This document shows, one piece after another, positions 1-64,000 of a stretch of DNA of 64,000 bases. The stretch spans positions 2,120,001-2,184,000 of the forward strand of contig NC_011891.1 of assembly GCF_000022145.1 (NCBI RefSeq). Reading direction: 5' to 3'. Origin of the DNA: Anaeromyxobacter dehalogenans 2CP-1. GTDB taxonomy: Bacteria; Myxococcota; Myxococcia; Myxococcales; Anaeromyxobacteraceae. The position numbers and the translations under genes are program-made. Under the pieces are notes generated by a model. That model had not been told where the DNA came from. It saw nothing but the letters and a program-made list of their open reading frames with translations, and did no database searches. Position 1 is the stretch's first letter; every line of letters starts with the position of its first letter.

Positions 1-528
1 CCCATGAAGGAGATCCTGGCCGAGCTGACGAAGTACCCGGTCTCGACCCCGCTGCTCCTCACCGGCACGCTGGTGGTGGCCCGCGACATCGCGCACGCGA
101 AGTTCAAGGAGCTGATCGACCAGGGCAAGGGCGTGCCCGAGTACCTGAAGCACCACCCGGTGTACTACGCCGGCCCGGCCAAGACGCCGAAGGGCAAGCC
201 GTCCGGCTCGTTCGGCCCCACCACCGCCGGCCGCATGGACTCGTACGTGGACCTGCTGCAGTCGCACGGCGCGTCGATGGTGATGATCGCGAAGGGCAAC
301 CGCAGCCAGCAGGTGACCGACGCGTGCAAGAAGCACGGCGGCTTCTACCTGGGCTCGATCGGCGGCCCGGCCGCGGTGCTGGCCGAGGAGAACATCAAGA
401 AGGTGGAGTGCATCGACTTCGCCGAGCTCGGCATGGAAGCCGTCTGGAAGATCGAGGTCGAGAACTTCCCCGCGTTCATCCTGGTGGACGACAAGGGCAA
501 CGACTTCTTCAAGAAGCTGGGGATGTAG
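1..528 (+). CDS. Class I fumarate hydratase, C-terminal part (5' end outside window)
   Basis: The frame is open from the first base, so the window cuts the gene and only the last 175 or so codons are present. The product is the C-terminal (beta) domain of an iron-sulfur class I fumarase, which interconverts fumarate and malate in the TCA cycle. Recognisable family signatures are [16 protein letters not shown] near the start, [46 protein letters not shown] and the end [11 protein letters not shown], all close to E. coli FumA/FumB. It could be the tail of a single-chain enzyme or a separate beta subunit; the upstream sequence would decide. It converges with, and overlaps by 20 bp, the acyltransferase gene on the other strand. 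Confidence 0.93.
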
Positions 529-1927
529 CCGGCCCCGCCTCGATCACCCGCACCCCCCGGCCGGCAGGCGCGCCCGCGAAGGCCGCCTGCCGGCCGTCCT
601 GTTCCGGGGCCGCCGCGGCGGCCGGGGGCCGGGCGCGGCGCGCGGGGGGCCGCGGCGCGAACGCCGCCAGCTCCTCGTCCAGCGCGCCCGCCAGCGCGCG
701 CGGGTCGATCGGGAACGCCGCGTCGGCGCGCACGCCCATCGTCACCTTGCCGGCGTAGCTGAAGACGCTCACGCCCAGCCCGAGCGCGGCCGGGTGCGGG
801 ACCCAGAACAGCAGCTCGTCCACCCGCCGGCCGGCGAGGTGGAGCCGCCGCTGCGGGCCGGGGACGTTGGTCACCACCAGCGACGCCTTCCGCGAGAAGA
901 ACGCGGTGCCGAGCCGCTCCAGCGCGGGCGGCGCGAAGCCGAGGGCGCCCAGCACCCCGAGCGCCACCCAGGCGTCCGGGCTGCGCTTCAGCGCGGCGGT
1001 GCGGCCGCGCACGATCTCCAGCCGCTCGTCCGGCGCGAGCGGTTCGACCGGCAGGTCGAGGAACACGAGGCCGAACTGGTTGCCCGCCCCGGCCACCCCC
1101 GCCGCGGGCGCCGCGCGCAGGTTCACCGGCACCAGCGCGCGCACGTCGTCGGGCAGCGGTCCCGGCGGGACGGGGCCGGCGCGGAGGGCGCGCGAGAGCG
1201 CGCCGGAGAGCGCCGCGAGCAGCGCGTCGTTCACGGTGCCCCCGCCGGCCCGGGCGGCGGCGCGCACGTCCTCGAGCGGCCACGACCGCGACCACGCGAC
1301 GGTCCGGCGGCCGGAGAGCGCCGGCGGCGCGAGCGCGCCGGTCGCGGTGGGGAGCGTGGCCATCTTCCAGAGCGCGGCCGCGGCGGCGAGCGGATCCCGG
1401 AGCAGCGCGCGGGCGCCGCGGCGGAGCGGGTCGCCTCCGGGCACGTCCGGCGCCGGCGCCTCGACGCGGCCGGCGTGCTCGTCGGACAGGCCGAGCAGCA
1501 CCGACACGAGCGCGACCCCGTCCGCCATGCAGTGGTGGAGCTTCACCACCAGCGCGCTCTCCTCGGCGCCCTCGAGCAGCAGCGCGCGCCAGGGCGGGCG
1601 GCCGGCCGGGAGCGGCTGCGTGGCCGCCTCGGACACGGCCGCCTCGAGCGCCTCCGGGTGCGCCTCGCGCAGCGGCCGCGCGCTGAGGTGTCGCGCGATG
1701 GAGAAGCGCGGATCCGGCTCCCAGGCCGGGCCGCCCAGCGCGCCGGCGTCCGCCACCCGCGCGCGGAACCGCTCGTGCGGCAGCAGCCGCTGCTCCAGCA
1801 GCGTGCGCAGCCGCGGCGGGGTGAGGCGACCCGCGAGGCGCAGCAGCACCACGATGTCGGCCGTGTTCTCGGGGCGGTCCATGCGCAGCCAGGCGGCGTC
1901 CACCCGGCTCATCGGCTCGCGGGTCAT
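509..1927 (-). CDS. Wax ester synthase/diacylglycerol acyltransferase (WS/DGAT) family protein
   Basis: This 472-residue protein belongs to the WS/DGAT family, which uses acyl-CoA to esterify alcohols or diacylglycerol into storage lipids. The N-terminus has the usual [15 protein letters not shown] opening. The catalytic HHxxxDG motif is present as HHCMADG (H131, H132, D136), and the family NVPGP motif occurs in the C-terminal half. The ATG at 1927 is preferred because the frame upstream (to 2728) is antisense to another gene and lacks family sequence. The last 45 or so residues are Ala/Pro/Arg-rich and may be poorly conserved. It lies downstream of a leftward lipoprotein gene with a 101-bp gap, so co-transcription is possible but not required. 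The acceptor (wax or triacylglycerol) cannot be read from sequence. Confidence 0.9.
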
Positions 1928-2028
1928 GTCGGCTCCTGGGCCGGATCCTGCGCGGATCGGCGCGCGGAGGGAGGGACCGGGAGGGAGCCCGGGCGACGTG
2001 ACGCAGGGGAGGGCAGCCGGCCGGCCGG

Positions 2029-3252
2029 TCAATACCGCCGCTCCACCAGCAGGGCGACGCGGCGCGGACGTACCACCACCGTCCGGCGGAGCACCTTGCC
2101 CCCGCTGCGGAGCACCACCTCGTGCGTGCCGGCCGGCACGCGCAGGCGGGCCACCTGGAGCTCGGCGGGCAGCGACAGCCAGCTCCGCCGGTCGGCCTCG
2201 CTGGTGGACGTCAGGGCCAGGAACGTCAGCCACCCGAGCACCTCGCTGTCCGTCGCCTCCCCGACCGCGGCGGCGACGCCCCCCTTCAGCGCCGTGCTCA
2301 CCACCGCCTTGGCGGCGATGCGGCCGATCCGCTCGGACAGGTGCACCTGCGCCACCTCCTCGAGGGAGGTGACGGTGACCGCGTCGGCGCGCCGGGCGCC
2401 GGCCTCCAGGGTGGCGGCGTCGCGTACCCACGGGCGCGTGACGTACACCGGGACCACCAGGAGCTCCGGCCCGGCGCCCTGCCGGCTGGACCGCTTCTCC
2501 GGCGACAGGCCCGCCTCGAGCACGAGCACCACCTGTCCCTCCTCGGCGCCGAGCGGATCCGCGCCGAGCGCGGGGCGCGCCGCGGCGAGCGCGTCGGCCT
2601 CTTCGGCGCGGCCGGTCGCCCGCGCCAGCCGCAGCGCGGGCTCGGCGAGCGGGCCGAGGTCGGGCGCGAGGCGCAGCGCGTCGGCGTAGTCGATGTACGC
2701 CGAGTCCGGGTTGCCGGAGTCCTCCCACAGCACGCCGCCCAGGTAGCGCGCCACCGCGAGCTGCTGGTACGGCTTCTTCTCCTCCTGCACCATCTTCCGC
2801 AGCCGCTCGTCCACGCGCCGCACCTCCACCAGCGCGTCCTCGTCCTTCCCCAGGGCGGCGTAGTTGAGCGCCTGGACGACGTTGATCATCAGCTTCTCGA
2901 AGTCCTCGCCGCGGTAGGCGCGGGCGCGCTCGTTCTCGAGCAGCGCGCGCCCCTCCTCGCTGACCGAGATCGCCTCGAGCGACGCGGCCAGCCGCTCGGC
3001 GCGGGCGAGCACCGGGAGGCTCTCCTCCCAGCGCCGCGCGGCGTGCAGGATCATGCCCTGGTCGAGCAGCGCGAGCAGGCGGTCGCGCTCGGGCCCGCGG
3101 CGCACCTCCGCCTCGGCGAGCGCGGCGGCGCGGTCGTGGTCGCCGGCCTGGTACGCCTCGCGCATCGCGCGCGTGCGCGAGACGTAGTCGCCGGCGCAGC
3201 CGGAGAGCAGCACGGCCCCGAGCGCCATCGCGGCCGCGCGGGCGCGGCGCAC
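2029..3252 (-). CDS. COG3014-like lipoprotein with TPR-like region
   Basis: A 407-residue predicted lipoprotein. The GTG start at 3252 gives a short basic n-region, a hydrophobic stretch and an LSGC lipobox (Cys near residue 19); an ATG eight codons later is the alternative. The N-terminal half is helical and TPR-like, with repeated Ala/Leu/Arg helices and the phrase YLGGVLWEDSGNPDSAYIDY. The C-terminal half is beta-rich, with small hydrophobic segments and a PEGA-like end (RVPAGTHEVVLRSGG). This arrangement is that of the COG3014 family, whose genes often sit beside LpoB-type activators, and here the lpoB-like gene lies 11 bp upstream. A role in envelope or peptidoglycan assembly is inferred from context only. 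Confidence 0.8.
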   Translation of the reverse strand: MRRARAAAMALGAVLLSGCAGDYVSRTRAMREAYQAGDHDRAAALAEAEVRRGPERDRLLALLDQGMILHAARRWEESLPVLARAERLAASLEAISVSEEGRALLENERARAYRGEDFEKLMINVVQALNYAALGKDEDALVEVRRVDERLRKMVQEEKKPYQQLAVARYLGGVLWEDSGNPDSAYIDYADALRLAPDLGPLAEPALRLARATGRAEEADALAAARPALGADPLGAEEGQVVLVLEAGLSPEKRSSRQGAGPELLVVPVYVTRPWVRDAATLEAGARRADAVTVTSLEEVAQVHLSERIGRIAAKAVVSTALKGGVAAAVGEATDSEVLGWLTFLALTSTSEADRRSWLSLPAELQVARLRVPAGTHEVVLRSGGKVLRRTVVVRPRRVALLVERRY

Positions 3253-3263
3253 GGCCCGCCCCC

Positions 3264-3878
3264 CTACCAGCCCACCGACTGCTTCCGGAACTTCTTCCGC
3301 AGCTCCTTCTCGTCGGTCCAGGTGATGAGGCCGGTCCGGAGGTCGGTGAGCTGCATGGTCATCTTGTAGTAGACGACCTTGTCCGCGCCGACCTCCTGCA
3401 CGATCGACGCGATCTGCCCGGTCAGGACGCAGTCGGCGCCGACCTGCGCGCCCGGGCCCTTGGCGGTCTCCTTCGCGACCATGCCGGACTGCTGGTAGTC
3501 GTACTCGGCGGCGATCTGCTCGCGGGCCGCCGCGTCGGCGAACGCGAACCGGCCGGACCGCTGCAGCTCGACCCGGACCTTGTCCGCGAGCGACTCGGTG
3601 TCGATGTGCTCGGAGGTCTTGTTCCGGACGCGGCCCACCACCAGCACCGGCCGGCCCGGCAGCGCCTGCACCACGGGCGCGCCGAGCAGCGAGCCGGTCA
3701 TCTTCTTGGCGATGAGCTGCAGGTCGTTCTCGTTGAACTGGTCGGAGAGCAGCTCGATGGTGTTCGGGTCCTCGTAGGCACCGCGGGTGAAGGCTCGCGG
3801 GCCGCAGGCGGCGACGAGCGCGGCGGCGGTGAGCAGCGGGAGCGTGCGGGGCAGGGCGCGGGAGCTGGCGCGGGGCAT
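3264..3878 (-). CDS. lpoB: LpoB-like penicillin-binding protein activator lipoprotein
   Basis: A 204-residue lipoprotein: after a basic start comes a hydrophobic stretch ending in VAAC. The body matches the LpoB family, with the LSDQFNENDLQLIAKKM opening, a VVGRVRNKTSEHIDTESL strand-helix unit, and GADCVLTGQI and YKMTMQLTDLRTGLITW near the end. In enterobacteria LpoB is an outer-membrane lipoprotein that stimulates the bifunctional peptidoglycan synthase PBP1B. The gene is 11 bp upstream of the COG3014-like gene and 15 bp downstream of a small barrel gene, so the three form an operon. Its natural PBP partner in this organism is unknown, and the symbol is by family only. Confidence 0.85.
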   Translation of the reverse strand: MPRASSRALPRTLPLLTAAALVAACGPRAFTRGAYEDPNTIELLSDQFNENDLQLIAKKMTGSLLGAPVVQALPGRPVLVVGRVRNKTSEHIDTESLADKVRVELQRSGRFAFADAAAREQIAAEYDYQQSGMVAKETAKGPGAQVGADCVLTGQIASIVQEVGADKVVYYKMTMQLTDLRTGLITWTDEKELRKKFRKQSVGW

Positions 3879-3893
3879 GGCGGTCTCCGGGGC

Positions 3894-4454
3894 CTACAGG
3901 CGCAGGCCGAGGCCGAGGAAGATGCGGTGGGTGACGGTGGTGTCCTGCTCCACCGGGATGTCGAGCGCGTAGTGGAGGCCGAGGACGAACCGGTCGCTCG
4001 CCTCCAGCTCGGCGCCGATCTGCGGGCTCAGGCCGAAGCGGCTCCGGCCGTTCCAGTGCATGACGCCGCCCTTCACCCCGGCGCTCAGCGAGAACGGCGA
4101 CGCCGGGGTGCGCAGGCGGGGCCCCACCAGCACCAGCGTCCGCTCCAGGTCGAAGTCGTAGGCGCCGGTGAGCTCCAGCAGCAGCCAGTCGTCGGGCGAC
4201 CAGGCGAGGTCGGCGCCGAGGAAGTAGGGTCGGTCCTTGAGCGGGTACCCCGGCCCCTCGCTGGAGATCGCGCCCCCCGCGTCGAACGTGATCTGGAACG
4301 CGCCGGGACCGGGCGCGCGCCGGTAGCCGCCCTGGCCGACCTCGGTGCCCTCCGGGCCATCGGTCCTCCCGGGCGGCGCCGCCGGCTGCGCCAGGGCCAG
4401 CGCGGGCAGCGCGGCCAGCAGGAACGCTGCTACGGAACGGAGCGGTCGAGCCAT
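3894..4454 (-). CDS. Small exported outer-membrane beta-barrel-like protein
   Basis: A 186-residue protein beginning with a clear Sec signal peptide (MARPLRSVAAFLLAALPALALA, likely cut after the last Ala), followed by a short Pro/Gly linker. The remainder alternates short amphipathic strands with turns, such as FQITFDAGGAISSEGP, LLLELTGAYDFDLERTLVLVG and HRIFLGLGLRL, and ends in a hydrophobic residue, as expected of an eight-strand outer-membrane barrel. The ATG at 4454 has a purine-rich ribosome-binding site (gagagggg) upstream and is preferred to the longer open frame. It is the first gene of the leftward set with lpoB and the COG3014-like gene. I do not recognise a specific family. Confidence 0.75.
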   Translation of the reverse strand: MARPLRSVAAFLLAALPALALAQPAAPPGRTDGPEGTEVGQGGYRRAPGPGAFQITFDAGGAISSEGPGYPLKDRPYFLGADLAWSPDDWLLLELTGAYDFDLERTLVLVGPRLRTPASPFSLSAGVKGGVMHWNGRSRFGLSPQIGAELEASDRFVLGLHYALDIPVEQDTTVTHRIFLGLGLRL

Positions 4455-4664
4455 GGCGAGCCCCCTCTCGCGCAGTCGAATGCCGTCGTCCACGCGTATC
4501 ACCCTCGCGGGACCGCGGCGCAAGGACCCAATGCGTGCGTGTGCGGCGTCGCCGCGCGCCGCGGCGTCCGGCCGCCCGCCCGCTGACGTCCACCCGCACG
4601 AGGGCGCGCCGCCTCCGGGGGGCGGGGCAAGGTTCCACGCGACGGCGAACGGGCGGCAGCGCCG

Positions 4665-5624
4665 TCAGGCGCCGCTCGCGGCCACGCACCGGCGGCGGCC
4701 GGTGATGATCCGCAGGGCGGCCGGCTCGACCCGGATCTCGATCTCGCCGGGGGAGGCCGAGCCCTCCAGGTCGATCTGGATGGGCGAGCGCGAGGCGAGG
4801 CGGATCCGCGCCGCCCGCGCGGTGCGGACGCTGCTCCGGGGCGGGGCGGCCGTCGCGACGCCGTGGCGGAGCGCGGAGGTGAACGTGCGGCGTCGCCGGT
4901 GCACCACCACGTCGGCGAGGCCGTCGGCGGGGTCGGCGTCCGGGTGGACCACCGTGCCCCAGGCCACGCAGGGCAGGTTGTACACGCCCACGTTGAACAC
5001 CGGCTCGGAGGGCTCGGCGAGCACCACCCCGTCCGCCTCCAGGCGGACGCCGGTGTGCTTGCGGAGCGCGCCCGGGAGCGCCGCCAGCACGCCCCCCACG
5101 CGCGCCAGGCCGCGCCCGCGCGAGGCGCCGGAGATGATCTGCCCCTCGAACCCGCAGCTCACCGACGCGAGCGCCAGCGGCGCCTCGGGGTGGGTGGTCA
5201 CCAGCGCGTCGATCTGCAGCGAGCGGCCGTCCGCGATGGCGGCGAGCGCGCGGCGAAGGTCCGCCACCCCGAGCGCGTGGGCGATGACGTTGCCGACGCC
5301 GAGCGGGAGGATGGCCATGGGCCGGTCGGCGCGGTCCGCGGCCCGCACCGCGCGCGCCACGAAGTTCACGGTCGCGTCGCCGCCGGCGGCCACCGGGATC
5401 TCGTCGGGCGCGAGCCCGCGCATGGCGCGCTCGGCCCCGGACAGCGTGGTCACGACCGCCAGGCGCGATCGGCGGGTCCAGGCGGGCGCGCGGGAGAGGA
5501 GGCCGCGCAGGCGCGCGGCGGCGTGGCCGTCCTGCGCCTCGGGGTTCACCAGGAAGACGAGGCGGGGGAACTCCACCTCGCGCCCGGAGGTGCGCGCCTG
5601 CTCCATCCCCTCCGCTGCCCGCAT
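4665..5624 (-). CDS. Diacylglycerol/sphingosine kinase-like lipid kinase
   Basis: A 319-residue protein of the DAGK catalytic-domain (LCB5/YegS) family, which phosphorylates lipid hydroxyl groups with ATP. The N-terminal nucleotide-binding domain opens with LVFLVNPEAQDGHAA and has the family GGDGTxN site as GGDATVN, followed by LPLGVGNVIA in place of the usual PLGTGND. The second, beta-sandwich domain follows with SVSCGFEGQIISGASRGRG and FNVGVYNLP. The replacement of the second Gly in GGDG by Ala and of Asp in GND by Val are deviations in nucleotide-contacting loops, so activity should not be assumed. The gene stands alone between the barrel gene (210 bp) and the TPR gene (100 bp). Confidence 0.82.
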   Translation of the reverse strand: MRAAEGMEQARTSGREVEFPRLVFLVNPEAQDGHAAARLRGLLSRAPAWTRRSRLAVVTTLSGAERAMRGLAPDEIPVAAGGDATVNFVARAVRAADRADRPMAILPLGVGNVIAHALGVADLRRALAAIADGRSLQIDALVTTHPEAPLALASVSCGFEGQIISGASRGRGLARVGGVLAALPGALRKHTGVRLEADGVVLAEPSEPVFNVGVYNLPCVAWGTVVHPDADPADGLADVVVHRRRRTFTSALRHGVATAAPPRSSVRTARAARIRLASRSPIQIDLEGSASPGEIEIRVEPAALRIITGRRRCVAASGA

Positions 5625-5724
5625 GCGGCCCCCTTCGACCCCGTGACGTTACACGCGGGGACGCAGCGTTGCCAGCCCGTCATGCGAGGAGCGCGGAGTT
5701 CGTGGAGAACCGCCCGTGCCTGCC

Positions 5725-6723
5725 TCAGGGTTCGCCCGGGGTCGAGGCGCGGGAGGCGACCTCCTCGGCGGCGCGGACGTCCCCCGGCGCCCCGAACCGC
5801 CGCGCCAGCGCCACCGCGCGCTGGGCCGCCACCCGGGCGGCGCCGCGGTGCCCGGCCGCGAGCAGCCGCCGGGCCAGCGTGGCGGAGGCGGTGCTCGCCG
5901 CGCGCAGGCTGCCGCTCCGCTCGCCGAGCTGCGCCGCCTTCCGCAGCAGCACGCGCTGCTCCTCCTCGGCGGTGCCGCGCTCCGCGAGCACCTCGGCGAG
6001 CGCGATCTGGGCCCAGGGCACGAACGCGGCCGCGCCGGCCTGCTCGCGCAGCGCGAGCGACTGCCGGAAGCCGAGCTCGGCGCGGGCGAGCTCGCCGCGG
6101 TCCTGGTCCAGCCCGGCCAGGTGGCGCTCCATGTTGGACAGCATGAAGTCGTCGCCGAGCCGCCGGGCGCGCGCCGCGCCGTCCTCGAGCAGCGCGCGGG
6201 CCGCCTCCGGCCGGCCCAGCCGGTCCTCGGCGAGCGCCTGGTGGAAGATCGCCTCGGCCTCCAGGCGCGGGTCGCCGGCGTGCCCCGCGGCGGCGCGCGC
6301 CTCCCGGATCGCGGCGGCGGCCGCGCGCATCCGCGACGGATCCTCGAGCGCCTCGAAGTAGACGCGCCGCGCGTGGACGAGCAGCGCGGTGGCCAGCACG
6401 CGCGGATCGCCGGCCTCGCGCGCGGCGGCGAGCGCCCGGTCGGCGGCGGTCGCGGCCTCCCGCGGCGCGTGGCGGTGGAACTCGCTCCGGTCCACCGCGA
6501 TGCGCGCCAGCAGCACGGCCAGGTCCGCGCGCAGCTTCGCCGGGACCTCGCCGCAGGCGAGCTCGCGCTCCACCGCGGCGCGCGCCGCGTCCCAGCGCCC
6601 CTCGAGCAGGTCCTGCTCGACGCGCGCGGAGAGCTGGGGATCCGGCCCGACCTTCCCGGGCAGCGGGGTGGCGGCGGCGAGGTGGAGGAGGGCGAGGGCG
6701 AGCGCTGGGGCGAACGGGAACAT
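5725..6723 (-). CDS. Exported tetratricopeptide-repeat protein
   Basis: A 332-residue protein with an N-terminal hydrophobic signal (MFPFAPALALALLHLAAATP), so probably periplasmic. The mature part is almost entirely alpha-helical TPR-like repeats, for example RVLATALLVHARRVYFEAL, LEAEAIFHQALAEDRLGRPEAA and WAQIALAEVLAERGTAEEEQ, with the spacing of about 34-40 residues expected of TPRs. The ATG at 6723 was chosen because it starts the signal peptide; the much longer open frame beyond it is antisense to the ABC-F gene. It is transcribed divergently from that gene across 105 bp. No catalytic motif is visible and the binding partner is unknown. Confidence 0.75.
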   Translation of the reverse strand: MFPFAPALALALLHLAAATPLPGKVGPDPQLSARVEQDLLEGRWDAARAAVERELACGEVPAKLRADLAVLLARIAVDRSEFHRHAPREAATAADRALAAAREAGDPRVLATALLVHARRVYFEALEDPSRMRAAAAAIREARAAAGHAGDPRLEAEAIFHQALAEDRLGRPEAARALLEDGAARARRLGDDFMLSNMERHLAGLDQDRGELARAELGFRQSLALREQAGAAAFVPWAQIALAEVLAERGTAEEEQRVLLRKAAQLGERSGSLRAASTASATLARRLLAAGHRGAARVAAQRAVALARRFGAPGDVRAAEEVASRASTPGEP

Positions 6724-6828
6724 CGGGTCGATCTCGGGCGCGGGGGCCGCTCGGGATGGGAGGGGCAGGCGGCCGGCTTGTGACCTCGAGCCGGCCCGCC
6801 GGGACCGCGCCGGTGCTATGAAGGCGCG

Positions 6829-8799
<1,971 letters not shown>

Positions 8800-8858
8800 G
8801 CCGGGCGTGGCGGCGGCCGCTGCGGCGCGGCCGGGTTCGCGGTATCCTCCGCGCCCCC

Positions 8859-9059
8859 ATGAGCGTCTGGCACGTCCAGGTGAACGGCGTCCCGGCCTGC
8901 ACCTCGCCGGTGATCACCGAGGAGGAGCGGCTCGAGCCGCCGGTGTGCGGCGCGCGCAACCGCCAGCGCGCCGAGGAGTACGCGGCGATGCTCCGCGAGC
9001 GCCACCCGGGCGACGCCGTCGAGGTGGTCGAGCACGGCTGCCCGATGCGCGGGGAGTGA
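8859..9059 (+). CDS. Small Cys-containing hypothetical protein
   Basis: A 66-residue acidic protein, 59 bp downstream of the ABC-F gene on the same strand. It reads MSVWHVQVNGVPACTSPVIT, followed by a helix with AEEYAAMLRERHPGDAVEVV and a C-terminal HGCPMRGE. Three cysteines could bind metal or form a disulfide. Coding is supported by the ATG, the strong third-position GC bias and the coherent strand-strand-helix-strand pattern; no family is recognised. It could be co-transcribed with the upstream gene. Confidence 0.55.
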   Translation: MSVWHVQVNGVPACTSPVITEEERLEPPVCGARNRQRAEEYAAMLRERHPGDAVEVVEHGCPMRGE

Positions 9060-9087
9060 GGCGAGGGATCGGTGTGCCGGCTCGCCG

Positions 9088-9564
9088 CTAGTCGTGGGGC
9101 CTGTTCTCCGCGTCGAGCTTCCAGCGCAGCGTGACCATCACCTTGCCCCACCCGCGGGCCCCGGGCGTGCCGCCGGGCTCGCCGGGGCGGAAGTCCACCC
9201 GGAGGTTCGCGTTGGCGATGTACCCGGCCACGGTGGAGAGCGCGGGGATGGGCGCGCGCGAGAGGATGCCGAGCACGAGGTCGGTGCGGCTGGCCCGGTA
9301 GAGGGGACCGGAGTCGGGCATGGCGGAGGCCTGGAGCTGGCAGACCTCCGGGGGGCAGACGGGTCCCTGGCGGCGCAGCTCGCCCTCCGGCTCCTCCACC
9401 AGGGAGGACTGCCGCGAGGCAGCGGGCGCGGGCGCCTGCGCGACCAGGGCGCTCCGGGAGGAGGCCAGGCCGAGCCTCGGGAGCGCGGACCGGCGGCCGT
9501 CGTCGCCTGCGAGGGCGGGGAGCGAGGAGGCGAGCAGCGCGAGCGCGAGCAGGGATCGGAGCAT
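9088..9564 (-). CDS. Exported hypothetical protein
   Basis: A 158-residue protein with a typical signal peptide (MLRSLLALALLASSLPALAG). The mature part has a low-complexity Ser/Ala/Gln region, a CPPEVCQLQ segment that could form a disulfide, and a strand-rich C-terminus (ANLRVDFRP, GKVMVTLRWKL) that may belong to a small outer-membrane or periplasmic domain. No family recognised. It converges with the small ORF to the left across 28 bp and follows a 22-bp palindrome upstream. Confidence 0.6.
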   Translation of the reverse strand: MLRSLLALALLASSLPALAGDDGRRSALPRLGLASSRSALVAQAPAPAASRQSSLVEEPEGELRRQGPVCPPEVCQLQASAMPDSGPLYRASRTDLVLGILSRAPIPALSTVAGYIANANLRVDFRPGEPGGTPGARGWGKVMVTLRWKLDAENRPHD

Positions 9565-9618
9565 CTCCGATCAACCTGCGCGCTGGCGCCCGCCGGAACA
9601 ACGCCGCCCGTCGGTACG

Positions 9619-9640
9619 CCCTGCCCGGCGCCGGGCAGGG
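9619..9640. terminator. Perfect 22-bp GC palindrome between EF-G and exported-protein genes
   Basis: The eleven bases ccctgcccggc are followed directly by their exact reverse complement. It lies 60 bp beyond the end of the leftward EF-G gene and 55 bp before the start of the next leftward gene. It could be a rho-independent-like terminator stem, although there is no T-tract and no loop, or a dimeric protein binding site. Confidence 0.4.
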
Positions 9641-9699
9641 GGTTGGCTCGCCGGAGTCAGCGGCGTCCGCCGTCGCCGGCGCCGCGGCCCACCGCGGCC

Positions 9700-11769
<2,070 letters not shown>

Positions 11770-11886
11770 GCACCGACCCTCCGCCCGCCGCCCCGCCTCC
11801 GGCCGCGCGCTCCGGGAAGTATACGTCCATCCCCACGGCGCCGACCGGTTCCGGATCCGCGGCGGTTCGACTAGGCTCCGCGTCCC

Positions 11887-12498
11887 GTGCGAGAGCTCTG
11901 CCGCCGCTGCCTGCGCCCCACCGCCCTCTGCCTGTGCGCGTCGCTCCCGGCGGTGCGCGCGCGGACGCGCGTGGTGATCCTCCAGCATCCCCGCGAGGCC
12001 AGGCTCGCCATCTGCACCGCCTGGCTCACGCGCCTGGCGCTGGAGGGCTGCGAGCTGCACCGGGGCGTCCGCTTCGAGGATCACCCGCGCGTGCGCGAGG
12101 TGGTGGCCGGCCCGGGGACGGCGCTGCTGTTCCCCGGCGAGGGCTCGGTCCCCGCCGCGGCGCGCGCCGCCGATCCGCCCCGGGTGCTGGTGGCGGTGGA
12201 CGGCACCTGGCACCAGGCGCGGAAGATGGTGGAGGCGAGCCCGTCGCTGGCGGCGCTGCCGCGGATCTCGGTCGTGCCCGACGGGCCGGGCGGCTACGCC
12301 GGGCTGCGGCGCGAGCCGGAGCCGGAGTACCTGTCCACGCTCGAGGCGGTGGCGCTCGCGCTCGGCGCGCTGGAACAGGACCCGGCCCGCTTCGAGCCGA
12401 TGCGCGAGGCGTTCCGGAAGATGGTGGCGCAGCAGCTCGAGTGCGCGCGCGGGGCGCGGCGCAACCCGCGGCACCGCGGCGGCGCCGCGGGCGCCTGA
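11887..12498 (+). CDS. DTW-domain tRNA-uridine aminocarboxypropyltransferase
   Basis: A 203-residue DTW-domain protein. The family installs the 3-amino-3-carboxypropyl group on uridine of tRNA using S-adenosylmethionine (TapT/TuaA in E. coli). The zinc-type N-terminal knuckle [13 protein letters not shown], the ILQHPREA segment and the signature [11 protein letters not shown] are present, followed by a C-terminal helix. GTG at 11887 is the start and gives the expected length. It converges with the cardiolipin synthase gene, with a hairpin between them. Assignment to the family is firm; the modified tRNA position is inferred from known members. Confidence 0.88.
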
Positions 12499-12517
12499 CG
12501 CGGCTTCCGGGGAGCGG

Positions 12518-12537
12518 CCCCAGCCGCATGGCTGGGG
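12518..12537. terminator. Hairpin between convergent genes
   Basis: An 8-bp perfect stem (ccccagcc / ggctgggg) with a gcat loop sits between the ends of the DTW gene and the cardiolipin synthase gene. The position, in a 60-bp convergent gap, suggests a bidirectional terminator. No clear T-tract follows. Confidence 0.5.
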
Positions 12538-12558
12538 AGGCAGCGGCCGCAGCCCTCG

Positions 12559-14019
12559 TTACAGCTGCGGTGCCAGCAGCCGCGCCGCGCTGGCGCCCAG
12601 GCGCGACAGGAACGGCGCGTCGGCCTCGCGCGTGGTCTTGGGCCGGGCCACCTCCAGATCGCGCTCGAACAGGTCCGCGAGCGCCTGCACCGCGGGGGCG
12701 CCGTACAGGACGGCCGTGACCTCGAAGTTGAGGCGCAGGCTTCGGTTGTCGAGGTTGGCGGTGCCGATCATCCCGACGTCCTGGTCCACGAGGCAGGTCT
12801 TGGCGTGGAGCATGCGCGGTCCGTAGAGCCAGATCCGCGCGCCGGCCGCGAGCAGCGCGTCGTGGTACGTGCGCGAGGCGGCGTCCACCACCCGCGAGTC
12901 GGTGCGGCGCGGCAGCAGCAGGCGCACGTCGACGCCGCGGAGCGCGGCGCTGGTCAGCGCCGCGAGCAGGGCCTCGTCGGGCACGAAGTACGGGGTGGTG
13001 ATCCACACGCGCTCGCGCGCGCCGCCGATCGCGGCCACGTGGAGCTGGCCGACCGCGGACGTGTCCTGGTCCGGGCCGGACGGCACGATCTGCACCTCGT
13101 GCGACCCGGGCGGCTCGTCGGGGAAGTACGGCCGGAGCCCGCCCGCCGGCAGCGGCGAGCCGGTCTTGCCGGTGGCGAAGGCCCAGTCCTCGAGGAAGGT
13201 GAGCTGCAGGCCGTGGACCGCGGCCCCCTCGATGCGCACCGTGGTGTCCCGCCAGGCGGACCGGCCCACCGCCGCGGCGCTCTGGTCGTCCGACACGTTC
13301 ATCCCGCCGGTGAAGCCCACCCGCCCGTCGCACACCACGATCTTCCGGTGGGTGCGGAAGTTCGCCGAGCCCCCGCGCAGCCGCGACACGAGCATCGGGT
13401 TGAAGCGCTCCACCTCGCCGCCCGCCTCACGGAGCGGCGCGAGCAGCGCGGCGCCGAGCCGCGGCGACCCCGCGTCGTCCACCAGCAGGCGCACCTGCAC
13501 GCCGCGGCGGGCGGCGGCGGCCAGGGCGGCGAGCACGCGCGCGCCGGTCCGGTCGCGCTCGAAGATGTACATCTCGACGTGGACGTGGTGCCGGGCGGCG
13601 GCGAGGTCTCGCTCCAGCGCCTCGAAGTGGTCGTCGCCCTCCGAGAAGAGGACGACGGATCGCGCGGTCTCGGGCGGCGGCGCCTGGAGCCGGATCGCGA
13701 GCCGGGCGAGCTGGCCCATGCTGGAGAGATCGCGCGCGGTGGCCCGATCCCACGCCTCGAGGTACGCGCCGCGGGCGCGCTTCAGCACGTTCAGGCGCAG
13801 CTTCTTGCGGTCGAGCCGCCGGGGCCCGACCACGAGGTACACCGCCACGCCCACCACCGGCATGGCGGCGAGCGCCAGGATCCAGGCCAGCGTGGCGGTG
13901 GGGGAGCGGCGCTCCAGCAGGATCCAGCAGCTCGCCGCAACCACCCAGGCCGCCTCGAGGACGCCGAGCACGCCCGGCGAGGGCAGCGCGTCGAGGAGCG
14001 CGAGGTCCGGGGTCCACAT
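12559..14019 (-). CDS. cls: Cardiolipin synthase (phospholipase D superfamily)
   Basis: A 486-residue membrane enzyme that makes cardiolipin from phosphatidylglycerol. Two N-terminal membrane helices (about residues 17-38 and 43-66) precede two PLD domains. Each carries an HKD motif: HRKIVVCDGRVGFTGG in the first and HAKTCLVDQDVGMIGTANLD in the second. The conserved NxDxRSxxLNFE ending is seen as NLDNRSLRLNFE. Length and domain order match bacterial ClsA/ClsB-type enzymes with membrane anchors. The ATG at 14019 is used; the longer frame upstream has no family sequence. Divergent from the EF-hand gene. Confidence 0.92.
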   Translation of the reverse strand: MWTPDLALLDALPSPGVLGVLEAAWVVAASCWILLERRSPTATLAWILALAAMPVVGVAVYLVVGPRRLDRKKLRLNVLKRARGAYLEAWDRATARDLSSMGQLARLAIRLQAPPPETARSVVLFSEGDDHFEALERDLAAARHHVHVEMYIFERDRTGARVLAALAAAARRGVQVRLLVDDAGSPRLGAALLAPLREAGGEVERFNPMLVSRLRGGSANFRTHRKIVVCDGRVGFTGGMNVSDDQSAAAVGRSAWRDTTVRIEGAAVHGLQLTFLEDWAFATGKTGSPLPAGGLRPYFPDEPPGSHEVQIVPSGPDQDTSAVGQLHVAAIGGARERVWITTPYFVPDEALLAALTSAALRGVDVRLLLPRRTDSRVVDAASRTYHDALLAAGARIWLYGPRMLHAKTCLVDQDVGMIGTANLDNRSLRLNFEVTAVLYGAPAVQALADLFERDLEVARPKTTREADAPFLSRLGASAARLLAPQL

Positions 14020-14182
14020 CTTGGCGATTCTACACACGCAGCGGGCGGGCGTGCCGGCGCCCGCCGGGCCGGTGCGGCCGCGCGGCCGACCGCGCGGTAC
14101 CCACCCGCCCGCGGCATGGGATACAACGGACCGGTCCGCCGCCCGTGCGCCCGCCGGGCGGCCGCCTGCACCGGGGGAGTCC

Positions 14183-16450
14183 ATGTCCGAGCCCGCCGCC
14201 GCGGTTCCCGCCACGCCGCCGCCACCGTCCGCGCCCGTCCCGCGCGCGCCGCCGAAGCGCGCCGGCCCGCACCGCTGGCGCTTCTATCGCGTCGGCGGCC
14301 TGGAGCAGCCCTACCTCGAGACCGGCGAGGACCTCGCGCGCCTCGCCGAGCTGGACCAGAAGCTCTGGGTGGCGCTCTCCTGCCCGACCCGGGGCCTGGA
14401 GCTCGACGCGCGCACCCTGGAGCTGCTCGACCTGGATCGCGACGGCCGCGTCCGCGCGCCGGAGGTGCTGACCGCGCTGCGCTGGTGCGACGAGCGGCTG
14501 GTGGACCTGGAGTCGCTGCTGCGCGGCGGCGACGCGCTGCCGCTCGCCGACATCGACGCCGCGAAGCCGGCGGGGCGCGTGCTGCTCGGCGCCGCGCGCC
14601 AGGTGCTGTTCCACCTCGGGAAGCCGGAGGCGTCCGCGGTGCTGCCGGCCGACGTGGCCGACCTGACCAGGCTGTACGAGAGCACGCGCTTCAACGGCGA
14701 CGGCGTGGTGCCGCCGGAGACCGCCGACGATCCCGAGGTGCGCCAGGCCATCGCCGACGCGATCGCCTGCGCCGGCAGCGAGCGCGACCGGAGCGGCAAG
14801 CCCGGCGTCGACCGCAAGCGGCTCGACGCCTTCTTCGAGGACCTGGCGAAGCTCGACGCCTGGGCCAGGGCCGGCGAGGCGCCGGACGTGGCGTTCCTGG
14901 GCGAGGCGACCGCGGCGGCCTGGGAGGCGTTCCGGGTGGTGAAGGAGAAGGTCGACGACCACTTCGTCCGCTGCCGGCTGGCCGCGCTCGACCCGCGCGC
15001 CGCGGTGGCCATGAACCGGTCCGAGCCGGAGCTGGTGGCGCTCGCGGCCCGCGACCTGGCCCGGTCGCGCGACGAGGTGGCCGCGTTCCCGCTGGCGCGG
15101 GTGGAGCCCGGGCGCCCGCTCCCGCTCGGCGGCCCGCTGAACCCGGCCTGGGCCGCGGCGCTCGCCGCGCTGCGCGAGCAGGTGGTCGCGCCCGTGCTCG
15201 GGGCGGACAAGGCCGCGCTCACGGCCGACGAGTGGGAGCTGCTCTCGGCGCGCTTCCTCCCGTACCAGGCGTGGCTCGGGGCCAAGCCCGCGCAGGCGGT
15301 GGAGCCGCTCGGCGTGCCGCGCGTGCGGGCGCTGCTCGCCATGGGGAAGGCGCCCATCGAGGCGCTCGTGGCGCGCGACCTCGCCCTCGAGGCGGAGGAG
15401 GCGGCCATCGGCGACGTGGTGCGGATGGTCCACTACCACCGCGACCTGGCGCTGCTGCTCCGCAACTTCGTCTCGTTCGCCGACTTCTACGACCCGCGCC
15501 GCCCGGCCGTGTTCCAGGCGGGCACGCTGTACCTCGACGGCCGGAGCTGCGACCTGTGCGTGCGGGTGGACGACCCGGGCGCGCACGCGGTGCTGGCCGC
15601 CCACTCGCGCATGTACATCGCCTACTGCGACTGCCGCCGCCCCGGCGGCGAGGCCATGAAGATCGCGGCCTGCTTCACGCAGGGTGACTCGGACTACCTG
15701 ATGGTGGGGCGGAACGGCCTGTTCTACGACCGGCAGGGGCGGGACTGGGACGCCGCCATCGTGAAGATCGTGGACAACCCGATCTCCATCCGCCAGGCGT
15801 TCTTCTCGCCATACAAGAAGTTCCTGCGGATGATCGAGGACCAGGTGGCGCGGTTCGCCGCCGCCAAGGAGAAGGCGTCCGAGGCGCGCCTCGCCTCGGG
15901 CGCGGAGGCGGGGGTGGGCGCGGCCACCGGCGGGAAGCCGCCCGTCCCGGCGGCCGTGGACGTGGGCAAGATGGTCGGGATCGTCGCCGCCCTGGGCGTG
16001 GGCGCCGGCGCCATCGGCACGCTGCTCGGCGGGCTGGTGTCGGGCTTCGTCGGCCTGGAGCCGTGGTGGGCGAAGGCGGTGGCGGTGCTGGGCGTGCTGC
16101 TCGTCATCTCCGGCCCGTCCATGCTCATCGCCTGGCTCAAGCTCCGGCAGCGGAACATCGGCCCGGTGCTGGACGCGAACGGCTGGGCCGTGAACGGCCG
16201 GGTGAAGGTGAACGTGCCGCTGGGCGCGGCGCTGACCCACGCGGCGGCGCTGCCGCCCGGCGCGCGCCGTACGCTCGACGATCCCTACGAGGATCGCAGG
16301 GCGCGGACGCGCCGCCGGCTGGCCTGGCTCGTGGTGCTGGCGGTGCTCGCCGGCCTGCTGCTGGCGCGCCGCGCGCAGGTGTGGCCGTTCGCGCCGCACG
16401 CGCCGGAGGCGCCGCCCCCCGCGGTGTCGCCGGTGGTGCCGGGCCGCTAG
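14183..16450 (+). CDS. Membrane protein with canonical EF-hand loop, function unknown
   Basis: A 755-residue protein. After a Pro/Ala-rich leader, residues 83-94 form a textbook EF-hand loop (D83, D85, D87, G88, V90, E94: DLDRDGRVRAPE), and an imperfect N-G-D-G turn follows near residue 170. A long helical middle (200-560) contains a Cys-rich stretch (RSCDLC and AYCDCR). Three hydrophobic segments near residues 592-625, 632-655 and 715-735 suggest a C-terminal membrane domain. The start has a ggggga ribosome-binding site seven bases upstream. Calcium binding is likely for the EF-hand; the job of the protein is unknown to me. It converges with the pepF gene, overlapping it by four bases. Confidence 0.75.
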   Translation: MSEPAAAVPATPPPPSAPVPRAPPKRAGPHRWRFYRVGGLEQPYLETGEDLARLAELDQKLWVALSCPTRGLELDARTLELLDLDRDGRVRAPEVLTALRWCDERLVDLESLLRGGDALPLADIDAAKPAGRVLLGAARQVLFHLGKPEASAVLPADVADLTRLYESTRFNGDGVVPPETADDPEVRQAIADAIACAGSERDRSGKPGVDRKRLDAFFEDLAKLDAWARAGEAPDVAFLGEATAAAWEAFRVVKEKVDDHFVRCRLAALDPRAAVAMNRSEPELVALAARDLARSRDEVAAFPLARVEPGRPLPLGGPLNPAWAAALAALREQVVAPVLGADKAALTADEWELLSARFLPYQAWLGAKPAQAVEPLGVPRVRALLAMGKAPIEALVARDLALEAEEAAIGDVVRMVHYHRDLALLLRNFVSFADFYDPRRPAVFQAGTLYLDGRSCDLCVRVDDPGAHAVLAAHSRMYIAYCDCRRPGGEAMKIAACFTQGDSDYLMVGRNGLFYDRQGRDWDAAIVKIVDNPISIRQAFFSPYKKFLRMIEDQVARFAAAKEKASEARLASGAEAGVGAATGGKPPVPAAVDVGKMVGIVAALGVGAGAIGTLLGGLVSGFVGLEPWWAKAVAVLGVLLVISGPSMLIAWLKLRQRNIGPVLDANGWAVNGRVKVNVPLGAALTHAAALPPGARRTLDDPYEDRRARTRRRLAWLVVLAVLAGLLLARRAQVWPFAPHAPEAPPPAVSPVVPGR

Positions 16451-18396
16451 CGGCCGTTCGCGGGCCTCGCGGGCCTCGCGGGCGCCGCCGGCCGGCCGGC
16501 CGCGCCCGGGGTCCGCTTCAGGAGGCGCTCCATCTCGTCCATGGTGGCGTTCATCTCCTCCATGGCGGCCGCGAACGGCGCGGGCGTGGTCATGTCCACC
16601 CCCGCCTCGCGCAGCAGGTCGACCGGGTAGCGCGAGCCGCCCGCGGCGAGCATGGCCAGGTAGCGATCGCGCGCCCCGGTGCGCCCCTGCGCCTCGTCCT
16701 CGCGGATGGCCCGGGCGATGGCGGTGGAGGCGACCAGGCTGGTCGCGTACTGGTACACGTAGAAGTCGTAATGGAAGAAGTGCTGGATGTAGGTCCACTC
16801 GGCGCCGTACAGGTCGGCCACCTGGCAGACGCCGGCGTCGTGCCCGTAGTACCTGCGCACCAGCCCCAGGTAGAGCGCGCTCATCTTCTCGCCCGTGAGC
16901 GCCTCGCCCTTCTCGGCGAGCTGGTGGATGGCGAGCTCGAACTCCGCGAACATGGTCTGGCGGAACAGGGTGGTGCGCAGCGACTCCAGGCGGTTCCCGA
17001 GCAGCGCCAGCCGCTCGCCGTCGTCCTTCGCCTGCCCGATGGCGCGGCGGAACAGCAGGTTCTCGTTGAGCGTGGAGGCCACCTCGGCGACGAACGTGGC
17101 GTAGTTCGAGGTGGCGTAGGGCTGCTTCTCGAACGCGAGCACCGTGTGCATCGAGTGGCCGGCCTCGTGCGCGAGCGTGGAGACGTCGGTCCACTGACCG
17201 TTGAAGTTGAGGAGCTGGTACGGGTGCACGCCGTACACGCCGGTGGAGTACGCGCCGGCCCGCTTGCCGGTCACCGGGAGGAAGTCGGTCCAGCCGGACT
17301 GGAACCCCCCGCGCAGCTTCGCGACGTAGGCGTCGCCGAGCGGCTTCACCGCGTCGAGCGTGAGCGCCACCGCCTGGTCCACGTCGTAGCGGCGGTCCAC
17401 CGCCTTCACCAGCGGGACGTACAGGTCCTCGTAGCGGAGCCTCTGCAGGCCGAGCATGCGCTGCCGGAGCTTCAGGTAGCGGTGCAGGGTGGGGAGGTTC
17501 GCGTTCACGTCCGCCACCAGCCGCTCGTACACGGCGGTGGGCACGTTGTCGCGGAACAGCGCCGCCGCGAGCGACGAGTCGAACCGGCGCACGTCGCGCT
17601 CGAACAGGTGCGCCTTCACCTGCGCGTACAGGGCCGTGCCGATGGTGCGCTCGTACTGCTTCAGCGCGCCGAAGTAGGCGTGGAAGACCTTCTCGCGGTC
17701 GGCGGCCACCGGGCTGGTGCGCGAGCGCTCGTAGCCCGCCTGGTCCAGCCGGACCGCGCCGGTGGAGAGCTTCACGGTGGGGAAGGGCAGGTCCGCGTTG
17801 AGCAGGACCGAGTGCACGTCGCGCCCGGCGCCGTCGAGGTCGCCGGTCTTCGCCACGATCCGCTCCTCGCCGGCGGGCAGCGTGTGCGGCTTCCAGCGGA
17901 GCGTGTCGTCGAGGAAGAACGCCCACTCGCGCAGGCGCGGGTCCTCGCCCAGGAAGCGCTTCACCGTCTCCGGCGGCAGATCCAGCACCGCCGGCCGCAC
18001 CCAGGACAGCGCCGCCTGGGCCTCGACCGCGAGCCGCTCCGCCTCCGCGCGCATGGCGCGCGGCCCGGGCTCGCGCGTGTCCTCGTCGGCGCGGGCCGAG
18101 GCGTACACGTAGACGCGCTCGAGCGCGTTCTGCAGCGCGCCCATCTCCGAGAGCGCGTCGGCGAGCGCCCTGGCCGAGTCGCCGAGGTGCCCGCGGTGCC
18201 GGTCGAAGCCGGGGAGCCGGCTGGCCAGGTCCGCCCGCGCCCTGGCCCAGGCCGCGTCGTTCGGGAACAGGTCGGCGAGCTTCCACTTGTAGCGGTCCGG
18301 GACCTGCGCGCGGGTCGTGGCCGGCTGCGCCGGGGGGTTCCCGGGGCTCGAGGCGGCCAGGCTGAGGGCGGCGAGGAGGGCGATCGGGGTGTGCAC
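16447..18396 (-). CDS. pepF: Oligoendopeptidase F (M3 metallopeptidase), exported
   Basis: A 649-residue zinc peptidase of the M3 family. The active-site HEXXH is HEAGH at residues 410-414 (H410, E411, H414), in the family context TLAHEAGHSMHT. The N-terminal helical domain follows a start of RYKWKLADLFPNDAAW, as in PepF. Unlike cytosolic PepF, this one begins with a signal-like segment (MHTPIALLAALSLAASSPG), so it is probably periplasmic. GTG start at 18396. It degrades short oligopeptides by family knowledge. The Ala/Pro/Arg-rich last 25 residues are an unconserved tail. Divergent from the AsmA-like gene across 212 bp with no evident hairpin. Confidence 0.92.
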   Translation of the reverse strand: MHTPIALLAALSLAASSPGNPPAQPATTRAQVPDRYKWKLADLFPNDAAWARARADLASRLPGFDRHRGHLGDSARALADALSEMGALQNALERVYVYASARADEDTREPGPRAMRAEAERLAVEAQAALSWVRPAVLDLPPETVKRFLGEDPRLREWAFFLDDTLRWKPHTLPAGEERIVAKTGDLDGAGRDVHSVLLNADLPFPTVKLSTGAVRLDQAGYERSRTSPVAADREKVFHAYFGALKQYERTIGTALYAQVKAHLFERDVRRFDSSLAAALFRDNVPTAVYERLVADVNANLPTLHRYLKLRQRMLGLQRLRYEDLYVPLVKAVDRRYDVDQAVALTLDAVKPLGDAYVAKLRGGFQSGWTDFLPVTGKRAGAYSTGVYGVHPYQLLNFNGQWTDVSTLAHEAGHSMHTVLAFEKQPYATSNYATFVAEVASTLNENLLFRRAIGQAKDDGERLALLGNRLESLRTTLFRQTMFAEFELAIHQLAEKGEALTGEKMSALYLGLVRRYYGHDAGVCQVADLYGAEWTYIQHFFHYDFYVYQYATSLVASTAIARAIREDEAQGRTGARDRYLAMLAAGGSRYPVDLLREAGVDMTTPAPFAAAMEEMNATMDEMERLLKRTPGAAGRPAAPARPARPANGR

Positions 18397-18608
18397 GGCG
18401 GCGCTCCGGGCGAGATGTCGGCGAACGAATCACACAGCCTGCCACGCGCCGGCCCGGGAGGGGAGGATTTGCAGGGGGCCTTCCGCCCGCGCCATCGGCC
18501 GCCCACCGCGGGCTCGCCCGGGGCCGCGCGGCGCCGCGCGCCCGGCGGCGCCCCGGCGCCCGGACGCTCCGTGCTGACAACCCGCCCGCTCCGACGTAGC
18601 CTCCGGCC

Positions 18609-21248
18609 ATGCCTCCCGCTCGCTCCCGCCGCTGGCCGAAGGTCCTCGGGGTCGCCGTCGCGGTCGTCGTGGTCCTGGGGATCGCCGCCGTGCTGCTCCT
18701 CGACCGGATCCTCCTCTCGCAGGTCCGCAAGCAGACGGACCGGCTCTCGCAGCAGCTCGGGCGCCCGGTGGCCGTCGAGAGCGTGAAGACCCGGCTCCTC
18801 GGCGGCGTGGGCGTGCGCGTCGCGGGCGTGTCGGTCGGCGCAGGGGAGGGCGAGGACCGGCCGCTCGCCACGCTGGAGCGCGCCGAGGTCGAGGTGAACC
18901 TGATCGGGGCGCTGCTCTCGGGCGGGAAGCGCGTGACCGTCCGCGAGGCGGTCGTGGATGGACTGCGGGTGAACGTGATCCGCTTCCCCGACGGGACCAC
19001 GAACGTGGAGCGCGTGGCGAAGCGGCTGGAGGAGACGTCCGCGAAGGAGCCCGCGGCGGAGGCGCCGGCGGGCGAGCAGAAGCCTGCGGACCTCTCGGCG
19101 GTGCGGGTGGACCGCGCCGCGGTGGAGAACGCGCGCATCGCGTTCCTCGACCGGAGCGTGAAGGGCGCCGAGGAGCTGTACGTGGACGACCTCGACGTCG
19201 AGGTGCGCGACCTGCGCGCCGGCCGGCCGCTCGAGGTGGTCCTCAAGGCGGCGGTGCTGGCGAAGGTGCAGAACCTGGAGCTGCGGGTCAAGGCGGCGCC
19301 GCTGCCGCCCACGCTCGTGCCCACGCCCGAGCAGGTCACGCTGAAGGTCCAGCCCATCGATCTCGGGCCGCTCGCGCCGTTCGTGCCCGGCGAGGCCGGG
19401 TTCCGCGGCGGCCGCTTCCAGGCCGACCTGGCGGTGGTGCTGGGGGCGGCGGTGCCGGGCGGCAGCGGGCGCACCACGGTGAAGGGCGGCTTCCGCGCGG
19501 ACCAGCTCGCCTTCGCGGGGCAGGAGGGCGGCAAGAAGCTGGACGCGGCGCTCGACGCCGACCTGGATGCCGACGCGGAGCACGGCGACCTGCGCATCGG
19601 CAAGCTCGAGCTCACGGCCGGGCCGGTGGGCCTCACCGGCCACGGCGCCGCCACCGGGCTGCGCGGCGACGCGCCGCGCGTGGAGGGGCTGGAGATCGTC
19701 TCCCGCGGGCTCGACCTCGCCGCGCTCACCGCCTACTACCCGCCGCTCCGGAAGCAGCTGGGCGGCAACGTGGTGGCCGGGCCCATCGGGCTGTCGCTGA
19801 AGGGCTCGGGCGGGCAGGCGGCGCAGTCGCTCGAGCTGCGGGTGGACCTCGGCCCGGTCCACCTGTCCATCCCGCGGCAGCTCTCGAAGGCTGCGGGCGC
19901 GCCCATGGCGCTCGTGGCCCGCGCCGACCTGGCGCAGCAGGGCGGCGTGGTCCGCTTCGACGCGAGCGCAGACCTCGCCGGCGTGGACCTGCGGCCGGGC
20001 GGCGCCGTCGCGAAGAAGCCGGGCGATCCCATGTCGGCGCGCGCGGCCGGCACGTACCGCAAGGCCGGCGCGGAGCAGCAGGTGGAGCTGACGCGGCTCG
20101 ACCTGAACCTGCTCGGCGACGCGCTGGCCGGGAAGGCCCGGGTGGCCATGGGCGGCACGAAGGAGCGGCCCACCACGCGCTTCGACGCGGAGCTGTCCGG
20201 GCAGCGGCTCGATCTCGACCGGCTGCTCATCCCTGCGCCGGAGGGGGCTCCGGAGCCGCCGAAGCAGGCGGAGGCCTCGAAGCCGCTCGACCCGAAGACG
20301 TTCGCGGGGCTCTCCGGAACGGCAAGGGTGCGGCTCGGCCTGCTGCGCATGAAGCAGCAGGACCTGCGCGAGGTGGTGCTGAAGGTGAAGGTGGTGGAGG
20401 ACGCGGTGACGCTGGAGGAGGCGCGGCTGGTCGCGTTCGGCGGCAACGTGTCCGCGGGCGGCACCGCGGTGAAGCTCGCCCACCCGGAGGACCCGTTCAA
20501 GATCGACGTGACCATGAAGGGCGTGGAGGGCGAGCAGATGCTGGCGCTCTTCTCGAAGCGCAAGGTGCTCGGCGGCAAGCTCGACGCCGCGCTGCAGCTC
20601 ACCGGCAAGGGCACCTCGCTCGACCCCATCAAGCAGAGCGCCACTGGCTCGCTCACCGGCGACCTGCGCGACGGCGCGTTCTTCGGGAAGGACCTGGTGG
20701 CCGCGGTCGCCGCGCCCATCGCCTCGAAGCTCCCGTTCGCGGGCGGGCGCGTCACCGAGGGCGGCTCGACCAGCCTGGGCAAGCAGGTCGGCTTCGCGTT
20801 CCAGATCGCGAACGGCGTGGCGAAGCTCACCAAGCCGATCAGGATCAAGACCGGGGACAACGCGCTCTCGTTCGACGGCGGCGTGCGGCTGGACGGCACG
20901 CTGCAGATGCCGACCACGCTGGAGCTCGGCCCGGAGGTGATCGCGAAGATCAGCGGCGGCCGGGCGAAGATGAGCGCGCCCATCCCGGTGACGTTCAACC
21001 TCTCCGGCCCGGCCTGGAGCCCGCGCCTCGACGGGCTGGCGCTCGACGCGGCGGTGCAGGCCATCGCGAAGCAGGCGGCGACCTCGGTCGCCGGGAAGCT
21101 CCTCGGGGACAAGGCGGGCGCGGCCGGCGCCGACCTCGAGAAGCAGAAGGCCGCGGCCGAGCAGAAGGCGCGCGACGAGGCCCAGAAGCGGAAGCAGCAG
21201 CTCGAGGAGGAGGCGCGGAAGAAGCTGAAGGGGCTGTTCGGGCGCTAG
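18609..21248 (+). CDS. AsmA-family envelope protein
   Basis: An 879-residue protein with one N-terminal membrane anchor (about residues 12-33) followed by a long periplasmic body. The opening LGRPVAVESVKTRLLGGVGVRVAGVSV is typical of the AsmA N-terminal domain, and the middle and C-terminal parts have many beta-strands of the AsmA-like C-terminal domain (LDLNLLGDALAGKARVAMGG, GGKLDAALQLTGKGTSLDPI). The last 45 residues are a charged coiled coil of Lys/Glu/Gln. AsmA-type proteins form bridge-like structures for phospholipid or outer-membrane homeostasis; that role here is inferred. It converges with the methyltransferase gene, 3 bp away. Confidence 0.85.
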   Translation: MPPARSRRWPKVLGVAVAVVVVLGIAAVLLLDRILLSQVRKQTDRLSQQLGRPVAVESVKTRLLGGVGVRVAGVSVGAGEGEDRPLATLERAEVEVNLIGALLSGGKRVTVREAVVDGLRVNVIRFPDGTTNVERVAKRLEETSAKEPAAEAPAGEQKPADLSAVRVDRAAVENARIAFLDRSVKGAEELYVDDLDVEVRDLRAGRPLEVVLKAAVLAKVQNLELRVKAAPLPPTLVPTPEQVTLKVQPIDLGPLAPFVPGEAGFRGGRFQADLAVVLGAAVPGGSGRTTVKGGFRADQLAFAGQEGGKKLDAALDADLDADAEHGDLRIGKLELTAGPVGLTGHGAATGLRGDAPRVEGLEIVSRGLDLAALTAYYPPLRKQLGGNVVAGPIGLSLKGSGGQAAQSLELRVDLGPVHLSIPRQLSKAAGAPMALVARADLAQQGGVVRFDASADLAGVDLRPGGAVAKKPGDPMSARAAGTYRKAGAEQQVELTRLDLNLLGDALAGKARVAMGGTKERPTTRFDAELSGQRLDLDRLLIPAPEGAPEPPKQAEASKPLDPKTFAGLSGTARVRLGLLRMKQQDLREVVLKVKVVEDAVTLEEARLVAFGGNVSAGGTAVKLAHPEDPFKIDVTMKGVEGEQMLALFSKRKVLGGKLDAALQLTGKGTSLDPIKQSATGSLTGDLRDGAFFGKDLVAAVAAPIASKLPFAGGRVTEGGSTSLGKQVGFAFQIANGVAKLTKPIRIKTGDNALSFDGGVRLDGTLQMPTTLELGPEVIAKISGGRAKMSAPIPVTFNLSGPAWSPRLDGLALDAAVQAIAKQAATSVAGKLLGDKAGAAGADLEKQKAAAEQKARDEAQKRKQQLEEEARKKLKGLFGR

Positions 21249-21251
21249 CGG

Positions 21252-22244
21252 CTACGCACGGCGCGTGACGCGGCACGCGTACCAGGGCAGCGCCGCCGCG
21301 CCCGGCGCGGCAGGCGGCGGCGCCGGCACCGGCGTCGTCTCCACGCGCCAGCGATCCGGGGGGAGGTGCGCCTCCACGAACGGCAGGCCCGGCGCGTACG
21401 CGAACGTGCCGCCGGGGCGCAGCGCGCGCAGCAGCTCCATGTACCGGCGCGCGTAGCGGACCGCCTCGTCGCCCGGGCGCAGGTGGTGGTGGAGGAAGTG
21501 CAGCGAGAAGCCCAGGTGAGAGACGATCGTGCCGAGGCTGGCGGGCGCGACCGGGACGGTGAGCCAGTCGCCGCGCTGCACGCGCCCGGCGGGCGCCGCG
21601 GCGCGGTCCACCCCGCGCGCGTCCACGCCCCGGGCCGCGAGCCAGCGCACCAGCCGCGCCTCGGTCCCGCAGCCGAGGTCGAGCACCGGCGCGAGGAGCG
21701 CGCCGGCATCGAGCCCGAGCACGCGGAGCTGCAGCTCGGGCCCGTACTCGGCGGAGACCACCTCGCGCAGCGCGGGCGCGGCGCCGCCGCCGAGCCCGGC
21801 CACGAAGCCGGCCAGGTCCGCCCGGAACGCCTCGGCCACGGCCGCCAGCGCGACGGCGAGCGCCCCCTCGGTGCGCGCCGTCGCGAGCGCGCCGGCGCCG
21901 GAGCGGAGCGCGCCGGCCACGAGCCCCGCCAGCCGGCCCTCCTCGCGCGCGTCGACCGGCAGGAACTGGTTGCGGGCGAGCAGCGCCGTCACCAGCCGGG
22001 CGGCGAGATCGCCGGCGGGATCCTGCGCGAACCCGGCGCCGGCGCGCGGCGCCGCCAGCGCGGCCTCCAGCCAGGCCCGCAGCGCCTCCCGGTCCGGCAG
22101 GAGCGTCGCGGCGAACGCCCGCAGGCCATCGGCGGGCACCGGGGCCGGCCGGGCGAGCGCCTCCAGGCTGGCGGGGGCGAGGCGGGTGGCCTCGGCGAGG
22201 AGCGCCTGGCGGAGCGCCTCGAGGCGCGCGGGATCGGAGGGCAT
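21252..22244 (-). CDS. Class I SAM-dependent methyltransferase with long N-terminal helical domain
   Basis: A 330-residue protein. The C-terminal half has a Rossmann methyltransferase core: motif I LDLGCGTEARLVRWLAARGV, then an acidic loop 2 (GVDRAAAP), a QRGDWLTV segment and a post-motif strand GGTFAYAPGLPFVEAHL. The N-terminal 150 residues are helical and Ala/Leu-rich with no recognised family. The ATG at 22244 starts MPSDPARLEALRQALL. No substrate is evident. It follows the small lipoprotein gene and shares the strong hairpin between them. Confidence 0.75.
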   Translation of the reverse strand: MPSDPARLEALRQALLAEATRLAPASLEALARPAPVPADGLRAFAATLLPDREALRAWLEAALAAPRAGAGFAQDPAGDLAARLVTALLARNQFLPVDAREEGRLAGLVAGALRSGAGALATARTEGALAVALAAVAEAFRADLAGFVAGLGGGAAPALREVVSAEYGPELQLRVLGLDAGALLAPVLDLGCGTEARLVRWLAARGVDARGVDRAAAPAGRVQRGDWLTVPVAPASLGTIVSHLGFSLHFLHHHLRPGDEAVRYARRYMELLRALRPGGTFAYAPGLPFVEAHLPPDRWRVETTPVPAPPPAAPGAAALPWYACRVTRRA

Positions 22245-22302
22245 GGACGCGCGCGAGGCTAATCCCCAGCCAGCGAGGGCGCAACGCGGCGCGGCCCGGC
22301 GC

Positions 22303-22329
22303 GCCTCCCCCGCGGCGGGCGGGGGAGGC
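22303..22329 (-). terminator. Strong hairpin downstream of small lipoprotein gene
   Basis: An 11-bp perfect stem (gcctcccccgc / gcgggggaggc) with a 5-base loop lies 11 bp beyond the stop of the leftward lipoprotein gene. It lacks a T-tract but is in the right position to end that transcript before the methyltransferase gene. Confidence 0.55.
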
Positions 22330-22339
22330 CGGGGGTCGT

Positions 22340-22588
22340 CTACTTCGGGACCGGCGCCTGGAAGGCGGCGATCTCCTCGACGCTGGGCTGCGGCTCGGGC
22401 TCGGCGGGGCGGAAGCCGGCCTGCTCCGGCACCGGCGCCGGCGCGGGGACGGCGGCGGGGTCGGGGAGGGCGGTCGCCGCGTGCGCGGACGGCGACGGCG
22501 GGACCGCCGCGTCGGACCGGCTGGAGCAGGCGCCCGCGAGCATCGCGAGCGCAACGGGGATGGCGAGGAAGGCGGCGCGTTCGAACAT
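22340..22588 (-). CDS. Small Pro-rich lipoprotein
   Basis: An 82-residue predicted lipoprotein. MFERAAFLAIPVALAMLAGAC is a signal peptide with a LAGAC lipobox (Cys 21). The mature part is a low-complexity Ala/Pro/Glu chain, probably an extended linker, ending QPSVEEIAAFQAPVPK. No family recognised. The ATG at 22588 was picked because it opens the signal peptide; the longer frame (to 22705) has no coding character. Confidence 0.6.
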   Translation of the reverse strand: MFERAAFLAIPVALAMLAGACSSRSDAAVPPSPSAHAATALPDPAAVPAPAPVPEQAGFRPAEPEPQPSVEEIAAFQAPVPK

Positions 22589-22768
22589 GGTGGGACTCCG
22601 GGGGAAGGAGGCTGCGAGACGATCCCCGGTACTGCACCGCGCGTGCCCGCCGTCGCGCCCTGCTGCGGCGCGCGCTTTCCGCACGACGTGTCGCGCGGGA
22701 CACACTTCGCGTGGGCGCGGCGACGCGCCGGACGGCCCCCGCCCGTCGCCGCGGCGACAGGCGTCGCG

Positions 22769-23932
22769 CTACGGATCGACGGTGACGCGGGCGGCGACCG
22801 CCTTGGCCCGCTCCACCAGCGCGCGCGGATCGTCGCCGGGCGCGCCCGCGACGAGCGCCACGCCCATGCGCCTGTGCGGGCGCAGCGCCGGCTTCCCGAA
22901 GATCCGCACGTCGGCCCCCGGCTCGGCGAGCGCCGCCTCCAGCCCGCGCACCGTCGGCGCGCCGGTGCCGCGCGCCAGGATCACCGCGCTCGCGCCCGGC
23001 CGGACCAGCGTGACGGGCGGGATGGGCAGGCCGAGCACCGCGCGCAGGTGCAGCTCGAACTCGTCGAGCGGCTGCGTGCCGGCCAGGGTCACCATCCCGG
23101 TGTCGTGCGGCCGCGGCGACAGCTCCGAGAACCAGACCCGGTCCTTCCCCAGGAAGAGCTCCACGCCGAAGATGCCCGCGCCGCCGAGCGCGCGGGTCAC
23201 CGCCGCCGCCATCCGCCGCGCCTCCTCGAGGAGCGGCGCCGGCACCGGGTGGGGCTGCCAGCTCTCCTGGTAGTCGCCGCGCTCCTGGCGGTGGCCGATG
23301 GGCGGACAGAACAGCGTCTCGCCGCGCCGCTGGGTGACGGTGAGGAGCGTGATCTCCGACTCGAACGAGATGAACTCCTCGACGATCACCTCGCGCAGGT
23401 CGCCGCGGGTGCCGGACATCGCGTAGGCCCAGGCGGCCTCCATGTCGCCCTCCGCGCGCACCACGCTCTGACCCTTGCCCGACGAGGACATGAGCGGCTT
23501 CACCACGCAGGGGAGGCCGATCTCGCGGACCGCCGTGCGGAACGCCTCGGGCGTCGAGGCGTAGGCGTAGCGCGCGGTGGCGAGCCCGAGCTCGCGGGCG
23601 GCGAGGTCGCGGATGGCGCGGCGGTTCATCGTGACCGCGGCGGCGCGGGCGCTCGGGACGACCTGGACGCCCTGCGCCTCGTACGCCTGGAGGCGCTCGG
23701 TGCGGATGGCCTCGATCTCCGGGACGATCACGTCGGGCCGGTGCTTCGCGACCAGCGCGTCGAGCGCCGCGCCGTCGAGCATGCTCACGACCTCGCGGGC
23801 GTGGGCCACCTGCTGCGCGGGCGCGCCATCGTAGGAATCGACGGCGATCACCTCCTGGCCGAGGCGCTGCGCCGCGATGGTGAACTCCTTGCCGAGCTCG
23901 CCGGAGCCGAGGAGCAGGATCTTCTTTCGCAT
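22769..23932 (-). CDS. purT: Formate-dependent phosphoribosylglycinamide formyltransferase
   Basis: A 387-residue ATP-grasp enzyme that formylates GAR with formate and ATP in purine synthesis. The start [20 protein letters not shown] is family-typical (GSGELGKE). Central residues show the ATP-grasp segments [14 protein letters not shown] and [19 protein letters not shown], and the C-terminal [18 protein letters not shown] contains the metal/ATP-binding [10 protein letters not shown] motif. Length matches PurT. The ATG at 23932 gives the family start; the longer frame upstream is antisense to the NifU-like gene. It is divergent from that gene across 73 bp. Confidence 0.95.
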
Positions 23933-24005
23933 GGCGGCGCAGTCTACGCGCTGCGACCCTTCCGGTACACGCACGCCGAGCGGAGGCGTGGCATGGGGAG
24001 GGGCC

Positions 24006-24362
24006 GTGTCCCGCTCCGTCGCCGACCTGGTCTCGAGCCTGCGCCACGGCGCCGCGGTCGACCGGGCAGACCGGGCGGGTGGGGCCGACGGCGGCGAGCG
24101 CCTGCGGGTGCGGATCGGGCTGTGGCTCGAGCGCGAGCGGGTGGTCCGGGCGCGCTTCCGCGCCACCACCTGCGCCTCGCTGCTCGCCTACGCCGAGGCC
24201 GCCTGCGCGCTGCTCGAGGCGGGCACGCCACCGGGCGACCTCACGCCGGCGCTCCTTCGGGCCCAGGTGAGCGGGGTGCACCCCGTCCACCTCGATCGCG
24301 CGGACCTGGTCGCGGCCGCGGTACGGGCCGCCGCGGCCCAGCCGGAAGGGAGCAGCGCTTGA
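24006..24362 (+). CDS. NifU-N-like small protein with degenerate cysteines
   Basis: A 118-residue protein resembling the NifU/IscU-like scaffold fold: [27 protein letters not shown], then a helix, an EAG loop, and [18 protein letters not shown]. IscU/NifU scaffolds use three cysteines. Here only the middle one (TTC) is present; the first (usually CGD) is not seen and the third (usually HC) is Leu. Cluster assembly is therefore doubtful. Its TGA overlaps the TTG start of the DsrE-like gene, so the two are translationally coupled. GTG at 24006 is chosen, preceded by gggagggg; a GTG at 23988 is an alternative. Confidence 0.55.
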
Positions 24363-24691
24363 ACGTCGCCTACGTGTTCTCGACGCCGAACGCGTCGTAC
24401 ATCCTCGAGAAGATGATCGTCCCGCAGCTCGAGGAGGGCCGCCACGGCGCGACCGTGGTCGGGATGTTCTTCTTCGTGGACAACACGTATCTGCTGGTGA
24501 AGGGCAACCCCACCGGCGAGCGCCTCGCCGCGGTGGCGCGCAAGAGCGGCATGCTGCTCATGGGCTGCGACCAGTGCTGCTACCAGCGCGCCATCGCCGA
24601 CCGGCTCATCGAGGGGATCCCCATCGGCTGCTTCCCGGACCTGTACAAGGCGCTCTCGGGCGCGAAGCTCGACCAGGTGATCACGCTCTGA
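24359..24691 (+). CDS. DsrE-like small sulfur-relay-type protein with CxxCC motif
   Basis: A 110-residue protein with the DsrE/F-like Rossmann pattern: [19 protein letters not shown], a VVGMFFFVDNTYLLVKGN strand-loop and then LLMGCDQCCYQRAIA, giving three cysteines (C-x-x-C-C) in the place where DsrE-type proteins hold an active cysteine. A TTG start at 24359 overlaps the preceding stop (TTGA), so the pair is coupled; no ATG lies near. DsrE-type proteins carry sulfur or form trimers in sulfur oxidation and tRNA thiolation. My recollection is that some homologues are called SaoD, but I could not check it. It ends 15 bp before the end of the converging accessory operon. Confidence 0.6.
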   Translation: MNVAYVFSTPNASYILEKMIVPQLEEGRHGATVVGMFFFVDNTYLLVKGNPTGERLAAVARKSGMLLMGCDQCCYQRAIADRLIEGIPIGCFPDLYKALSGAKLDQVITL

Positions 24692-24706
24692 GCGGCGGAC
24701 GGGCGG

Positions 24707-25150
24707 TTACCGGCTGCCAGGGGCCCCCCATGGACCTCGCCCTGCGTCCTGTTGGCCCTCGAGCGAGTCCAGTCGATGCCGTAACGACGACACCGTCCAC
24801 TTCAGTTGCTGGCGCGCGATCAAGAGCCCGACGGATTTCCCGACGCCGATGGCGGCGACCAAGGCGAGCAGGGCGCCGCCACCGGCGAGCAGCGGCCGCT
24901 GGAAGACCAGCTCTCGGTGGTAGGAAGCGAGCACGCCGCCTGTTGCCAACGCAACGACCAGCGCGAGCGCTGCGCTGCCGCAGCCGCACGCGCGGTCGTA
25001 CCGGTTGATGCGCCTCTCCCACCGGTTCCGCTCGGCGAGGGGCATGTCCTCGAAGGCCAGCACCACGCGGCGCGCGTGGCGCCGGGCTCGGCCGAAAAGA
25101 ATGCCCCCGAGCTCGTTCGCCGTGTGCACGGTGAGGACGTCGCGGATCAC
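24707..25150 (-). CDS. Two-helix membrane protein, last gene of accessory operon
   Basis: A 147-residue protein. The N-terminal 60 residues are charged and helical (AFEDMPLAERNRWERRINRYD) with a CGCG pair; two adjacent hydrophobic segments (about residues 58-78 and 86-105) form a hairpin membrane anchor, and a short positively charged tail follows. GTG start at 25150, nine bases after the metzincin gene stop on the same strand. Base composition is lower in GC than in the neighbouring housekeeping genes, as in the rest of the operon. No family recognised. Its place at the end of the operon suggests a membrane component for the module. Confidence 0.65.
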   Translation of the reverse strand: MIRDVLTVHTANELGGILFGRARRHARRVVLAFEDMPLAERNRWERRINRYDRACGCGSAALALVVALATGGVLASYHRELVFQRPLLAGGGALLALVAAIGVGKSVGLLIARQQLKWTVSSLRHRLDSLEGQQDAGRGPWGAPGSR

Positions 25151-25159
25151 GACAGTGCC

Positions 25160-26272
25160 CTAGAAGTACGTCACGTGCTTCGAGGCGCGCCACAGCAGGA
25201 TCTGCCAGGTGCTGAGCCGCGTCATCGTCGGTGGGTCGCTCCCGTCCCAGGGAACGCCCATGAGGTTCGTCGTGTTGCTGGCCGCATCGAGATGCCAGAG
25301 GTTGCCGCTGTGACCCAGCTCGTGCGCCGCGACGCGACGGTTGATCTGCGGACCCTCGCCGCCACACGGCTGGTTGCGGACGGTGATGTAGTCGGTGATC
25401 CACAGCCCACATCCGAAGGAGCCGCAACCGCCGCCGTCGCCCGGGACGGTGCGGATGACGAAGCAGGTGATCGGCGCGCCGTAGCCGACCACACGTCGGA
25501 AGTCGCCAAAGAAGCACTTGGTGGTCGCCATGAAATCGAGCTTCGTCCCGGTCAACCCCAGGTCCGCGCCGAATCCCGACGCGTTGCACGGGACGTCGAG
25601 CGTGTCTGCTTCACTGTTGCCCCCGTCGACCTGCACCCAGTCTTCGCTCACCGTCTCGTCGCCGGCGAGCCCGGAGTCGTACTCGAATGGCGCCAGGCGG
25701 ATGACCCGGATGTTCGCCTCGCGGCGCAGGATCTCGACGGCGTGTTGCAGCAGATTGACGACATAGGGTGTGGCGGCGACCTGGTTTCCGTTCTCATCGC
25801 GGAGGATGATGGTGCAGATGCGCAGCTTCTTCTCCGGCCGGATCCCGATCAGGCCCCAGAGCGCATCCACCAGCGACGCGAGAATCCAGGCGATCGCGGT
25901 GATGAGATTCCACAGCCACTTGATCAGGCGGCCGAGGTAAGGGATCTCGAAGATGAGCTCGACCACGAGAGCGATGGCATCCAGCACCCAGCCGAGGATC
26001 GATTCGAGCGTGACGATGATGGCGTTCACGATCGTCGTCACCACGTCCCAGACCAGGCAGATGGCCGTGGTGATCCAGGTCCACCCGACACAAACCCAGT
26101 TCGAGACCCACACCCAGGCCACGCAAACCCAGGTGATGAGCTTGCATCCCCAGGAGCACGGCCACCAGTCGCAACAATTCTCGTCCCAATCCGAGCAGCT
26201 GCTCTCGCCCTCGTCCTTCCACTCGGAACACTCCTGGTGCCGCTCCTGGCCCCACTCCAGACATCTGGGCAT
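25160..26272 (-). CDS. Metzincin-like protease with N-terminal 11-residue Cys/Trp repeat
   Basis: A 370-residue protein in two parts. Residues 4-80 are a Cys/Trp-rich repeat in which a CxxW-like step recurs every 11 residues (C4, C15, C26, then C39, C50, C61, C72). Residues about 80-150 are very hydrophobic helical segments (LVVELIFEIPYLGRLIKWLW), probably membrane-associating. The C-terminal domain has the zinc motif HELGHSGNLWH (H317, E318, H321, H327) and a Met-turn (TTNLMG, M338) typical of metzincins, although the usual Gly of HxxGxxH is Asn. No signal peptide is evident. The ATG at 26272 is preceded by a gagagg site. It lies in the five-gene operon, 32 bp after the 80-residue gene and 9 bp before the last gene. 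A secreted or membrane peptidase acting on the other module proteins is inferred. Confidence 0.8.
   Translation of the reverse strand: MPRCLEWGQERHQECSEWKDEGESSCSDWDENCCDWWPCSWGCKLITWVCVAWVWVSNWVCVGWTWITTAICLVWDVVTTIVNAIIVTLESILGWVLDAIALVVELIFEIPYLGRLIKWLWNLITAIAWILASLVDALWGLIGIRPEKKLRICTIILRDENGNQVAATPYVVNLLQHAVEILRREANIRVIRLAPFEYDSGLAGDETVSEDWVQVDGGNSEADTLDVPCNASGFGADLGLTGTKLDFMATTKCFFGDFRRVVGYGAPITCFVIRTVPGDGGGCGSFGCGLWITDYITVRNQPCGGEGPQINRRVAAHELGHSGNLWHLDAASNTTNLMGVPWDGSDPPTMTRLSTWQILLWRASKHVTYF
26033..26263 (-). repeat. Coding repeat: hendecad CxxW units
   Basis: Within the metzincin-like gene, residues 4-80 contain CxxW-like steps: CLEW, CSEW, CSDW, (shifted by two) CSWG, CVAW, CVGW and CLVW. 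Cysteines are 11 residues apart within each block, so the DNA repeat unit is 33 bp. The DNA units are diverged, so the repeat is old or constrained at protein level. Confidence 0.75.
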
Positions 26273-26304
26273 GGATCGCCCTCTCGCGGTTGATGGAGGG
26301 ATCT

Positions 26305-26547
26305 TCAGCCGCAGCGGACATCTCTGCGTTGCTCCTGCCGTCTCCGGTAGCTGGTGTGCAGCCCGAGCGCGGGCAGCACCGAGACCAATGCGAGCAACGC
26401 CGCTGCGGCCATGACGTACGGGTCGTGGCGATGACCGCCGTATGCCAGGAGGCCGGCGATGGCGACGAAGACGGGTCGTAAGAAGTGAACCGCAGGGGAA
26501 GTGCGCGGAAGGCGTCGCGGTCTGCGGGCTGTGCGGGTCGTCTCCAT
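26305..26547 (-). CDS. Small two-helix membrane protein of accessory operon
   Basis: An 80-residue protein: a basic N-terminus (METTRTARRPRRLPRTS), then hydrophobic helices at about 24-41 and 48-65 joined by a short GGHRHDPY turn, and a basic tail (YRRRQEQRRDVRCG). The ATG at 26547 has an aggag site and follows the HEAT-repeat gene by 22 bp. The product is probably an inner-membrane hairpin with both ends inside, by the positive-inside rule. No family recognised. Confidence 0.65.
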   Translation of the reverse strand: METTRTARRPRRLPRTSPAVHFLRPVFVAIAGLLAYGGHRHDPYVMAAAALLALVSVLPALGLHTSYRRRQEQRRDVRCG

Positions 26548-26569
26548 GATCTGCTCCTGATGGGCGGAG

Positions 26570-27070
26570 TCAACGCGCGCTTCTCTTCTCGAGCACGTCG
26601 GCCACCGCGCGGCTGGCGCGGTGCGGGACCGTCCGCGGATTCGCTGCCTCGTAGTTGCCGACCGCGCTCTGCGCTCTGGCCGAGCCGATCGAGACGAGGG
26701 CGCGCACCGCCTCGGCCGCGAGGATCGGCGTCGTCTCGGGACGTTCGAGCATCTCGCCGAGCCGCGAGACGAACCGGTCGTCCTTCTTGCGCCCCGCGGC
26801 GCGGATGGCACGAACCGCCAGATCGGGGCTCGAGTCCTGGATCAGCAGGTCGATCGCCTCCGTCGCCTGCGGGTGGTCGATCCAGCCGAGGAGGGCCGCG
26901 GCGTTGGTCCGCACCTTGAGGCGAAGCCCGGGGTACTGCCCGAGGGCGGCCTCGCACACGACGGTGACCGCCTCGTTGCCCCACTCGACGATCGCCTCGG
27001 CGGCGGCGCTCGGCGAGAGGTCGGTCGCCGTGAGCAGCTTCATGACGCGTATCTCGTTCTCGGTCGGCAT
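26570..27070 (-). CDS. HEAT-repeat-like protein of accessory operon
   Basis: A 166-residue soluble helical protein with pairs of amphipathic helices of about 30 residues: LRLKVRTNAAALLGWIDH, ATEAIDLLIQDSSPDLAVRA, RFVSRLGEMLERPE and LAAEAVRALVSIGS. These fit HEAT-like repeats that act as binding scaffolds. There is no signal peptide. The ATG at 27070 has a gaggtc site seven bases upstream; an in-frame start at 27109 lies inside the upstream gene. It is the second gene of the operon, 11 bp after the large collagen-like metzincin gene. Confidence 0.7.
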   Translation of the reverse strand: MPTENEIRVMKLLTATDLSPSAAAEAIVEWGNEAVTVVCEAALGQYPGLRLKVRTNAAALLGWIDHPQATEAIDLLIQDSSPDLAVRAIRAAGRKKDDRFVSRLGEMLERPETTPILAAEAVRALVSIGSARAQSAVGNYEAANPRTVPHRASRAVADVLEKRSAR

Positions 27071-27081
27071 GATGACCTCGC

Positions 27082-30000
27082 TCAGTCCTGCGCGTCGGCC
27101 GTGGCGCACTGCGGGATGGTGTTGTTGCCCATGAACAGCGACCCCGCGGGCAGCGACGCCACCTTCCCGTCCTCCACGTGTGTAGCCCCGATGCGCGCGG
27201 GATCCACCTGACCGCCGTGGATCGCCATTCCATCCGAGGCATCCCAGAACGGGTACATGAGGAACGTCTCGTCGCCGCCGTCGCAGGCGCGATCGAAGAA
27301 GGTGCCCGGCCCCTCGCCCGCATCGCAGACGTGGCGCAGGCAGAGGGCGTGACCGATCTCGTGCGCGACGACTTGCTGGAGATCGACGGGGCCGAGCGGC
27401 CCACCTTCATCGCCGATGAACAGCGGTCCTCCGCCGAAGTACGCGTACGCGGTGGCGAACTCGACGTCGCGCGCGAAGAAGAAGTTGAGCGCCCCGAGCA
27501 CGCCCGGTGCCGCGGCGAAGAGCGCCCGGTCGGCCGCCGGGTCGTCGATGGGCCACGTGTTCGCGTGGACGTCGGTGGTCGAGACGTCGGTGACTCCCTG
27601 GACGAGGCGGAAGCTGATCCGAGCTTGCCCCCACGGGGCCGTCACCGAGAACGCGCCCCCCTCGCTGAAGAGGTCTGCGATCTCGGCCGCGGTACGCGTG
27701 GTCCCGCTTCCGGGGCTCGTGCCGACCACCCTGAACGCGGCGACACGCACCACGATCGTGTCGCTGATGCGGATCGCCCGCTCGTCGCGGCTCGTGCCAC
27801 CGTCCGGATTTCGCACGACGATCCGCCGGACGCCACGCAGTGAGCCGAGCGGGGCCGGCGGGATCGTGAGCGTGATCGCCGTGCGGGTCACGCTCGACGT
27901 GGGGAGCAGATAGCTCAGGGCCGGCGCCACCGAGCGATCCTCCGCGAACACCTGGGCACCACCCGCGAAGGCGAGGCCGTTCAGGACCACCGTCTGACCT
28001 TCGATCCAGCGCGGCGGCGAGGGGAGGGCGAGAAGCTTGGGAAGCACTCGCAACATCACCCGGTTGCTGCGGCGATCGGACACGCCGGCTGGTCGGAGGA
28101 CCACGGGGTGGAACCCGCCGTCGGAGTCGTTCGGGACCACGAACGCTGCGGTGGTCGCGCTCGCGACGGGCCCCACGTCCGCGCCGTCGAAGAACACGCG
28201 ATCGATCGACGGATCGAAGTTCTGCCCCGCGATCGACACGGTCTGGCCTGGCTCGGCCTCGTAGACGCTCAGGCTGAGGATGTGCGGACGGTTGAGCTCG
28301 TCGTACCATTGCTGCGGCGTGATCGGGAGGATCTGGATCGCGTCCGGGACGACGCTCGGGCCCGGCGGGCCGAACGCCCCGGGGATCCCAGCGGCGCCGT
28401 CGGCGCCGCGCGCGCCGCGTCGCTCCGGGTGCTCGTCGCACCACGTCTCGCAATCCGCGGTGCCGGCGGCGCCGCCGTTACCACCCAGGCCCGCATTCCC
28501 GGGGTCGCCTCCCGGGCCGCCACCACCGGGGTTCACGTCGATCGACGGCGGCGCCGCGTCGAGCGCGGCGATGCTCTGGTGCGTCGTGAGGAGCGTGAGC
28601 CTCCCGCCGTCGCCTCCCTTCCCTCCGGTGCCGCCGCGTCCCGCATCCCCGCCCAGCCCGCCATCGCCGCCCGACCCGACGCTGCGACAGCAGCCGCCGA
28701 AGAACGTCCCGTCTGCGCGCAGCCCGGTCGCGCCGTCGCCGCCGCGCCCCCCGTCCTGCCCACGTCCCCCGCGCCCGCCATCCTGGCCGCGCAGGTCGAT
28801 CGGCGGCAGCCCGCTCGTCGCGTTCAGCACGTACATCGTCACGATGGGCGCTGGCACGACGGCGTCGGCACCGCCGTTCTTCGTCGGGTGCGGAGCCTGA
28901 TCCCCGTCCTCGCCGTCGCCACCCTGGGCGCCAGGCGACCCACCGCTGGAGCCGGGAGCCGCCGGGCTGGGCCAGAACGCGGCCGCTGGCGGGAGGGGCG
29001 GCGTCTCCCAGGTGATGCGGGTCGCGCCGTCGTATCGGATGGACTCGACGATCACGACCAGCTCGCGGACCTCCTGCCCCACGACGACGTCCTGCCCGCG
29101 GATGTCCCACTCGCCGGCCATGACCACGGCCGTGTCGTGCAGGACGAGGTTCGGCTCGTAGTACAGGACGTTCTGCAGCAGCTCGGCGAAGCGGTACCGC
29201 GGGATCGTCGGGATCGTCCGGGGCGGCTGGACGACGGGCGCGACGTACGCGCCGACGCGGAGCTTCCGGTTCGGGTCGAGCCGGAACGATCCGAGGTCGC
29301 GAACGCTGCAGACGCCCAGCTCGGTCATGAGGGTGCGCGCGCGATCGAGCCACATCTGGATGTTCTGGGGCGCGAGCACCGCGTCGGGCTCGTCGGTCCC
29401 GAGGCCCGGGTTCTGCGCAGCCAGCGCGGTGAGGATGTTCGAGATCCGCTGCTCGACCGTCGGTTGCAGCGCGAGGCCGCCGGGGACGTGCTTCGCGACC
29501 GGTGAGCTCACCTTCACGATGCCGCCGATGGAGTCGCCCGAGGTGTTCGCGAGCGACACCCGGAACGGCCGCTTCGCGGCGACGTCCGCCGCGGAGACGG
29601 CGAGCGCGATCGTGTCCGCCCCTTCCACCTTGCGGCGGATCCGCGCGGACGGTCCGTCGATCCGCAGCTCGGCAGTCTGGCCTGGCTGGAGATCGACGGT
29701 GAACACCAGGTCGCCCGGCAAGGCGGGGAGGAGGCTCCGCGTGAACGTGGCATTGGCGCGAAGCGTGACCTGCGTCTGCACCTCGCCCCGGAGCGCCATC
29801 GCCCCCACGGCGACTCGCGCCGCGAGGACGGACTCGGCGAGCAGGCGCCGGTTGATCGGCGCCTCCCGGTCGCCGCGGAGTGCCAGCATGCGATGCATGA
29901 GCTGCTCGGGCTCGGCGGCGGCGAGGCCATCGATGGAGTCGATCCCGATGCGGGGGAGCACCCGTCCGACGCTGCGGAACTCGTCCCCGAGCGCGATCGT

Positions 30001-30876
30001 CCAGTCGGGCGGCGGATCGGGGTCCAGGTCCCTTCGCGCGACGAGCTGCACGCGGCGCGGCGGGAGGATCTCCCAGACGTCCGTCTCGTCGGTGTCGTAG
30101 CAGCTCCTGGCCTCGCCGTCGTCGAGGTCCCAGTGGATTCGCCCGAACGGTGCTTCGAGCTCCACCAGGCCGCCGTGGATGGGCACCCGCCGGTCGACGA
30201 CGTAGCGGCCGGAGTCCTTGTCGAGCGCGCGCACCCGGACCTCGTCGCCGCGTGCTCCCGCGAGCACCAAGCGCACGGTGCTCGTCCCGTGGAGCGGCCT
30301 GCCGTCGAGGCGCATCGCCACGCGGGCCACGTCGTCGGGGCGCACGGAGATCGTCCGCTCGGCGCGGCCGAGCGCGGCGGAGGCCGCGCGCACGACGTAC
30401 TCGCCCGGCTCCACCCCGTCCAGCCTGAATCGCCGGCTCACCGGATCCTGCGGCACCTCGAGTCGCCGATCGTCTCGCTCCAGCACGACCGCACCGCTCT
30501 TCACCTGCTCCCCGCCGGCGAGCTCGAGCTTCACGTCGATCGCGCCCGCCTGGCCGGAGACGCGGAGGCGCGGGAGCTCCTCGAGCGCGCTGCCGACCTC
30601 GGCGATCCGCTCGGGGGTGAGCTCGGACGCGCGGACGACCGCGCTCGCCGGCACGTAGCCCGGCGGCCGGACGATCACCTCGGCCAGCGTCTCCGCGCGT
30701 GAGTACATGCGCGGACGCGGCAGCGCCGACGGGGTCGGCAACGTGCGAGCCCAGCGCGACAAGCGCGAGGGCGGCGTGTCTCCGCCCTCGGCCCCGCCGC
30801 GCGCTCCGGATTCCCCGGGCTCTCGACGCGTCCCCGTACCGCCGCACCCGCAGTCTCGCGTGCGCTTCTGCGCCAT
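27082..30876 (-). CDS. Large protein: Cys/Gly leader, HhH-like region, collagen-like Gly-rich region, TIG-like domain, metzincin-type zinc site
   Basis: A 1264-residue protein, first gene of the operon. Residues 1-45 are Gly/Cys/Arg-rich (DCGCGGTG) and lack a Sec or Tat pattern. A strand-rich N-terminal half follows, with a helix-hairpin-like segment near 312 (LPRIGIDSIDGL) like DUF4332. Residues 640-840 hold interrupted Gly-rich, collagen-like repeats (GGDGGLGGDAGRGG, GARGADGAAG). An IPT/TIG-like domain (about 862-960) begins HILSLSVYEAEPGQTVSIAG. The C-terminal domain has HEIGHALCLRH (H1172, E1173, H1176, H1182) and a Met-turn TFLMYP (M1207), as in metzincins. A ggggggt ribosome-binding site and a strong hairpin precede the ATG. 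A modular surface or structural peptidase is inferred; no close relative is known to me. Confidence 0.85.
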   Translation of the reverse strand: MAQKRTRDCGCGGTGTRREPGESGARGGAEGGDTPPSRLSRWARTLPTPSALPRPRMYSRAETLAEVIVRPPGYVPASAVVRASELTPERIAEVGSALEELPRLRVSGQAGAIDVKLELAGGEQVKSGAVVLERDDRRLEVPQDPVSRRFRLDGVEPGEYVVRAASAALGRAERTISVRPDDVARVAMRLDGRPLHGTSTVRLVLAGARGDEVRVRALDKDSGRYVVDRRVPIHGGLVELEAPFGRIHWDLDDGEARSCYDTDETDVWEILPPRRVQLVARRDLDPDPPPDWTIALGDEFRSVGRVLPRIGIDSIDGLAAAEPEQLMHRMLALRGDREAPINRRLLAESVLAARVAVGAMALRGEVQTQVTLRANATFTRSLLPALPGDLVFTVDLQPGQTAELRIDGPSARIRRKVEGADTIALAVSAADVAAKRPFRVSLANTSGDSIGGIVKVSSPVAKHVPGGLALQPTVEQRISNILTALAAQNPGLGTDEPDAVLAPQNIQMWLDRARTLMTELGVCSVRDLGSFRLDPNRKLRVGAYVAPVVQPPRTIPTIPRYRFAELLQNVLYYEPNLVLHDTAVVMAGEWDIRGQDVVVGQEVRELVVIVESIRYDGATRITWETPPLPPAAAFWPSPAAPGSSGGSPGAQGGDGEDGDQAPHPTKNGGADAVVPAPIVTMYVLNATSGLPPIDLRGQDGGRGGRGQDGGRGGDGATGLRADGTFFGGCCRSVGSGGDGGLGGDAGRGGTGGKGGDGGRLTLLTTHQSIAALDAAPPSIDVNPGGGGPGGDPGNAGLGGNGGAAGTADCETWCDEHPERRGARGADGAAGIPGAFGPPGPSVVPDAIQILPITPQQWYDELNRPHILSLSVYEAEPGQTVSIAGQNFDPSIDRVFFDGADVGPVASATTAAFVVPNDSDGGFHPVVLRPAGVSDRRSNRVMLRVLPKLLALPSPPRWIEGQTVVLNGLAFAGGAQVFAEDRSVAPALSYLLPTSSVTRTAITLTIPPAPLGSLRGVRRIVVRNPDGGTSRDERAIRISDTIVVRVAAFRVVGTSPGSGTTRTAAEIADLFSEGGAFSVTAPWGQARISFRLVQGVTDVSTTDVHANTWPIDDPAADRALFAAAPGVLGALNFFFARDVEFATAYAYFGGGPLFIGDEGGPLGPVDLQQVVAHEIGHALCLRHVCDAGEGPGTFFDRACDGGDETFLMYPFWDASDGMAIHGGQVDPARIGATHVEDGKVASLPAGSLFMGNNTIPQCATADAQD

Positions 30877-30887
30877 GGAACCCCCCG

Positions 30888-30927
30888 GCTGCCCAGGGCG
30901 ACGAGGCAGCTCGTCGCGCTGGGCAGC
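30888..30927. promoter_or_regulatory. Near-perfect 18-bp inverted repeat upstream of large metzincin gene
   Basis: Arms gctgcccagggcgacgag (30888-30905) and its reverse complement (30910-30927) differ at one base and flank a gcag loop. It sits 12 bp upstream of the ATG of the leftward operon, abutting the ggggggt ribosome-binding site, so it could be an RNA hairpin controlling translation or a dimeric operator. Confidence 0.6.
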
Positions 30928-31012
30928 AGACCGGACATGCTCGCGTTCGTGACGGGTCCCGATCCGGTCCGCGCGTGCGTCGGGCTCCGCGCCTCCGTCG
31001 CATGGGCGGCGG

Positions 31013-31076
31013 TACGCTCCGCAGGGGCCCGTACGCTCGCGGCGTGTCTCCGTCGCCGCAGCGACCGGTTACGCTC
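31013..31076. promoter_or_regulatory. TACGCTC direct repeats at 19-bp multiples
   Basis: The heptamer TACGCTC begins at 31013, 31032 and 31070, that is 19 and 38 bp apart. Near-multiples of two helical turns would suit a protein binding several sites on one DNA face. With only three copies, chance is possible. Confidence 0.3.
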
Positions 31077-31190
31077 TGTGCTGGTTCGCTCGTTGGACTG
31101 GACCCGCCGGTCTCGGTCACATCGACGGATCGCGCCGTCCACTCCTGGTGACCTCGCGTGCAACCGCGAGCGAAACGACGGAGCGGCCAC

Positions 31191-31442
31191 ATGGCGTCCG
31201 AAGGTCACGAGCACGAGGGCAGCCACATCGAGATCCGCGAGCGCGAAGGGAAGCCGGAGCTCCGGATCGACGGCAGGCGCGTCGCTCACGGACGGTTGCC
31301 GAACGGGATGTACTTCCTGGACGACTACGCCTTCGACTGGACGGACGACCTGATGGAGCTCGCGCGGCGGTACGTCAGCCACCGGCGCCGGGCGCAGCAG
31401 ATCCGGGCCAGGTCCTCCGCGTCGAAGGAAGGTGCGTCATGA
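31191..31442 (+). CDS. MelC1-like tyrosinase copper caddie
   Basis: An 83-residue protein, His-rich at its start (MASEGHEHEGSHIEIRER), with an ELRIDGRRVAHGRLPNGMYF strand-turn and then the helix LMELARRYVSHR. This pattern of D-G-x-x, a short hydrophobic strand and an L-A-R helix matches MelC1, the Streptomyces caddie that delivers copper to tyrosinase MelC2. Unlike MelC1, it has no Tat signal. The ATG at 31191 has a ggag site; the GTG at 31158 adds a basic leader without features. Its TGA overlaps the ATG of the tyrosinase gene, so the pair is translationally coupled. The family call is by pattern and position rather than by alignment. Confidence 0.6.
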   Translation: MASEGHEHEGSHIEIREREGKPELRIDGRRVAHGRLPNGMYFLDDYAFDWTDDLMELARRYVSHRRRAQQIRARSSASKEGAS

Positions 31443-34063
31443 GGTGCCGCAAGAACTACCGCGACCTGGACGCCGCCGAGCGCGACCGCCTGGTCCAGGC
31501 GCTCCACCACGCGAAGGCGGCAGGCGTCGTCGACCAGTTCGCCAGCGAGCACGAGGCCCACTTCAGCCACGGGATTCACACGAGCTCGCACTTCCTGCCG
31601 TGGCATCGCGAGTTCATCCGGCGCTTCGAGGACGCGCTGCGCACGTATCACCCCCAGGTGACGCTCCCCTATTGGAACTCCGTCGTCGACCGCAGCCCGT
31701 CGGACTCGCTGTGGGACGGTCCGTTCCTCGGCCAGTTCGACTCGGCGTGGAACCTCGATCGGGCGCTGGGATCCGACACGCTGCCCACCGAGGGTCAGCT
31801 GAACACGGCGCTAGGCCGCGGGACGTACGACACGTTCTGGCCCGACCTCGAGGTCAACCTCCACAATGCGCCGCACCGGTGGGTCGCGGGGAAGATGGCG
31901 CAGCGCGACTCACCCCACGACCCGGTGTTCTACCTCCACCACTGCTGGATCGACCTGCTCTGGGCGCAGTGGCAGCTAGGCCATCCCACCGCGCCGTTCG
32001 TCTCGAGCGGAGCCGGGGCGGGGCTCACGGATCCGCTGATGGGGTACACCACCACGCCCGCGGACGTGCTGGACCATCGGACGATCAACGTCTATCGCTA
32101 CCCCCCGGGCTTCGTGCAGGACACGCCGCGCGTCACGCTCGACACGCCCGTCGTCAACTTCATCGAGGTGCCCGCCGGCGAGACGCGGATGGGCGCTGCC
32201 GTGTTCTCCCTCGACGCGTGCGAGACGCTGCACTTCACCGTCGTGAACGGACCCGTCGTGACGGCCGGGCCGCCGGGGACGTTCGGGCTTCCTGGGTCGC
32301 CCGGGCCGGCGGACCCGCACGTCGACGAGAAGGGACGGGTCTGGTTCACGTACACGGCGACCGCTGCCGGCGACGTCTCGGAGGGCGCCGCGACGATCAG
32401 GTGCGACGAGACCGGCGATCAGTTCGCCGTCGCGCTGAGGGCCAACACGATCGCTCGACCGACGGCGGCGATGGTGATGGTGCTCGATCGATCGAACAGC
32501 ATGACGTTCGACTCGGGGGTCGGCGCAGGCGTGACGCGGGCGGACGTCCTGAGGTTCTCTGCGCCCACGGCGGTCGTCGTTCTCGAGGACACGAACGCAA
32601 TGGCGGTGTGCAGCTTCGATCACGACGCGCATCCGGGCATCCCGATGACCGAGGCCGCCGGAGCCGGGAAGCTGACCATCAGCGCGGCCATCCAGAGCTA
32701 CGCGCCGAATCCGAACGGGTGGACCTCGATCGGAGAAGGGGTCGCGCTCGCGCACGGCATCGTCGCCCCCGTGACCGACCACGAGGTCAAGGCGCTGGTC
32801 GTCCTGACCGACGGCGAGGAGAACCACGGTCCGCACGCTCGACGCTACATCCACGACGTGGAGGACCTGATCGCGTCGCTCAACGGGCGCGTGTATGCGA
32901 TCGGCCTCGGCCGCGCCGAGATCCTCAACCCCGTCGCGCTCCAGGCGCTGTGCAGCGGAAACCGCGGCTACCTGCTCATGACGGGCGACCTCACGCCCGA
33001 CGCGACCTACCGGGTGGCGAAGTACTACCAGCAGATCTTCGCCGGCGTGACGAACCACGACATCGTGCTCGATCCTCAGGGATACGTCGGTCCCGGCCCC
33101 GAGGTGCGCATCCCCTTCTGGCTGGCCGACACGGACATCTCGGCGAAGGCGTTCCTCCTGGCGCCCGCGCCCCACGCGATCCGGTTCCGGCTGGAGACGC
33201 CCGACGGCGACATCATCGATCCCGCGGTCGCGAGCGCCCACCCGACGCTCGCGTTCGAGGCGGGGCACCAGGTGGCGCTGTATCGCCTCGGGCTCCCGGT
33301 GCCGCTCGGCGGGAAGAGCGCGCATGCGGGCCGGTGGTACGCACGGCTCGGCGTCGAGAACGCGGGCTACAAGCGGTATCTCTCGTCGCTCGAGGATCGG
33401 TCGGCAGGGCGCGCGACCGCCGCGGCGCACGGCATCCTGTACAACTTCAACGTGCACGCGTACTCCAACCTGAGGATGCGCGCCACGCTGTCCCAGACGA
33501 GCAACGTGCCCGGCGCGAGCCTCGGCGTGCGCGCGGTCCTGACCGAGTACGGCCTGCCCGTGGCCGGGCGCGCCCACTGTCGCGCGGAGCTCACGCGCCC
33601 AGACGGCGCGGCGTCGACGCTGCCGATGCCCGAGGTGCAGCCGGGCGCGTTCGAGACATCGTTCACGGCCCATGCTCACGGGATCTACCCGCTTCGGATC
33701 CTCGCCGAGGGGAGGACCCTGCGCGGGCTGCCCTTCACGCGCGAGCAGCTCCTGACGGGCGCCGTGTGGCGCGGCGGAGACGACGCGCCGACCGTGAAGG
33801 ACGATCCAGACCGCGACCGTGACCGGGTGTGCAGCCTCGTCGCGTGCGTCCTCCGCAGCCGCGGCGTGCTCGGGGTGCTGAGCCAACAGGGGATCGATCC
33901 GGAGGAGCTCCGCCGCTGCCTCGCCGAGTATTGCCGGAAGCCCTCGCCGGGCGAGCCGTCCCACCTCGCCTCGTCGGACGTGGAAGGCAGGCTCCGCGTG
34001 ATCCTGCGCGACGAGAACACGCTGCGCGCAGTGATGGAGATGATCAGGCCTGCGCTGGAGTGA
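31439..34063 (+). CDS. Tyrosinase fused to von Willebrand A domain
   Basis: An 874-residue protein. Residues 1-210 are a type-3 copper tyrosinase: CuA with H47 and H56 in the family FLPWHREF context plus an upstream His (H38, H41 or H44), and CuB with H142, H146 and H168 (HNAPH, YLHHCWIDLLW), with His spacing equal to Streptomyces tyrosinase. A Gly/Pro linker leads to a VWA domain (about 345-545) with a MIDAS motif DRSNS (D350, S352, S354) and VVLTDGEEN. The rest is strand-rich with a C-terminal CRRC-like helical segment. No signal peptide. Tyrosinases oxidise phenols to quinones that can cross-link proteins. The fusion to VWA is unusual to me. It is coupled to the caddie and convergent with thiD. 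Confidence 0.9.
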   Translation: MRCRKNYRDLDAAERDRLVQALHHAKAAGVVDQFASEHEAHFSHGIHTSSHFLPWHREFIRRFEDALRTYHPQVTLPYWNSVVDRSPSDSLWDGPFLGQFDSAWNLDRALGSDTLPTEGQLNTALGRGTYDTFWPDLEVNLHNAPHRWVAGKMAQRDSPHDPVFYLHHCWIDLLWAQWQLGHPTAPFVSSGAGAGLTDPLMGYTTTPADVLDHRTINVYRYPPGFVQDTPRVTLDTPVVNFIEVPAGETRMGAAVFSLDACETLHFTVVNGPVVTAGPPGTFGLPGSPGPADPHVDEKGRVWFTYTATAAGDVSEGAATIRCDETGDQFAVALRANTIARPTAAMVMVLDRSNSMTFDSGVGAGVTRADVLRFSAPTAVVVLEDTNAMAVCSFDHDAHPGIPMTEAAGAGKLTISAAIQSYAPNPNGWTSIGEGVALAHGIVAPVTDHEVKALVVLTDGEENHGPHARRYIHDVEDLIASLNGRVYAIGLGRAEILNPVALQALCSGNRGYLLMTGDLTPDATYRVAKYYQQIFAGVTNHDIVLDPQGYVGPGPEVRIPFWLADTDISAKAFLLAPAPHAIRFRLETPDGDIIDPAVASAHPTLAFEAGHQVALYRLGLPVPLGGKSAHAGRWYARLGVENAGYKRYLSSLEDRSAGRATAAAHGILYNFNVHAYSNLRMRATLSQTSNVPGASLGVRAVLTEYGLPVAGRAHCRAELTRPDGAASTLPMPEVQPGAFETSFTAHAHGIYPLRILAEGRTLRGLPFTREQLLTGAVWRGGDDAPTVKDDPDRDRDRVCSLVACVLRSRGVLGVLSQQGIDPEELRRCLAEYCRKPSPGEPSHLASSDVEGRLRVILRDENTLRAVMEMIRPALE

Positions 34064-34078
34064 GCCGGCGGCGCGACG

Positions 34079-34864
<786 letters not shown>

Positions 34865-34998
34865 GGTGGGCGCACCATAGCCCAGGATCGCCCCGGCGCG
34901 CGGCCGGCGCGCCCGCGCGCGGGGGGGCCGAACGAGGGGCCGGCGCAGGAGCGGAACGGCCCCGACGAGCAGTCGCGCCGCGCCGGGGCGCGCCTACC

Positions 34999-37449
34999 AT
35001 GGTCGGACCCATGTCCCGCCGCCTGCTCTGCCTCCACGGGCACTTCTACCAGCCGCCGCGCGAGAACCCCTGGATCGAGGCCATCGAGGTGCAGGACTCG
35101 GCCGACCCGTTCCACGACTGGAACGAGCGGATCGCGGTGGAGTGCTACGCGCCGAACGGCGCCGCGCGCCTGAAGGACGGGCGCGGGCGGATCCTCGACA
35201 TCGTCGACAGCTACCTCCACCTCTCGTTCAACTTCGGCCCCACGCTGCTCGCCTGGCTGGAGCGCCACCGGCCCGACGCCTACGCGCGCGTCCTCGACGC
35301 CGACGCGCGCAGCCTGGAGCTGCGCGGCCACGGCAACGCGCTCGCACAGGGCTACAACCACGCCATCCTGCCGCTCGCCTCGCCCCGCGACCGGCTCACG
35401 CAGATCCGCTGGGGCCTGGCCGACTTCCGGCGCCGGTTCCACCGCGAGCCGGAGGGCTTCTGGCTGCCCGAGACCGCCGCCGACGCGGCGACGCTGGAGG
35501 CGCTGGCGGGCGAGGGCCTCCGGTACACCATCCTCTCGCCGTACCAGGCGGTGCGGATCCGGGCGCCCGGCGGCGAGTGGGTCGACGCCACCGGCGCGCG
35601 CTTCGACCCGACGCGGCCGTACCGCGTGCGCGCCGGCGCCCGCGAGCTCACCGTGTTCTTCTACGACGGCCACATCGCGCGCGACCTGGCGTTCGGGGAC
35701 GCGCTCGGCTCCGCCGCGGCGCTCCTCGACCGGCTGCAGGCCGGGTTCGACCCGGGGCGCGAGCACGACGAGCTGCTCACGGTGGCGGTGGACGGCGAGA
35801 CGCTCGGCCACCACAAGAAGGGCGCCGACGAGGTGCTGGCCGGGGCGCTGCGCGAGCTGGCGCGTCGGCCGGGCGTGGAGCTGGTGAACCTGGGCCAGGC
35901 GCTGGACTGGATCCCGGTGGAGTGGGAGGCGGAGATCGCCGAGGGATCGTCCTGGAGCTGCGCGCACGGGGTGGAGCGCTGGCGCTCGGACTGCGGGTGC
36001 AGCGCGGGCGGCGCGGAGGGCTGGACGCAGGCCTGGCGCGCGCCGCTGCGGAACGCGCTGGACGGGCTGCGCGGGCAGCTCGACGCCGTCTACGAGCGCG
36101 AGGCGGCGGGGCTGCTGCCGGACCCGTGGCGGACGCGCGACCGCTACGCCGAGGTGCTGGTGGACCCGGAGCGCCGGGACGCCCCGGACTTCGTTCGGCG
36201 CGAGGCGGGGCGGGCGCTCTCGGCGGAGGAGTCGGTCCGCGCGCTCCAGCTGCTGGAGATGCAGCGGCAGGGGCAGCTCATGTTCACGAGCTGCGGCTGG
36301 TTCTTCTCCGAGCTGTCGGGGATCGAGACGGTGCAGGTGCTCCGGTACGCGGCGCGCGCGGTGCAGCTCGCCCGCGAGGTCGCCGGCGTGGACCTGCAGC
36401 CCGGGCTGGAGCGCGCGCTCGCGGCCGCGCCCTCGAACGACCCGGCGCTGGCGAACGGGCGCGAGGTGTTCCGGCGGCTGGTGGAGCCGAGCGTGGTGTC
36501 GCTGGAGGGCGTGGGCGCCCACCTCGCGATCGCCGCGTCGGTGCGGCCGGTGCCGGACGCGGGCTGGGTGTTCTGCTACGCGTACCGGGTCGAGGGGCGG
36601 CGGGCCGCGGCGGCCGGCCCGGTCGCGGTGGCGCTGTGCCGGCTGCAGCTCGAGAGCGCGCTCACCCGCGAGACCCTCGACGCCGTCGCCTGCGTGCTCC
36701 ACTTCGGCGCGGCCGACTTCCGCTGCGGGCTGGCGCCGTACCGCGGGCCGGAGCAGCTCGCCGAGCTGGAGGAGGCGCTGCTGGCCCGGTCGCCGGCGCA
36801 GTCGCTGGCGCAGCTGCTGCGTTCGGTGGACCGCTTCTTCCCCGGGCGCGACTACGGCCTGCGCGACCTGTTCCTGGACGAGCGCCGCCGCGTGGCGGGC
36901 ACGCTGCTGGAAGGGACGCTGCGCCGGTACGAGGACGGCTACCGCGAGATCTTCGAGGACAACCGGCGCCTGATGGAGTTCCTGCGCGAGATCGACTCGC
37001 CGGTCCCCGGGCCGCTGCGGGTCACCGCCGACGTGACGCTGACCGCCCGCGTGCTCCGCGTCACCGGCGCGGCGCGGAGGGGGGAGGTGGACCTCGCCGC
37101 CGCCGAGGTGGAGCTGGGGGCCACCGTGGAGCTCGCCCGCCGGCTGGGGGCGCACCTGCACATCGACGCCGTCCGGCGCGACGTGGAGCAGCTCGTGGAG
37201 GACCGGGTGGCGGCGCTGGTGGCGGGGCAGGCGCCGGCGGCGCGGGCGGCGGAGCTCGCCGGGATCCTGAGCCTGGCCGAGCGGCTGGGCCTGCGGCTCG
37301 ACCTGTGGAACGCGCAGAACCGGGTCTGGGCCTGGGCCGGCTCGGCCATGGTCACCCTGGACCGGGAGGCGACCGCGGAGCTGGCCCGGAGGCTCTGGTT
37401 CGACGAGGCGATGCTGCTGGCGCGCGCCGGGTTCGCGACGCCCGCCTGA
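34999..37449 (+). CDS. Glycoside hydrolase family 57 protein with DUF3536-like C-terminus
   Basis: An 816-residue cytosolic protein. The start RLLCLHGHFYQPPRENPWIE is the GH57 opening, and conserved blocks follow: EGFWLPETAADAATLEAL (contains the likely catalytic Glu of the WLPE block), VDGETLGHHKKGADEVL and then the DUF3536-type region with DKGWFFSELS-like sequence FTSCGWFFSELSGIE. GH57 members are alpha-amylases, branching enzymes or 4-alpha-glucanotransferases, so a role in glycogen or maltodextrin turnover is inferred. Two starts are possible: ATG 34999 (used) or ATG 35011, which opens MSRRLL and better fits the family. Confidence 0.9.
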   Translation: MVGPMSRRLLCLHGHFYQPPRENPWIEAIEVQDSADPFHDWNERIAVECYAPNGAARLKDGRGRILDIVDSYLHLSFNFGPTLLAWLERHRPDAYARVLDADARSLELRGHGNALAQGYNHAILPLASPRDRLTQIRWGLADFRRRFHREPEGFWLPETAADAATLEALAGEGLRYTILSPYQAVRIRAPGGEWVDATGARFDPTRPYRVRAGARELTVFFYDGHIARDLAFGDALGSAAALLDRLQAGFDPGREHDELLTVAVDGETLGHHKKGADEVLAGALRELARRPGVELVNLGQALDWIPVEWEAEIAEGSSWSCAHGVERWRSDCGCSAGGAEGWTQAWRAPLRNALDGLRGQLDAVYEREAAGLLPDPWRTRDRYAEVLVDPERRDAPDFVRREAGRALSAEESVRALQLLEMQRQGQLMFTSCGWFFSELSGIETVQVLRYAARAVQLAREVAGVDLQPGLERALAAAPSNDPALANGREVFRRLVEPSVVSLEGVGAHLAIAASVRPVPDAGWVFCYAYRVEGRRAAAAGPVAVALCRLQLESALTRETLDAVACVLHFGAADFRCGLAPYRGPEQLAELEEALLARSPAQSLAQLLRSVDRFFPGRDYGLRDLFLDERRRVAGTLLEGTLRRYEDGYREIFEDNRRLMEFLREIDSPVPGPLRVTADVTLTARVLRVTGAARRGEVDLAAAEVELGATVELARRLGAHLHIDAVRRDVEQLVEDRVAALVAGQAPAARAAELAGILSLAERLGLRLDLWNAQNRVWAWAGSAMVTLDREATAELARRLWFDEAMLLARAGFATPA

Positions 37450-37465
37450 CCCCGGAAGCATCTCC

Positions 37466-37614
37466 CCCCGACCCAGAGTCGTCCGCGGAACCGCGTTCCG
37501 GCGCGGGGGCGCGTCAAGGCTGCCCGGCGCAAGTGCTCGCAGCGCCGGCGGTTTCACCGCCAGACGGCGGCCGATCGCGTCATCGCCTGCGTCAGGATGA
37601 CTCTGGGTCGGGGC
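37466..37614. terminator. 19-bp inverted repeat framing the gap between convergent genes
   Basis: ccccgacccagagtc at 37466-37480 recurs as its reverse complement at 37599-37613; four more bases inside match with one mismatch (18 of 19). The arms lie 118 bp apart and bracket smaller hairpins such as ggcggtttcaccgcc. It is between the ends of the GH57 and marC genes, so it could form a large bidirectional terminator, or be the ends of a small repeat element. Confidence 0.45.
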
Positions 37615-37628
37615 TCAGGGGTCGGGGG

Positions 37629-38264
37629 TCAGCGGCCGAGCATGTCGCGGACGATGGGCTTCAGGCCGGCGAAGAAGAACTCGACGGCGATCACCATCAC
37701 GATGAGGCCCATGATCCGGACCAGCACCTTGTTCCCGCTGGGGCCGAGGAAGGCGAGCAGGGGCTTCGCGGAGACCAGCATCGCGTAGGTGAGCACGTGC
37801 AGCCCGAGCAGCACCGTGAGCAGCACCGCCTTGCGCGCGAGGTCGTGCGCCTCGCTCATCAGGATGATCACCGTGGTGATGGCGCCCGGCCCGGCGATCA
37901 CCGGGATCCCGAGCGGCGTGATGGCGATGTCCTCGGCGTAGCCCTCCGCGTCGGGCTCGTCGTGCTTGGTCCGCGACGGGCGCGCCTGGAGCATCTCGTA
38001 GCCGACCAGCAGCAGGATGATCCCGCCTACCACCCGCAGGCTGTTGACCGAGATGTTGAAGAACCGGAAGACGAGCTGCCCGCCCAGCGCGAACACGAGC
38101 AGCACGCACAGCGCCGTGATCGTCGCCCGCCGGGCGACCCGCCGCGCCTCGGGCCCGGACAGCCCGGACGTCATCGACACGAACGGCGGGAGCACGCCCA
38201 CCGGGCCCATCATGGTGAACATCGACACGAAGACGAGCAGGCCGAAGTCGAGCAGGGGCTTCAT
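37629..38264 (-). CDS. marC: MarC-family inner-membrane protein
   Basis: A 211-residue membrane protein of the MarC/NAAT family. It has six hydrophobic segments and the family motif region FVSMTSGLSGPEARRVARRA, with MGPVGVLPPFVSM at the start of the second helix, and IPVIAGPGAITTVII in the middle. Members are proposed amino acid or antibiotic transporters, but function is not settled. The ATG at 38264 was preferred to the longer frame because it starts MKPLLDFGLLVFVSMFTMM. It converges with the GH57 gene and follows the SGNH gene by 63 bp. Confidence 0.9.
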   Translation of the reverse strand: MKPLLDFGLLVFVSMFTMMGPVGVLPPFVSMTSGLSGPEARRVARRATITALCVLLVFALGGQLVFRFFNISVNSLRVVGGIILLLVGYEMLQARPSRTKHDEPDAEGYAEDIAITPLGIPVIAGPGAITTVIILMSEAHDLARKAVLLTVLLGLHVLTYAMLVSAKPLLAFLGPSGNKVLVRIMGLIVMVIAVEFFFAGLKPIVRDMLGR

Positions 38265-38327
38265 GCGCGCGCGAGTGAAGCACGCCCCGGCCGCGGCCGC
38301 CACCGCGCGTCCCGGCCCGGCGCCTCG

Positions 38328-39506
38328 TCACGGGGGCGGGTACAGCGGCGCCGCCGCCTCCGCCCACAGCCGGCTCATCGCCACCGCCCCCTCCGCGTCG
38401 GGGTGGAGCCCGTCGGCGAGCCGGTCCGGGCGGTCGCGGAACCACGCGTACAGGTCCGGCCCGGGCAGCAGCCCCTGCGCTGCCACCACCGCGTCCACCA
38501 CCGCGTTCTTCTGCGCGACCCAGTCGTACCCGTACCGCGTCTGGAACGGGATCCGGGCGACCACCGGGATGCGCCCGGCGGCCCGGACGCGCTCGACGAT
38601 GCGCTCGAGGCCGGCGCGGAGCCGCGGGAGATCCCCGTCGTTCGCGCCCAGCACGATCGCGAACACCCTCGCGTCCGGGTTGAGCGCCAGCACCTCGTCG
38701 ATCCGCTCGGCCACCTCCCAGGTCCGCGCGCGGCAGAAGCCCGCGTCGATCATGGCGGGCTGGTAGCCGGGGTGCGCCCGGGCGATCGCGTCGGCGAAGC
38801 TGGGCCGGTGCGCCGCGGCGCGGTCGAACACGCCGGCGCCGATGCTGTCGCCGAGGAACACCCAGACGTCGTCGCCGCCGACGGAGAGGTCGTGGACGTC
38901 GATCTCGTCGAGGAACAGGCCCCACTCGTTCACGCGAGGTGACAGGGCCGTGACCACCAGCCGCACCCAGCGCTGGCCGGTGAAGTCGAGCGCGTGGGCG
39001 CGGCTGCGCACCGGGTTGCCGCGGGCCTCCACGGCGGTGCGCCAGGTGCCGTCCCGGCCGTCCCGCGAGTCGGCCGAGGTCTCGATGCGGTAGTCCACCG
39101 GCGCGCCGTACTGCTGCTCGCGGTAGTCGTGGTTGTGGGACGAGGTCCAGGAGAGGAGCACGCGGCTCGGGCCGCGGCCGATGCGGATCGCCACCCAGGC
39201 CGGCGCCGCGGGCGTGGGGAAGCCGCCCGACCAGGCGTCGCCGCGATAGACGCCGTCCACCAGCACCGCGGCGCCGGGGCGGCTGGCGGCGACCTGGGCG
39301 CCGCGGGAGAGCAGGCGTGCCGGGCGCAGGGGACGGCCGTGCGGGCTGGGTCCGGCGCGCTCCGCCCGGGCCGCCGCGGCGCGGGCGCGACGCGCCGGGG
39401 TGCGCTCCCACGCCACCGCACCGGCCGCCGCCAGCACCGTCGAGATCGCGAGCGCGACCGGCAGGAACGCCGGGCGGCCCGGCGGCCGGGGAGCGGGGTG
39501 GGACAC
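38328..39506 (-). CDS. SGNH/GDSL hydrolase with membrane-anchored N-terminal beta-sandwich
   Basis: A 392-residue protein. GTG start at 39506; a membrane or signal segment at about 14-35 (FLPVALAISTVLAAAGAVAW) is followed by a beta-sandwich resembling an F5/8 or carbohydrate-binding module (VLLSWTSSHNHDYR). The SGNH core starts with FLGDSIGAGVFD (block I), then LGANDGDLPRL (block III) and ends with ADGLHPDAEGAVAM (block V, Asp-x-x-His). This is the acetylesterase/lipase class fold; the substrate is probably a surface glycan or lipid. It is divergent from the small ORF at 39642. Confidence 0.88.
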   Translation of the reverse strand: MSHPAPRPPGRPAFLPVALAISTVLAAAGAVAWERTPARRARAAAARAERAGPSPHGRPLRPARLLSRGAQVAASRPGAAVLVDGVYRGDAWSGGFPTPAAPAWVAIRIGRGPSRVLLSWTSSHNHDYREQQYGAPVDYRIETSADSRDGRDGTWRTAVEARGNPVRSRAHALDFTGQRWVRLVVTALSPRVNEWGLFLDEIDVHDLSVGGDDVWVFLGDSIGAGVFDRAAAHRPSFADAIARAHPGYQPAMIDAGFCRARTWEVAERIDEVLALNPDARVFAIVLGANDGDLPRLRAGLERIVERVRAAGRIPVVARIPFQTRYGYDWVAQKNAVVDAVVAAQGLLPGPDLYAWFRDRPDRLADGLHPDAEGAVAMSRLWAEAAAPLYPPP

Positions 39507-39641
39507 GACTGCGCGTTCTAGCGCCGGCCGGGGCGGGTGTCCACGGACGCAGGCCCCGCGGCAAGGCGTACACGCCCGCCGCCCAGGCGCGCCCCTCGCG
39601 CCTTGCCCGCCGTCAGGGCCGCACGCTACCCTGATCGGATC

Positions 39642-39911
39642 GTGGGGGAGGAGCGCTCACCAGCCGAGATCATCGCCGCGTCGCTTGCGACCTGCCTCGG
39701 CCCGAACACCGCGCGCACCGCGGTGCGCACGTTCGCGGACCGCGCCCTCGCGCGCCGGCCCGAGGACCTCACGCGCGCCGACGTGCCGGCGCTGCTGGAC
39801 GCGCTCCGCCCCATGCTGCGCACCCTCCTCGGCCAGGACCCGGCCGACCTCGTGCTGGCCGAGATCCGCGCGCGGCTGGCCGAGCCGCCGGCCCGCGTGC
39901 GCCGGGCCTGA
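39642..39911 (+). CDS. Small helical hypothetical protein
   Basis: An 89-residue protein with GTG start, SPAEIIAASLATCLGPNTAR followed by TFADRALARRPEDLTRADVP and a charged helical end (LVLAEIRARLAEPPARVRRA). The longer frame (from 39537) adds a Pro/Arg stretch without structure and is rejected. No family recognised. A 265-bp gap follows before the ABC exporter operon. Confidence 0.5.
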   Translation: MGEERSPAEIIAASLATCLGPNTARTAVRTFADRALARRPEDLTRADVPALLDALRPMLRTLLGQDPADLVLAEIRARLAEPPARVRRA

Positions 39912-39993
39912 GAGCGCCGCCCATTCGCGTGGAGCCCTGCTGCGGCGCACGCTGGCTGCCTGCGCCGGGCAGACTCGTCCCTGCGCTGCTCGA

Positions 39994-40009
39994 CGTGCCT
40001 ACGGGCACG
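39994..40009 (+). terminator. UNCG-type tetraloop hairpin downstream of small gene
   Basis: A 6-bp stem (cgtgcc / ggcacg) closes a TACG loop, which as RNA is the very stable C(UACG)G tetraloop. It is 83 bp past the stop of the small ORF. Only the loop type and position support a terminator; no T-tract follows. Confidence 0.35.
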
Positions 40010-40176
40010 CCTGCGCTGCTCGGTCCTCGTGTGCCCGGCTCGGCGACGCCATCGCGTGCCTCGCGACGGGCCCCACGCGAACGGGAGGCGCTGTGAGGCC
40101 GCGCGAGGGCTCCGCGCCCGACGCCCGACGCGCCGCTTGAACCCGCCGCCCCGCCGCGGCATGAATCGGGTCGCGC

Positions 40177-40860
40177 ATGGCGCCCGTGCTCACGTTCCGT
40201 GAAGTGACGCGCACCTTCGCGGGGGCCGGGGGCGTCCCGCTGCCGGTGCTGCGCGGCGTCTCGGCCGAGCTGCCCGCCGGCCGCGCGGTGGCGATCACCG
40301 GGCGGAGCGGGTCGGGGAAGTCCACGCTGCTCCACCTCGCCGCCGGCATCGACGCGCCCACCTCCGGCGAGGTGCTGCTGCTCGGACGCTCGCTGGGCGC
40401 GCTCCCCGACGCGGAGCGCACCCGGGCCCGGCGCGACCACGTCGGCCTCGTCTTCCAGTTCTTCCACCTGCTGCCGCACCTCTCGGTGGAGGACAACGTG
40501 CTCGTGCCGGCGCTGGTGGCCGGCGACCCGCCCGGCGGGGCCGCGGCGCGCGCCCGGGAGCTGCTCGAGCGGGTGGGGCTGGAGGGGCGCGCGCGCGAGG
40601 CGGTGCAGAAGCTCTCGGGCGGCGAGATGCAGCGCGTGGCGCTCTGCCGGGCGCTGCTGCGCCGCCCGAAGCTGCTCCTCGCCGACGAGCCGACCGGGAA
40701 CCTGGACGAGGCCAACGGGCAGACGGTCATGGACCTGCTGCTCGGGCTCGCGCGCGAGGAGGGGAGCGCGGTGCTGTACGTGACGCACAGCCGGGAGCTG
40801 GCGGCGCTCGCCGACGCCACCTGGACGCTGCACGCCGGCCGCCTGGAGCAGGGCGGGTGA
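40177..40860 (+). CDS. ABC transporter ATPase (LolD/MacB type)
   Basis: A 227-residue ATPase with Walker A GRSGSGKST, signature LSGGEMQR and Walker B LLLADEPTGNLDE, plus a GLVFQFFHLLPHLSVEDN Q-loop. These are the marks of the LolD/MacB/FtsE branch of exporters. It is 7 bp upstream of the FtsX-like permease, with which it should form a 2:2 complex. Its ATG at 40177 is used. The cargo is unknown; proximity to an AttH-like protein suggests an AttEFGH-type system. Confidence 0.92.
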   Translation: MAPVLTFREVTRTFAGAGGVPLPVLRGVSAELPAGRAVAITGRSGSGKSTLLHLAAGIDAPTSGEVLLLGRSLGALPDAERTRARRDHVGLVFQFFHLLPHLSVEDNVLVPALVAGDPPGGAAARARELLERVGLEGRAREAVQKLSGGEMQRVALCRALLRRPKLLLADEPTGNLDEANGQTVMDLLLGLAREEGSAVLYVTHSRELAALADATWTLHAGRLEQGG

Positions 40861-40867
40861 CCGCGCC

Positions 40868-43396
40868 GTGAGAGGCTACCTGGCGCGCGCCGTGGGGCGG
40901 GAGCTCCGGGCCGGCAAGGCGCTGTTCCTGCTCTCGGTGGCGGGCGTGGCGCTCGGCGTGGGCGCGGTCCTCTCGATCCAGATCCTGAACGGCAGCGCGC
41001 TGGGCGCGTTCGCCGGCACGGTGCGGGCGGTCTCGGGCGACGCCGACCTGTCGGTGCTGGGCTGGACCGGCGCGCTCGACGAGGCGCTGTTCCCGGAGGT
41101 GCTGGCGGTGCCGGGCGTGGCGGCCGCGCGCCCGCTCTGGCGGGCCGACGCGGTGGTGGAGGGGCGGCCCGGCGCGTCGCTGGAGCTCGTCGGCGCCGAC
41201 CTGCTCGGCGCCGCGCGCGGCCCGACGGCGCTGCCGCAGGGCGCGCTCGAGGGCGCGCTGGGCACGCCGGGCTGGGTGGCGGTGACGCCGGCCTGGGCGG
41301 ACGAGATGGGCTGGCGCGTGGGCGACCGGATCGACGTGTCGCTCGGCTCGCGGCGCGCGCGGCTGGTGCTGGGGGCGCGGGTGGACTTCCAGGCGGCGGC
41401 GCCGCTGGCGAGCCGCCGGCTGGCGCTGATGGACATCGGGCAGGCGCAGGGGCTGCTCGGCGCGCCCGGTCGCATCCACCAGATCGACGTCCGGGCCGCG
41501 CCGGGCGTGGCGCCGGCGACGCTGGCGGAGCGGCTCTCGGCGGTGCTGGGCGAGCGCGCGCGCGTGGCCACGCCCGAGCAGCGCACCGTGGAGGCCGGGG
41601 GGCTGCTCTCGGCCTTCCGCCTGAACCTCACCGCGCTGTCGCTGGTCTCGGTGCTGGTGGGCGGGTTCCTGGTCTACGCCTCGGTGCGCGCCTCGCTGGC
41701 GCGCCGGCGCGAGGAGCTGGGGCTGCTGCGGGCGGTGGGCGCCACCCGCGCCCAGGTGCTGGGGCTCGTGCTCGGCGAGGCGGCGCTGCTCGGGGCCCTC
41801 GGCACGGCCGCGGGCGTCCCGCTCGGCTGGCTCGCGGCGCGGGCCAACGTGGGCGCGGTCTCCGGCACCGTCCGCAACCTCTACCTGCTGGAGGGGATCG
41901 ACCGCGTGGCGCTGACGCCGGGCCTGGTCGCGCTGGCCGCCGCCACCGGGCTGGCCGGCGCGCTGGCGGGCGCCCTCTGGCCGGCGCTCGACGCGGCCCG
42001 GGCCGACCCGCGCGCGCTCCTCGCCTCGATCACGCTGGAGGAGGGCGCCGGGGCGCGCGCCGGTCGCCTGCTGGCGGCGGGGCTCGCCGCCCTCGCGGGC
42101 GGGCTGGCCGTGTACGTGCTCGCGGGGCAGCGGGTCGCCGCCGCCGGCTTCGCGCCGGCGGTGGGCATCCTGGTGGCGGTGCCGCTCGCCACGCCGGCGC
42201 TGCTCCGCGCGCTGGGGCGCGCCGGCCTCCCGCACCGGCTCGGGATCGCGTACGGGCTCCGCAGCCTGGGCGGCCGGCTCTCGGCCTCGGCGCCCGCGGC
42301 GGGCGCGCTGGCGGTGGCGGTCGCCATGCTCGCCGGCGTCACCGTGATGGTGGGGAGCTTCCGCGACACGGTGGAGCGCTGGCTCGACGCCACGCTGCGC
42401 GCCGACGTGTACGTGACCACGCCCTCCTGGCGCCGGGCCCGCAGCGAGGCGACGCTCGCGCCCGACGTGCTCGCGACGCTGCGCGCGTATCCGGGGGTCG
42501 GGTCGGTGGACGTGCTGCGGCAGCACACCGGCTACACCGCCGACGGCCGCCGCGTGCAGGTGTCCGGGGTGGAGGCCGCGCTCGCCGGCGCCGAGCAGCG
42601 CGTGGTGCTGGTGGGCGGCGACGCGGCGGCGGCGATGCGGGCGCTCCGCGTGGACGGCGCGGTGCTGGTGTCGGAGCCGCTCGCGCGCAAGGCTGGCCTG
42701 GCGCCCGGGGCCACGCTCGCGCTGCGCGGCCGCGCCGGCCCGGTGCGCTTCCCGGTGGCCGGCGTCTACCGCGACTACGGCGCCGAGGGCGGGGCGGTGC
42801 TGATGGACCTCCAGGCGTACGCGCGCGCGTTCGGCCCGGGCGCCCCCTCCAACGCCGCGCTCACGCTCGCCCCCGGCGCCGATCCGGAGCGCGCGGTGGC
42901 GGCGCTGCGGGCCGCGCTCCCCGGCGCCGCCCTGCAGATCCGCTCCAACCGCACGCTCCGCGCCGAGGTGCTCGCCATCTTCGAGCAGACGTTCGCGGTG
43001 ACGCGGCTGCTCGAGGCCATGGGGCTCGTGATCGCCGCCGCGGGGGTGACGCTCTCGCTGCTGGTGCTGGCGCGCGACCGGCGCGCCGAGCTGGCGCTGT
43101 ACCGGGCGCTGGGCGCGAGCCGCGGCCAGCTGTTCCGGGTGTTCCTGGGGCGCGGCCTGGCGGTGGGCGGGGCGGGGTTGCTGCTCGGGCTGGCCGGCGG
43201 CGGCGCGCTCGCGATCGTGCTGGTGCGCGCGGTCAACCCGGCGTTCTTCGGCTGGACGCTCGGGATCTCCGTCCCGCTGCGCGCGCTCGCCCTCGAGGGG
43301 CTCGCCATCCTCGCCGCCGCCGCGGCAGCCAGCCTGTACCCGGCGCTCGCGGCGAGCCGCACCCCGGCGCAGGAGCTCTCCCGCGATGCGCTCTAG
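40868..43396 (+). CDS. FtsX-like ABC permease (two FtsX domains in one chain)
   Basis: An 842-residue inner-membrane protein. GTG start, one N-terminal helix (FLLSVAGVALGVGAVLSIQIL), a periplasmic domain, three or so central helices (around SLVSVLVGGFLVYASV and LLGALGTAAGVPLGWLAA), a second repeat of the same layout and a C-terminal helix group ending GLAILAAAAAASLYPALAAS. FtsX domains occur twice (LRAVGATRAQVLGLVLGEAALLGAL and YRALGASRGQLFRVFLGRGLAV), so one chain holds both permease halves. It works with the ATPase upstream; it overlaps the AttH-like gene by 11 bp. Substrate unknown. Confidence 0.9.
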   Translation: MRGYLARAVGRELRAGKALFLLSVAGVALGVGAVLSIQILNGSALGAFAGTVRAVSGDADLSVLGWTGALDEALFPEVLAVPGVAAARPLWRADAVVEGRPGASLELVGADLLGAARGPTALPQGALEGALGTPGWVAVTPAWADEMGWRVGDRIDVSLGSRRARLVLGARVDFQAAAPLASRRLALMDIGQAQGLLGAPGRIHQIDVRAAPGVAPATLAERLSAVLGERARVATPEQRTVEAGGLLSAFRLNLTALSLVSVLVGGFLVYASVRASLARRREELGLLRAVGATRAQVLGLVLGEAALLGALGTAAGVPLGWLAARANVGAVSGTVRNLYLLEGIDRVALTPGLVALAAATGLAGALAGALWPALDAARADPRALLASITLEEGAGARAGRLLAAGLAALAGGLAVYVLAGQRVAAAGFAPAVGILVAVPLATPALLRALGRAGLPHRLGIAYGLRSLGGRLSASAPAAGALAVAVAMLAGVTVMVGSFRDTVERWLDATLRADVYVTTPSWRRARSEATLAPDVLATLRAYPGVGSVDVLRQHTGYTADGRRVQVSGVEAALAGAEQRVVLVGGDAAAAMRALRVDGAVLVSEPLARKAGLAPGATLALRGRAGPVRFPVAGVYRDYGAEGGAVLMDLQAYARAFGPGAPSNAALTLAPGADPERAVAALRAALPGAALQIRSNRTLRAEVLAIFEQTFAVTRLLEAMGLVIAAAGVTLSLLVLARDRRAELALYRALGASRGQLFRVFLGRGLAVGGAGLLLGLAGGGALAIVLVRAVNPAFFGWTLGISVPLRALALEGLAILAAAAAASLYPALAASRTPAQELSRDAL

Positions 43397-44564
43397 CCTG
43401 CTCGCCCTGGCGCTCGCGGCCTCGCTGGGCACCGACGGGGGCGGCGCCACCGCGGCGCGCGCGACGGAGTCCGCGAGCGCGCCGGAGGGCCGGGGCGGCG
43501 GGGCCTGGGCGCCGGCCGACCCGTCGCATCGATGGAGCTTCCCGCGCGACCACCACGCGCATCCGGAGTACCGGAACGAGTGGTGGTACCTCACGGGCAC
43601 GCTGGAGGACGCGACCGCGCCCGGCCACCGGCTCGGCTATCAGGTGACGTTCTTCCGCGTGGGCCTGGTGCGCGCTCCGCCGGCGCTCGCCTCCGCGTGG
43701 ACGACCGGCGGCGCGGTCATGGCGCACCTCGCGATCACCGACCCGCGCGCGGGGACGCACCGCTTCTCGGAGGTGCTCTGGCGCGAGGTCCCGATGCTGG
43801 GCGGCTTCGGGGCGGCGGGCGAGCCGGTGCTGGCCTGGGCCGTCGCGCCGCCCGGCACCGCGGGCCGCTGGGCGCTCTCGCTCGGCGACGACGGGACGTT
43901 CACCCTCTCGGCCCGCGACGACGCGCAGGGGATCGCGCTCGACCTGGTGGCGCGGCCGGAGCGCCCGGTCGTGCTGCAGGGGCCGAACGGCTACAGCCGC
44001 AAGGCCGTCGCGCCCGGCCATGCCAGCCTCTACTACTCGTTCACCCGGATGGCGACCTCCGGCACGGTGTCGCTGAGCGGCCGGGCGCGCGCGGTGCGCG
44101 GGACGAGCTGGATGGACCGGGAGATGGGCTCGTCCCAGCTCGCGCCCGCGCAGGTCGGCTGGGACTGGTTCGCGCTCCGGCTCGCCGACGGGCGCGACCT
44201 GATGCTCTACGCGCTCCGGCGCGCCGACGGCAGCGTGGACTTCCGCCGCGCCACGCTGGTGACGCCGGACGGCGCGGTGCGGTGGCTCGACGCGGACGCC
44301 TGGCGCGCCGAGCCGCTCGGGCGCTGGCGCAGCCCGGCGACGGGCGCCGAGTACCCGCTCGGCTGGACCGTCACGATCCCGTCGGCGGGGATCCGCCTCT
44401 CGGTTCGACCCGAGCTGGAGGCTGCGGAGAACGTCTCCGCGCGCGTGCCGGGGCTCGCCTACTGGGAGGGGCCGGTGCGACTCACGGGTCCGGACGGCCG
44501 CGCCGCGGGCGAGGGATACGTCGAGCTGACGGGCTACGGCGCGCGCGCGCGGCCACCCATCTGA
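43386..44564 (+). CDS. AttH/CrtC-like lipocalin-domain protein, exported
   Basis: A 392-residue protein with a signal peptide (MRSSLLALALAASLGT) and then a Ser/Ala linker. The fold is the two-lipocalin AttH/CrtC type: WSFPRDHHAHPEYRNEWWYL is the family opening, and LSGRARAVRGTSWMDREMGSS is the conserved central block. AttH partners with an AttEFG ABC exporter; CrtC is carotenoid 1,2-hydratase. The ABC genes directly upstream and the overlap favour the transport role. Carotenoid hydration cannot be excluded by sequence alone. Confidence 0.82.
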   Translation: MRSSLLALALAASLGTDGGGATAARATESASAPEGRGGGAWAPADPSHRWSFPRDHHAHPEYRNEWWYLTGTLEDATAPGHRLGYQVTFFRVGLVRAPPALASAWTTGGAVMAHLAITDPRAGTHRFSEVLWREVPMLGGFGAAGEPVLAWAVAPPGTAGRWALSLGDDGTFTLSARDDAQGIALDLVARPERPVVLQGPNGYSRKAVAPGHASLYYSFTRMATSGTVSLSGRARAVRGTSWMDREMGSSQLAPAQVGWDWFALRLADGRDLMLYALRRADGSVDFRRATLVTPDGAVRWLDADAWRAEPLGRWRSPATGAEYPLGWTVTIPSAGIRLSVRPELEAAENVSARVPGLAYWEGPVRLTGPDGRAAGEGYVELTGYGARARPPI

Positions 44565-44592
44565 CCGCGTCGCTGCGATACACTGCCGGCGC

Positions 44593-45780
44593 ATGACCGA
44601 TCTCGACAGCGCCATGGTGGACCTCGTGGCGCGCCAGCAGGTGAAGGTCCCGCCCTATCCCGCGGTCGCGTTCCAGATCGACGCGCTGCTGCGCACGCAG
44701 GACTATGGCCTCGACGATCTCGCGAGGCTGGTGGCGTCGGACCAGGTGCTCGCGGCCGACGTGCTCCGGTGCGCGAACGCCGCGCTCTACGCCCGCGGCG
44801 CGCCGGTGGCCTCCGTGAAGCAGGCGGTGCAACGCATCGGCGCGACGGACGTCGCCCGGCTGGCGCTCGCCTCGGGGCTGGGCGCGCACGTGCTCGCGGC
44901 CGGGAGGCTCGCGCCGCTGCGCCGGCGCGTGTGGATGGACGCGCTCGCCTCGGCGCTCCTCTGCCAGGCCCTGGCGCGAGGGCGCGGGCTCTCCCCCGAG
45001 ATCGCGTTCTCGGCCGGCCTCCTGCACGACTTCGGCAAGGTGGTGGCCATCGCCTGCCTGGAGGACCTGCTGGCGCGCCGCGAGGGCGCGGTGCCGCGGC
45101 AGGCCTCGGAGTGGGCCGCGATCGCCGAGCGGTTCCACGTGGAGATGGGCGTGGTGATGGCGGCGCGCTGGGAGCTGCCGCCGGTGCTGGCCGACGTCGT
45201 CGCGCAGCACCACGCCGAGCGCATCGGCGCGGCGGCGGACCCGCGGTACGTGGAGACGGTCGCGGCGGTGGACGAGGTGGTGCGCCTGATCGCGGACCGG
45301 ACCTCGGTCGCCGCCGACGACCTCGCCGAGGCGGCGCTGCTCGACGCGACGGAACGGCCGCTGGTGGCCCGCGCCATCGAGGTGCTGCCCGGCTTCGTGG
45401 CGGCGTTCGAGCGGCCCGAGGCGTGGAAGGCCGACGTGGGCGCGAGCCTGATCGCCCCGCCACCGGGTCCGGCCCCGTCCGCGGGGCACCCGCTGCCGTA
45501 CCTCATGACGCTGCGGCTCGGCGGCACCGAGCACGTGTTCGACATCCGCGCGATGGGCGGGGCCCAGTGCGTGGTCTCCGGGCCGCGCGCGCTGCCCGAG
45601 AACGTGCTGCTGGAGATGAAGATCGCGTGCGACCCGGCGCTGCGCGGGTTCGCGACCGTGAAGCTGGCCTGGGCCGAGCACGGCCGGTCGCTCATGCTGG
45701 TGCAGCCGTACGGCCTCCCCGCCGAGGCGCTCGCCCGCTGGAAGGCGCTGTTCGAGGGCGCGGCCGCCGCGGCCGCCTGA
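44593..45780 (+). CDS. HDOD-domain signalling protein with C-terminal PilZ-like region
   Basis: A 395-residue soluble protein. Residues about 20-220 form the HDOD domain: VPPYPAVAFQIDALLRTQDY, the VLAADVLRCANAALYARG helix and an HDFGK segment that is the relic HD motif (FSAGLLHDFGKVV). HDOD proteins are degenerate HD phosphohydrolases that act in signal output. The last 95 residues (YLMTLRLGGTEHVFDIRAMG) are strand-rich and look PilZ-like, although no RxxxR or DxSxxG is obvious. The ATG at 44593 fits. It follows the AttH-like gene by 28 bp on the same strand. Confidence 0.8.
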   Translation: MTDLDSAMVDLVARQQVKVPPYPAVAFQIDALLRTQDYGLDDLARLVASDQVLAADVLRCANAALYARGAPVASVKQAVQRIGATDVARLALASGLGAHVLAAGRLAPLRRRVWMDALASALLCQALARGRGLSPEIAFSAGLLHDFGKVVAIACLEDLLARREGAVPRQASEWAAIAERFHVEMGVVMAARWELPPVLADVVAQHHAERIGAAADPRYVETVAAVDEVVRLIADRTSVAADDLAEAALLDATERPLVARAIEVLPGFVAAFERPEAWKADVGASLIAPPPGPAPSAGHPLPYLMTLRLGGTEHVFDIRAMGGAQCVVSGPRALPENVLLEMKIACDPALRGFATVKLAWAEHGRSLMLVQPYGLPAEALARWKALFEGAAAAAA

Positions 45781-45859
45781 GCGCGGCCGCCCCGCCGGCG
45801 ACGCCCGCCCCGCGGGGCGCTCCCGGCGGTGGCGGCGCCCGGGCCTTACAACCCCTGGC

Positions 45860-47614
45860 ATGCTCGACGAGCGGGGCGCGCTCGCGCGGGGCGCGGCGGA
45901 GGCCATCCGGGCGGGGTACGAGGCGTACCAGGCCGAGCGCGCGCGCATCACCGCGCGCGCCCGCGGTCGCTTCGAGGCGCGCGACTGGGCGGGCGCGCAG
46001 CGCGACGCGCGGGAGCGGCTCGACCTGCGCGACGGCGTGGTGCACCGGACCGTCGGCGAGGTCCGGGCGGAGCTGGGCGGGGCGGTCCAGGACCGCGAGG
46101 TGTGGCGCCGCGCCAAGGAGGCGTTCGAGGCGGCGGCCGGGTCCAGGCCGGACTTCGAGGTCGCCGGGTCGTTCTTCAACTCGGTCACGCGGCGCGTGTT
46201 CACCACGGTCGGCGTCGACCCGGCCATCGAGTTCCTGGCGGCGGACGCGCCGCCGCCGCGCGAGGATCCCCCGCAGCACCGCACCTTCCCGCGCGAGGCG
46301 ACCACCGAGGCGCTACTCGCGCGCGTCCTGCGCGCGACCCCGATCTCGGCGTCGTTCGAGGATCTCGCCCGCGACGCGCGCCTCGCCGCCCTGGAGCTGG
46401 ACGCTCACGTGCGCGGCCTCCCGGATCGCCAGCCGATCGAGGCGGTGGAGCTGGCGCGGCCGGTCTTCTACCGCGGGAAGGGCGCGTACCTGGTCGGACG
46501 GATCCGGCGCGGCCGGCACCTGACGCCGCTCGTGCTGGCGCTCGCGCACGGCGAGCGCGGCGTGGCGCTCGACGCGATCCTGTTCACCGAGGAGGACGTG
46601 TCGATCGTGTTCGGCTTCACCCGCTCCTACTTCCACGTGGAGCTGGAGCGCCCCCGCGCCATGGTGGCGTTCCTGTCCACGCTGCTGCCGCTGAAGCGGC
46701 GCTCGGAGCTCTACACCGGCCTCGGCTACCACAAGCACGGCAAGGCCGAGCTGTACCGCGAGGTGACGCTCCACCTCGCCGACGGCGAGGACCGCTTCGT
46801 GCCGGCGCGCGGCGACCGCGGGCTGGTGATGTGCGTGTTCACGCTCCCCGGCCTGGACGTCATCTTCAAGGTCATCCGCGATCGGTTCGCCCCGCCCAAG
46901 CAGACCACCCGGCGCGAGGTGATGGACCGGTACCGCCACGTGTTCCGCCACGACCGCGCCGGGCGGCTGGTGGACGCGCAGGAGTACGAGCACCTCGCGT
47001 TCCCGGCCGGCCGCTTCGCGCCGGCGCTGCTCGACGAGCTGCGCACCGAGTGCGGCGACGGCGTGCGGGTGGCGGATGGGGAGGTGGCCATCCGGCACCT
47101 CTACGCCGAGCGCCGCGTCACGCCGCTCAACCTGTTCGTCCGCGAGGCGGACGAGTGGACGGCGCGCCAGGCGGTGCTCGACTTCGGCTGCGCGCTGCGC
47201 GACCTCGCCGCCACCGACACCTTCCCCGGCGACCTGCTCCTCAAGAACTTCGGCGTCACGCGCCACGGCCGCGTCATCTTCTACGACTACGACGAGCTCA
47301 CCCGGGTGACCGACTGCAACTTCCGCGACCTGCCCGCCGCGGGCGGGGGCGACGACGGATGGGGCGGCGGCCCCGACGCCGGCTACGACGGCGGCGATCC
47401 GCCGTTCTACGTCGGGCCCGCGGACGTGTTCCCGGAGGAGCTGCTGCCGTTCCTCGGGCTGACGGGGCGGCTCCGCGAGGTGTTCCTGCGGGCCCACGGG
47501 GAGCTGCTCACCGGGCGCTGGTGGCGCGGGATCCAGGCGCGGCTGCGGGCGGGGGAGATCGTGGACATCTTCCCGTACCGCGAGGAGCAGCGGCTCCGCC
47601 ACGCCCGTCCATGA
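45860..47614 (+). CDS. aceK: Isocitrate dehydrogenase kinase/phosphatase
   Basis: A 584-residue protein of the AceK family, which reversibly phosphorylates isocitrate dehydrogenase to divert carbon to the glyoxylate bypass. Typical blocks are YEAYQAERARITARARGRFE, SFFNSVTRRVFTTVGVD, PVFYRGKGAYLVGRI, the nucleotide-binding region GVALDAILFTEEDVSIVFGF, the DVIFKVIRDRFAPPKQTTR segment and the kinase-like LLKNFGVTRHGRVIFYDYDE. Length matches. Presence of AceK implies a glyoxylate shunt, although no aceA/aceB is seen here. It overlaps the next gene by 4 bp (ATGA). Confidence 0.93.
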   Translation: MLDERGALARGAAEAIRAGYEAYQAERARITARARGRFEARDWAGAQRDARERLDLRDGVVHRTVGEVRAELGGAVQDREVWRRAKEAFEAAAGSRPDFEVAGSFFNSVTRRVFTTVGVDPAIEFLAADAPPPREDPPQHRTFPREATTEALLARVLRATPISASFEDLARDARLAALELDAHVRGLPDRQPIEAVELARPVFYRGKGAYLVGRIRRGRHLTPLVLALAHGERGVALDAILFTEEDVSIVFGFTRSYFHVELERPRAMVAFLSTLLPLKRRSELYTGLGYHKHGKAELYREVTLHLADGEDRFVPARGDRGLVMCVFTLPGLDVIFKVIRDRFAPPKQTTRREVMDRYRHVFRHDRAGRLVDAQEYEHLAFPAGRFAPALLDELRTECGDGVRVADGEVAIRHLYAERRVTPLNLFVREADEWTARQAVLDFGCALRDLAATDTFPGDLLLKNFGVTRHGRVIFYDYDELTRVTDCNFRDLPAAGGGDDGWGGGPDAGYDGGDPPFYVGPADVFPEELLPFLGLTGRLREVFLRAHGELLTGRWWRGIQARLRAGEIVDIFPYREEQRLRHARP

Positions 47615-48306
47615 GCCGATCCGAGACGATTCGACCTTCCCGGGACCTGGCCTCCGCGGCGCGGCGTGCCAGGATGCGCCGCCCTCGCGTGCCCTCCCTG
47701 GTGTCCACCGCGGCGCTCGCCGCCCTCCTGCTCGCGCTCCCGGGCCGGGCCGCCGCCTCCGGCGACGCGCCGGTGCGGGTGGCGGGCGCGGCGTTCGCGC
47801 CGTGGCAGGACGCGGGCGGCGCGCACCTCAAGCTGCAGGGGGCGGGGCTGTTCCGCTGGGGCTGGTTCGTGAAGGTGTACGCGGCGGCGCATTACCTCGA
47901 CGCCGCGGCGCCGGGCGCGCCGCCCGAGGCGGACGTGGCGCGCCGGCTCGAGATCGCGTGCCTGGTGAACGTGAGCGCGGCGGAGCTGGCGCGCGCCACG
48001 GACCGGCTGATGGAGCGCGCCCACGGGCCGGAGGTGCTGCGGGCGCTCGGCGCGCGCCTGGCGCGGCTCCGCGCGGCGTACGTCGGGCTGAAGCCCGGCG
48101 ACCGCTACGCGCTCACCTACACGCCCGGCCGCGGCACCGAGCTGTCGCTGAACGGCCGCACGCTGGCGCGGGTGGAGGGGGCGGACTTCGCGCGCGCCTT
48201 CTTCTCGATCTGGCTGGGGAGCCGGCCGGTGGACGGCGGGCTGCGCGACGCGCTGCTCGGCGCGGGCGGCGGCGCGACGGTGGCCCGCGCCCGGTCGCGC
48301 GGCTGA
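47611..48306 (+). CDS. Chalcone-isomerase-like exported protein
   Basis: A 231-residue protein of the bacterial chalcone isomerase-like family. The mature part shows AFAPWQDAGGAHLKLQGAGLFRWGWFVKVYAAAHYL, the family RWGWFKVYAA pattern, and DRYALTYTPGRGTELSLNGR near the end, then the FFSIWLGSRPVD ending. A signal peptide (RRPRVPSLVSTAALAALLLA) lies at the N-terminus. The ATG at 47611 overlaps the AceK stop; a second ATG at 47674 gives a better signal peptide and is a real alternative. The physiological substrate of these bacterial proteins is not established; many lack the isomerase residues. Confidence 0.82.
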   Translation: MSRSETIRPSRDLASAARRARMRRPRVPSLVSTAALAALLLALPGRAAASGDAPVRVAGAAFAPWQDAGGAHLKLQGAGLFRWGWFVKVYAAAHYLDAAAPGAPPEADVARRLEIACLVNVSAAELARATDRLMERAHGPEVLRALGARLARLRAAYVGLKPGDRYALTYTPGRGTELSLNGRTLARVEGADFARAFFSIWLGSRPVDGGLRDALLGAGGGATVARARSRG

Positions 48307-48496
48307 TCCCGGCGCGGGGCGCGGCCCGGCGCCGCACGCGAGCGTTGCACCCACAGCCCGCGGTGTGTCCTACTCGGCGCGCACCTGCGGCACGGCGGAC
48401 ACGGCCCCGCGGTCGGCGCCCGAAACCTCCCGGACGGCGCGGGGGCGGGCGCTGGCCTCCCGCCTGCAATGCCGTCGCCCGGACCGGGAGGACCCA

Positions 48497-51400
48497 ATGC
48501 TCCGCACCCCGCTCGCCGCCCTGCTGGCGGCCTTCGCCCTCACCGCCTGCGGCCGCGGCTGCGGCCCCGCGCCGACGCCGGACGGCCTGGCGCTCTCGCC
48601 GCTGCCGGAGCCGCCCCCGCTCGCCATCCCCGAGGGCGCGCTGGCCGCGGCCGGCGAGCTGGCGGTGGTGGCGGCGCGGCCGGTGGGGCCGGTGGAGGGC
48701 GAGGTCCGGCCCGCCATCACCTTCTCGCGGCCGGTGGTGGCGCTCGGCGCGAGCGACCCGGCCCATGATCCCGCGGCCGCGATCACGATCTCGCCGCCGG
48801 TCGAGGGCGAGTGGCGCTGGCTGGGCTCGGCCACGGTGGAGCTCGTGCCGCGCGCGCTCCTCCCGCTCGCGACGCGGTTCACCGTCACCGTCCCGGCCGG
48901 CCTGCGCGCGGTGGACGGCGCCGCGCTCGCCGCACCCTACGCGTTCACGTTCGAGACGCCGCGCCCGGCGGTGCAGCGGCTCCTGCCGCGCGAGGGCTAC
49001 GGCTGGCTGGCGCCGAGCGAGCCGGTGTCGCTCGTGCTCGACCAGCCGGTGCGGGACCTCGCCGCCCATCTCAGGCTGAAGGTCGGCGGCGAGGACGGCT
49101 GGCCCTACGCGCTGAAGGAGATCCCGGTCGTCGCCGAGAAGCCCGCCGCCCCCGGGCGTCGCCTGCCGGCGCCGGAGCCGGCCGCGCGCACCGGCCGCGA
49201 TCGCCGGGTCCGGTACGAGGTCACGCCCCGGCGTCCGTACCCGCTCGACACGCCGGTGGAGCTGCGCATCGAGGGCGCGCTCGCCGGCGCCGAGGGCCCG
49301 CTGACGCTGGAGGGCGCGCCGCGCTTCGCGCTCCGGACCTACGGGCCGCTGCGCGTCGCCGCGGTGGAGCCCTGCTGGTGGGGCGGGGAGCGTTGCCCGC
49401 GGGGCCCGGTCCGGATCCGCACCACCAACCCGGTGGACCGCGCCACGCTCGCCGCCGCGATCACCATCACGCCTCCGGTGAAGATCGACTGGGACGAGGT
49501 GGACGTCACCGGCCCGGACGCCAGCGCCGCGGAGGTGATCCTGCCGGCCGCGTTCGCGCCCGGGACCCGCTACCGGATCGCGATCGGGCCGGCGCTTCGC
49601 GACGTGTTCGGCCAGGCCCTGGCGCAGCGGTCCGAGCGGACCTTCGACACCTCCGATCTCGAGCCCGAGCTGGACGCCGGCGAGGAGCTGGCGCTGCTCG
49701 AGGCGGGCGGGGACGGGGCGCTGCCGGTCGGCGCCACCAATCTGGCGACGGTGGAGGCGACGCTCGCGCCGCTCGACGTGCCCGCGGTGGCGCGGCTGCT
49801 GGCGAGGCCGGATCGCGCCGACCTGGGCGGCGGGCCGGCGGTGTCCCGCACGCTGGACGTGTCGGGGCCGCGCAACACCGGCCGCACCGTGCCGCTCCCG
49901 GTGCGCGAGCTGCTGGCGGGCCGCGGCACCACGCTGTTTGCGGTGCGGGTGGTGGCCCCGGAGATCCACGTCGAGCAGCCCTGGCAGCGGTGGCGGCGCG
50001 AGCGGCGGATCGTCGGCCAGCTCACCGACCTCGCGGTGCACGCGAAGCTCGGCGCGACCCGCGGCGTGGTGTGGGTGACGCGGCTCTCCGACGGGAAGCC
50101 GGTGCCCGGCGCGGAGGTCGCGCTGCACGATCGCGATGGCATCGAGCGCTGGCGCGGACGGGCCGGCGCCGACGGGCTCGCCGAGGTGCCCGGGCTGGCG
50201 GAGATCATCCCGCCGGCCGGGAAGGAGCGGCAGTACCCGTGGGCCACGCCGTTCGCGCTGGTCTCGGCGCGGGCCGGCGGCGACCTCGGCGTCACGCTCT
50301 CGAGCTGGTCGGGCGGCCTCGATCCGGCGGCGCAGGACGTCCCCACCGACTGGGACGGGACCGAGCCGCGGCCGCTCGGCGGCGTGTTCGCCGACCGCGG
50401 CATCTACCGGCCCGGCGAGAAGGTGCACCTGAAGGGCCTCGTCCGCACCCGCGCGCTGGGCCGGATCGGGACGCCCGCCCGCGGGAAGGCGACCGTCACC
50501 GTTCTGAGCGCGCGCGGCAAGGAGATCTGGTCCGGCGAGGCGGCGCTGACGCCGTTCGGGACCTGGTCCGCCGAGCTGCCCATCCCGGGCGACGCGCCGC
50601 TCGGCGCGTTCGAGGTGCGCGCGCGGGTGGAGGCGGGCGGGGCGGTGCTGCCCTACCACGCCGGGTTCCGCGTGGAGGAGTACCGCGCGCCGCAGTTCCA
50701 GGTGGACGTCACCCCGCCGGCCCGCGAGGTGACCGCGGGCGAGCCGCTCCGCGCCGAGGTGCTGGCCCGCTACCTGTTCGGCGGGGCCATGCCGAAGGCG
50801 GCGGTGCGCTGGACCGCCACCCGCGAGTCGATCGAGTTCCAGCCGCCCGGCCACCCGGGCTTTGCGTTCGGCCCGCAGACCTGGTGGTGGGACGACGAGG
50901 CGCCCCGGCGCACGGCGGACGTGGTCGCCTCCGGCTCGGGCGAGACCGGCGACACCGGCCACCTCGCCATCGACGCCGGCAAGGCCGAGGCCACCGGCGG
51001 CCGGACCTTCGCGGTGACGCTCGAGGCCGAGGTCACCGACGTGAACCGGCAGCGGCTCGCCTCCCGCGCCGCGGTCACCGTCCACCCGGCGGCGGTGTAC
51101 GCCGGCGTGCGGCGCCGGGGCACCGGGTTCGCCGAGGCGGGGAGGCCGGGCGAGCTGGAGGTGATCGCCGCGGCGCCCGACGGCGCGATGCGGGCCGGGA
51201 TCGCGGTGGAGCTCGTGGTGAAGAAGCGCGAGTGGCGCTGGATCCGCAAGAAGGGCGTGGGCGGCCGCTGGGTGACCGAGAGCGAGGTGGTGGAGGAGCG
51301 GGCTGGCGGTTGCGCGCTGCGCACGCGGGACGAGCCGGTGGCGTGCGCGTTCACGCCGCCGGCGCCGGCGCTCTACGTGGCCGAGGCCACGCTGAAGGAC

Positions 51401-54400
51401 GCGCAGGGGCGCGCGCAGGTCACGCGCTTCCCGTTTTACGCGACCGGCCCGGGCTGGGTTTCCTGGCAGCGCGAGGACACCGGCCGCATCGACCTCGTGC
51501 CCGACCGCTCGAGCTACCAGCCGGGCGAGGTGGCAAAGGTGCTGGTGAAGAGCCCGTTCCCCCGCGCCGAGGCCATCCTCACGGTGGAGCGCGAGGGCGT
51601 GCGCTCCGCGCGGCGGGTGACGCTGGAGGGCAGCGCCACCACGCTGGAGGTGCCCATCACCGAGGAGGACATCCCGAACGTCTTCGTGTCGGTGCTGCTG
51701 GTGCGCGGCCGGGTCGCCGCGGCGGAGGCGGGCGGCGAGGCGCCGGGCGGCGCGGGCGCCGATCCGGGCCGCCCCGAGGTGCGCGTGGGCTACGCGAAGC
51801 TCGCGGTGGAGCGGCGCGCGAAGCGGCTCCAGGTGGCGCTTCAGCCGGACCGGGCCGAGAAGCGGCCGCGCGAGCCGGTGGAGGTGCAGATCCGCGTCAC
51901 CGACCACGCCGGGAAGGGCACGCCGGCCGAGGTCACCGTGTGGGCGGTGGACGAGGGCATCCTCAGGCTCACCGGCTACGAGCCGCCGGATCCGGTGGCG
52001 CTGGTCCACCCGGAGCGCGGCCTGTCGGTGCGCCTGGGCGAGTCGCTCATCCACCTGGTGGAGCGGCGGCGCTACGGCGAGAAGGGCCGCTCGCCGGGCG
52101 GGGGCGGCGGCGGGGAGGGCGCGGGCGCCGGCTTCCGCACGCGCTTCGAGACCACGGTGCTGTTCGCGCCGGAGGTGCGGACCGACGCGGAGGGTCGGGC
52201 CACGGTGCGCTTCACCGTGCCCGACAACCTCACCACCTGGCGCATCATGGCGGTGGCGGTGTCGCGCGGCGACCGGATGGGCGCGGGCCGGTCGAAGGTG
52301 ACCGTGTCGAAGCCGCTCCTGGCGCTCCCGGCGCTGCCGCGGCTGGCGCGGGTCGGCGACCGGTTCGAGGCCGGCGTGGTGGTGCACGCGCCGGGCGCGC
52401 CGGCGCAGGAGGTGGAGGTCCGCGCCGAGGCGAGCGGGCTCGTCCTCGACGGCCAGGCGGTGAAGAAGGTGCGGCTCGACGGGGCGCCGCGCGAGGTGCG
52501 GTTCGCGTTCCGCGCCGAGGCGCCGGGCCAGGCGGTGCTCCGCTTCGCCGCGCGCGGCGCGGCCGGGCAGGACGGGGTGGAGCAGCGGCTCCCGGTGCGG
52601 CTCGCGGTGGAGCAGGAGGCGGTGGCCGTCTCGGGCGACACGCGCGATCGCCGGCGCGAGGCGCTGGCGCCGCCGGCCGGGGCGCGGCCGGACGTGGGCG
52701 GCCTGGAGGTGCGGCTCGCCTCCACCGCGCTGGCCGGCTTCTCCGAGGGCATGCGGCAGCTCGTGGAGTACCCGTACGGCTGCCTGGAGCAGCTCTCCTC
52801 GAGGCTGGTCCCGTTCATCGCGCTGCGCGAGCTGCAGGGCCGGCTCGGGCTGCGTCACCTGCCCGGCGAGCGCGCGCCGGCGCCGCCGGACTGGGCGCGC
52901 GCGTGGCTGGGCGACGAGGTGTTCCGGATCCAGGAGACCGACGATCCGGACGAGGTGGTCCGGCGGACGGTGAAGGCCATCGAGCGGCTGCAGGGGCCGG
53001 ACGGCGGCTACCGCTACTGGGCGTCCTCGGAGTGCTCGGCGCCGTGGGCGTCGTCGTACGCGGTGCTGGCGCTGGGCCGGGCCGCCGAGCTGGGCTACCC
53101 GGTGGATCGCGCGGCGCTCTCGCGCGGGCAGCGGTACCTCGCCGGCACGGTGGCCGCCGGGCGCTGCACGCGTTGCGGCGGCTCCTGCGCCACCCCAGAC
53201 GATCCCACCCGCGTGTTCGCGCTGTACGCGCTCGCGCGCACCCGCGCCCCGAAGGCGTCCTTCCACGCCGAGCTGGTGGCGCGCCGCGCGAGCCTGCCCC
53301 TGTTCTCGCAGGCCATGCTGGCCGACGCGCTGCTCGTCACGGGCAGCCGCGACGAGGGCCGGCGCGTGCTGCAGGAGGTGCTGAACCACGTGAAGGAGTC
53401 GCCCACCGGGGCGCACCTCGAGGAGGCCGACCCGCGCACGTACGCGCCGCTCTGGTCGTCCGACACCCGCACCACCGGCATCGTGCTCGGGACGCTCGCG
53501 TCGACCCTGCCCGATCACCCGTACGTGCCGAAGATGGCGGCCTGGCTGGCCGGGGTCCGCCGGGCCGACGGGCGCTTCCGCAACACGCAGGAGGCGGCGT
53601 TCGCGCTGCTCGCGCTGTCCGAGGTGATGCGCGCCCGCGAGAAGGACGTGCCCGACTTCACCGCCCGGGTCTCGCTCGCCGGCGCCGAGGTGGCCTCGGC
53701 GCGCTTCGCCGGCCGGAGCGCCGAGGCGGTGCGCCGCGAGGTCCCCATGGCGCGCCTGCCGCGCGGCGGCGGCGCGCTCGACTTCGCGCGCGACGGGGCC
53801 GCGGGCGTCCTCTACTACGGCGCGGTGCTGCGCTGGGCTCCCGCCGAGCTGCCGCGGGAGCCGCTCGAGCGCGGCATCCACGTGCAGCGCTGGATCGAGC
53901 CGTATGCCGGGGGCGGCCAGGTGCGCGCGGTCGCGGCCGGCGAGCTGGTGCGGATCCGGGTGCGGCTCGGCACCTCGCAGGAGCGCCACCACGTGGCGGT
54001 CTCGGTGCCGGTGCCCGCCGGGCTGGAGATCGTGGACACCTCGCTCGCCACCACCGCCGCCGTGGCGACCGCGCCGGCCGCAGGCCAGGACGAGGGCGAG
54101 GACGCCGAGGAGGGCGAGGGCTACGCCTGGGAGTCGGCCGAGGACCTGTCGGAGGAGGAGGCGGGATCGCCGGAGGGCTGGGCGTTCCGCTTCTGGAGCC
54201 CGTTCAACCACCAGGAGCGGCGGGACGACCGGCTGGTGCTGTTCGCCGACGCGCTGCCGCCGGGGCTGCACCTGGCGACGTTCGTGGCCCGCGCCACCAC
54301 CCCCGGGACGTTCCTGCTCGCGCCGGCGCGGGCCGAGGAGATGTACGCGCCGGAGGTGTTCGGCCGCTCCGACGCGGGCACGTTCGAGGTGCGGGCCGGC

Positions 54401-54412
54401 GGCGGCCGCTAG
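48497..54412 (+). CDS. Alpha-2-macroglobulin family lipoprotein with thioester
   Basis: A 1971-residue predicted lipoprotein. The ATG at 48497 has a gggagg site and gives a signal peptide with lipobox LTAC (Cys 17). The long body has MG domains, a bait-like region, and the thioester motif YGCLEQ (C1429 to Q1432) followed by an alpha-helical toroid (KAIERLQGPDGGYRYWASSECS) and a C-terminal receptor-binding-type domain. Bacterial alpha-2-macroglobulins trap proteases in the periplasm and protect the cell when the wall is breached. It is directly followed by pbpC, the arrangement known in E. coli (yfhM-pbpC), so it probably works with PBP1C. There is a Gly/Glu-rich insertion near residue 1200. 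Confidence 0.93.
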   Translation: MLRTPLAALLAAFALTACGRGCGPAPTPDGLALSPLPEPPPLAIPEGALAAAGELAVVAARPVGPVEGEVRPAITFSRPVVALGASDPAHDPAAAITISPPVEGEWRWLGSATVELVPRALLPLATRFTVTVPAGLRAVDGAALAAPYAFTFETPRPAVQRLLPREGYGWLAPSEPVSLVLDQPVRDLAAHLRLKVGGEDGWPYALKEIPVVAEKPAAPGRRLPAPEPAARTGRDRRVRYEVTPRRPYPLDTPVELRIEGALAGAEGPLTLEGAPRFALRTYGPLRVAAVEPCWWGGERCPRGPVRIRTTNPVDRATLAAAITITPPVKIDWDEVDVTGPDASAAEVILPAAFAPGTRYRIAIGPALRDVFGQALAQRSERTFDTSDLEPELDAGEELALLEAGGDGALPVGATNLATVEATLAPLDVPAVARLLARPDRADLGGGPAVSRTLDVSGPRNTGRTVPLPVRELLAGRGTTLFAVRVVAPEIHVEQPWQRWRRERRIVGQLTDLAVHAKLGATRGVVWVTRLSDGKPVPGAEVALHDRDGIERWRGRAGADGLAEVPGLAEIIPPAGKERQYPWATPFALVSARAGGDLGVTLSSWSGGLDPAAQDVPTDWDGTEPRPLGGVFADRGIYRPGEKVHLKGLVRTRALGRIGTPARGKATVTVLSARGKEIWSGEAALTPFGTWSAELPIPGDAPLGAFEVRARVEAGGAVLPYHAGFRVEEYRAPQFQVDVTPPAREVTAGEPLRAEVLARYLFGGAMPKAAVRWTATRESIEFQPPGHPGFAFGPQTWWWDDEAPRRTADVVASGSGETGDTGHLAIDAGKAEATGGRTFAVTLEAEVTDVNRQRLASRAAVTVHPAAVYAGVRRRGTGFAEAGRPGELEVIAAAPDGAMRAGIAVELVVKKREWRWIRKKGVGGRWVTESEVVEERAGGCALRTRDEPVACAFTPPAPALYVAEATLKDAQGRAQVTRFPFYATGPGWVSWQREDTGRIDLVPDRSSYQPGEVAKVLVKSPFPRAEAILTVEREGVRSARRVTLEGSATTLEVPITEEDIPNVFVSVLLVRGRVAAAEAGGEAPGGAGADPGRPEVRVGYAKLAVERRAKRLQVALQPDRAEKRPREPVEVQIRVTDHAGKGTPAEVTVWAVDEGILRLTGYEPPDPVALVHPERGLSVRLGESLIHLVERRRYGEKGRSPGGGGGGEGAGAGFRTRFETTVLFAPEVRTDAEGRATVRFTVPDNLTTWRIMAVAVSRGDRMGAGRSKVTVSKPLLALPALPRLARVGDRFEAGVVVHAPGAPAQEVEVRAEASGLVLDGQAVKKVRLDGAPREVRFAFRAEAPGQAVLRFAARGAAGQDGVEQRLPVRLAVEQEAVAVSGDTRDRRREALAPPAGARPDVGGLEVRLASTALAGFSEGMRQLVEYPYGCLEQLSSRLVPFIALRELQGRLGLRHLPGERAPAPPDWARAWLGDEVFRIQETDDPDEVVRRTVKAIERLQGPDGGYRYWASSECSAPWASSYAVLALGRAAELGYPVDRAALSRGQRYLAGTVAAGRCTRCGGSCATPDDPTRVFALYALARTRAPKASFHAELVARRASLPLFSQAMLADALLVTGSRDEGRRVLQEVLNHVKESPTGAHLEEADPRTYAPLWSSDTRTTGIVLGTLASTLPDHPYVPKMAAWLAGVRRADGRFRNTQEAAFALLALSEVMRAREKDVPDFTARVSLAGAEVASARFAGRSAEAVRREVPMARLPRGGGALDFARDGAAGVLYYGAVLRWAPAELPREPLERGIHVQRWIEPYAGGGQVRAVAAGELVRIRVRLGTSQERHHVAVSVPVPAGLEIVDTSLATTAAVATAPAAGQDEGEDAEEGEGYAWESAEDLSEEEAGSPEGWAFRFWSPFNHQERRDDRLVLFADALPPGLHLATFVARATTPGTFLLAPARAEEMYAPEVFGRSDAGTFEVRAGGGR

Positions 54413-54420
54413 GGGGCGCG

Positions 54421-56769
54421 GTGCGCGAGGCGTTCCAGCGGGCCGCGAGGGCCCTCCGTCCCGCCCTCGCGCGGCTCGCGGCCGCGCTCGGCGGCCTGGG
54501 CGCGGTCGCCGCGCTCGCGGCGGCGGTGTTCGTCGCCTGGCCGCTGCCGGACGGCCTGCTCGAGCGCCGGCCGGTGGCGGCGGTGCGCTTCACCGACCGT
54601 GACGGCGGGCTCCTGCGCGAGGTGGCCTCGCGGGCGGACGGGCGCAGCGTGCCGCTGCCACCGGGCGAGCCGGTGCCGCCGCGGGTCCGCGCCGCGTTCC
54701 TCGCCGCGGAGGACGCGCGCTTCGACCGCCACCCCGGCGTGGACCCGCTGGCGGTGGCCCGCGCCGGCTGGCAGCTCGTCCGGTACCGGCGGGTGGTGTC
54801 GGGCGCGTCCACCCTCACCATGCAGCTCGCCCGCGCGCTCGTCCCGCACCCGCGCACCGCGGGCGGCAAGGCGCTCGAGGCGCTGTGGGCGCTGCGGCTC
54901 GAGGCGCACCTCGGCAAGGACGAGCTCCTCCGCGCGTACCTCGACCGCGTCCCGCTCGGCGGCGACCTGCACGGCGTGGAGGCGGCGGCCGGGCTGTACT
55001 TCGGCCGTCCGGCGCGGACGCTCTCCGCGGCGCAGGCGGCGCTGCTCGCCGGGCTGGCGCGCGCACCCACCGCGCTCGATCCGCTCCGGCGGCCCGAGGC
55101 CTCGCGCGACCGCGCCCTGGCGGTGCTCGGTCGGATGGAGGCGCTCGGCCTCGTCCGCGCCGAGGAGGCGCGGCTGGCCCGGGAGGCGCCGCTCGACCTC
55201 GCCGCGGCCGAGCGGAGCTTCGAGGCGCCGCACCTGGTGGACGCGCTCTCGGCCCGGCTGGGCGCGCTGGGGCTCGACGCCGCCGCCGAGGTGGAGACCA
55301 CGCTGGACCGCGGCCTGCAGCGCGACGTGGAGGACCTCGTCCGCGCCGAGCTGGCCGGCGATCCGCGCCTCGGCAACGCCGCCGTCGTCGTGGTGGACAA
55401 CGCGAGCGGCGAGGTGCTCGCGTACGTCGGCTCGGCGGACTTCCTCGACGCGGCCGGGCTCGGCCAGAACGACGGCGTGCGGGCACGCCGCCAGCCGGGC
55501 TCGGCGCTGAAGCCGTTCGCCTACGGCCTGGCGCTCGCCCGCGGCTGGACCGCGGCGTCGGTCCTGTCCGACGTGGAGGTCCGGCTCGCCACCCCGACCG
55601 GCGACTGGGTCCCGCGCAACTACGACCGGCGGGCGCACGGCCCGGTGCCGCTCCGGGCCGCGCTGCAGAACAGCTACAACGTGCCCGCGGTGCGGCTGGC
55701 CGAGGCGCTCGGGCCGGAGCGGGTGCTGCGCACGCTCGGGGCGGCCGGGTTCGAGTCGCTGTCCGGCGGCGCCGACCGCTACGGCGCCGGGGTGGTGCTG
55801 GGGAACGGCGACGCGACCCTGCGCGAGCTGGCGCGCGCGTACCGCGGGCTCGCCCGCGGCGGCGTGCTGGAGCCGCTCCGCGAGGTGCGGGCTGGGCGCG
55901 ACGCGGCCGGGCGGCCGCTGGCGGTGGCGCGCGAGCTCGCGCCGCGGCGCTTCCTGCCGGCGGGCGCGGTGGCGCTGCTCACCGACGTCCTCTCCGACGA
56001 GGCGGCACGTGCACCCGCCTTCGGCGTGCACAACGCGCTCCGGCTCCCGTTCCCGGTGGCGGCGAAGACCGGGACCTCGCGCGCGTACGTGGACAACTGG
56101 ACGGCGGGCTACACCGCCGAGCGGACCGTGGCGGTGTGGGTGGGGAGCTTCGACGGGCGCCCGATGCAGGGCGTCTCCGGGATCACCGGGGCCGGGCCCA
56201 TCTTCGCCCGGGTGATGGTGCGCGCCATGCGCGGCATCGAGCCCGCGCCGCTGGTGGACCGCGGCCGCTTCATCCACGCCCGCGTGTGCCCGCTCACCGG
56301 CCTGCGCGCAGGCCCTGGCTGCCCGGGCGCGCTCGACGAGGTCTTCCTGCCCGGCACGGCGCCCTCGGCGACCTGCGGTGCGCACGCGCGCGGCCCGGGC
56401 GGGCCGGTGGCGCTCGCGCCGGAGCTGCTGGGCTGGGCGCGGGCCGAAGGGATCGCGGCCGTGGCCGACGGGCGCGCTCCGGGAGCCACTGGCGCCGGCG
56501 GGGCGCGGGTGCTCCTCCCCGCCGAGGGCGACGAGTACCTGGTCGAGGCGGGCTATCCGGCGGGCGCGCAGGGCATCCCGCTGCGGCTGGCGCTGCCGCC
56601 GGGCACGGTGCGGGCGGAGGTGCGGGTCGGGGACGAGCGGCTCGCGCTCGGGCCGCCGTTCGCGGGGCGGCTCGAGGCCCGGCCCGGGCGCCACCGGCTG
56701 GAGGTGTGGCTCCCCGGCGGTGCCGCGCCGGCCGCGGTCAGCACCTTCACGGTGCGGGGCGCGCAGTGA
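54421..56769 (+). CDS. pbpC: Penicillin-binding protein 1C (bifunctional transglycosylase/transpeptidase)
   Basis: A 782-residue protein with a GTG start and one N-terminal membrane helix (about 18-40). The GT51 transglycosylase domain carries the catalytic AAEDARFDRHPGVD (E97), and the transpeptidase domain has S361-A-L-K364 (PGSALKPF), SYN (S418-N420) and KTGTS (K549). A C-terminal BiPBP_C-like domain follows. Both catalytic domains look complete. It is 8 bp downstream of the alpha-2-macroglobulin gene and its stop overlaps the GTG of the SpoIID-like gene. It polymerises and cross-links peptidoglycan at the inner membrane. Confidence 0.95.
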   Translation: MREAFQRAARALRPALARLAAALGGLGAVAALAAAVFVAWPLPDGLLERRPVAAVRFTDRDGGLLREVASRADGRSVPLPPGEPVPPRVRAAFLAAEDARFDRHPGVDPLAVARAGWQLVRYRRVVSGASTLTMQLARALVPHPRTAGGKALEALWALRLEAHLGKDELLRAYLDRVPLGGDLHGVEAAAGLYFGRPARTLSAAQAALLAGLARAPTALDPLRRPEASRDRALAVLGRMEALGLVRAEEARLAREAPLDLAAAERSFEAPHLVDALSARLGALGLDAAAEVETTLDRGLQRDVEDLVRAELAGDPRLGNAAVVVVDNASGEVLAYVGSADFLDAAGLGQNDGVRARRQPGSALKPFAYGLALARGWTAASVLSDVEVRLATPTGDWVPRNYDRRAHGPVPLRAALQNSYNVPAVRLAEALGPERVLRTLGAAGFESLSGGADRYGAGVVLGNGDATLRELARAYRGLARGGVLEPLREVRAGRDAAGRPLAVARELAPRRFLPAGAVALLTDVLSDEAARAPAFGVHNALRLPFPVAAKTGTSRAYVDNWTAGYTAERTVAVWVGSFDGRPMQGVSGITGAGPIFARVMVRAMRGIEPAPLVDRGRFIHARVCPLTGLRAGPGCPGALDEVFLPGTAPSATCGAHARGPGGPVALAPELLGWARAEGIAAVADGRAPGATGAGGARVLLPAEGDEYLVEAGYPAGAQGIPLRLALPPGTVRAEVRVGDERLALGPPFAGRLEARPGRHRLEVWLPGGAAPAAVSTFTVRGAQ

Positions 56770-58013
56770 CGGCGCGGAGGGTGGCCGTCGCGGGGATGCT
56801 CCTGCTGGTGGGCCCGGGCTCCGCTTCGCACGCCGCGCCGTCGGTCGCGGCTCCGGCGGCGGCGTCCTCCGCCGCGGCGGCGGGGCCGTCCATCGAGGTC
56901 GAGCTGCTCGCCCGCCTCGCGCCGCGGCGCATCGAGCTGGAGGGCGGCGGGCGGCGGCGCTCGGTCGCGGCCGCCGGCGACGGGCTCCGGGTGGACGGGG
57001 AGCCGGCGGGCGCGGTGCTCTCGCTCCCGGTCCGCACCTGGCGCATCGTCCCCGGCGCCGCCGCCGGCCCGGCGGCCCGGCCGCGCACCTACCGCGCCGC
57101 GCTCCGGATCCGCGCCGAGCGCGGGGTGCTGCGGGTGCGCGCCACGCTGGCGCTCGAGGACTACGTGGCCGGCGTGGTCGCGTCGGAGGCGCTGCCGGGC
57201 ACGCCGCGCGAGGCGCTCCGCGCGCTGGCGGTGGTGGCCCGGTCGTACGCGCTCGCCGCGCCGCCGCGCCACCCGGAGGGCGCCCGCTGCGATCTCGCCC
57301 ATTGCCAGCTCCTCCGCGGCGGCGGGGCGGACCGCGCGCACGAGGCGGCCGCGCGGGCGGCGGCGCGCGCCACCGCAGGCGAGGTGCTCCGGCTGCCGGG
57401 CGGCGCCGTGGCGGCGGCGCCGTTCCACGCGGCCTGCGGCGGCCACACCGCCGATCCGCGCCAGGCGTTCGGCGGTGAGGGGACGGGCGCCGCGGCGGTG
57501 GCCGACCCGGGCTGCCCGCCGGCGCGCTGGCGCGCGGCGCTCGACCCGGCCGCGCTGGCGGCGGCGGTGCGCGCCGCGCTCGCGGCCTCGGATCCGGCCG
57601 GCGCCGCGGCGGTGCCGGCGCGGCTCGGCGCGCCGGACCTCGCGGTGCGCGCCGGCGCGGGCGGGTGGGTGACGCAGGTGGCGGGCGCCGGCGGCGGCTG
57701 GGCGCTCGGCGGCGATGCGTTCGCGCGGGCCGCCGACGCGTCCGCGGGGCGCGGGGTGGTGCGGAGCTCGCGCTTCCGGCTCGGCGGCGGCGCCGGGCCT
57801 CCGGTGCTGGAGGGCGCCGGGCATGGCCACGGGGTGGGGCTCTGCCAGGCCGGCGCGGCGCGCCGCGCGCGCGGCGGGGAGGGGTACCGCGGGATCCTGC
57901 GCGCGTACTTCCCGGCCGCCACGGTGGAACGGCTACCGGACGGGCCGCCCACCGAAAGATCCGCCGATGTGGGCGCACGCCGCGCCCTACCGCCGGGCGG
58001 CGTGCGTCGCTAG
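56766..58013 (+). CDS. SpoIID/LytB-like protein, exported
   Basis: A 415-residue protein starting GTG at 56766, coupled to pbpC by a GTGA overlap. A signal segment (MTARRVAVAGMLLLVGPGSA) precedes the SpoIID domain: LEDYVAGVVASEALPGTP, RSYALAAPPRHPEGARCD, the ACGGHTADPRQAF motif and a GHGHGVGLCQAGA catalytic region. SpoIID cleaves glycan strands of denuded peptidoglycan; LytB enhances amidases. In a non-sporulating Gram-negative a wall-remodelling role with PBP1C is inferred. The C-terminal 40 residues are Arg/Pro-rich and likely unstructured. Confidence 0.85.
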   Translation: MTARRVAVAGMLLLVGPGSASHAAPSVAAPAAASSAAAAGPSIEVELLARLAPRRIELEGGGRRRSVAAAGDGLRVDGEPAGAVLSLPVRTWRIVPGAAAGPAARPRTYRAALRIRAERGVLRVRATLALEDYVAGVVASEALPGTPREALRALAVVARSYALAAPPRHPEGARCDLAHCQLLRGGGADRAHEAAARAAARATAGEVLRLPGGAVAAAPFHAACGGHTADPRQAFGGEGTGAAAVADPGCPPARWRAALDPAALAAAVRAALAASDPAGAAAVPARLGAPDLAVRAGAGGWVTQVAGAGGGWALGGDAFARAADASAGRGVVRSSRFRLGGGAGPPVLEGAGHGHGVGLCQAGAARRARGGEGYRGILRAYFPAATVERLPDGPPTERSADVGARRALPPGGVRR

Positions 58014-58025
58014 GCTCCCCGCACC

Positions 58026-58712
58026 ATGCCGAAGCCCTTCGACGAGGCGCACGCAGCCACCTACGACCAGCACTTCGCCGCGCTCGCCCCGATGCGCGAC
58101 GCGTTGCAGCTCGTGACCGGGCTCGCGCTCGGCGAGCTGCCCGCCGGCGCCCGCATCCTCTGCGCCGGTGCGGGCACCGGGGCCGAGCTCCTGTACCTCG
58201 CGGCGGCGTTCCCGGGGTGGCGCTTCACCGCCGTCGATCCCTCGGGGCCGATGCTCCGTCGCTGCCGGGCGAAGGCGGAGGCCGCCGGGGTCGCCGACCG
58301 GTGCCGGTTCCACGAGGGCACGGTCGAGGAGCTCCCCGGCGAGGCGGGCGACCACGACGGCGCGACGGCGCTGCTCGTGTCGCAGTTCCTGGTGGATCGC
58401 GCGGCGCGGGAGGCATTCTTCCGCGCCATCGCCGGCCGCCTGCGGCCCGGGGCGCCGCTCGTGGTGGCGGACCTGGCCGCGCCGTCGCTGTCGGGCGAGC
58501 TGATCGCGCTGTGGAAGCGCGCGTGGCTGCACGCGGGCGTGCCGCCGGAGCAGGTCGCGCGGATGGCCGAGACGCTCGCCGAGCAGGTGGCGGTGCTCCC
58601 GCCGGACGAGGTCGCCGCCATCGTCGCGGCGGGCGGCTTCGACGAGCCCCTCCGCTGCTTCCAGAGCATCCTCATCCACGGGTGGCTGGCGCGGCGGAGC
58701 GCCTCCCCGTGA
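58026..58712 (+). CDS. Class I SAM-dependent methyltransferase
   Basis: A 228-residue protein. The core contains motif I ILCAGAGTGAELLYLAAAF, motif II FTAVDPSGPMLRRCRAKAEA, motif III FHEGTVEELPGEAGDHDGAT and motif IV FFRAIAGRLRPGAPLVVADL. It starts MPKPFDEAHAATYDQHFAAL, like the UbiE-related group. No specific substrate is visible. It lies 12 bp downstream of the SpoIID-like gene and 4 bp from the converging operon end. Confidence 0.82.
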   Translation: MPKPFDEAHAATYDQHFAALAPMRDALQLVTGLALGELPAGARILCAGAGTGAELLYLAAAFPGWRFTAVDPSGPMLRRCRAKAEAAGVADRCRFHEGTVEELPGEAGDHDGATALLVSQFLVDRAAREAFFRAIAGRLRPGAPLVVADLAAPSLSGELIALWKRAWLHAGVPPEQVARMAETLAEQVAVLPPDEVAAIVAAGGFDEPLRCFQSILIHGWLARRSASP

Positions 58713-58716
58713 ACGA

Positions 58717-60183
58717 TCACGGCCGCGCGTCGGCGCGGACCTCGCGGATGGCGCGGTCGATCGCGTCGCCGGTGCAGAAGTACGCGAGCAGGCCGCCGCG
58801 GCCGCGCGCCGCGCGCAGCGCCGGCAGCGCCTCCGGGTCGCGCAGCTCGCCGACGAGCTCGGCGGCGGCGCGGCGGGTCCCGCAGGCGTCGGCCCCGAGC
58901 AGCCGGCGCGCGTTCTCCCGGATCACCGGGTCGCTGCGCAGCACGGGATCGGCGGCGAGCGCCAGCCGGTAGCGCCGCAGGCACTCGCCGGAGGCGCGGC
59001 GGGCGCAGGCCACGTCGCCGCGGAGCTTGTCGAGGAGCGGCCCGCGCCGGCCGGCGCGCTCCGCCGCGTCGAGCAGGGAGCGCGCGCCGGCGGCGTCACC
59101 GGCGGACAGGCGCGCGGCCACGCCGGCGGCGAGGTCCGACTGGCCGCGCGGGACGGCGAGGAGGCCGGCGAGGGCGAGGAGCGCGACGGCCAGCACCGCG
59201 CGGCCGCGCCGCGTGGCGGGGAAGCGGGTGCGAGCGGCCCGGGCCAGCGGCCCGAGCCGGCCGAGACCGCCGAGCGCGGCCTCGGCGAGCGGCGGCGCGC
59301 GGCGGATGGCGGAGGCGGCGGCGCGCGCGGCGAGCGCACGGGAGCGCGACGCGAGCGGTGCGAGCGCGGCGAGCGCGCGGGCGAGCGCGCCCGTCCATGC
59401 GGACGGTGCCGAGGCCGGCGTCGAGACCTCGCTCGGCGCGGGGGGCAGCACCGCCGCGAGGGCCATCGGCGCCGGGGCGGGGCGGGGCGGCGCCGCCCGC
59501 TGCGTCGCCACCGCCGGCCGGGGCACGGGCGCCTGCAGCGCGGCGCGCAGCGGCTCGACGCTGCCCGGGCGGCGCCAGCGCGGCTTCGCGAGCGCGGCCG
59601 CGATCGCGTCCTCCAGCGCTGCGGGCACCGCGGGCCCCGGCGGCGCCGGCGGTCGGTACAGCACGTGGTGGGCGGCCTCGAGCGCGGTGGGCGCGTCGAA
59701 GGGGGACGCGCCGGACACGATCGCCTGCACCAGCGCGGCGGTGGAGAACACGTCGGCGCGCCGCCCGGGCCGCCCGCCGCGGAGCACCTCCGGCGCGGTG
59801 AAGGCGGCGCGCTCGACCGGCGCGCCCGGGCCGAGCGCGGGGCGCGCCGCGCCGCGGGCCCCGAGCGCCACCGCGCCGCCCCGGTCGAGCCGGACCGTGC
59901 CCGGGTGCAGCGCCCCGTGGACCCGCCCCTCCGCGTGCAGCGCCGCCACCGCGCCCACCACCCCGCGCGCGATCGACAGCGCGGCCCCCGCATCCGGGCG
60001 CGACGCCAGCACCTCCGCCAGCGTCCGCGGCGGATCGGCCGCGGCGCGCGCCGGCCCCGGCCCGGCGTCCGGCGCCGCGGGCGCGCACGGCGGGGGCGCT
60101 CGCCCCGGCGCGCCGGGCGCGGGAGCCGGCCGCGCGGCGGAGGGCGCGGAGCCCGGGCCGGGGAGGGGCGGCGCGGTGTTCAC
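58717..60183 (-). CDS. Membrane-anchored protein with degenerate protein-kinase domain
   Basis: A 488-residue protein. GTG start at 60183 overlaps the stop of the upstream BcsC-like gene. After a Pro/Ala-rich leader comes a kinase C-lobe-like region: the catalytic loop reads VHGALHPGTVRLDRGG instead of HRDLKPxN, APEVLRGG matches the APE motif and the long helix DVFSTAALVQAIVSGASPF follows. No glycine loop, VAIK lysine or DFG is evident, so it is a pseudokinase. One membrane helix near 322-345 (AVLAVALLALAGLLAVP) separates it from a periplasmic or HEAT-like C-terminus. The place in the cellulose-like operon suggests a scaffold or regulator. Confidence 0.75.
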   Translation of the reverse strand: MNTAPPLPGPGSAPSAARPAPAPGAPGRAPPPCAPAAPDAGPGPARAAADPPRTLAEVLASRPDAGAALSIARGVVGAVAALHAEGRVHGALHPGTVRLDRGGAVALGARGAARPALGPGAPVERAAFTAPEVLRGGRPGRRADVFSTAALVQAIVSGASPFDAPTALEAAHHVLYRPPAPPGPAVPAALEDAIAAALAKPRWRRPGSVEPLRAALQAPVPRPAVATQRAAPPRPAPAPMALAAVLPPAPSEVSTPASAPSAWTGALARALAALAPLASRSRALAARAAASAIRRAPPLAEAALGGLGRLGPLARAARTRFPATRRGRAVLAVALLALAGLLAVPRGQSDLAAGVAARLSAGDAAGARSLLDAAERAGRRGPLLDKLRGDVACARRASGECLRRYRLALAADPVLRSDPVIRENARRLLGADACGTRRAAAELVGELRDPEALPALRAARGRGGLLAYFCTGDAIDRAIREVRADARP

Positions 60184-62267
60184 GGGAAGAGGAGCTCCGC
60201 CCCGACCGCGCCGCTGAACGCGGTGTGCACCGAGGCGAGCCGGCCGTAGCGGGCCTCGGCGGAGAGCTGGATCCGCCCGAGCCGCCGGAAGACCGCGGCG
60301 CGGGCGTCGCCGCCCGCGCGGACCGCGCCGCGCGGGCCGGTGGTGAGCTGCACGGCCGGGCCCGCGTCGAGGACGAGGCGCCCGGCCAGGCCGTCGCCGC
60401 GCGCCAGCGTGAGGCGCGGCGAGGCGGTGGCGTGCAGCGGGGGCGAGAACAGGCGCGGCGCGGCCGGATCCGCGACCGGGCCGTCGCCGGAGAGGTCGCG
60501 GGCGTGGTGCACCGCCTCGACCGCGCCGCCGGCGGAGAGCTCGAAGCCGCCGGGCCGGGCGAGCACGCGGTCGGCGCGCGCCGCGGCCCCGGCCAGGAAC
60601 GTGGAGCGCAAGCCCGCGCCGGAGACGGTCCCGGCCCGCGCCGACAGCTCGCCCCTGAGGTCCCGGCCGGCGAGCGCCACGCGCACCGCGGCGGCGGTCT
60701 CGGAGGCGGCGCCGACCACGCGCCCGTCCACGAGCTCGCCGGCGTACGCGCGGAAGGAGTCGAGGCGCGGCGCGCGCGAGACGGTCGCGGCCAGGGTGGC
60801 GGTCCCCAGCGATCCCTCCACGCCGAGCGCGCCCTGGAAGCCCTGGCCGGCGCGCCGCGCGCCGTCCCACCCGCCCGCCGCGTCGAGGCGCCAGGCCGGG
60901 TCCGGGCGCCAGCGGCCGGTGACCCGCACCTGCGCGCCCTCGGCCCGCGCGCCGTCCGGGCCGCGGTGCGCCGCGGCGCCGGCCTCCACCGCGCCGGTCG
61001 TGAACGGCGTCGGGTCGGTGCGGCCGGTGGCGAACGCGCCGGCCGACGAGATCGCGAAGTCTCCGCCCGTCTGCGCCAGCGCGCGCGCCAGCCCGCCCGC
61101 TGCCGGCTCCCGCCCGCGGCGCAGGTCGCGCTCCAGCGCCGCGAGCTCGGGCCGGACCGGGCCGTAGCGGCCGGCGAGGTCACCGTGCGCGAGCGCGCGG
61201 TCGGGGTCGCCGTTCCAGGCGTACGCCTGCGCCAGGCCGCGGTGCGCCTCGGCGTCCTGCGGCGCCGAGGCGAGCACCGTCTCGTACGCGGCGATGGCCT
61301 CGCCGCTCGTCTCCTTGCGGGCGCCGAGCACGCGCGCCAGCCCGAGGCGCGCGCGCCGCGAGCGCGGCTCGGCCCGCAGCACCGCCTGGTACTCGGCGCG
61401 GGCCTCGTCGCGGGTGGCCGGGTCGGCCGCGAGCAGCTCGGCCCGCTCCAGCCGCGCCTCGGCCGACGGGCGGAGCGCGATCGCGCGCGCGTAGGCATCG
61501 CGCGCCTCGGCACGCCGCCCGGCCTTCGCGAGCGCCCGCGCCCGCCCCAGCGCCAGCTCCGCGTCCTCCGGCCGGCGCGCCAGCAGCTCGTCGTACAGCC
61601 CCACCGCCTCGCCGGCCGTGCGCGCGTCCGCGGCGAGCAGCCCGGCGAGCGTGCGCGTCGCGGCCGCGTCGCCGGGCCCCTCGCGCCGGCGGCGGCGCAG
61701 CTCCTCGACGGCCGCCTCGCGCCTCGCCGGATCCCAGAGCAGCAGCCGCAGCCGCTCGTCGCGGAGCGCGCGGTCGTCCGGGGCGGCCGCGAGCAGCCGG
61801 TCGTACTCGGCGAGCGCCTCGCCCAGCGTGGCGCGCTCGCGCGCCAGCAGCCGCGCCAGCTCGCGCCGCCGGGCGGGATCGTCCCGCACTGCCAGGCCCA
61901 TGCGCAGGTAGCGCACCGCGTCCTTGGAGCGGTAGGCGTAGCGCGACCACTGCAGCAGCCCGGCCTGCCGGAACGCCAGCTCCGCGTCGTCGGGGAACCG
62001 CGCCAGGTGGCGGTCCAGCTCCGCGACCGCGAGGTCGGTGTCGCCGTTCTGGAGCAGCGCGAGCGCCACGCCGCGCGACGCCTCGCGGCTGCGCGGGTTC
62101 TCGGCGAGCGCCTTGCGGTACGCCTCCACCGCGGCGGCGCAGTTGCCGATGCGCAGGTTGGCGCGGCCGCGCGCGAGGTACCAGGCCTCCGAGATCCCGG
62201 CGGGCCGGGCGGCGGCGGGAAGCGCGATCGCGGCCGCCAGCGCGGCGGCAAGGAGGGCTCGGATCAT
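60180..62267 (-). CDS. BcsC-like TPR plus outer-membrane barrel protein
   Basis: A 695-residue protein with a signal peptide (MIRALLAAALAAAIALPAAA). Residues 25-390 are TPR-like repeats (AVEAYRKALAENPRSREASR and many similar units), and the last 300 residues are a beta-strand-rich barrel (RVTGRWRPDPAWRLDAAGGW, ending FSGAVGAELLFP). This two-part layout is that of BcsC/AlgK-AlgE/PelB-like exporters of exopolysaccharide. It lies 30 bp downstream of the BcsA-like gene, supporting a role in glycan export. Length is shorter than E. coli BcsC. Confidence 0.85.
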   Translation of the reverse strand: MIRALLAAALAAAIALPAAARPAGISEAWYLARGRANLRIGNCAAAVEAYRKALAENPRSREASRGVALALLQNGDTDLAVAELDRHLARFPDDAELAFRQAGLLQWSRYAYRSKDAVRYLRMGLAVRDDPARRRELARLLARERATLGEALAEYDRLLAAAPDDRALRDERLRLLLWDPARREAAVEELRRRRREGPGDAAATRTLAGLLAADARTAGEAVGLYDELLARRPEDAELALGRARALAKAGRRAEARDAYARAIALRPSAEARLERAELLAADPATRDEARAEYQAVLRAEPRSRRARLGLARVLGARKETSGEAIAAYETVLASAPQDAEAHRGLAQAYAWNGDPDRALAHGDLAGRYGPVRPELAALERDLRRGREPAAGGLARALAQTGGDFAISSAGAFATGRTDPTPFTTGAVEAGAAAHRGPDGARAEGAQVRVTGRWRPDPAWRLDAAGGWDGARRAGQGFQGALGVEGSLGTATLAATVSRAPRLDSFRAYAGELVDGRVVGAASETAAAVRVALAGRDLRGELSARAGTVSGAGLRSTFLAGAAARADRVLARPGGFELSAGGAVEAVHHARDLSGDGPVADPAAPRLFSPPLHATASPRLTLARGDGLAGRLVLDAGPAVQLTTGPRGAVRAGGDARAAVFRRLGRIQLSAEARYGRLASVHTAFSGAVGAELLFP

Positions 62268-62297
62268 CGGGCGGGACTCCCCTCGAGCGTCAGGTCG

Positions 62298-64000
62298 TCA
62301 GGCAGCAAGGTAGGCATGCGGCTCGGCGCCCGGGACGGGCTCCGCCTGGAGCGCCAAGCCCAGCCGCCACAGGCCCGGGAGGATGCGATGCGCGTGGGCC
62401 ACGCGAGCCCAGGCGATCCCCTCCGGGGCGAGCAGGGCCAGCGACGTCCCCGGGGCCGGCATGGCATCGCCCGGGCCGGCGGCGACGAGGCCCAGCCCGC
62501 CGGGCGACGCGTCCACCGCGATGGCCCGGCAGGCGCGCCCCGCACCGCAGAGCCGGAGCGGCCGCAGCGCCCGGCGCCGCGCCCCGAGGCGGCGCCGCGG
62601 GCGGAGCGGCCGGACCGCCCGCCACAGCCCGGCGAGGAGGTGCCAGGCCATGGCCGCCTGCCATCGGCTGCGCCCGTCGTGCGCGCCCGCGTGCGCCCCG
62701 TCGGCCGAGAACGCGATCCGGACCAGCGCGCGCGCCTCGGCCGCGGAGACGCCCTGGAACGCGAGCCCGGCGCGAGGCGCCCCGCCCACCGCCTCGAGGT
62801 ACGCGACCCGGGCGCGGAGCCGGAGCCGCTCAGGTCCGTCGAACGTCACCTCCACCTCGGCCGGCAGCGCGGCGCCGGCCGGCAGCGCCACCGCGGCGCC
62901 GCCGCGGGCGAGGTCGAGCGTGGTCGCGGCGAGGGACAGCCCCGGAGCGTCCAGCCGCACCGGCACGCGCCGCCGGATCCGCTCGTCCTCGCGGCGCTGC
63001 GGGCGCTCCCATGCGACGAGCAGCGCGAGCAGCACCGAGACGAGGTTCGCGGCCGCCCAGGCCAGGTTGAACGCGTACGCCTCGACCTCGATGCCGAACG
63101 CCCACAGCTCCGCCGCGCCCTTGGCGATGGCGAGCAGCCCGACGGCCGCGGCCGCGAGCGTGAACGCCGAGGTGCGCAGGTCGAAGCGGCGCCGCTCGGA
63201 GCGCACGCCCTTGGGGGTCACCTTGAAGCCGAGGCGCTTCGGAAGGAGCAGGTCGAGCGTGGCGCGCGCGAGCGGGAACGCCACCGCGCCCTCGTACAGG
63301 CTGCCCCAGAGCAGCCGCGGCCAGCCCGGCACCAGCGCCGACGCGGCCAGCGGCGCGGCGACCAGGTGCGGGAGGAGGTACGCGAGCAGCACCGGCAGCT
63401 CGGCGAACAGCGGGTGCAGGTGGAACAGGAGGTACGCGAGCGGCGTGGCGAAGAACACCAGCCGGGCCAGCGGGAAGAAGAAGTACCAGAGCGAGGCGAG
63501 GTAGCCGACGCGGTGCCGGAGCGGCAGCCCGCGCTGGAGGAGCGGGTTGTCGCGGAAGAAGATCTGCAGGCAGCCCAGCATCCAGCGCCGCCGCTGCACC
63601 ACGTAGCTCGCGAGGTCCTCGGCGGAGAGCCCGGCGGCGAGGTCCTCGTCCACGAAGCGCGTGCGCCAGCCCCTCGCGTGCAGCTTCTGGCTGGTGTGGA
63701 TGTCCTCGGTGATGGAGAGCAGGTGGAAGCCGCCCACCGAGGCGAGCGCCTCGCGGCGGAACACCGCGCCGCTGCCCACGAAGAACGCGCCGCCCCAGCG
63801 GTCCCGCGCGCCCTGGATGGCGTGGTTGAACAGGTCCGCCTCGTTCGGCACCGAGGCCGGCGCGCCGAGCGCGCGCTGGAAGACGTCGGGGTTGTAGAAG
63901 TGGTGCGGCGTCTGGACCACGCCGAGCCGCGGGTCGCGGAAGCAGGGCACGGTCCGCTCCAGGAACGCGGCGGTGGGCACGTGGTCGGTGTCGAACACCA
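62298..64000 (-). CDS. BcsA-like processive glycosyltransferase with PilZ-like domains (5' end outside window)
   Basis: The gene runs off the right edge; the 568 or so C-terminal codons are present. The GT2 part shows a DxD-type FDTDHVP, LLSITEDIHTSQKL (TED) and YVVQRRRWMLGCLQIF (QRRRW), the motifs of cellulose synthase. Several membrane helices follow (residues about 160-340 of the visible part). A PilZ domain begins RRRVPVRLDAPGLSLAATTL with a DLARGG in place of DxSxxG, and a second PilZ-like unit near the end reads VDASPGGLGL. It synthesises a beta-glucan or related polysaccharide and is probably controlled by c-di-GMP. Operon order is bcsA-like, bcsC-like, pseudokinase. Confidence 0.88.
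   Translation of the reverse strand, partial: VFDTDHVPTAAFLERTVPCFRDPRLGVVQTPHHFYNPDVFQRALGAPASVPNEADLFNHAIQGARDRWGGAFFVGSGAVFRREALASVGGFHLLSITEDIHTSQKLHARGWRTRFVDEDLAAGLSAEDLASYVVQRRRWMLGCLQIFFRDNPLLQRGLPLRHRVGYLASLWYFFFPLARLVFFATPLAYLLFHLHPLFAELPVLLAYLLPHLVAAPLAASALVPGWPRLLWGSLYEGAVAFPLARATLDLLLPKRLGFKVTPKGVRSERRRFDLRTSAFTLAAAAVGLLAIAKGAAELWAFGIEVEAYAFNLAWAAANLVSVLLALLVAWERPQRREDERIRRRVPVRLDAPGLSLAATTLDLARGGAAVALPAGAALPAEVEVTFDGPERLRLRARVAYLEAVGGAPRAGLAFQGVSAAEARALVRIAFSADGAHAGAHDGRSRWQAAMAWHLLAGLWRAVRPLRPRRRLGARRRALRPLRLCGAGRACRAIAVDASPGGLGLVAAGPGDAMPAPGTSLALLAPEGIAWARVAHAHRILPGLWRLGLALQAEPVPGAEPHAYLAA

Follow-up and report, generated by a model that had tools for sequence, protein, structure and literature searches.

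The stretch of the Anaeromyxobacter dehalogenans 2CP-1 genome analysed here (64,000 nucleotides, hereafter the window) carries, between thiD and a short DsrE-like ORF whose end is at position 24691, seven genes in two divergent sets, five on the minus strand and an overlapping pair on the plus strand. A sequence-only reading had seen in them one candidate undescribed system, in which a copper-dependent phenol oxidase would cross-link a protein matrix that two proteases process. This raises the question of whether the seven genes arrived together, whether they work together, and what their products do. All seven ORFs were found at the places given by that reading.

The first part was answered by another genome of the genus (G081), in which positions 1-24704 and 34065-64000 of the window are directly joined, at about 92% identity. 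The cluster is therefore exactly one insertion of about 9.36 kb:

24705..34064, no strand: strain-specific insertion holding exactly the seven genes, with contiguous flanks in G081

Thus, the seven genes are a single horizontally acquired insertion, as their description as a discrete module had implied. The lower GC content that had been noticed by eye was also confirmed: GC of 24707-34063 is 0.706 (70.6%) versus a mean of 0.755 (75.5%; SD 0.027) over 139 windows of the same size from the same genome, six of which are as low (6/139), and GC3 of the inserted genes is 0.77-0.92 versus 0.97-0.996 in three flanking genes. The empty site in G081 is stronger evidence of insertion than this composition. 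We found neither a direct repeat common to both junction regions nor a recombinase among the seven genes, and the 370 aa and tyrosinase-VWA proteins described below were missing from all 8 of the other genomes sampled from the genus. G064, considered as a second empty site, proved uninformative on the junction, since its thiD side was found and its left flank is not conserved; a search of 40 kb there revealed no cluster protein. A phage origin was rejected because neither phage records nor viral contigs yielded the conserved tail described below. Concerning novelty, the Pfam, NCBIfam, PADLOC and PHROGs libraries name no family for the cluster, and the only anti-phage defence match was a marginal PADLOC hit of the HEAT protein to OloA (E 0.0099).

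The plus-strand pair has the following features:

31191..31442, plus strand: small caddie-like partner gene, 83 aa, with homologues upstream of tyrosinases and no signal peptide
31439..34063, plus strand: tyrosinase-VWA protein, 874 aa (Pfam Tyrosinase 1.7e-24, VWA 8e-6), with full-length relatives
31439..32119, plus strand: tyrosinase head
32120..34060, plus strand: conserved tail or chassis, about 600 to 647 residues (alignments A3/A4, 18-19 proteins)
32453..33058, plus strand: VWA domain with a complete MIDAS (DxSxS, T, D), by fold match and residues
33836..33940, plus strand: C-terminal Cys-containing helical segment, limits approximate

By its domain and six conserved copper histidines (H41, H50, H59, H145, H149 and H171 in the numbering of the translated stretch), the head is assigned to the type-3 copper tyrosinases, with phenol oxidation as its predicted activity. 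It shares 60% identity with a tyrosinase of Methylobacter bearing a lectin-type tail. Compared with a second tail protein (L015), the heads are 25% and the tails 43% identical. As the nearest relatives of its head and of its tail differ, the window protein is itself a chimera. In order, the tail comprises an Ig-like domain, the VWA domain, a beta-sandwich, a filamin-type Ig domain and the Cys-helix segment, and its AlphaFold2 model reached a pLDDT of 81.9 and a pTM of 0.76. Profile matches in the PDB were to PTMP1, the CLCA1 VWA and filamin. The five MIDAS residues are conserved in 18/18, 18/18, 18/18, 18/18 and 17/18 proteins of the tail alignment, and the PDB sequences nearest to the VWA domain, PTMP1 of mussel byssus (2.1e-15) followed by CLCA1 (8.5e-13), are both extracellular.

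A further 24 proteins, from Proteobacteria, Actinomycetota, Bacteroidota, Myxococcota and the genus Haloarcula, share this tail at 30-45% identity. Most of the 25 tail proteins carry the Cys-helix segment, which at E <= 1e-3 was matched by no other ORF in the loci retrieved. According to Pfam, five unrelated heads precede the tail: tyrosinase, LodA quinoprotein oxidase, subtilase S8, M14 carboxypeptidase and M64 peptidase. Seven head changes are needed on the tail tree, against a minimum of four, and its well-supported branches force at least three changes for tyrosinase and at least two each for M14 and M64. Sequence comparison thus shows one conserved tail with interchangeable enzyme heads, a rare mobile family on whose tail, judged from the tree, heads have been swapped repeatedly. 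Two copies (L024 and L029) are damaged or truncated, so tail-protein genes can also be lost.

The family is largely undescribed, and in the literature we found only isolated LodA-VWA fusions. LodA-like quinoproteins fused to vWA are reported from Amycolatopsis vancoresmycina and Cryptosporangium arvum, and lodB-like genes adjoin lodA-like genes (PMC4417212). Those fusions resemble the tail family, by description only, in joining an oxidase head to a VWA; they are reported as two isolated cases, and that paper describes no common tail, none of the other four heads and no exchange of heads. CLCA metalloproteases likewise combine a protease, a VWA, a beta-sandwich and an Fn3-type domain and are patchy in prokaryotes (PMC3650047), but they have one head family where the tail family has five. 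No match to CLCA-specific Pfam domains was reported for the tail, and the window protein gave no Pfam match to the CLCA_N zincin head, its head being a tyrosinase. PTMP1, the proximal thread matrix protein of mussel byssus, has the nearest VWA sequence among solved structures; unlike the tail proteins, it is an animal matrix protein and has no enzyme head.

Partner genes accompany several of the heads. The 83 aa gene overlaps the tyrosinase gene by 4 bp (ATGA), and its homologues lie immediately 5' of tyrosinases in Microvirga, Haloarcula, Methylobacter and Streptomyces (directly upstream in L009, L010/L028, L012 and L013). With the window included, such a gene precedes 4/11 tyrosinase heads. 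The earlier designation of this protein as a copper caddie is thus supported by position, but not by similarity: no Pfam family, MelC1 included, matched at E <= 10, and a profile of five sequences matched no caddie chain in the PDB, where it gave a weak match to 2jv8 (NE1242; E 0.003). The pair resembles Streptomyces MelC1/MelC2 in that a small protein is encoded beside a tyrosinase, and the caddie-like protein contains an invariant Tyr, Tyr41, a further likeness to that system (PMC6312201). Unlike MelC1/MelC2, the window pair has no signal sequence and its tyrosinase has a large tail. LodB adjoins all five LodA heads, and homologous small genes lie upstream of 3/3 M64 and 3/3 M14 heads; against the PDB, the M14 and M64 partner proteins gave nothing significant. 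No partner was recognised for the S8 heads or for 7/11 tyrosinase heads, so a guarding role is not general.

Constant bodies, exchangeable catalytic domains and partner genes are also found in polymorphic toxin systems (PMC3482391), although in the tail family the variable part is N-terminal and the heads are oxidases and peptidases. On this analogy the tail proteins would be weapons against neighbouring cells and their partners immunity proteins or inhibitors, which we consider rather unlikely. The interchangeable heads, the patchy distribution and the head-specific partners would all fit, as would the antimicrobial action of LodA-type enzymes through hydrogen peroxide (PMC4417212). On the other hand, LodB is a maturation flavoprotein, as established for LodA, and no immunity protein; the heads are enzymes for outside substrates; and we saw no toxin-delivery domain or secretion gene beside the loci. 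Nor was any export, trafficking, delivery or immunity element of polymorphic toxins recognised with Pfam and NCBIfam, and a hydrophobic core is absent.

Indeed, none of the 25 tail proteins (0/25) showed a signal peptide or an N-terminal hydrophobic core, as judged by a hydropathy rule rather than a trained predictor and with uncertain start codons. This fits action in the cytoplasm, with the VWA/Ig tail as an assembly platform. Both VWA and Ig domains are widespread, cytoplasmic proteins included, and VWA domains also form intracellular complexes such as TFIIH. Yet tyrosinase, LodA, S8 and M64 enzymes usually work outside the cell, and a free cytoplasmic tyrosinase or protease would be harmful, making an intracellular role improbable in our estimation. 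We give an even chance to the reading that tail proteins are enzymes guarded by partners and tethered by their VWA domains to protein surfaces. Lacking a signal peptide, the enzyme would be synthesised in the cytoplasm, and its partner (the caddie-like protein, LodB or, for M14 and M64 heads, the respective small protein) would mature it or keep it inactive. Once lysis or a non-classical route had released the enzyme, its VWA domain would bind, through the metal site, a protein or polymer surface that the head then modifies, the window head possibly converting tyrosine or phenols into quinones by oxidation.

On the minus strand, five genes separated by gaps of 9 to 32 bp form an unrelated-looking operon for two metzincin-like proteins, one HEAT protein and two membrane proteins, encoded in this order:

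27082..30876, minus strand: 1264 aa protein with a Gly-rich/collagen-like stretch, IPT/TIG and a C-terminal metzincin-like motif
27331..27363, minus strand: HEIGHALCLRH zinc motif of the 1264 aa protein
26570..27070, minus strand: HEAT-repeat protein, 166 aa (Pfam HEAT_2 3e-9)
26305..26547, minus strand: membrane protein, 80 aa, hydrophobic segment 42-66
25160..26272, minus strand: 370 aa protein with a Cys/Trp-rich hydrophobic N-terminus and a C-terminal metzincin-like motif
25292..25324, minus strand: HELGHSGNLWH zinc motif of the 370 aa protein
24707..25150, minus strand: membrane protein, 147 aa, two hydrophobic segments (54-78 and 85-105)

The metzincin zinc motif is HExxHxxGxxH/D, accompanied by a Met-turn. 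Both putative proteases, which the sequence-only reading had called metzincin-like, carry HExxHxxxxxH with a downstream Met as a possible Met-turn (FLMYP in the 1264 aa protein), and the usual G is replaced by C in the 1264 aa protein and by N in the 370 aa protein. Family support is weak for the former (Reprolysin_5 E 2.4e-4, below its cut-off, besides TIG 1.8e-6) and absent for the latter in Pfam. In the 1264 aa protein, Gly-X-Y triplets occur in runs of 7 to 9; their identity as collagen was not established, as the runs are partly poly-Gly-II-like. The 370 aa protein (6.5% Trp, 4.6% Cys) gave an unusable structure model (pLDDT 46). The HEAT protein matches alphaRep chains in the PDB, and the 80 aa protein has a second, weaker hydrophobic segment, judged by eye.

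To what extent, then, do the seven genes belong together? Some relatives of the tyrosinase-VWA protein are accompanied by the small gene and others are not, but none lies beside the five-gene operon, and tblastn of the five operon proteins against all tail-carrying loci, to which the search with the HEAT and two small membrane proteins was confined, found no relative. The 370 aa protein had no match in Pfam, the PDB, 193 Myxococcota and 396 Actinomycetota genomes, plasmids or viral contigs, and no full-length relative in 18 tail-carrying genomes/plasmids. The 1264 aa protein had no full-length relative in plasmids; split in two, it gave only weak local matches, none full-length, in Myxococcota, as did its N part in viral contigs and its C part in plasmids. 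The positive control for these empty operon searches came from the own genome only. L014 was rejected as a homologue of the 1264 aa protein. The search for a conserved neighbourhood thus retained the two-gene pair and the VWA tail, both of which recur, whereas recurrence of the seven-gene set as a system is not supported in the genomes searched. Because the genes were never found together there, the proposed system falls by the rule set in the earlier reading itself, that scattered homologues without a common neighbourhood count against it.

That pair and operon are independent cargo sharing one insertion, with no joint function, has in our view close to an even chance. Elsewhere the pair is found without the operon, and the two are divergently transcribed across a gap of about 310 bp; however, the insertion encloses these seven genes only, and so tight a divergent layout would equally suit co-regulation. 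The converse, that all seven form one machine in which tyrosinase quinones cross-link the Gly-rich 1264 aa protein and metzincins trim the matrix, we regard as highly unlikely. It would account for the exact extent of the insertion, and it could draw on the collagen-like runs of the 1264 aa protein and on the collagen-associated PTMP1 as nearest solved sequence of the VWA. Moreover, in Caballeronia an M14-headed tail protein likewise has a divergent metzincin neighbour. This neighbour, tried as a homologue of the 1264 aa protein, is alignable with it at the zinc motif only, and its own plasmid relatives lie in neighbourhoods without a common theme. Also against one machine, no second operon was found near tail proteins or in the genomes searched, and no export signal could be recognised in the 1264 aa protein, whose N-terminus lacks a hydrophobic segment. 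Any link between pair and operon, by which the operon might process or anchor the tyrosinase, is something we infer. The putative quinone cross-linking of a protease-processed matrix would be compatible with the range of heads that the tail carries, which comprises two oxidases and three peptidase classes.

Returning to tethered enzymes, a bolder version would see signal-less enzyme-adhesins of bacteria and archaea, their tail re-armed with each new head and its matching guard gene, and the operon as a new release or anchoring apparatus; this we consider a long shot. In the tail family, at least five unrelated enzyme classes have been exchanged on a common tail, across two domains of life and with dedicated partner genes. 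The solved but uncharacterised NE1242 gains a candidate function, and proteins so far annotated only as tyrosinase, VWA or hypothetical can be assigned to a named family with defined limits. Should the tail serve as a docking module, each head would predict a chemistry carried out on the same kind of target, and swapping or removing the head would test its function.

The window belongs to a Myxococcota species whose closed genome is 5.03 Mb long, with a GC content of ~75%. Re-reading its open reading frames confirmed the positions and layout of seven genes that the sequence-only reading had proposed as a module for a cross-linked protein matrix:

Within 24707-30876, minus strand: operon of five genes with intergenic gaps of 9 to 32 bp, encoding a 1264 aa protein, a HEAT protein, an 80 aa membrane protein, a 370 aa Cys/Trp-rich protein and a 147 aa membrane protein
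31191-34063, plus strand: 83 aa gene, with an ATGA overlap with an 874 aa tyrosinase-VWA gene

Among their products, Pfam backed the proposed tyrosinase, VWA and HEAT domains, as well as TIG, whereas the metzincin calls went no further than motifs and sub-threshold matches.

The seven genes are one insertion. In G081, a genome of the same genus, the counterparts of window 1-24704 and 34065-64000 adjoin (~92% identity), and the edges of the resulting insert of ~9.36 kb match the extent of the seven genes within a few bases. The lower GC suspected by eye was borne out by computation (0.706 vs 0.755), with GC3 also below that of the flanks. We found no recombinase in the insert and no direct repeat common to both junction regions. 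Since neither the 370 aa protein nor the tyrosinase-VWA protein occurs in the eight other genomes sampled from the genus, gain in the window's lineage is simpler than loss elsewhere. A further strain difference lies close by, at 37457-37624 (167 bases vs ~2.1 kb in G081).

No second instance of the seven genes together appeared in anything searched, and a matrix system built from all of them is unproven. Plasmids of Microvirga and Haloarcula carry full-length tyrosinase-VWA relatives with the small upstream gene and without the operon, whose proteins had no match at any of the 20-odd tail-protein loci; wider searches, for which the queries were the 370 aa protein and segments of the 1264 aa protein, gave no full-length relative under limited sampling and without a positive control. 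The initial observation was real, and the actual finding is the family sharing the tail, a conserved body of ~600 residues that follows an N-terminal enzyme head.

On a Caballeronia plasmid, the same tail is joined to an M14 carboxypeptidase. Scanning the tail alignment against 84,980 species genomes with VWA-type patterns returned at least 44 loci: at least 18 (L014-L030, L032) match most of the tail, and the others are VWA matches that are shorter or more remote. Profile searches brought in one copy from Myxococcota as well as a second copy each from Kribbella and Aquabacterium. The analysed set of 25 proteins, window and three plasmid copies included, comprises 11 tyrosinase, 5 LodA, 3 S8, 3 M14 and 3 M64 heads (lower bounds for the family as a whole), assigned by Pfam or, for L010, L020, L024, L028 and L032 (tyrosinase) and L025 (LodA), by alignment; the near-identical pairs L010/L028 and L016/L017 leave fewer independent cases. 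The family is rare: its profile matched 3 of 193 Myxococcota genomes, one weakly, and, at a strict cut-off, solely the query genome among 398 of its phylum.

Two copies are irregular: the LodA-headed protein of Aquabacterium (L029:8621-12047) is split over two frames, through damage or sequencing error, in a genome that also has an intact tyrosinase-headed copy (L092:9333-12128), and the tyrosinase-headed protein of Actinomadura parvosata (L024:9008-11629) ends early, at a stop inside the profile match. A Chlorobiota protein (L037:4069-6140) combines the metzincin motif HEAGHFFGLRH with a VWA domain and is distantly like the tail. A Myxococcota protein (L062:9044-11728, genome G019) with HEFGHLFGFAH, a VWA domain and a weak tail-profile match is possibly a metzincin-headed distant relative.

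Within the tail, the VWA fold is unmistakable in the AlphaFold2 model (pLDDT 81.9, pTM 0.76), and the MIDAS residues are complete in the alignment. A profile search of PDB sequences retrieved PTMP1 and the VWA domain of CLCA1, and filamin repeats for the last beta domain. Most copies carry a short C-terminal Cys-containing helical segment, present on no other ORF of the fetched loci.

Heads have been exchanged on these tails. The maximum-likelihood tail tree implies 7 head changes (minimum 4, shuffled mean 13); many of its mid-tree branches are weakly supported, and the supported ones force repeated origins of tyrosinase, M14 and M64 heads, LodA forming a single clade. A Methylobacter tyrosinase bearing a fungal-lectin-type tail is 60% identical to the window head, a subtilase head sits on the closest tail (45%), and a Reyranella protein shares 25% identity in the head and 43% in the tail. 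These different nearest relatives of head and tail show that the window protein is a chimera.

Partner genes accompany most head types. A LodB-like gene lies 3' of the LodA head in 5/5 cases, M64 and M14 heads have homologous small genes immediately upstream in 3/3 cases each, and a caddie-like gene precedes the tyrosinase head in 4 of 11 cases (of these four, two are near-identical); no partner was recognised for the three S8 heads. Caddie-like genes also precede two tyrosinases with other tails, namely fungal-lectin repeats in Methylobacter (L012:2897-4991) and unassigned repeats in Streptomyces (L013:11748-13743). NE1242 of Nitrosomonas (PDB 2jv8) is a weak match to the caddie-like profile (E 0.003), which suggests that this solved, uncharacterised protein may be a tyrosinase partner. 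An unannotated Caballeronia insecticola plasmid locus (L011:7894-13791) holds an M14-headed tail protein, its small upstream partner and a divergent gene for a 706 aa metzincin-like protein.

A 2015 paper noted two LodA-vWA fusions as isolated cases (PMC4417212), and CLCA proteins have a similar domain order (PMC3650047); text searches of the open-access literature turned up no account of the shared tail. By hydropathy, none of the 25 proteins has a signal-peptide-like N-terminus. Beyond the domain architecture, MIDAS residues, partner genes and head exchange established above, we propose that they would be made in the cytoplasm, that the partner may mature or restrain the enzyme head, and that, after a presumed release from the cell, the VWA domain would dock the protein and the head would carry out its chemistry on a surface.

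Follow-up and report, generated by a model that had tools for sequence, protein, structure and literature searches.

A gene for an enzyme on a stalk and the small partner gene beside it very probably form a mobile two-gene module, present in the window (the whole 64,000-nucleotide stretch of Anaeromyxobacter dehalogenans 2CP-1 that was analysed) and in 12 other loci. Whatever the enzyme, the partner gene was a same-strand neighbour of the stalk gene at all 13 loci, and the enzyme was interchangeable on the stalk, being a metzincin, a GDPD or another zincin. The stalk and its membrane partner suggest an undescribed way to hold or deliver enzymes at a membrane. The two-gene module together with the mechanism proposed below was taken as the best overall explanation, with a probability of roughly 0.4.

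The stalk-metzincin protein of the window begins with MPRCLEWGQERHQECSEWKDEGESSCSDWDENCCDWWPCSWGCK, and no signal peptide was visible by eye at its start. It matched no Pfam or NCBIfam family (E ≤ 1) and no PADLOC family. The first-pass annotation had placed cysteines 11 residues apart at residues 4, 15 and 26 and again at 39, 50, 61 and 72, between positions 26263 (residue 4) and 26033 (residue 80), and these coordinates were correct; the Trp described three residues after nearly all of them was present for six of the seven, but not for Cys39. When every Cys within residues 1-80 was counted (4, 15, 26, 33, 34, 39, 43, 50, 61 and 72), Trp followed at +3 in 8 of 10 cases. Five Cys-Cys pairs stand at lag 11, where 20,000 shuffled versions of this segment averaged 0.98 (p 0.00025), and the eight CxxW motifs (shuffle mean 1.58) were matched by 0 of 20,000 shuffles. 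At the junction the register slipped by 2, with 13 residues from Cys26 to Cys39. When the same genome was searched for a pattern of two CxxW units at a distance of 11, there were 18 matches, four of them in the stalk gene itself, and 12 with the reversed control pattern. By hydropathy, the hydrophobic stretch extended over approximately residues 44-145. Just 5′ of the stalk gene, from 26305 to about 26548 of the window on the minus strand, a short ORF (METTRTARRPRR...) encodes two hydrophobic stretches.

Table 1. Positions of the stalk-metzincin gene, the partner gene and their features in the window.
Feature	Position	Strand	Basis
Stalk-metzincin gene, 370 aa	25160..26272	-	ORF; full-length relatives 34-54% identity
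Charged hendecad block, residues 4-33 (unit starts Cys4, 15, 26)	26174..26263	-	Cys spacing
Junction CCDWWPCSWGC, residues 33-43	26144..26176	-	CC-x-WWPC in 6/9 subfamily-A proteins
Hydrophobic hendecads, residues 50-82 (unit starts Cys50, 61, 72)	26027..26125	-	Cys spacing, unit counts
Second hydrophobic segment, residues 83-145, without Cys ladder	25838..26026	-	Hydropathy; helices in model
Predicted metzincin domain, residues 146-370	25163..25837	-	Model m773e5b51b24f vs adamalysins/ADAMs, Z 13.1, 174 residues, rmsd 3.4
HELGHSGNLWH zinc motif, residues 317-327	25292..25324	-	Sequence motif
Met338, candidate Met-turn (NLMG)	25259..25261	-	Role by analogy
C-terminal tail ASKHVTYF	25163..25186	-	VTY[FLI] ends 7/7 subfamily-A metzincin members
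Partner gene, 147 aa, GTG start, 9 bp past stalk stop	24707..25150	-	Same-strand neighbour in 13/13 loci
Partner Cys-Gly-Cys, residues 55-57	24980..24988	-	Invariant, 13/13 aligned partners
Partner GKSVG, residues 104-108 (G-[KR]-x-x-G)	24827..24841	-	Both Gly 13/13, Lys 12/13

Seven relatives of the stalk protein were returned by a scan of 84,980 species, from a Bacteroidetes MAG, Pseudolabrys, a Desulfobulbaceae MAG, Rudaea, a Rhodospirillales MAG, a Burkholderiales MAG and a Mycobacterium sp. An eighth (L051, genome G814) was added by a stalk-profile search of 398 genomes of one phylum, and these eight and the window protein constitute subfamily A. The first-pass annotation had asked whether homologues keep the spacing of 11 or whether cysteine positions vary freely and the Trp is lacking. 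The register was kept in all eight relatives with differing numbers of units (2-6 charged, 3-6 hydrophobic). Indeed, 11 was the best Cys lag in each of the nine proteins (shuffle p ≤ 0.0024 each), and the spacing was therefore not free; CxxW alone did not reach significance in two of the nine (L038 and L040, p 0.17). The Trp was kept less evenly, occupying the fourth place in 34 of 37 hydrophobic units but in only 12 of 28 charged units and missing from the remaining 16, in a count of 65 units taken from 78 Cys-led rows after exclusion of 13 junction or end rows, where the Cys column is complete by construction. Across the nine proteins the charged unit is C-x-x-[WTS]-x7 with an approximate consensus of CSQT-D-GY--, and the consensus of the hydrophobic unit is CVAWTWVSNVV. 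In L035, AAGGAGG stands directly upstream of the ATG of the stalk gene.

The junction read CHWYSPW in L038 and L040 and was absent from L051. Taken modulo 11, the spacing between the first ladder Cys and the junction was constant in each junction class, as was that between the junction and the last unit; there were three such classes (0/10 in L035, L036, L037 and L041; 7/6 in the window and L039; 8/3 in L038 and L040), in a comparison where the first ladder Cys was picked by hand and Cys7 of L041 and Cys4 of L040 are out of register. L051/L177 had no slip, with 14 Cys strictly 11 apart (3, 14, 25 ... 146) running from charged into hydrophobic units. Because that register is unbroken, the charged and hydrophobic blocks are likely, as judged from the sequences, to be one continuous repeat and not two unrelated ones.

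The stalk gene had no match in 59 near relatives of the host, eight of them of the same genus, and its GC content was 0.64 compared with 0.763 for the window. The stalk proteins of the Bacteroidetes MAG and Pseudolabrys were 72% identical, which would fit transfer between phyla. No match to the window stalk protein or to its N-terminus was found in the plasmid and phage collections, and the plasmid collection likewise had no match to the partners of L036 and L041, the L194 protein or the N-terminus of L041. Three scans of viral_contigs gave no confirmed relative; a CxxW-triple pattern occurred there in at least 120 stretches, as a pattern match alone. A first set of weak matches comprised 20 places outside the window's own, of which L005 and L006 were kept as relatives by layout (a hydrophobic N-terminus, then HELGHYWGLDH). 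L007, L010, L014, L015 and L018 were translated and set aside when this layout was not seen, and the weak matches L050, L052 and L053 were attributed to chance on inspection.

The segment 24707-34063 of the window has a GC content of 0.706 versus 0.759 and 0.761 on either side, and looks like a recently acquired island. It also encodes a HEAT protein, a 1264-aa TIG/metzincin-like protein, an 83-aa protein and a tyrosinase-VWA protein. A tblastn search (E ≤ 1e-3) of the 12 other loci (169,250 bases) found no match to the tyrosinase, 1264-aa metzincin, HEAT or 83-aa genes, and found the window partner in 11 of the 12. The travelling unit is thus two genes, since the partner recurs while the four other island genes do not. 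The first-pass annotation had pointed out that Cys and Trp are both targets of quinones made by a tyrosinase; as the tyrosinase had no match at the other loci, this chemistry was not retained. The 1264-aa protein (27082-30876, minus strand; N-terminus MAQKRTRDCGCGGTG) has a Gly-rich collagen-like stretch, a TIG domain, HEIGHALCLRH and a sub-threshold reprolysin match (E 2.4e-4). The gene for the 83-aa acidic protein (31191-31442, plus strand), possibly a copper chaperone or tyrosinase helper, overlaps that for the tyrosinase-VWA fusion (31439-34063, plus strand) by 4 bases.

The partner lay downstream of the stalk gene in 10 of 13 loci and upstream in three. The two genes were separated by -13 to 29 bp at 12 loci, whereas in L177 they stood 470 bp apart with another ORF in between. 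That extra ORF (about 150 aa, MTNQRPIFDK...), seen only there between the stalk gene (6581-7606) and the partner, could be an enzyme-specific inhibitor or partner. Partners are approximately 118-152 aa long and consist of a soluble N-terminus, Cys-Gly-Cys, a hydrophobic hairpin and G-[KR]-x-x-G. In the structural model (pLDDT 75), a helical hairpin comes after a domain of beta-alpha-beta-alpha topology. The partner is read as a small two-helix protein, probably placed in the membrane. The best Pfam matches fell below cut-off (Phage_holin_3_6, E 0.0077, 16.7 bits vs 28.4; DUF3176, E 0.012), and Foldseek gave no PDB or BFVD match to the model at E ≤ 0.001, which leaves a known fold still possible.

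Eleven of the 13 loci had been found via the stalk or its layout, and the partner was present in all 11; the other two were found via the partner. A partner profile made from eight loci was run over 187, 369, 9, 188 and 183 genomes. Outside the seed genomes it matched G161, G170, G197, G1154 and G1174, each with an adjacent stalk-metzincin gene, and G1154 and G1174 were new loci. The remaining two of the seven matches outside the seed had no stalk gene: that in G179 (E 3.9e-4, inside a 487-aa frame) was judged to be chance, and that in G1132 a frame-broken remnant. At L195 (about 7881-8162, minus strand), in a Bacteroidota genome, lies a frame-broken remnant of a partner gene with no stalk gene adjoining. 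Among seven loci compared, identity was 14-49% for partners versus 34-72% for stalk proteins, and the partner evolves faster than the stalk protein. The two identity matrices were correlated by Pearson r (0.70, Mantel p 0.009) and not significantly by Spearman (0.33, p 0.15).

The C-terminal part of the window protein was predicted, in a model of low confidence, to adopt a metzincin fold. The best match was a venom metzincin, and the 50 entries listed (Z 11.4-13.1) were metzincins by title; in Foldseek against PDB the best matches were adamalysin, ADAM33 and PAPP-A, at E 0.009 and higher. With the metzincins (adamalysin/ADAM, PAPP-A, ulilysin, mirolysin) the window enzyme shares this fold and HExxHxxxxxH with a downstream Met; it differs in its stalk, which that family does not have, in the missing Gly at motif position 8 and in having no Pfam match. 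HExxHxxxxxH was present in all seven subfamily-A metzincin members and all four of subfamily B. The Gly at position 8 was found in one of seven in subfamily A, being missing from six including the window protein, and in four of four in subfamily B; a Met within 45 residues after the zinc motif, recognized by sequence only, was found in six of seven (not L039) and four of four, respectively. The window enzyme is a putative zinc-dependent protease.

Other enzymes were found on the same stalk. L041 carries a GDPD domain (Pfam 8.6e-20), and L177 a different zincin with HEAGHMFGNVD (HExxHxxGxxD type); zinc enzymes were present at 12 of 13 loci. A Paraburkholderia plasmid encodes a relative of the L177 zincin (E 4e-15), and weaker matches were found in large plasmid-borne proteins of Streptomyces that carry EndoU-domain or protein-glutaminase annotations. 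In L201 and L200, a zincin related to that of L177 forms part of Streptomyces plasmid genes of very large size (26 kb and 5.6 kb, the latter unannotated).

Subfamily B (L175, L176, L193 and L194; 578-596 aa) has the partner and a similar layout, with a charged Cys-containing start, a Trp/Cys-rich junction, a hydrophobic region and the metzincin motif. Its start has an apparent 26-residue repeat by eye, and the 11-residue Cys ladder is absent. The ladder thus characterizes subfamily A and is not needed for linkage to the partner, because subfamily B has the partner without it.

Periodicity analysis supported a helical reading of the stalk. The k=3 harmonic (three turns per 11) was the largest of five in the charged (p 0.032) and hydrophobic (p 0.031) blocks, with p values obtained by permuting positions; without the Cys column it remained in the hydrophobic block (p 0.003) and was not significant in the charged block (p 0.12). 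A beta-strand reading of the units was rejected on the low k=5 harmonic in both blocks (0.10, 0.07). AlphaFold2 predicted stalk helices at residues 2-31, 40-108 and 113-141. The structure prediction that had been proposed at the outset thus returned a helical stalk, but with a pLDDT of only about 40-50 over most of its length, so that the helix is predicted and not established. The earlier suggestion of a regular stalk that may enter the membrane agreed with the k=3 harmonic, the low-confidence helical model, the hydrophobic stretch and the linked membrane-protein gene. The apolar face was at 9 degrees (the Cys side) in the charged block and at -137 degrees in the hydrophobic block, where it points away from the Cys/Thr/Asn stripe; this was taken to mean that both blocks pack through one constant face and differ in what covers the outside. 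At about 100 residues, the hydrophobic stretches exceed the length of a single simple membrane helix. The N-terminal charge varies among members (3 basic and 11 acidic residues in the window, 15 and 4 in L193), and therefore does not settle the topology of the stalk.

These observations led to a tentative mechanism of bundling, docking and thiol exchange. The first gene would encode an enzyme carried on a long N-terminal alpha-helical stalk of 11-residue units, charged and then hydrophobic, which is probably helical and oligomeric. The Cys would lie on the same face of every unit, and the helices would pack via this constant stripe; the charged half would thereby bundle in solution, and the hydrophobic half would form that bundle again in the lipid bilayer, with inside and outside reversed. 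The second gene would encode a two-helix membrane protein with Cys-Gly-Cys just ahead of its first membrane helix, which may dock or insert the stalk bundle, its Cys-Gly-Cys pairing or exchanging thiols with the Cys ladder. The enzyme would thereby be held at, or passed through, the membrane. The fullest form of this proposal is doubtful: an undescribed display or delivery system in which a homo-oligomeric stalk continues one unbroken Cys-Trp ladder from water into the membrane, its Cys-lined inside constant and its outer surface changing from charged to greasy, relies for its assembly or gating on thiols exchanged with the partner Cys-Gly-Cys, and can carry different enzymes. No description of a two-gene stalk/partner module was found in the portions of the open-licence literature available.

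Several alternatives were weighed against this mechanism. The least improbable, and still unlikely, is a toxin with its immunity protein, in which the stalk would inject or insert the enzyme into a competitor and the partner would shield the producer. As in polymorphic toxins, one N-terminal module is joined to several unrelated C-terminal enzymes; the patchy distribution, the same-strand gene pair and the matches of the L177 zincin in the large Streptomyces plasmid proteins and the unannotated 5.6-kb gene are also consistent with it. Unlike in polymorphic toxins, however, the small neighbour gene goes with the N-terminal module and not with the enzyme. An immunity-style change of partner with enzyme was not seen, one partner family being found beside metzincin, GDPD and the other zincin; since that family is unchanged whatever the enzyme, the partner cannot be enzyme-specific immunity, though protection against the stalk is possible. 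The lack of any family among PADLOC defence models (2023 library) for eight proteins at E ≤ 1 also argues against a toxin. Next in order, and improbable, is a long amphipathic helix lying on a membrane or lipid body, with the partner as a mere anchor. Apolipoproteins and alpha-synuclein contain such lipid-surface 11-residue repeats and share the helical periodicity of the stalk. In the hydrophobic block, polar positions (h Ser/Thr, a Cys, e Thr, i Thr/Asn) line up as a straight stripe alongside apolar ones, and a surface helix would require no fixed bilayer thickness, in keeping with the variable number of units. The hydrophobic block is nevertheless apolar over most of its surface, the charged block holds the same register, and the membrane gene is linked; moreover, invariant Cys and Trp such as those of the stalk are, to our knowledge, untypical of lipid-surface repeats. 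Ring-like Cys layers that bind copper, zinc or iron-sulfur, and perhaps supply the enzyme with metal, are more improbable again. Invariant Cys on one face, the partner Cys-Gly-Cys and the prevalence of zinc enzymes would suit such a ladder, but the GDPD member retains it, no known metal-binding motif was found and the tyrosinase is not recurrent.

Descent of the stalk from a phage tail tape measure, or imitation of one, with the stalk setting a length or opening a channel, was considered quite remote. Published tape measures have 11-residue Trp/Phe repeats (PMC3271669, PMC5099701), and they resemble the stalk in this aromatic period, in long hydrophobic stretches, which in the stalk are helical by a low-confidence model, and in variable unit number. 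Tape measures accounted for 8 of the 19 PHROGs families matched by any of eight stalk members (best E 5.7e-5), and three of the four phage records matched by the L035 N-terminus were tape-measure genes, weakly (E 0.3-0.4); its weak match in a plasmid record sits in a tail-gene cluster. However, the window stalk itself matched phrog_1922 alone (E 0.53) and none of the tape-measure families, and hydrophobic composition contributes to these weak matches; a match to FtbJ in PDB (E 0.0033) likewise showed strong composition bias. Three tape measures checked had no Cys, were 754-1417 aa long and belong to tail gene clusters, whereas stalk proteins, at 339-596 aa, have an enzyme at their C-terminal end and are paired with the Cys-Gly-Cys partner. 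The neighbours in the window are HEAT, TIG/metzincin and tyrosinase-VWA genes with no tail cluster (other flanks were read by eye). The likeness is one of geometry, not membership. Least probable is a low-complexity hydrophobic leader without specific function, made regular by recent unit duplication. Tandem units that vary in number would be expected of it, but the register is kept down to 34% identity, and register, enzyme swapping and the linked gene persist across phyla, which disfavours such a leader.

The two-gene module with its proposed mechanism gives a testable job to two unannotated gene families, stalk and partner, that lie outside Pfam, NCBIfam and PADLOC. If true, it would be a portable two-gene means to fix or deliver enzymes at bacterial membranes across several phyla, and the stalk would represent a natural design rule by which one repeated unit takes a helix bundle from water to lipid.
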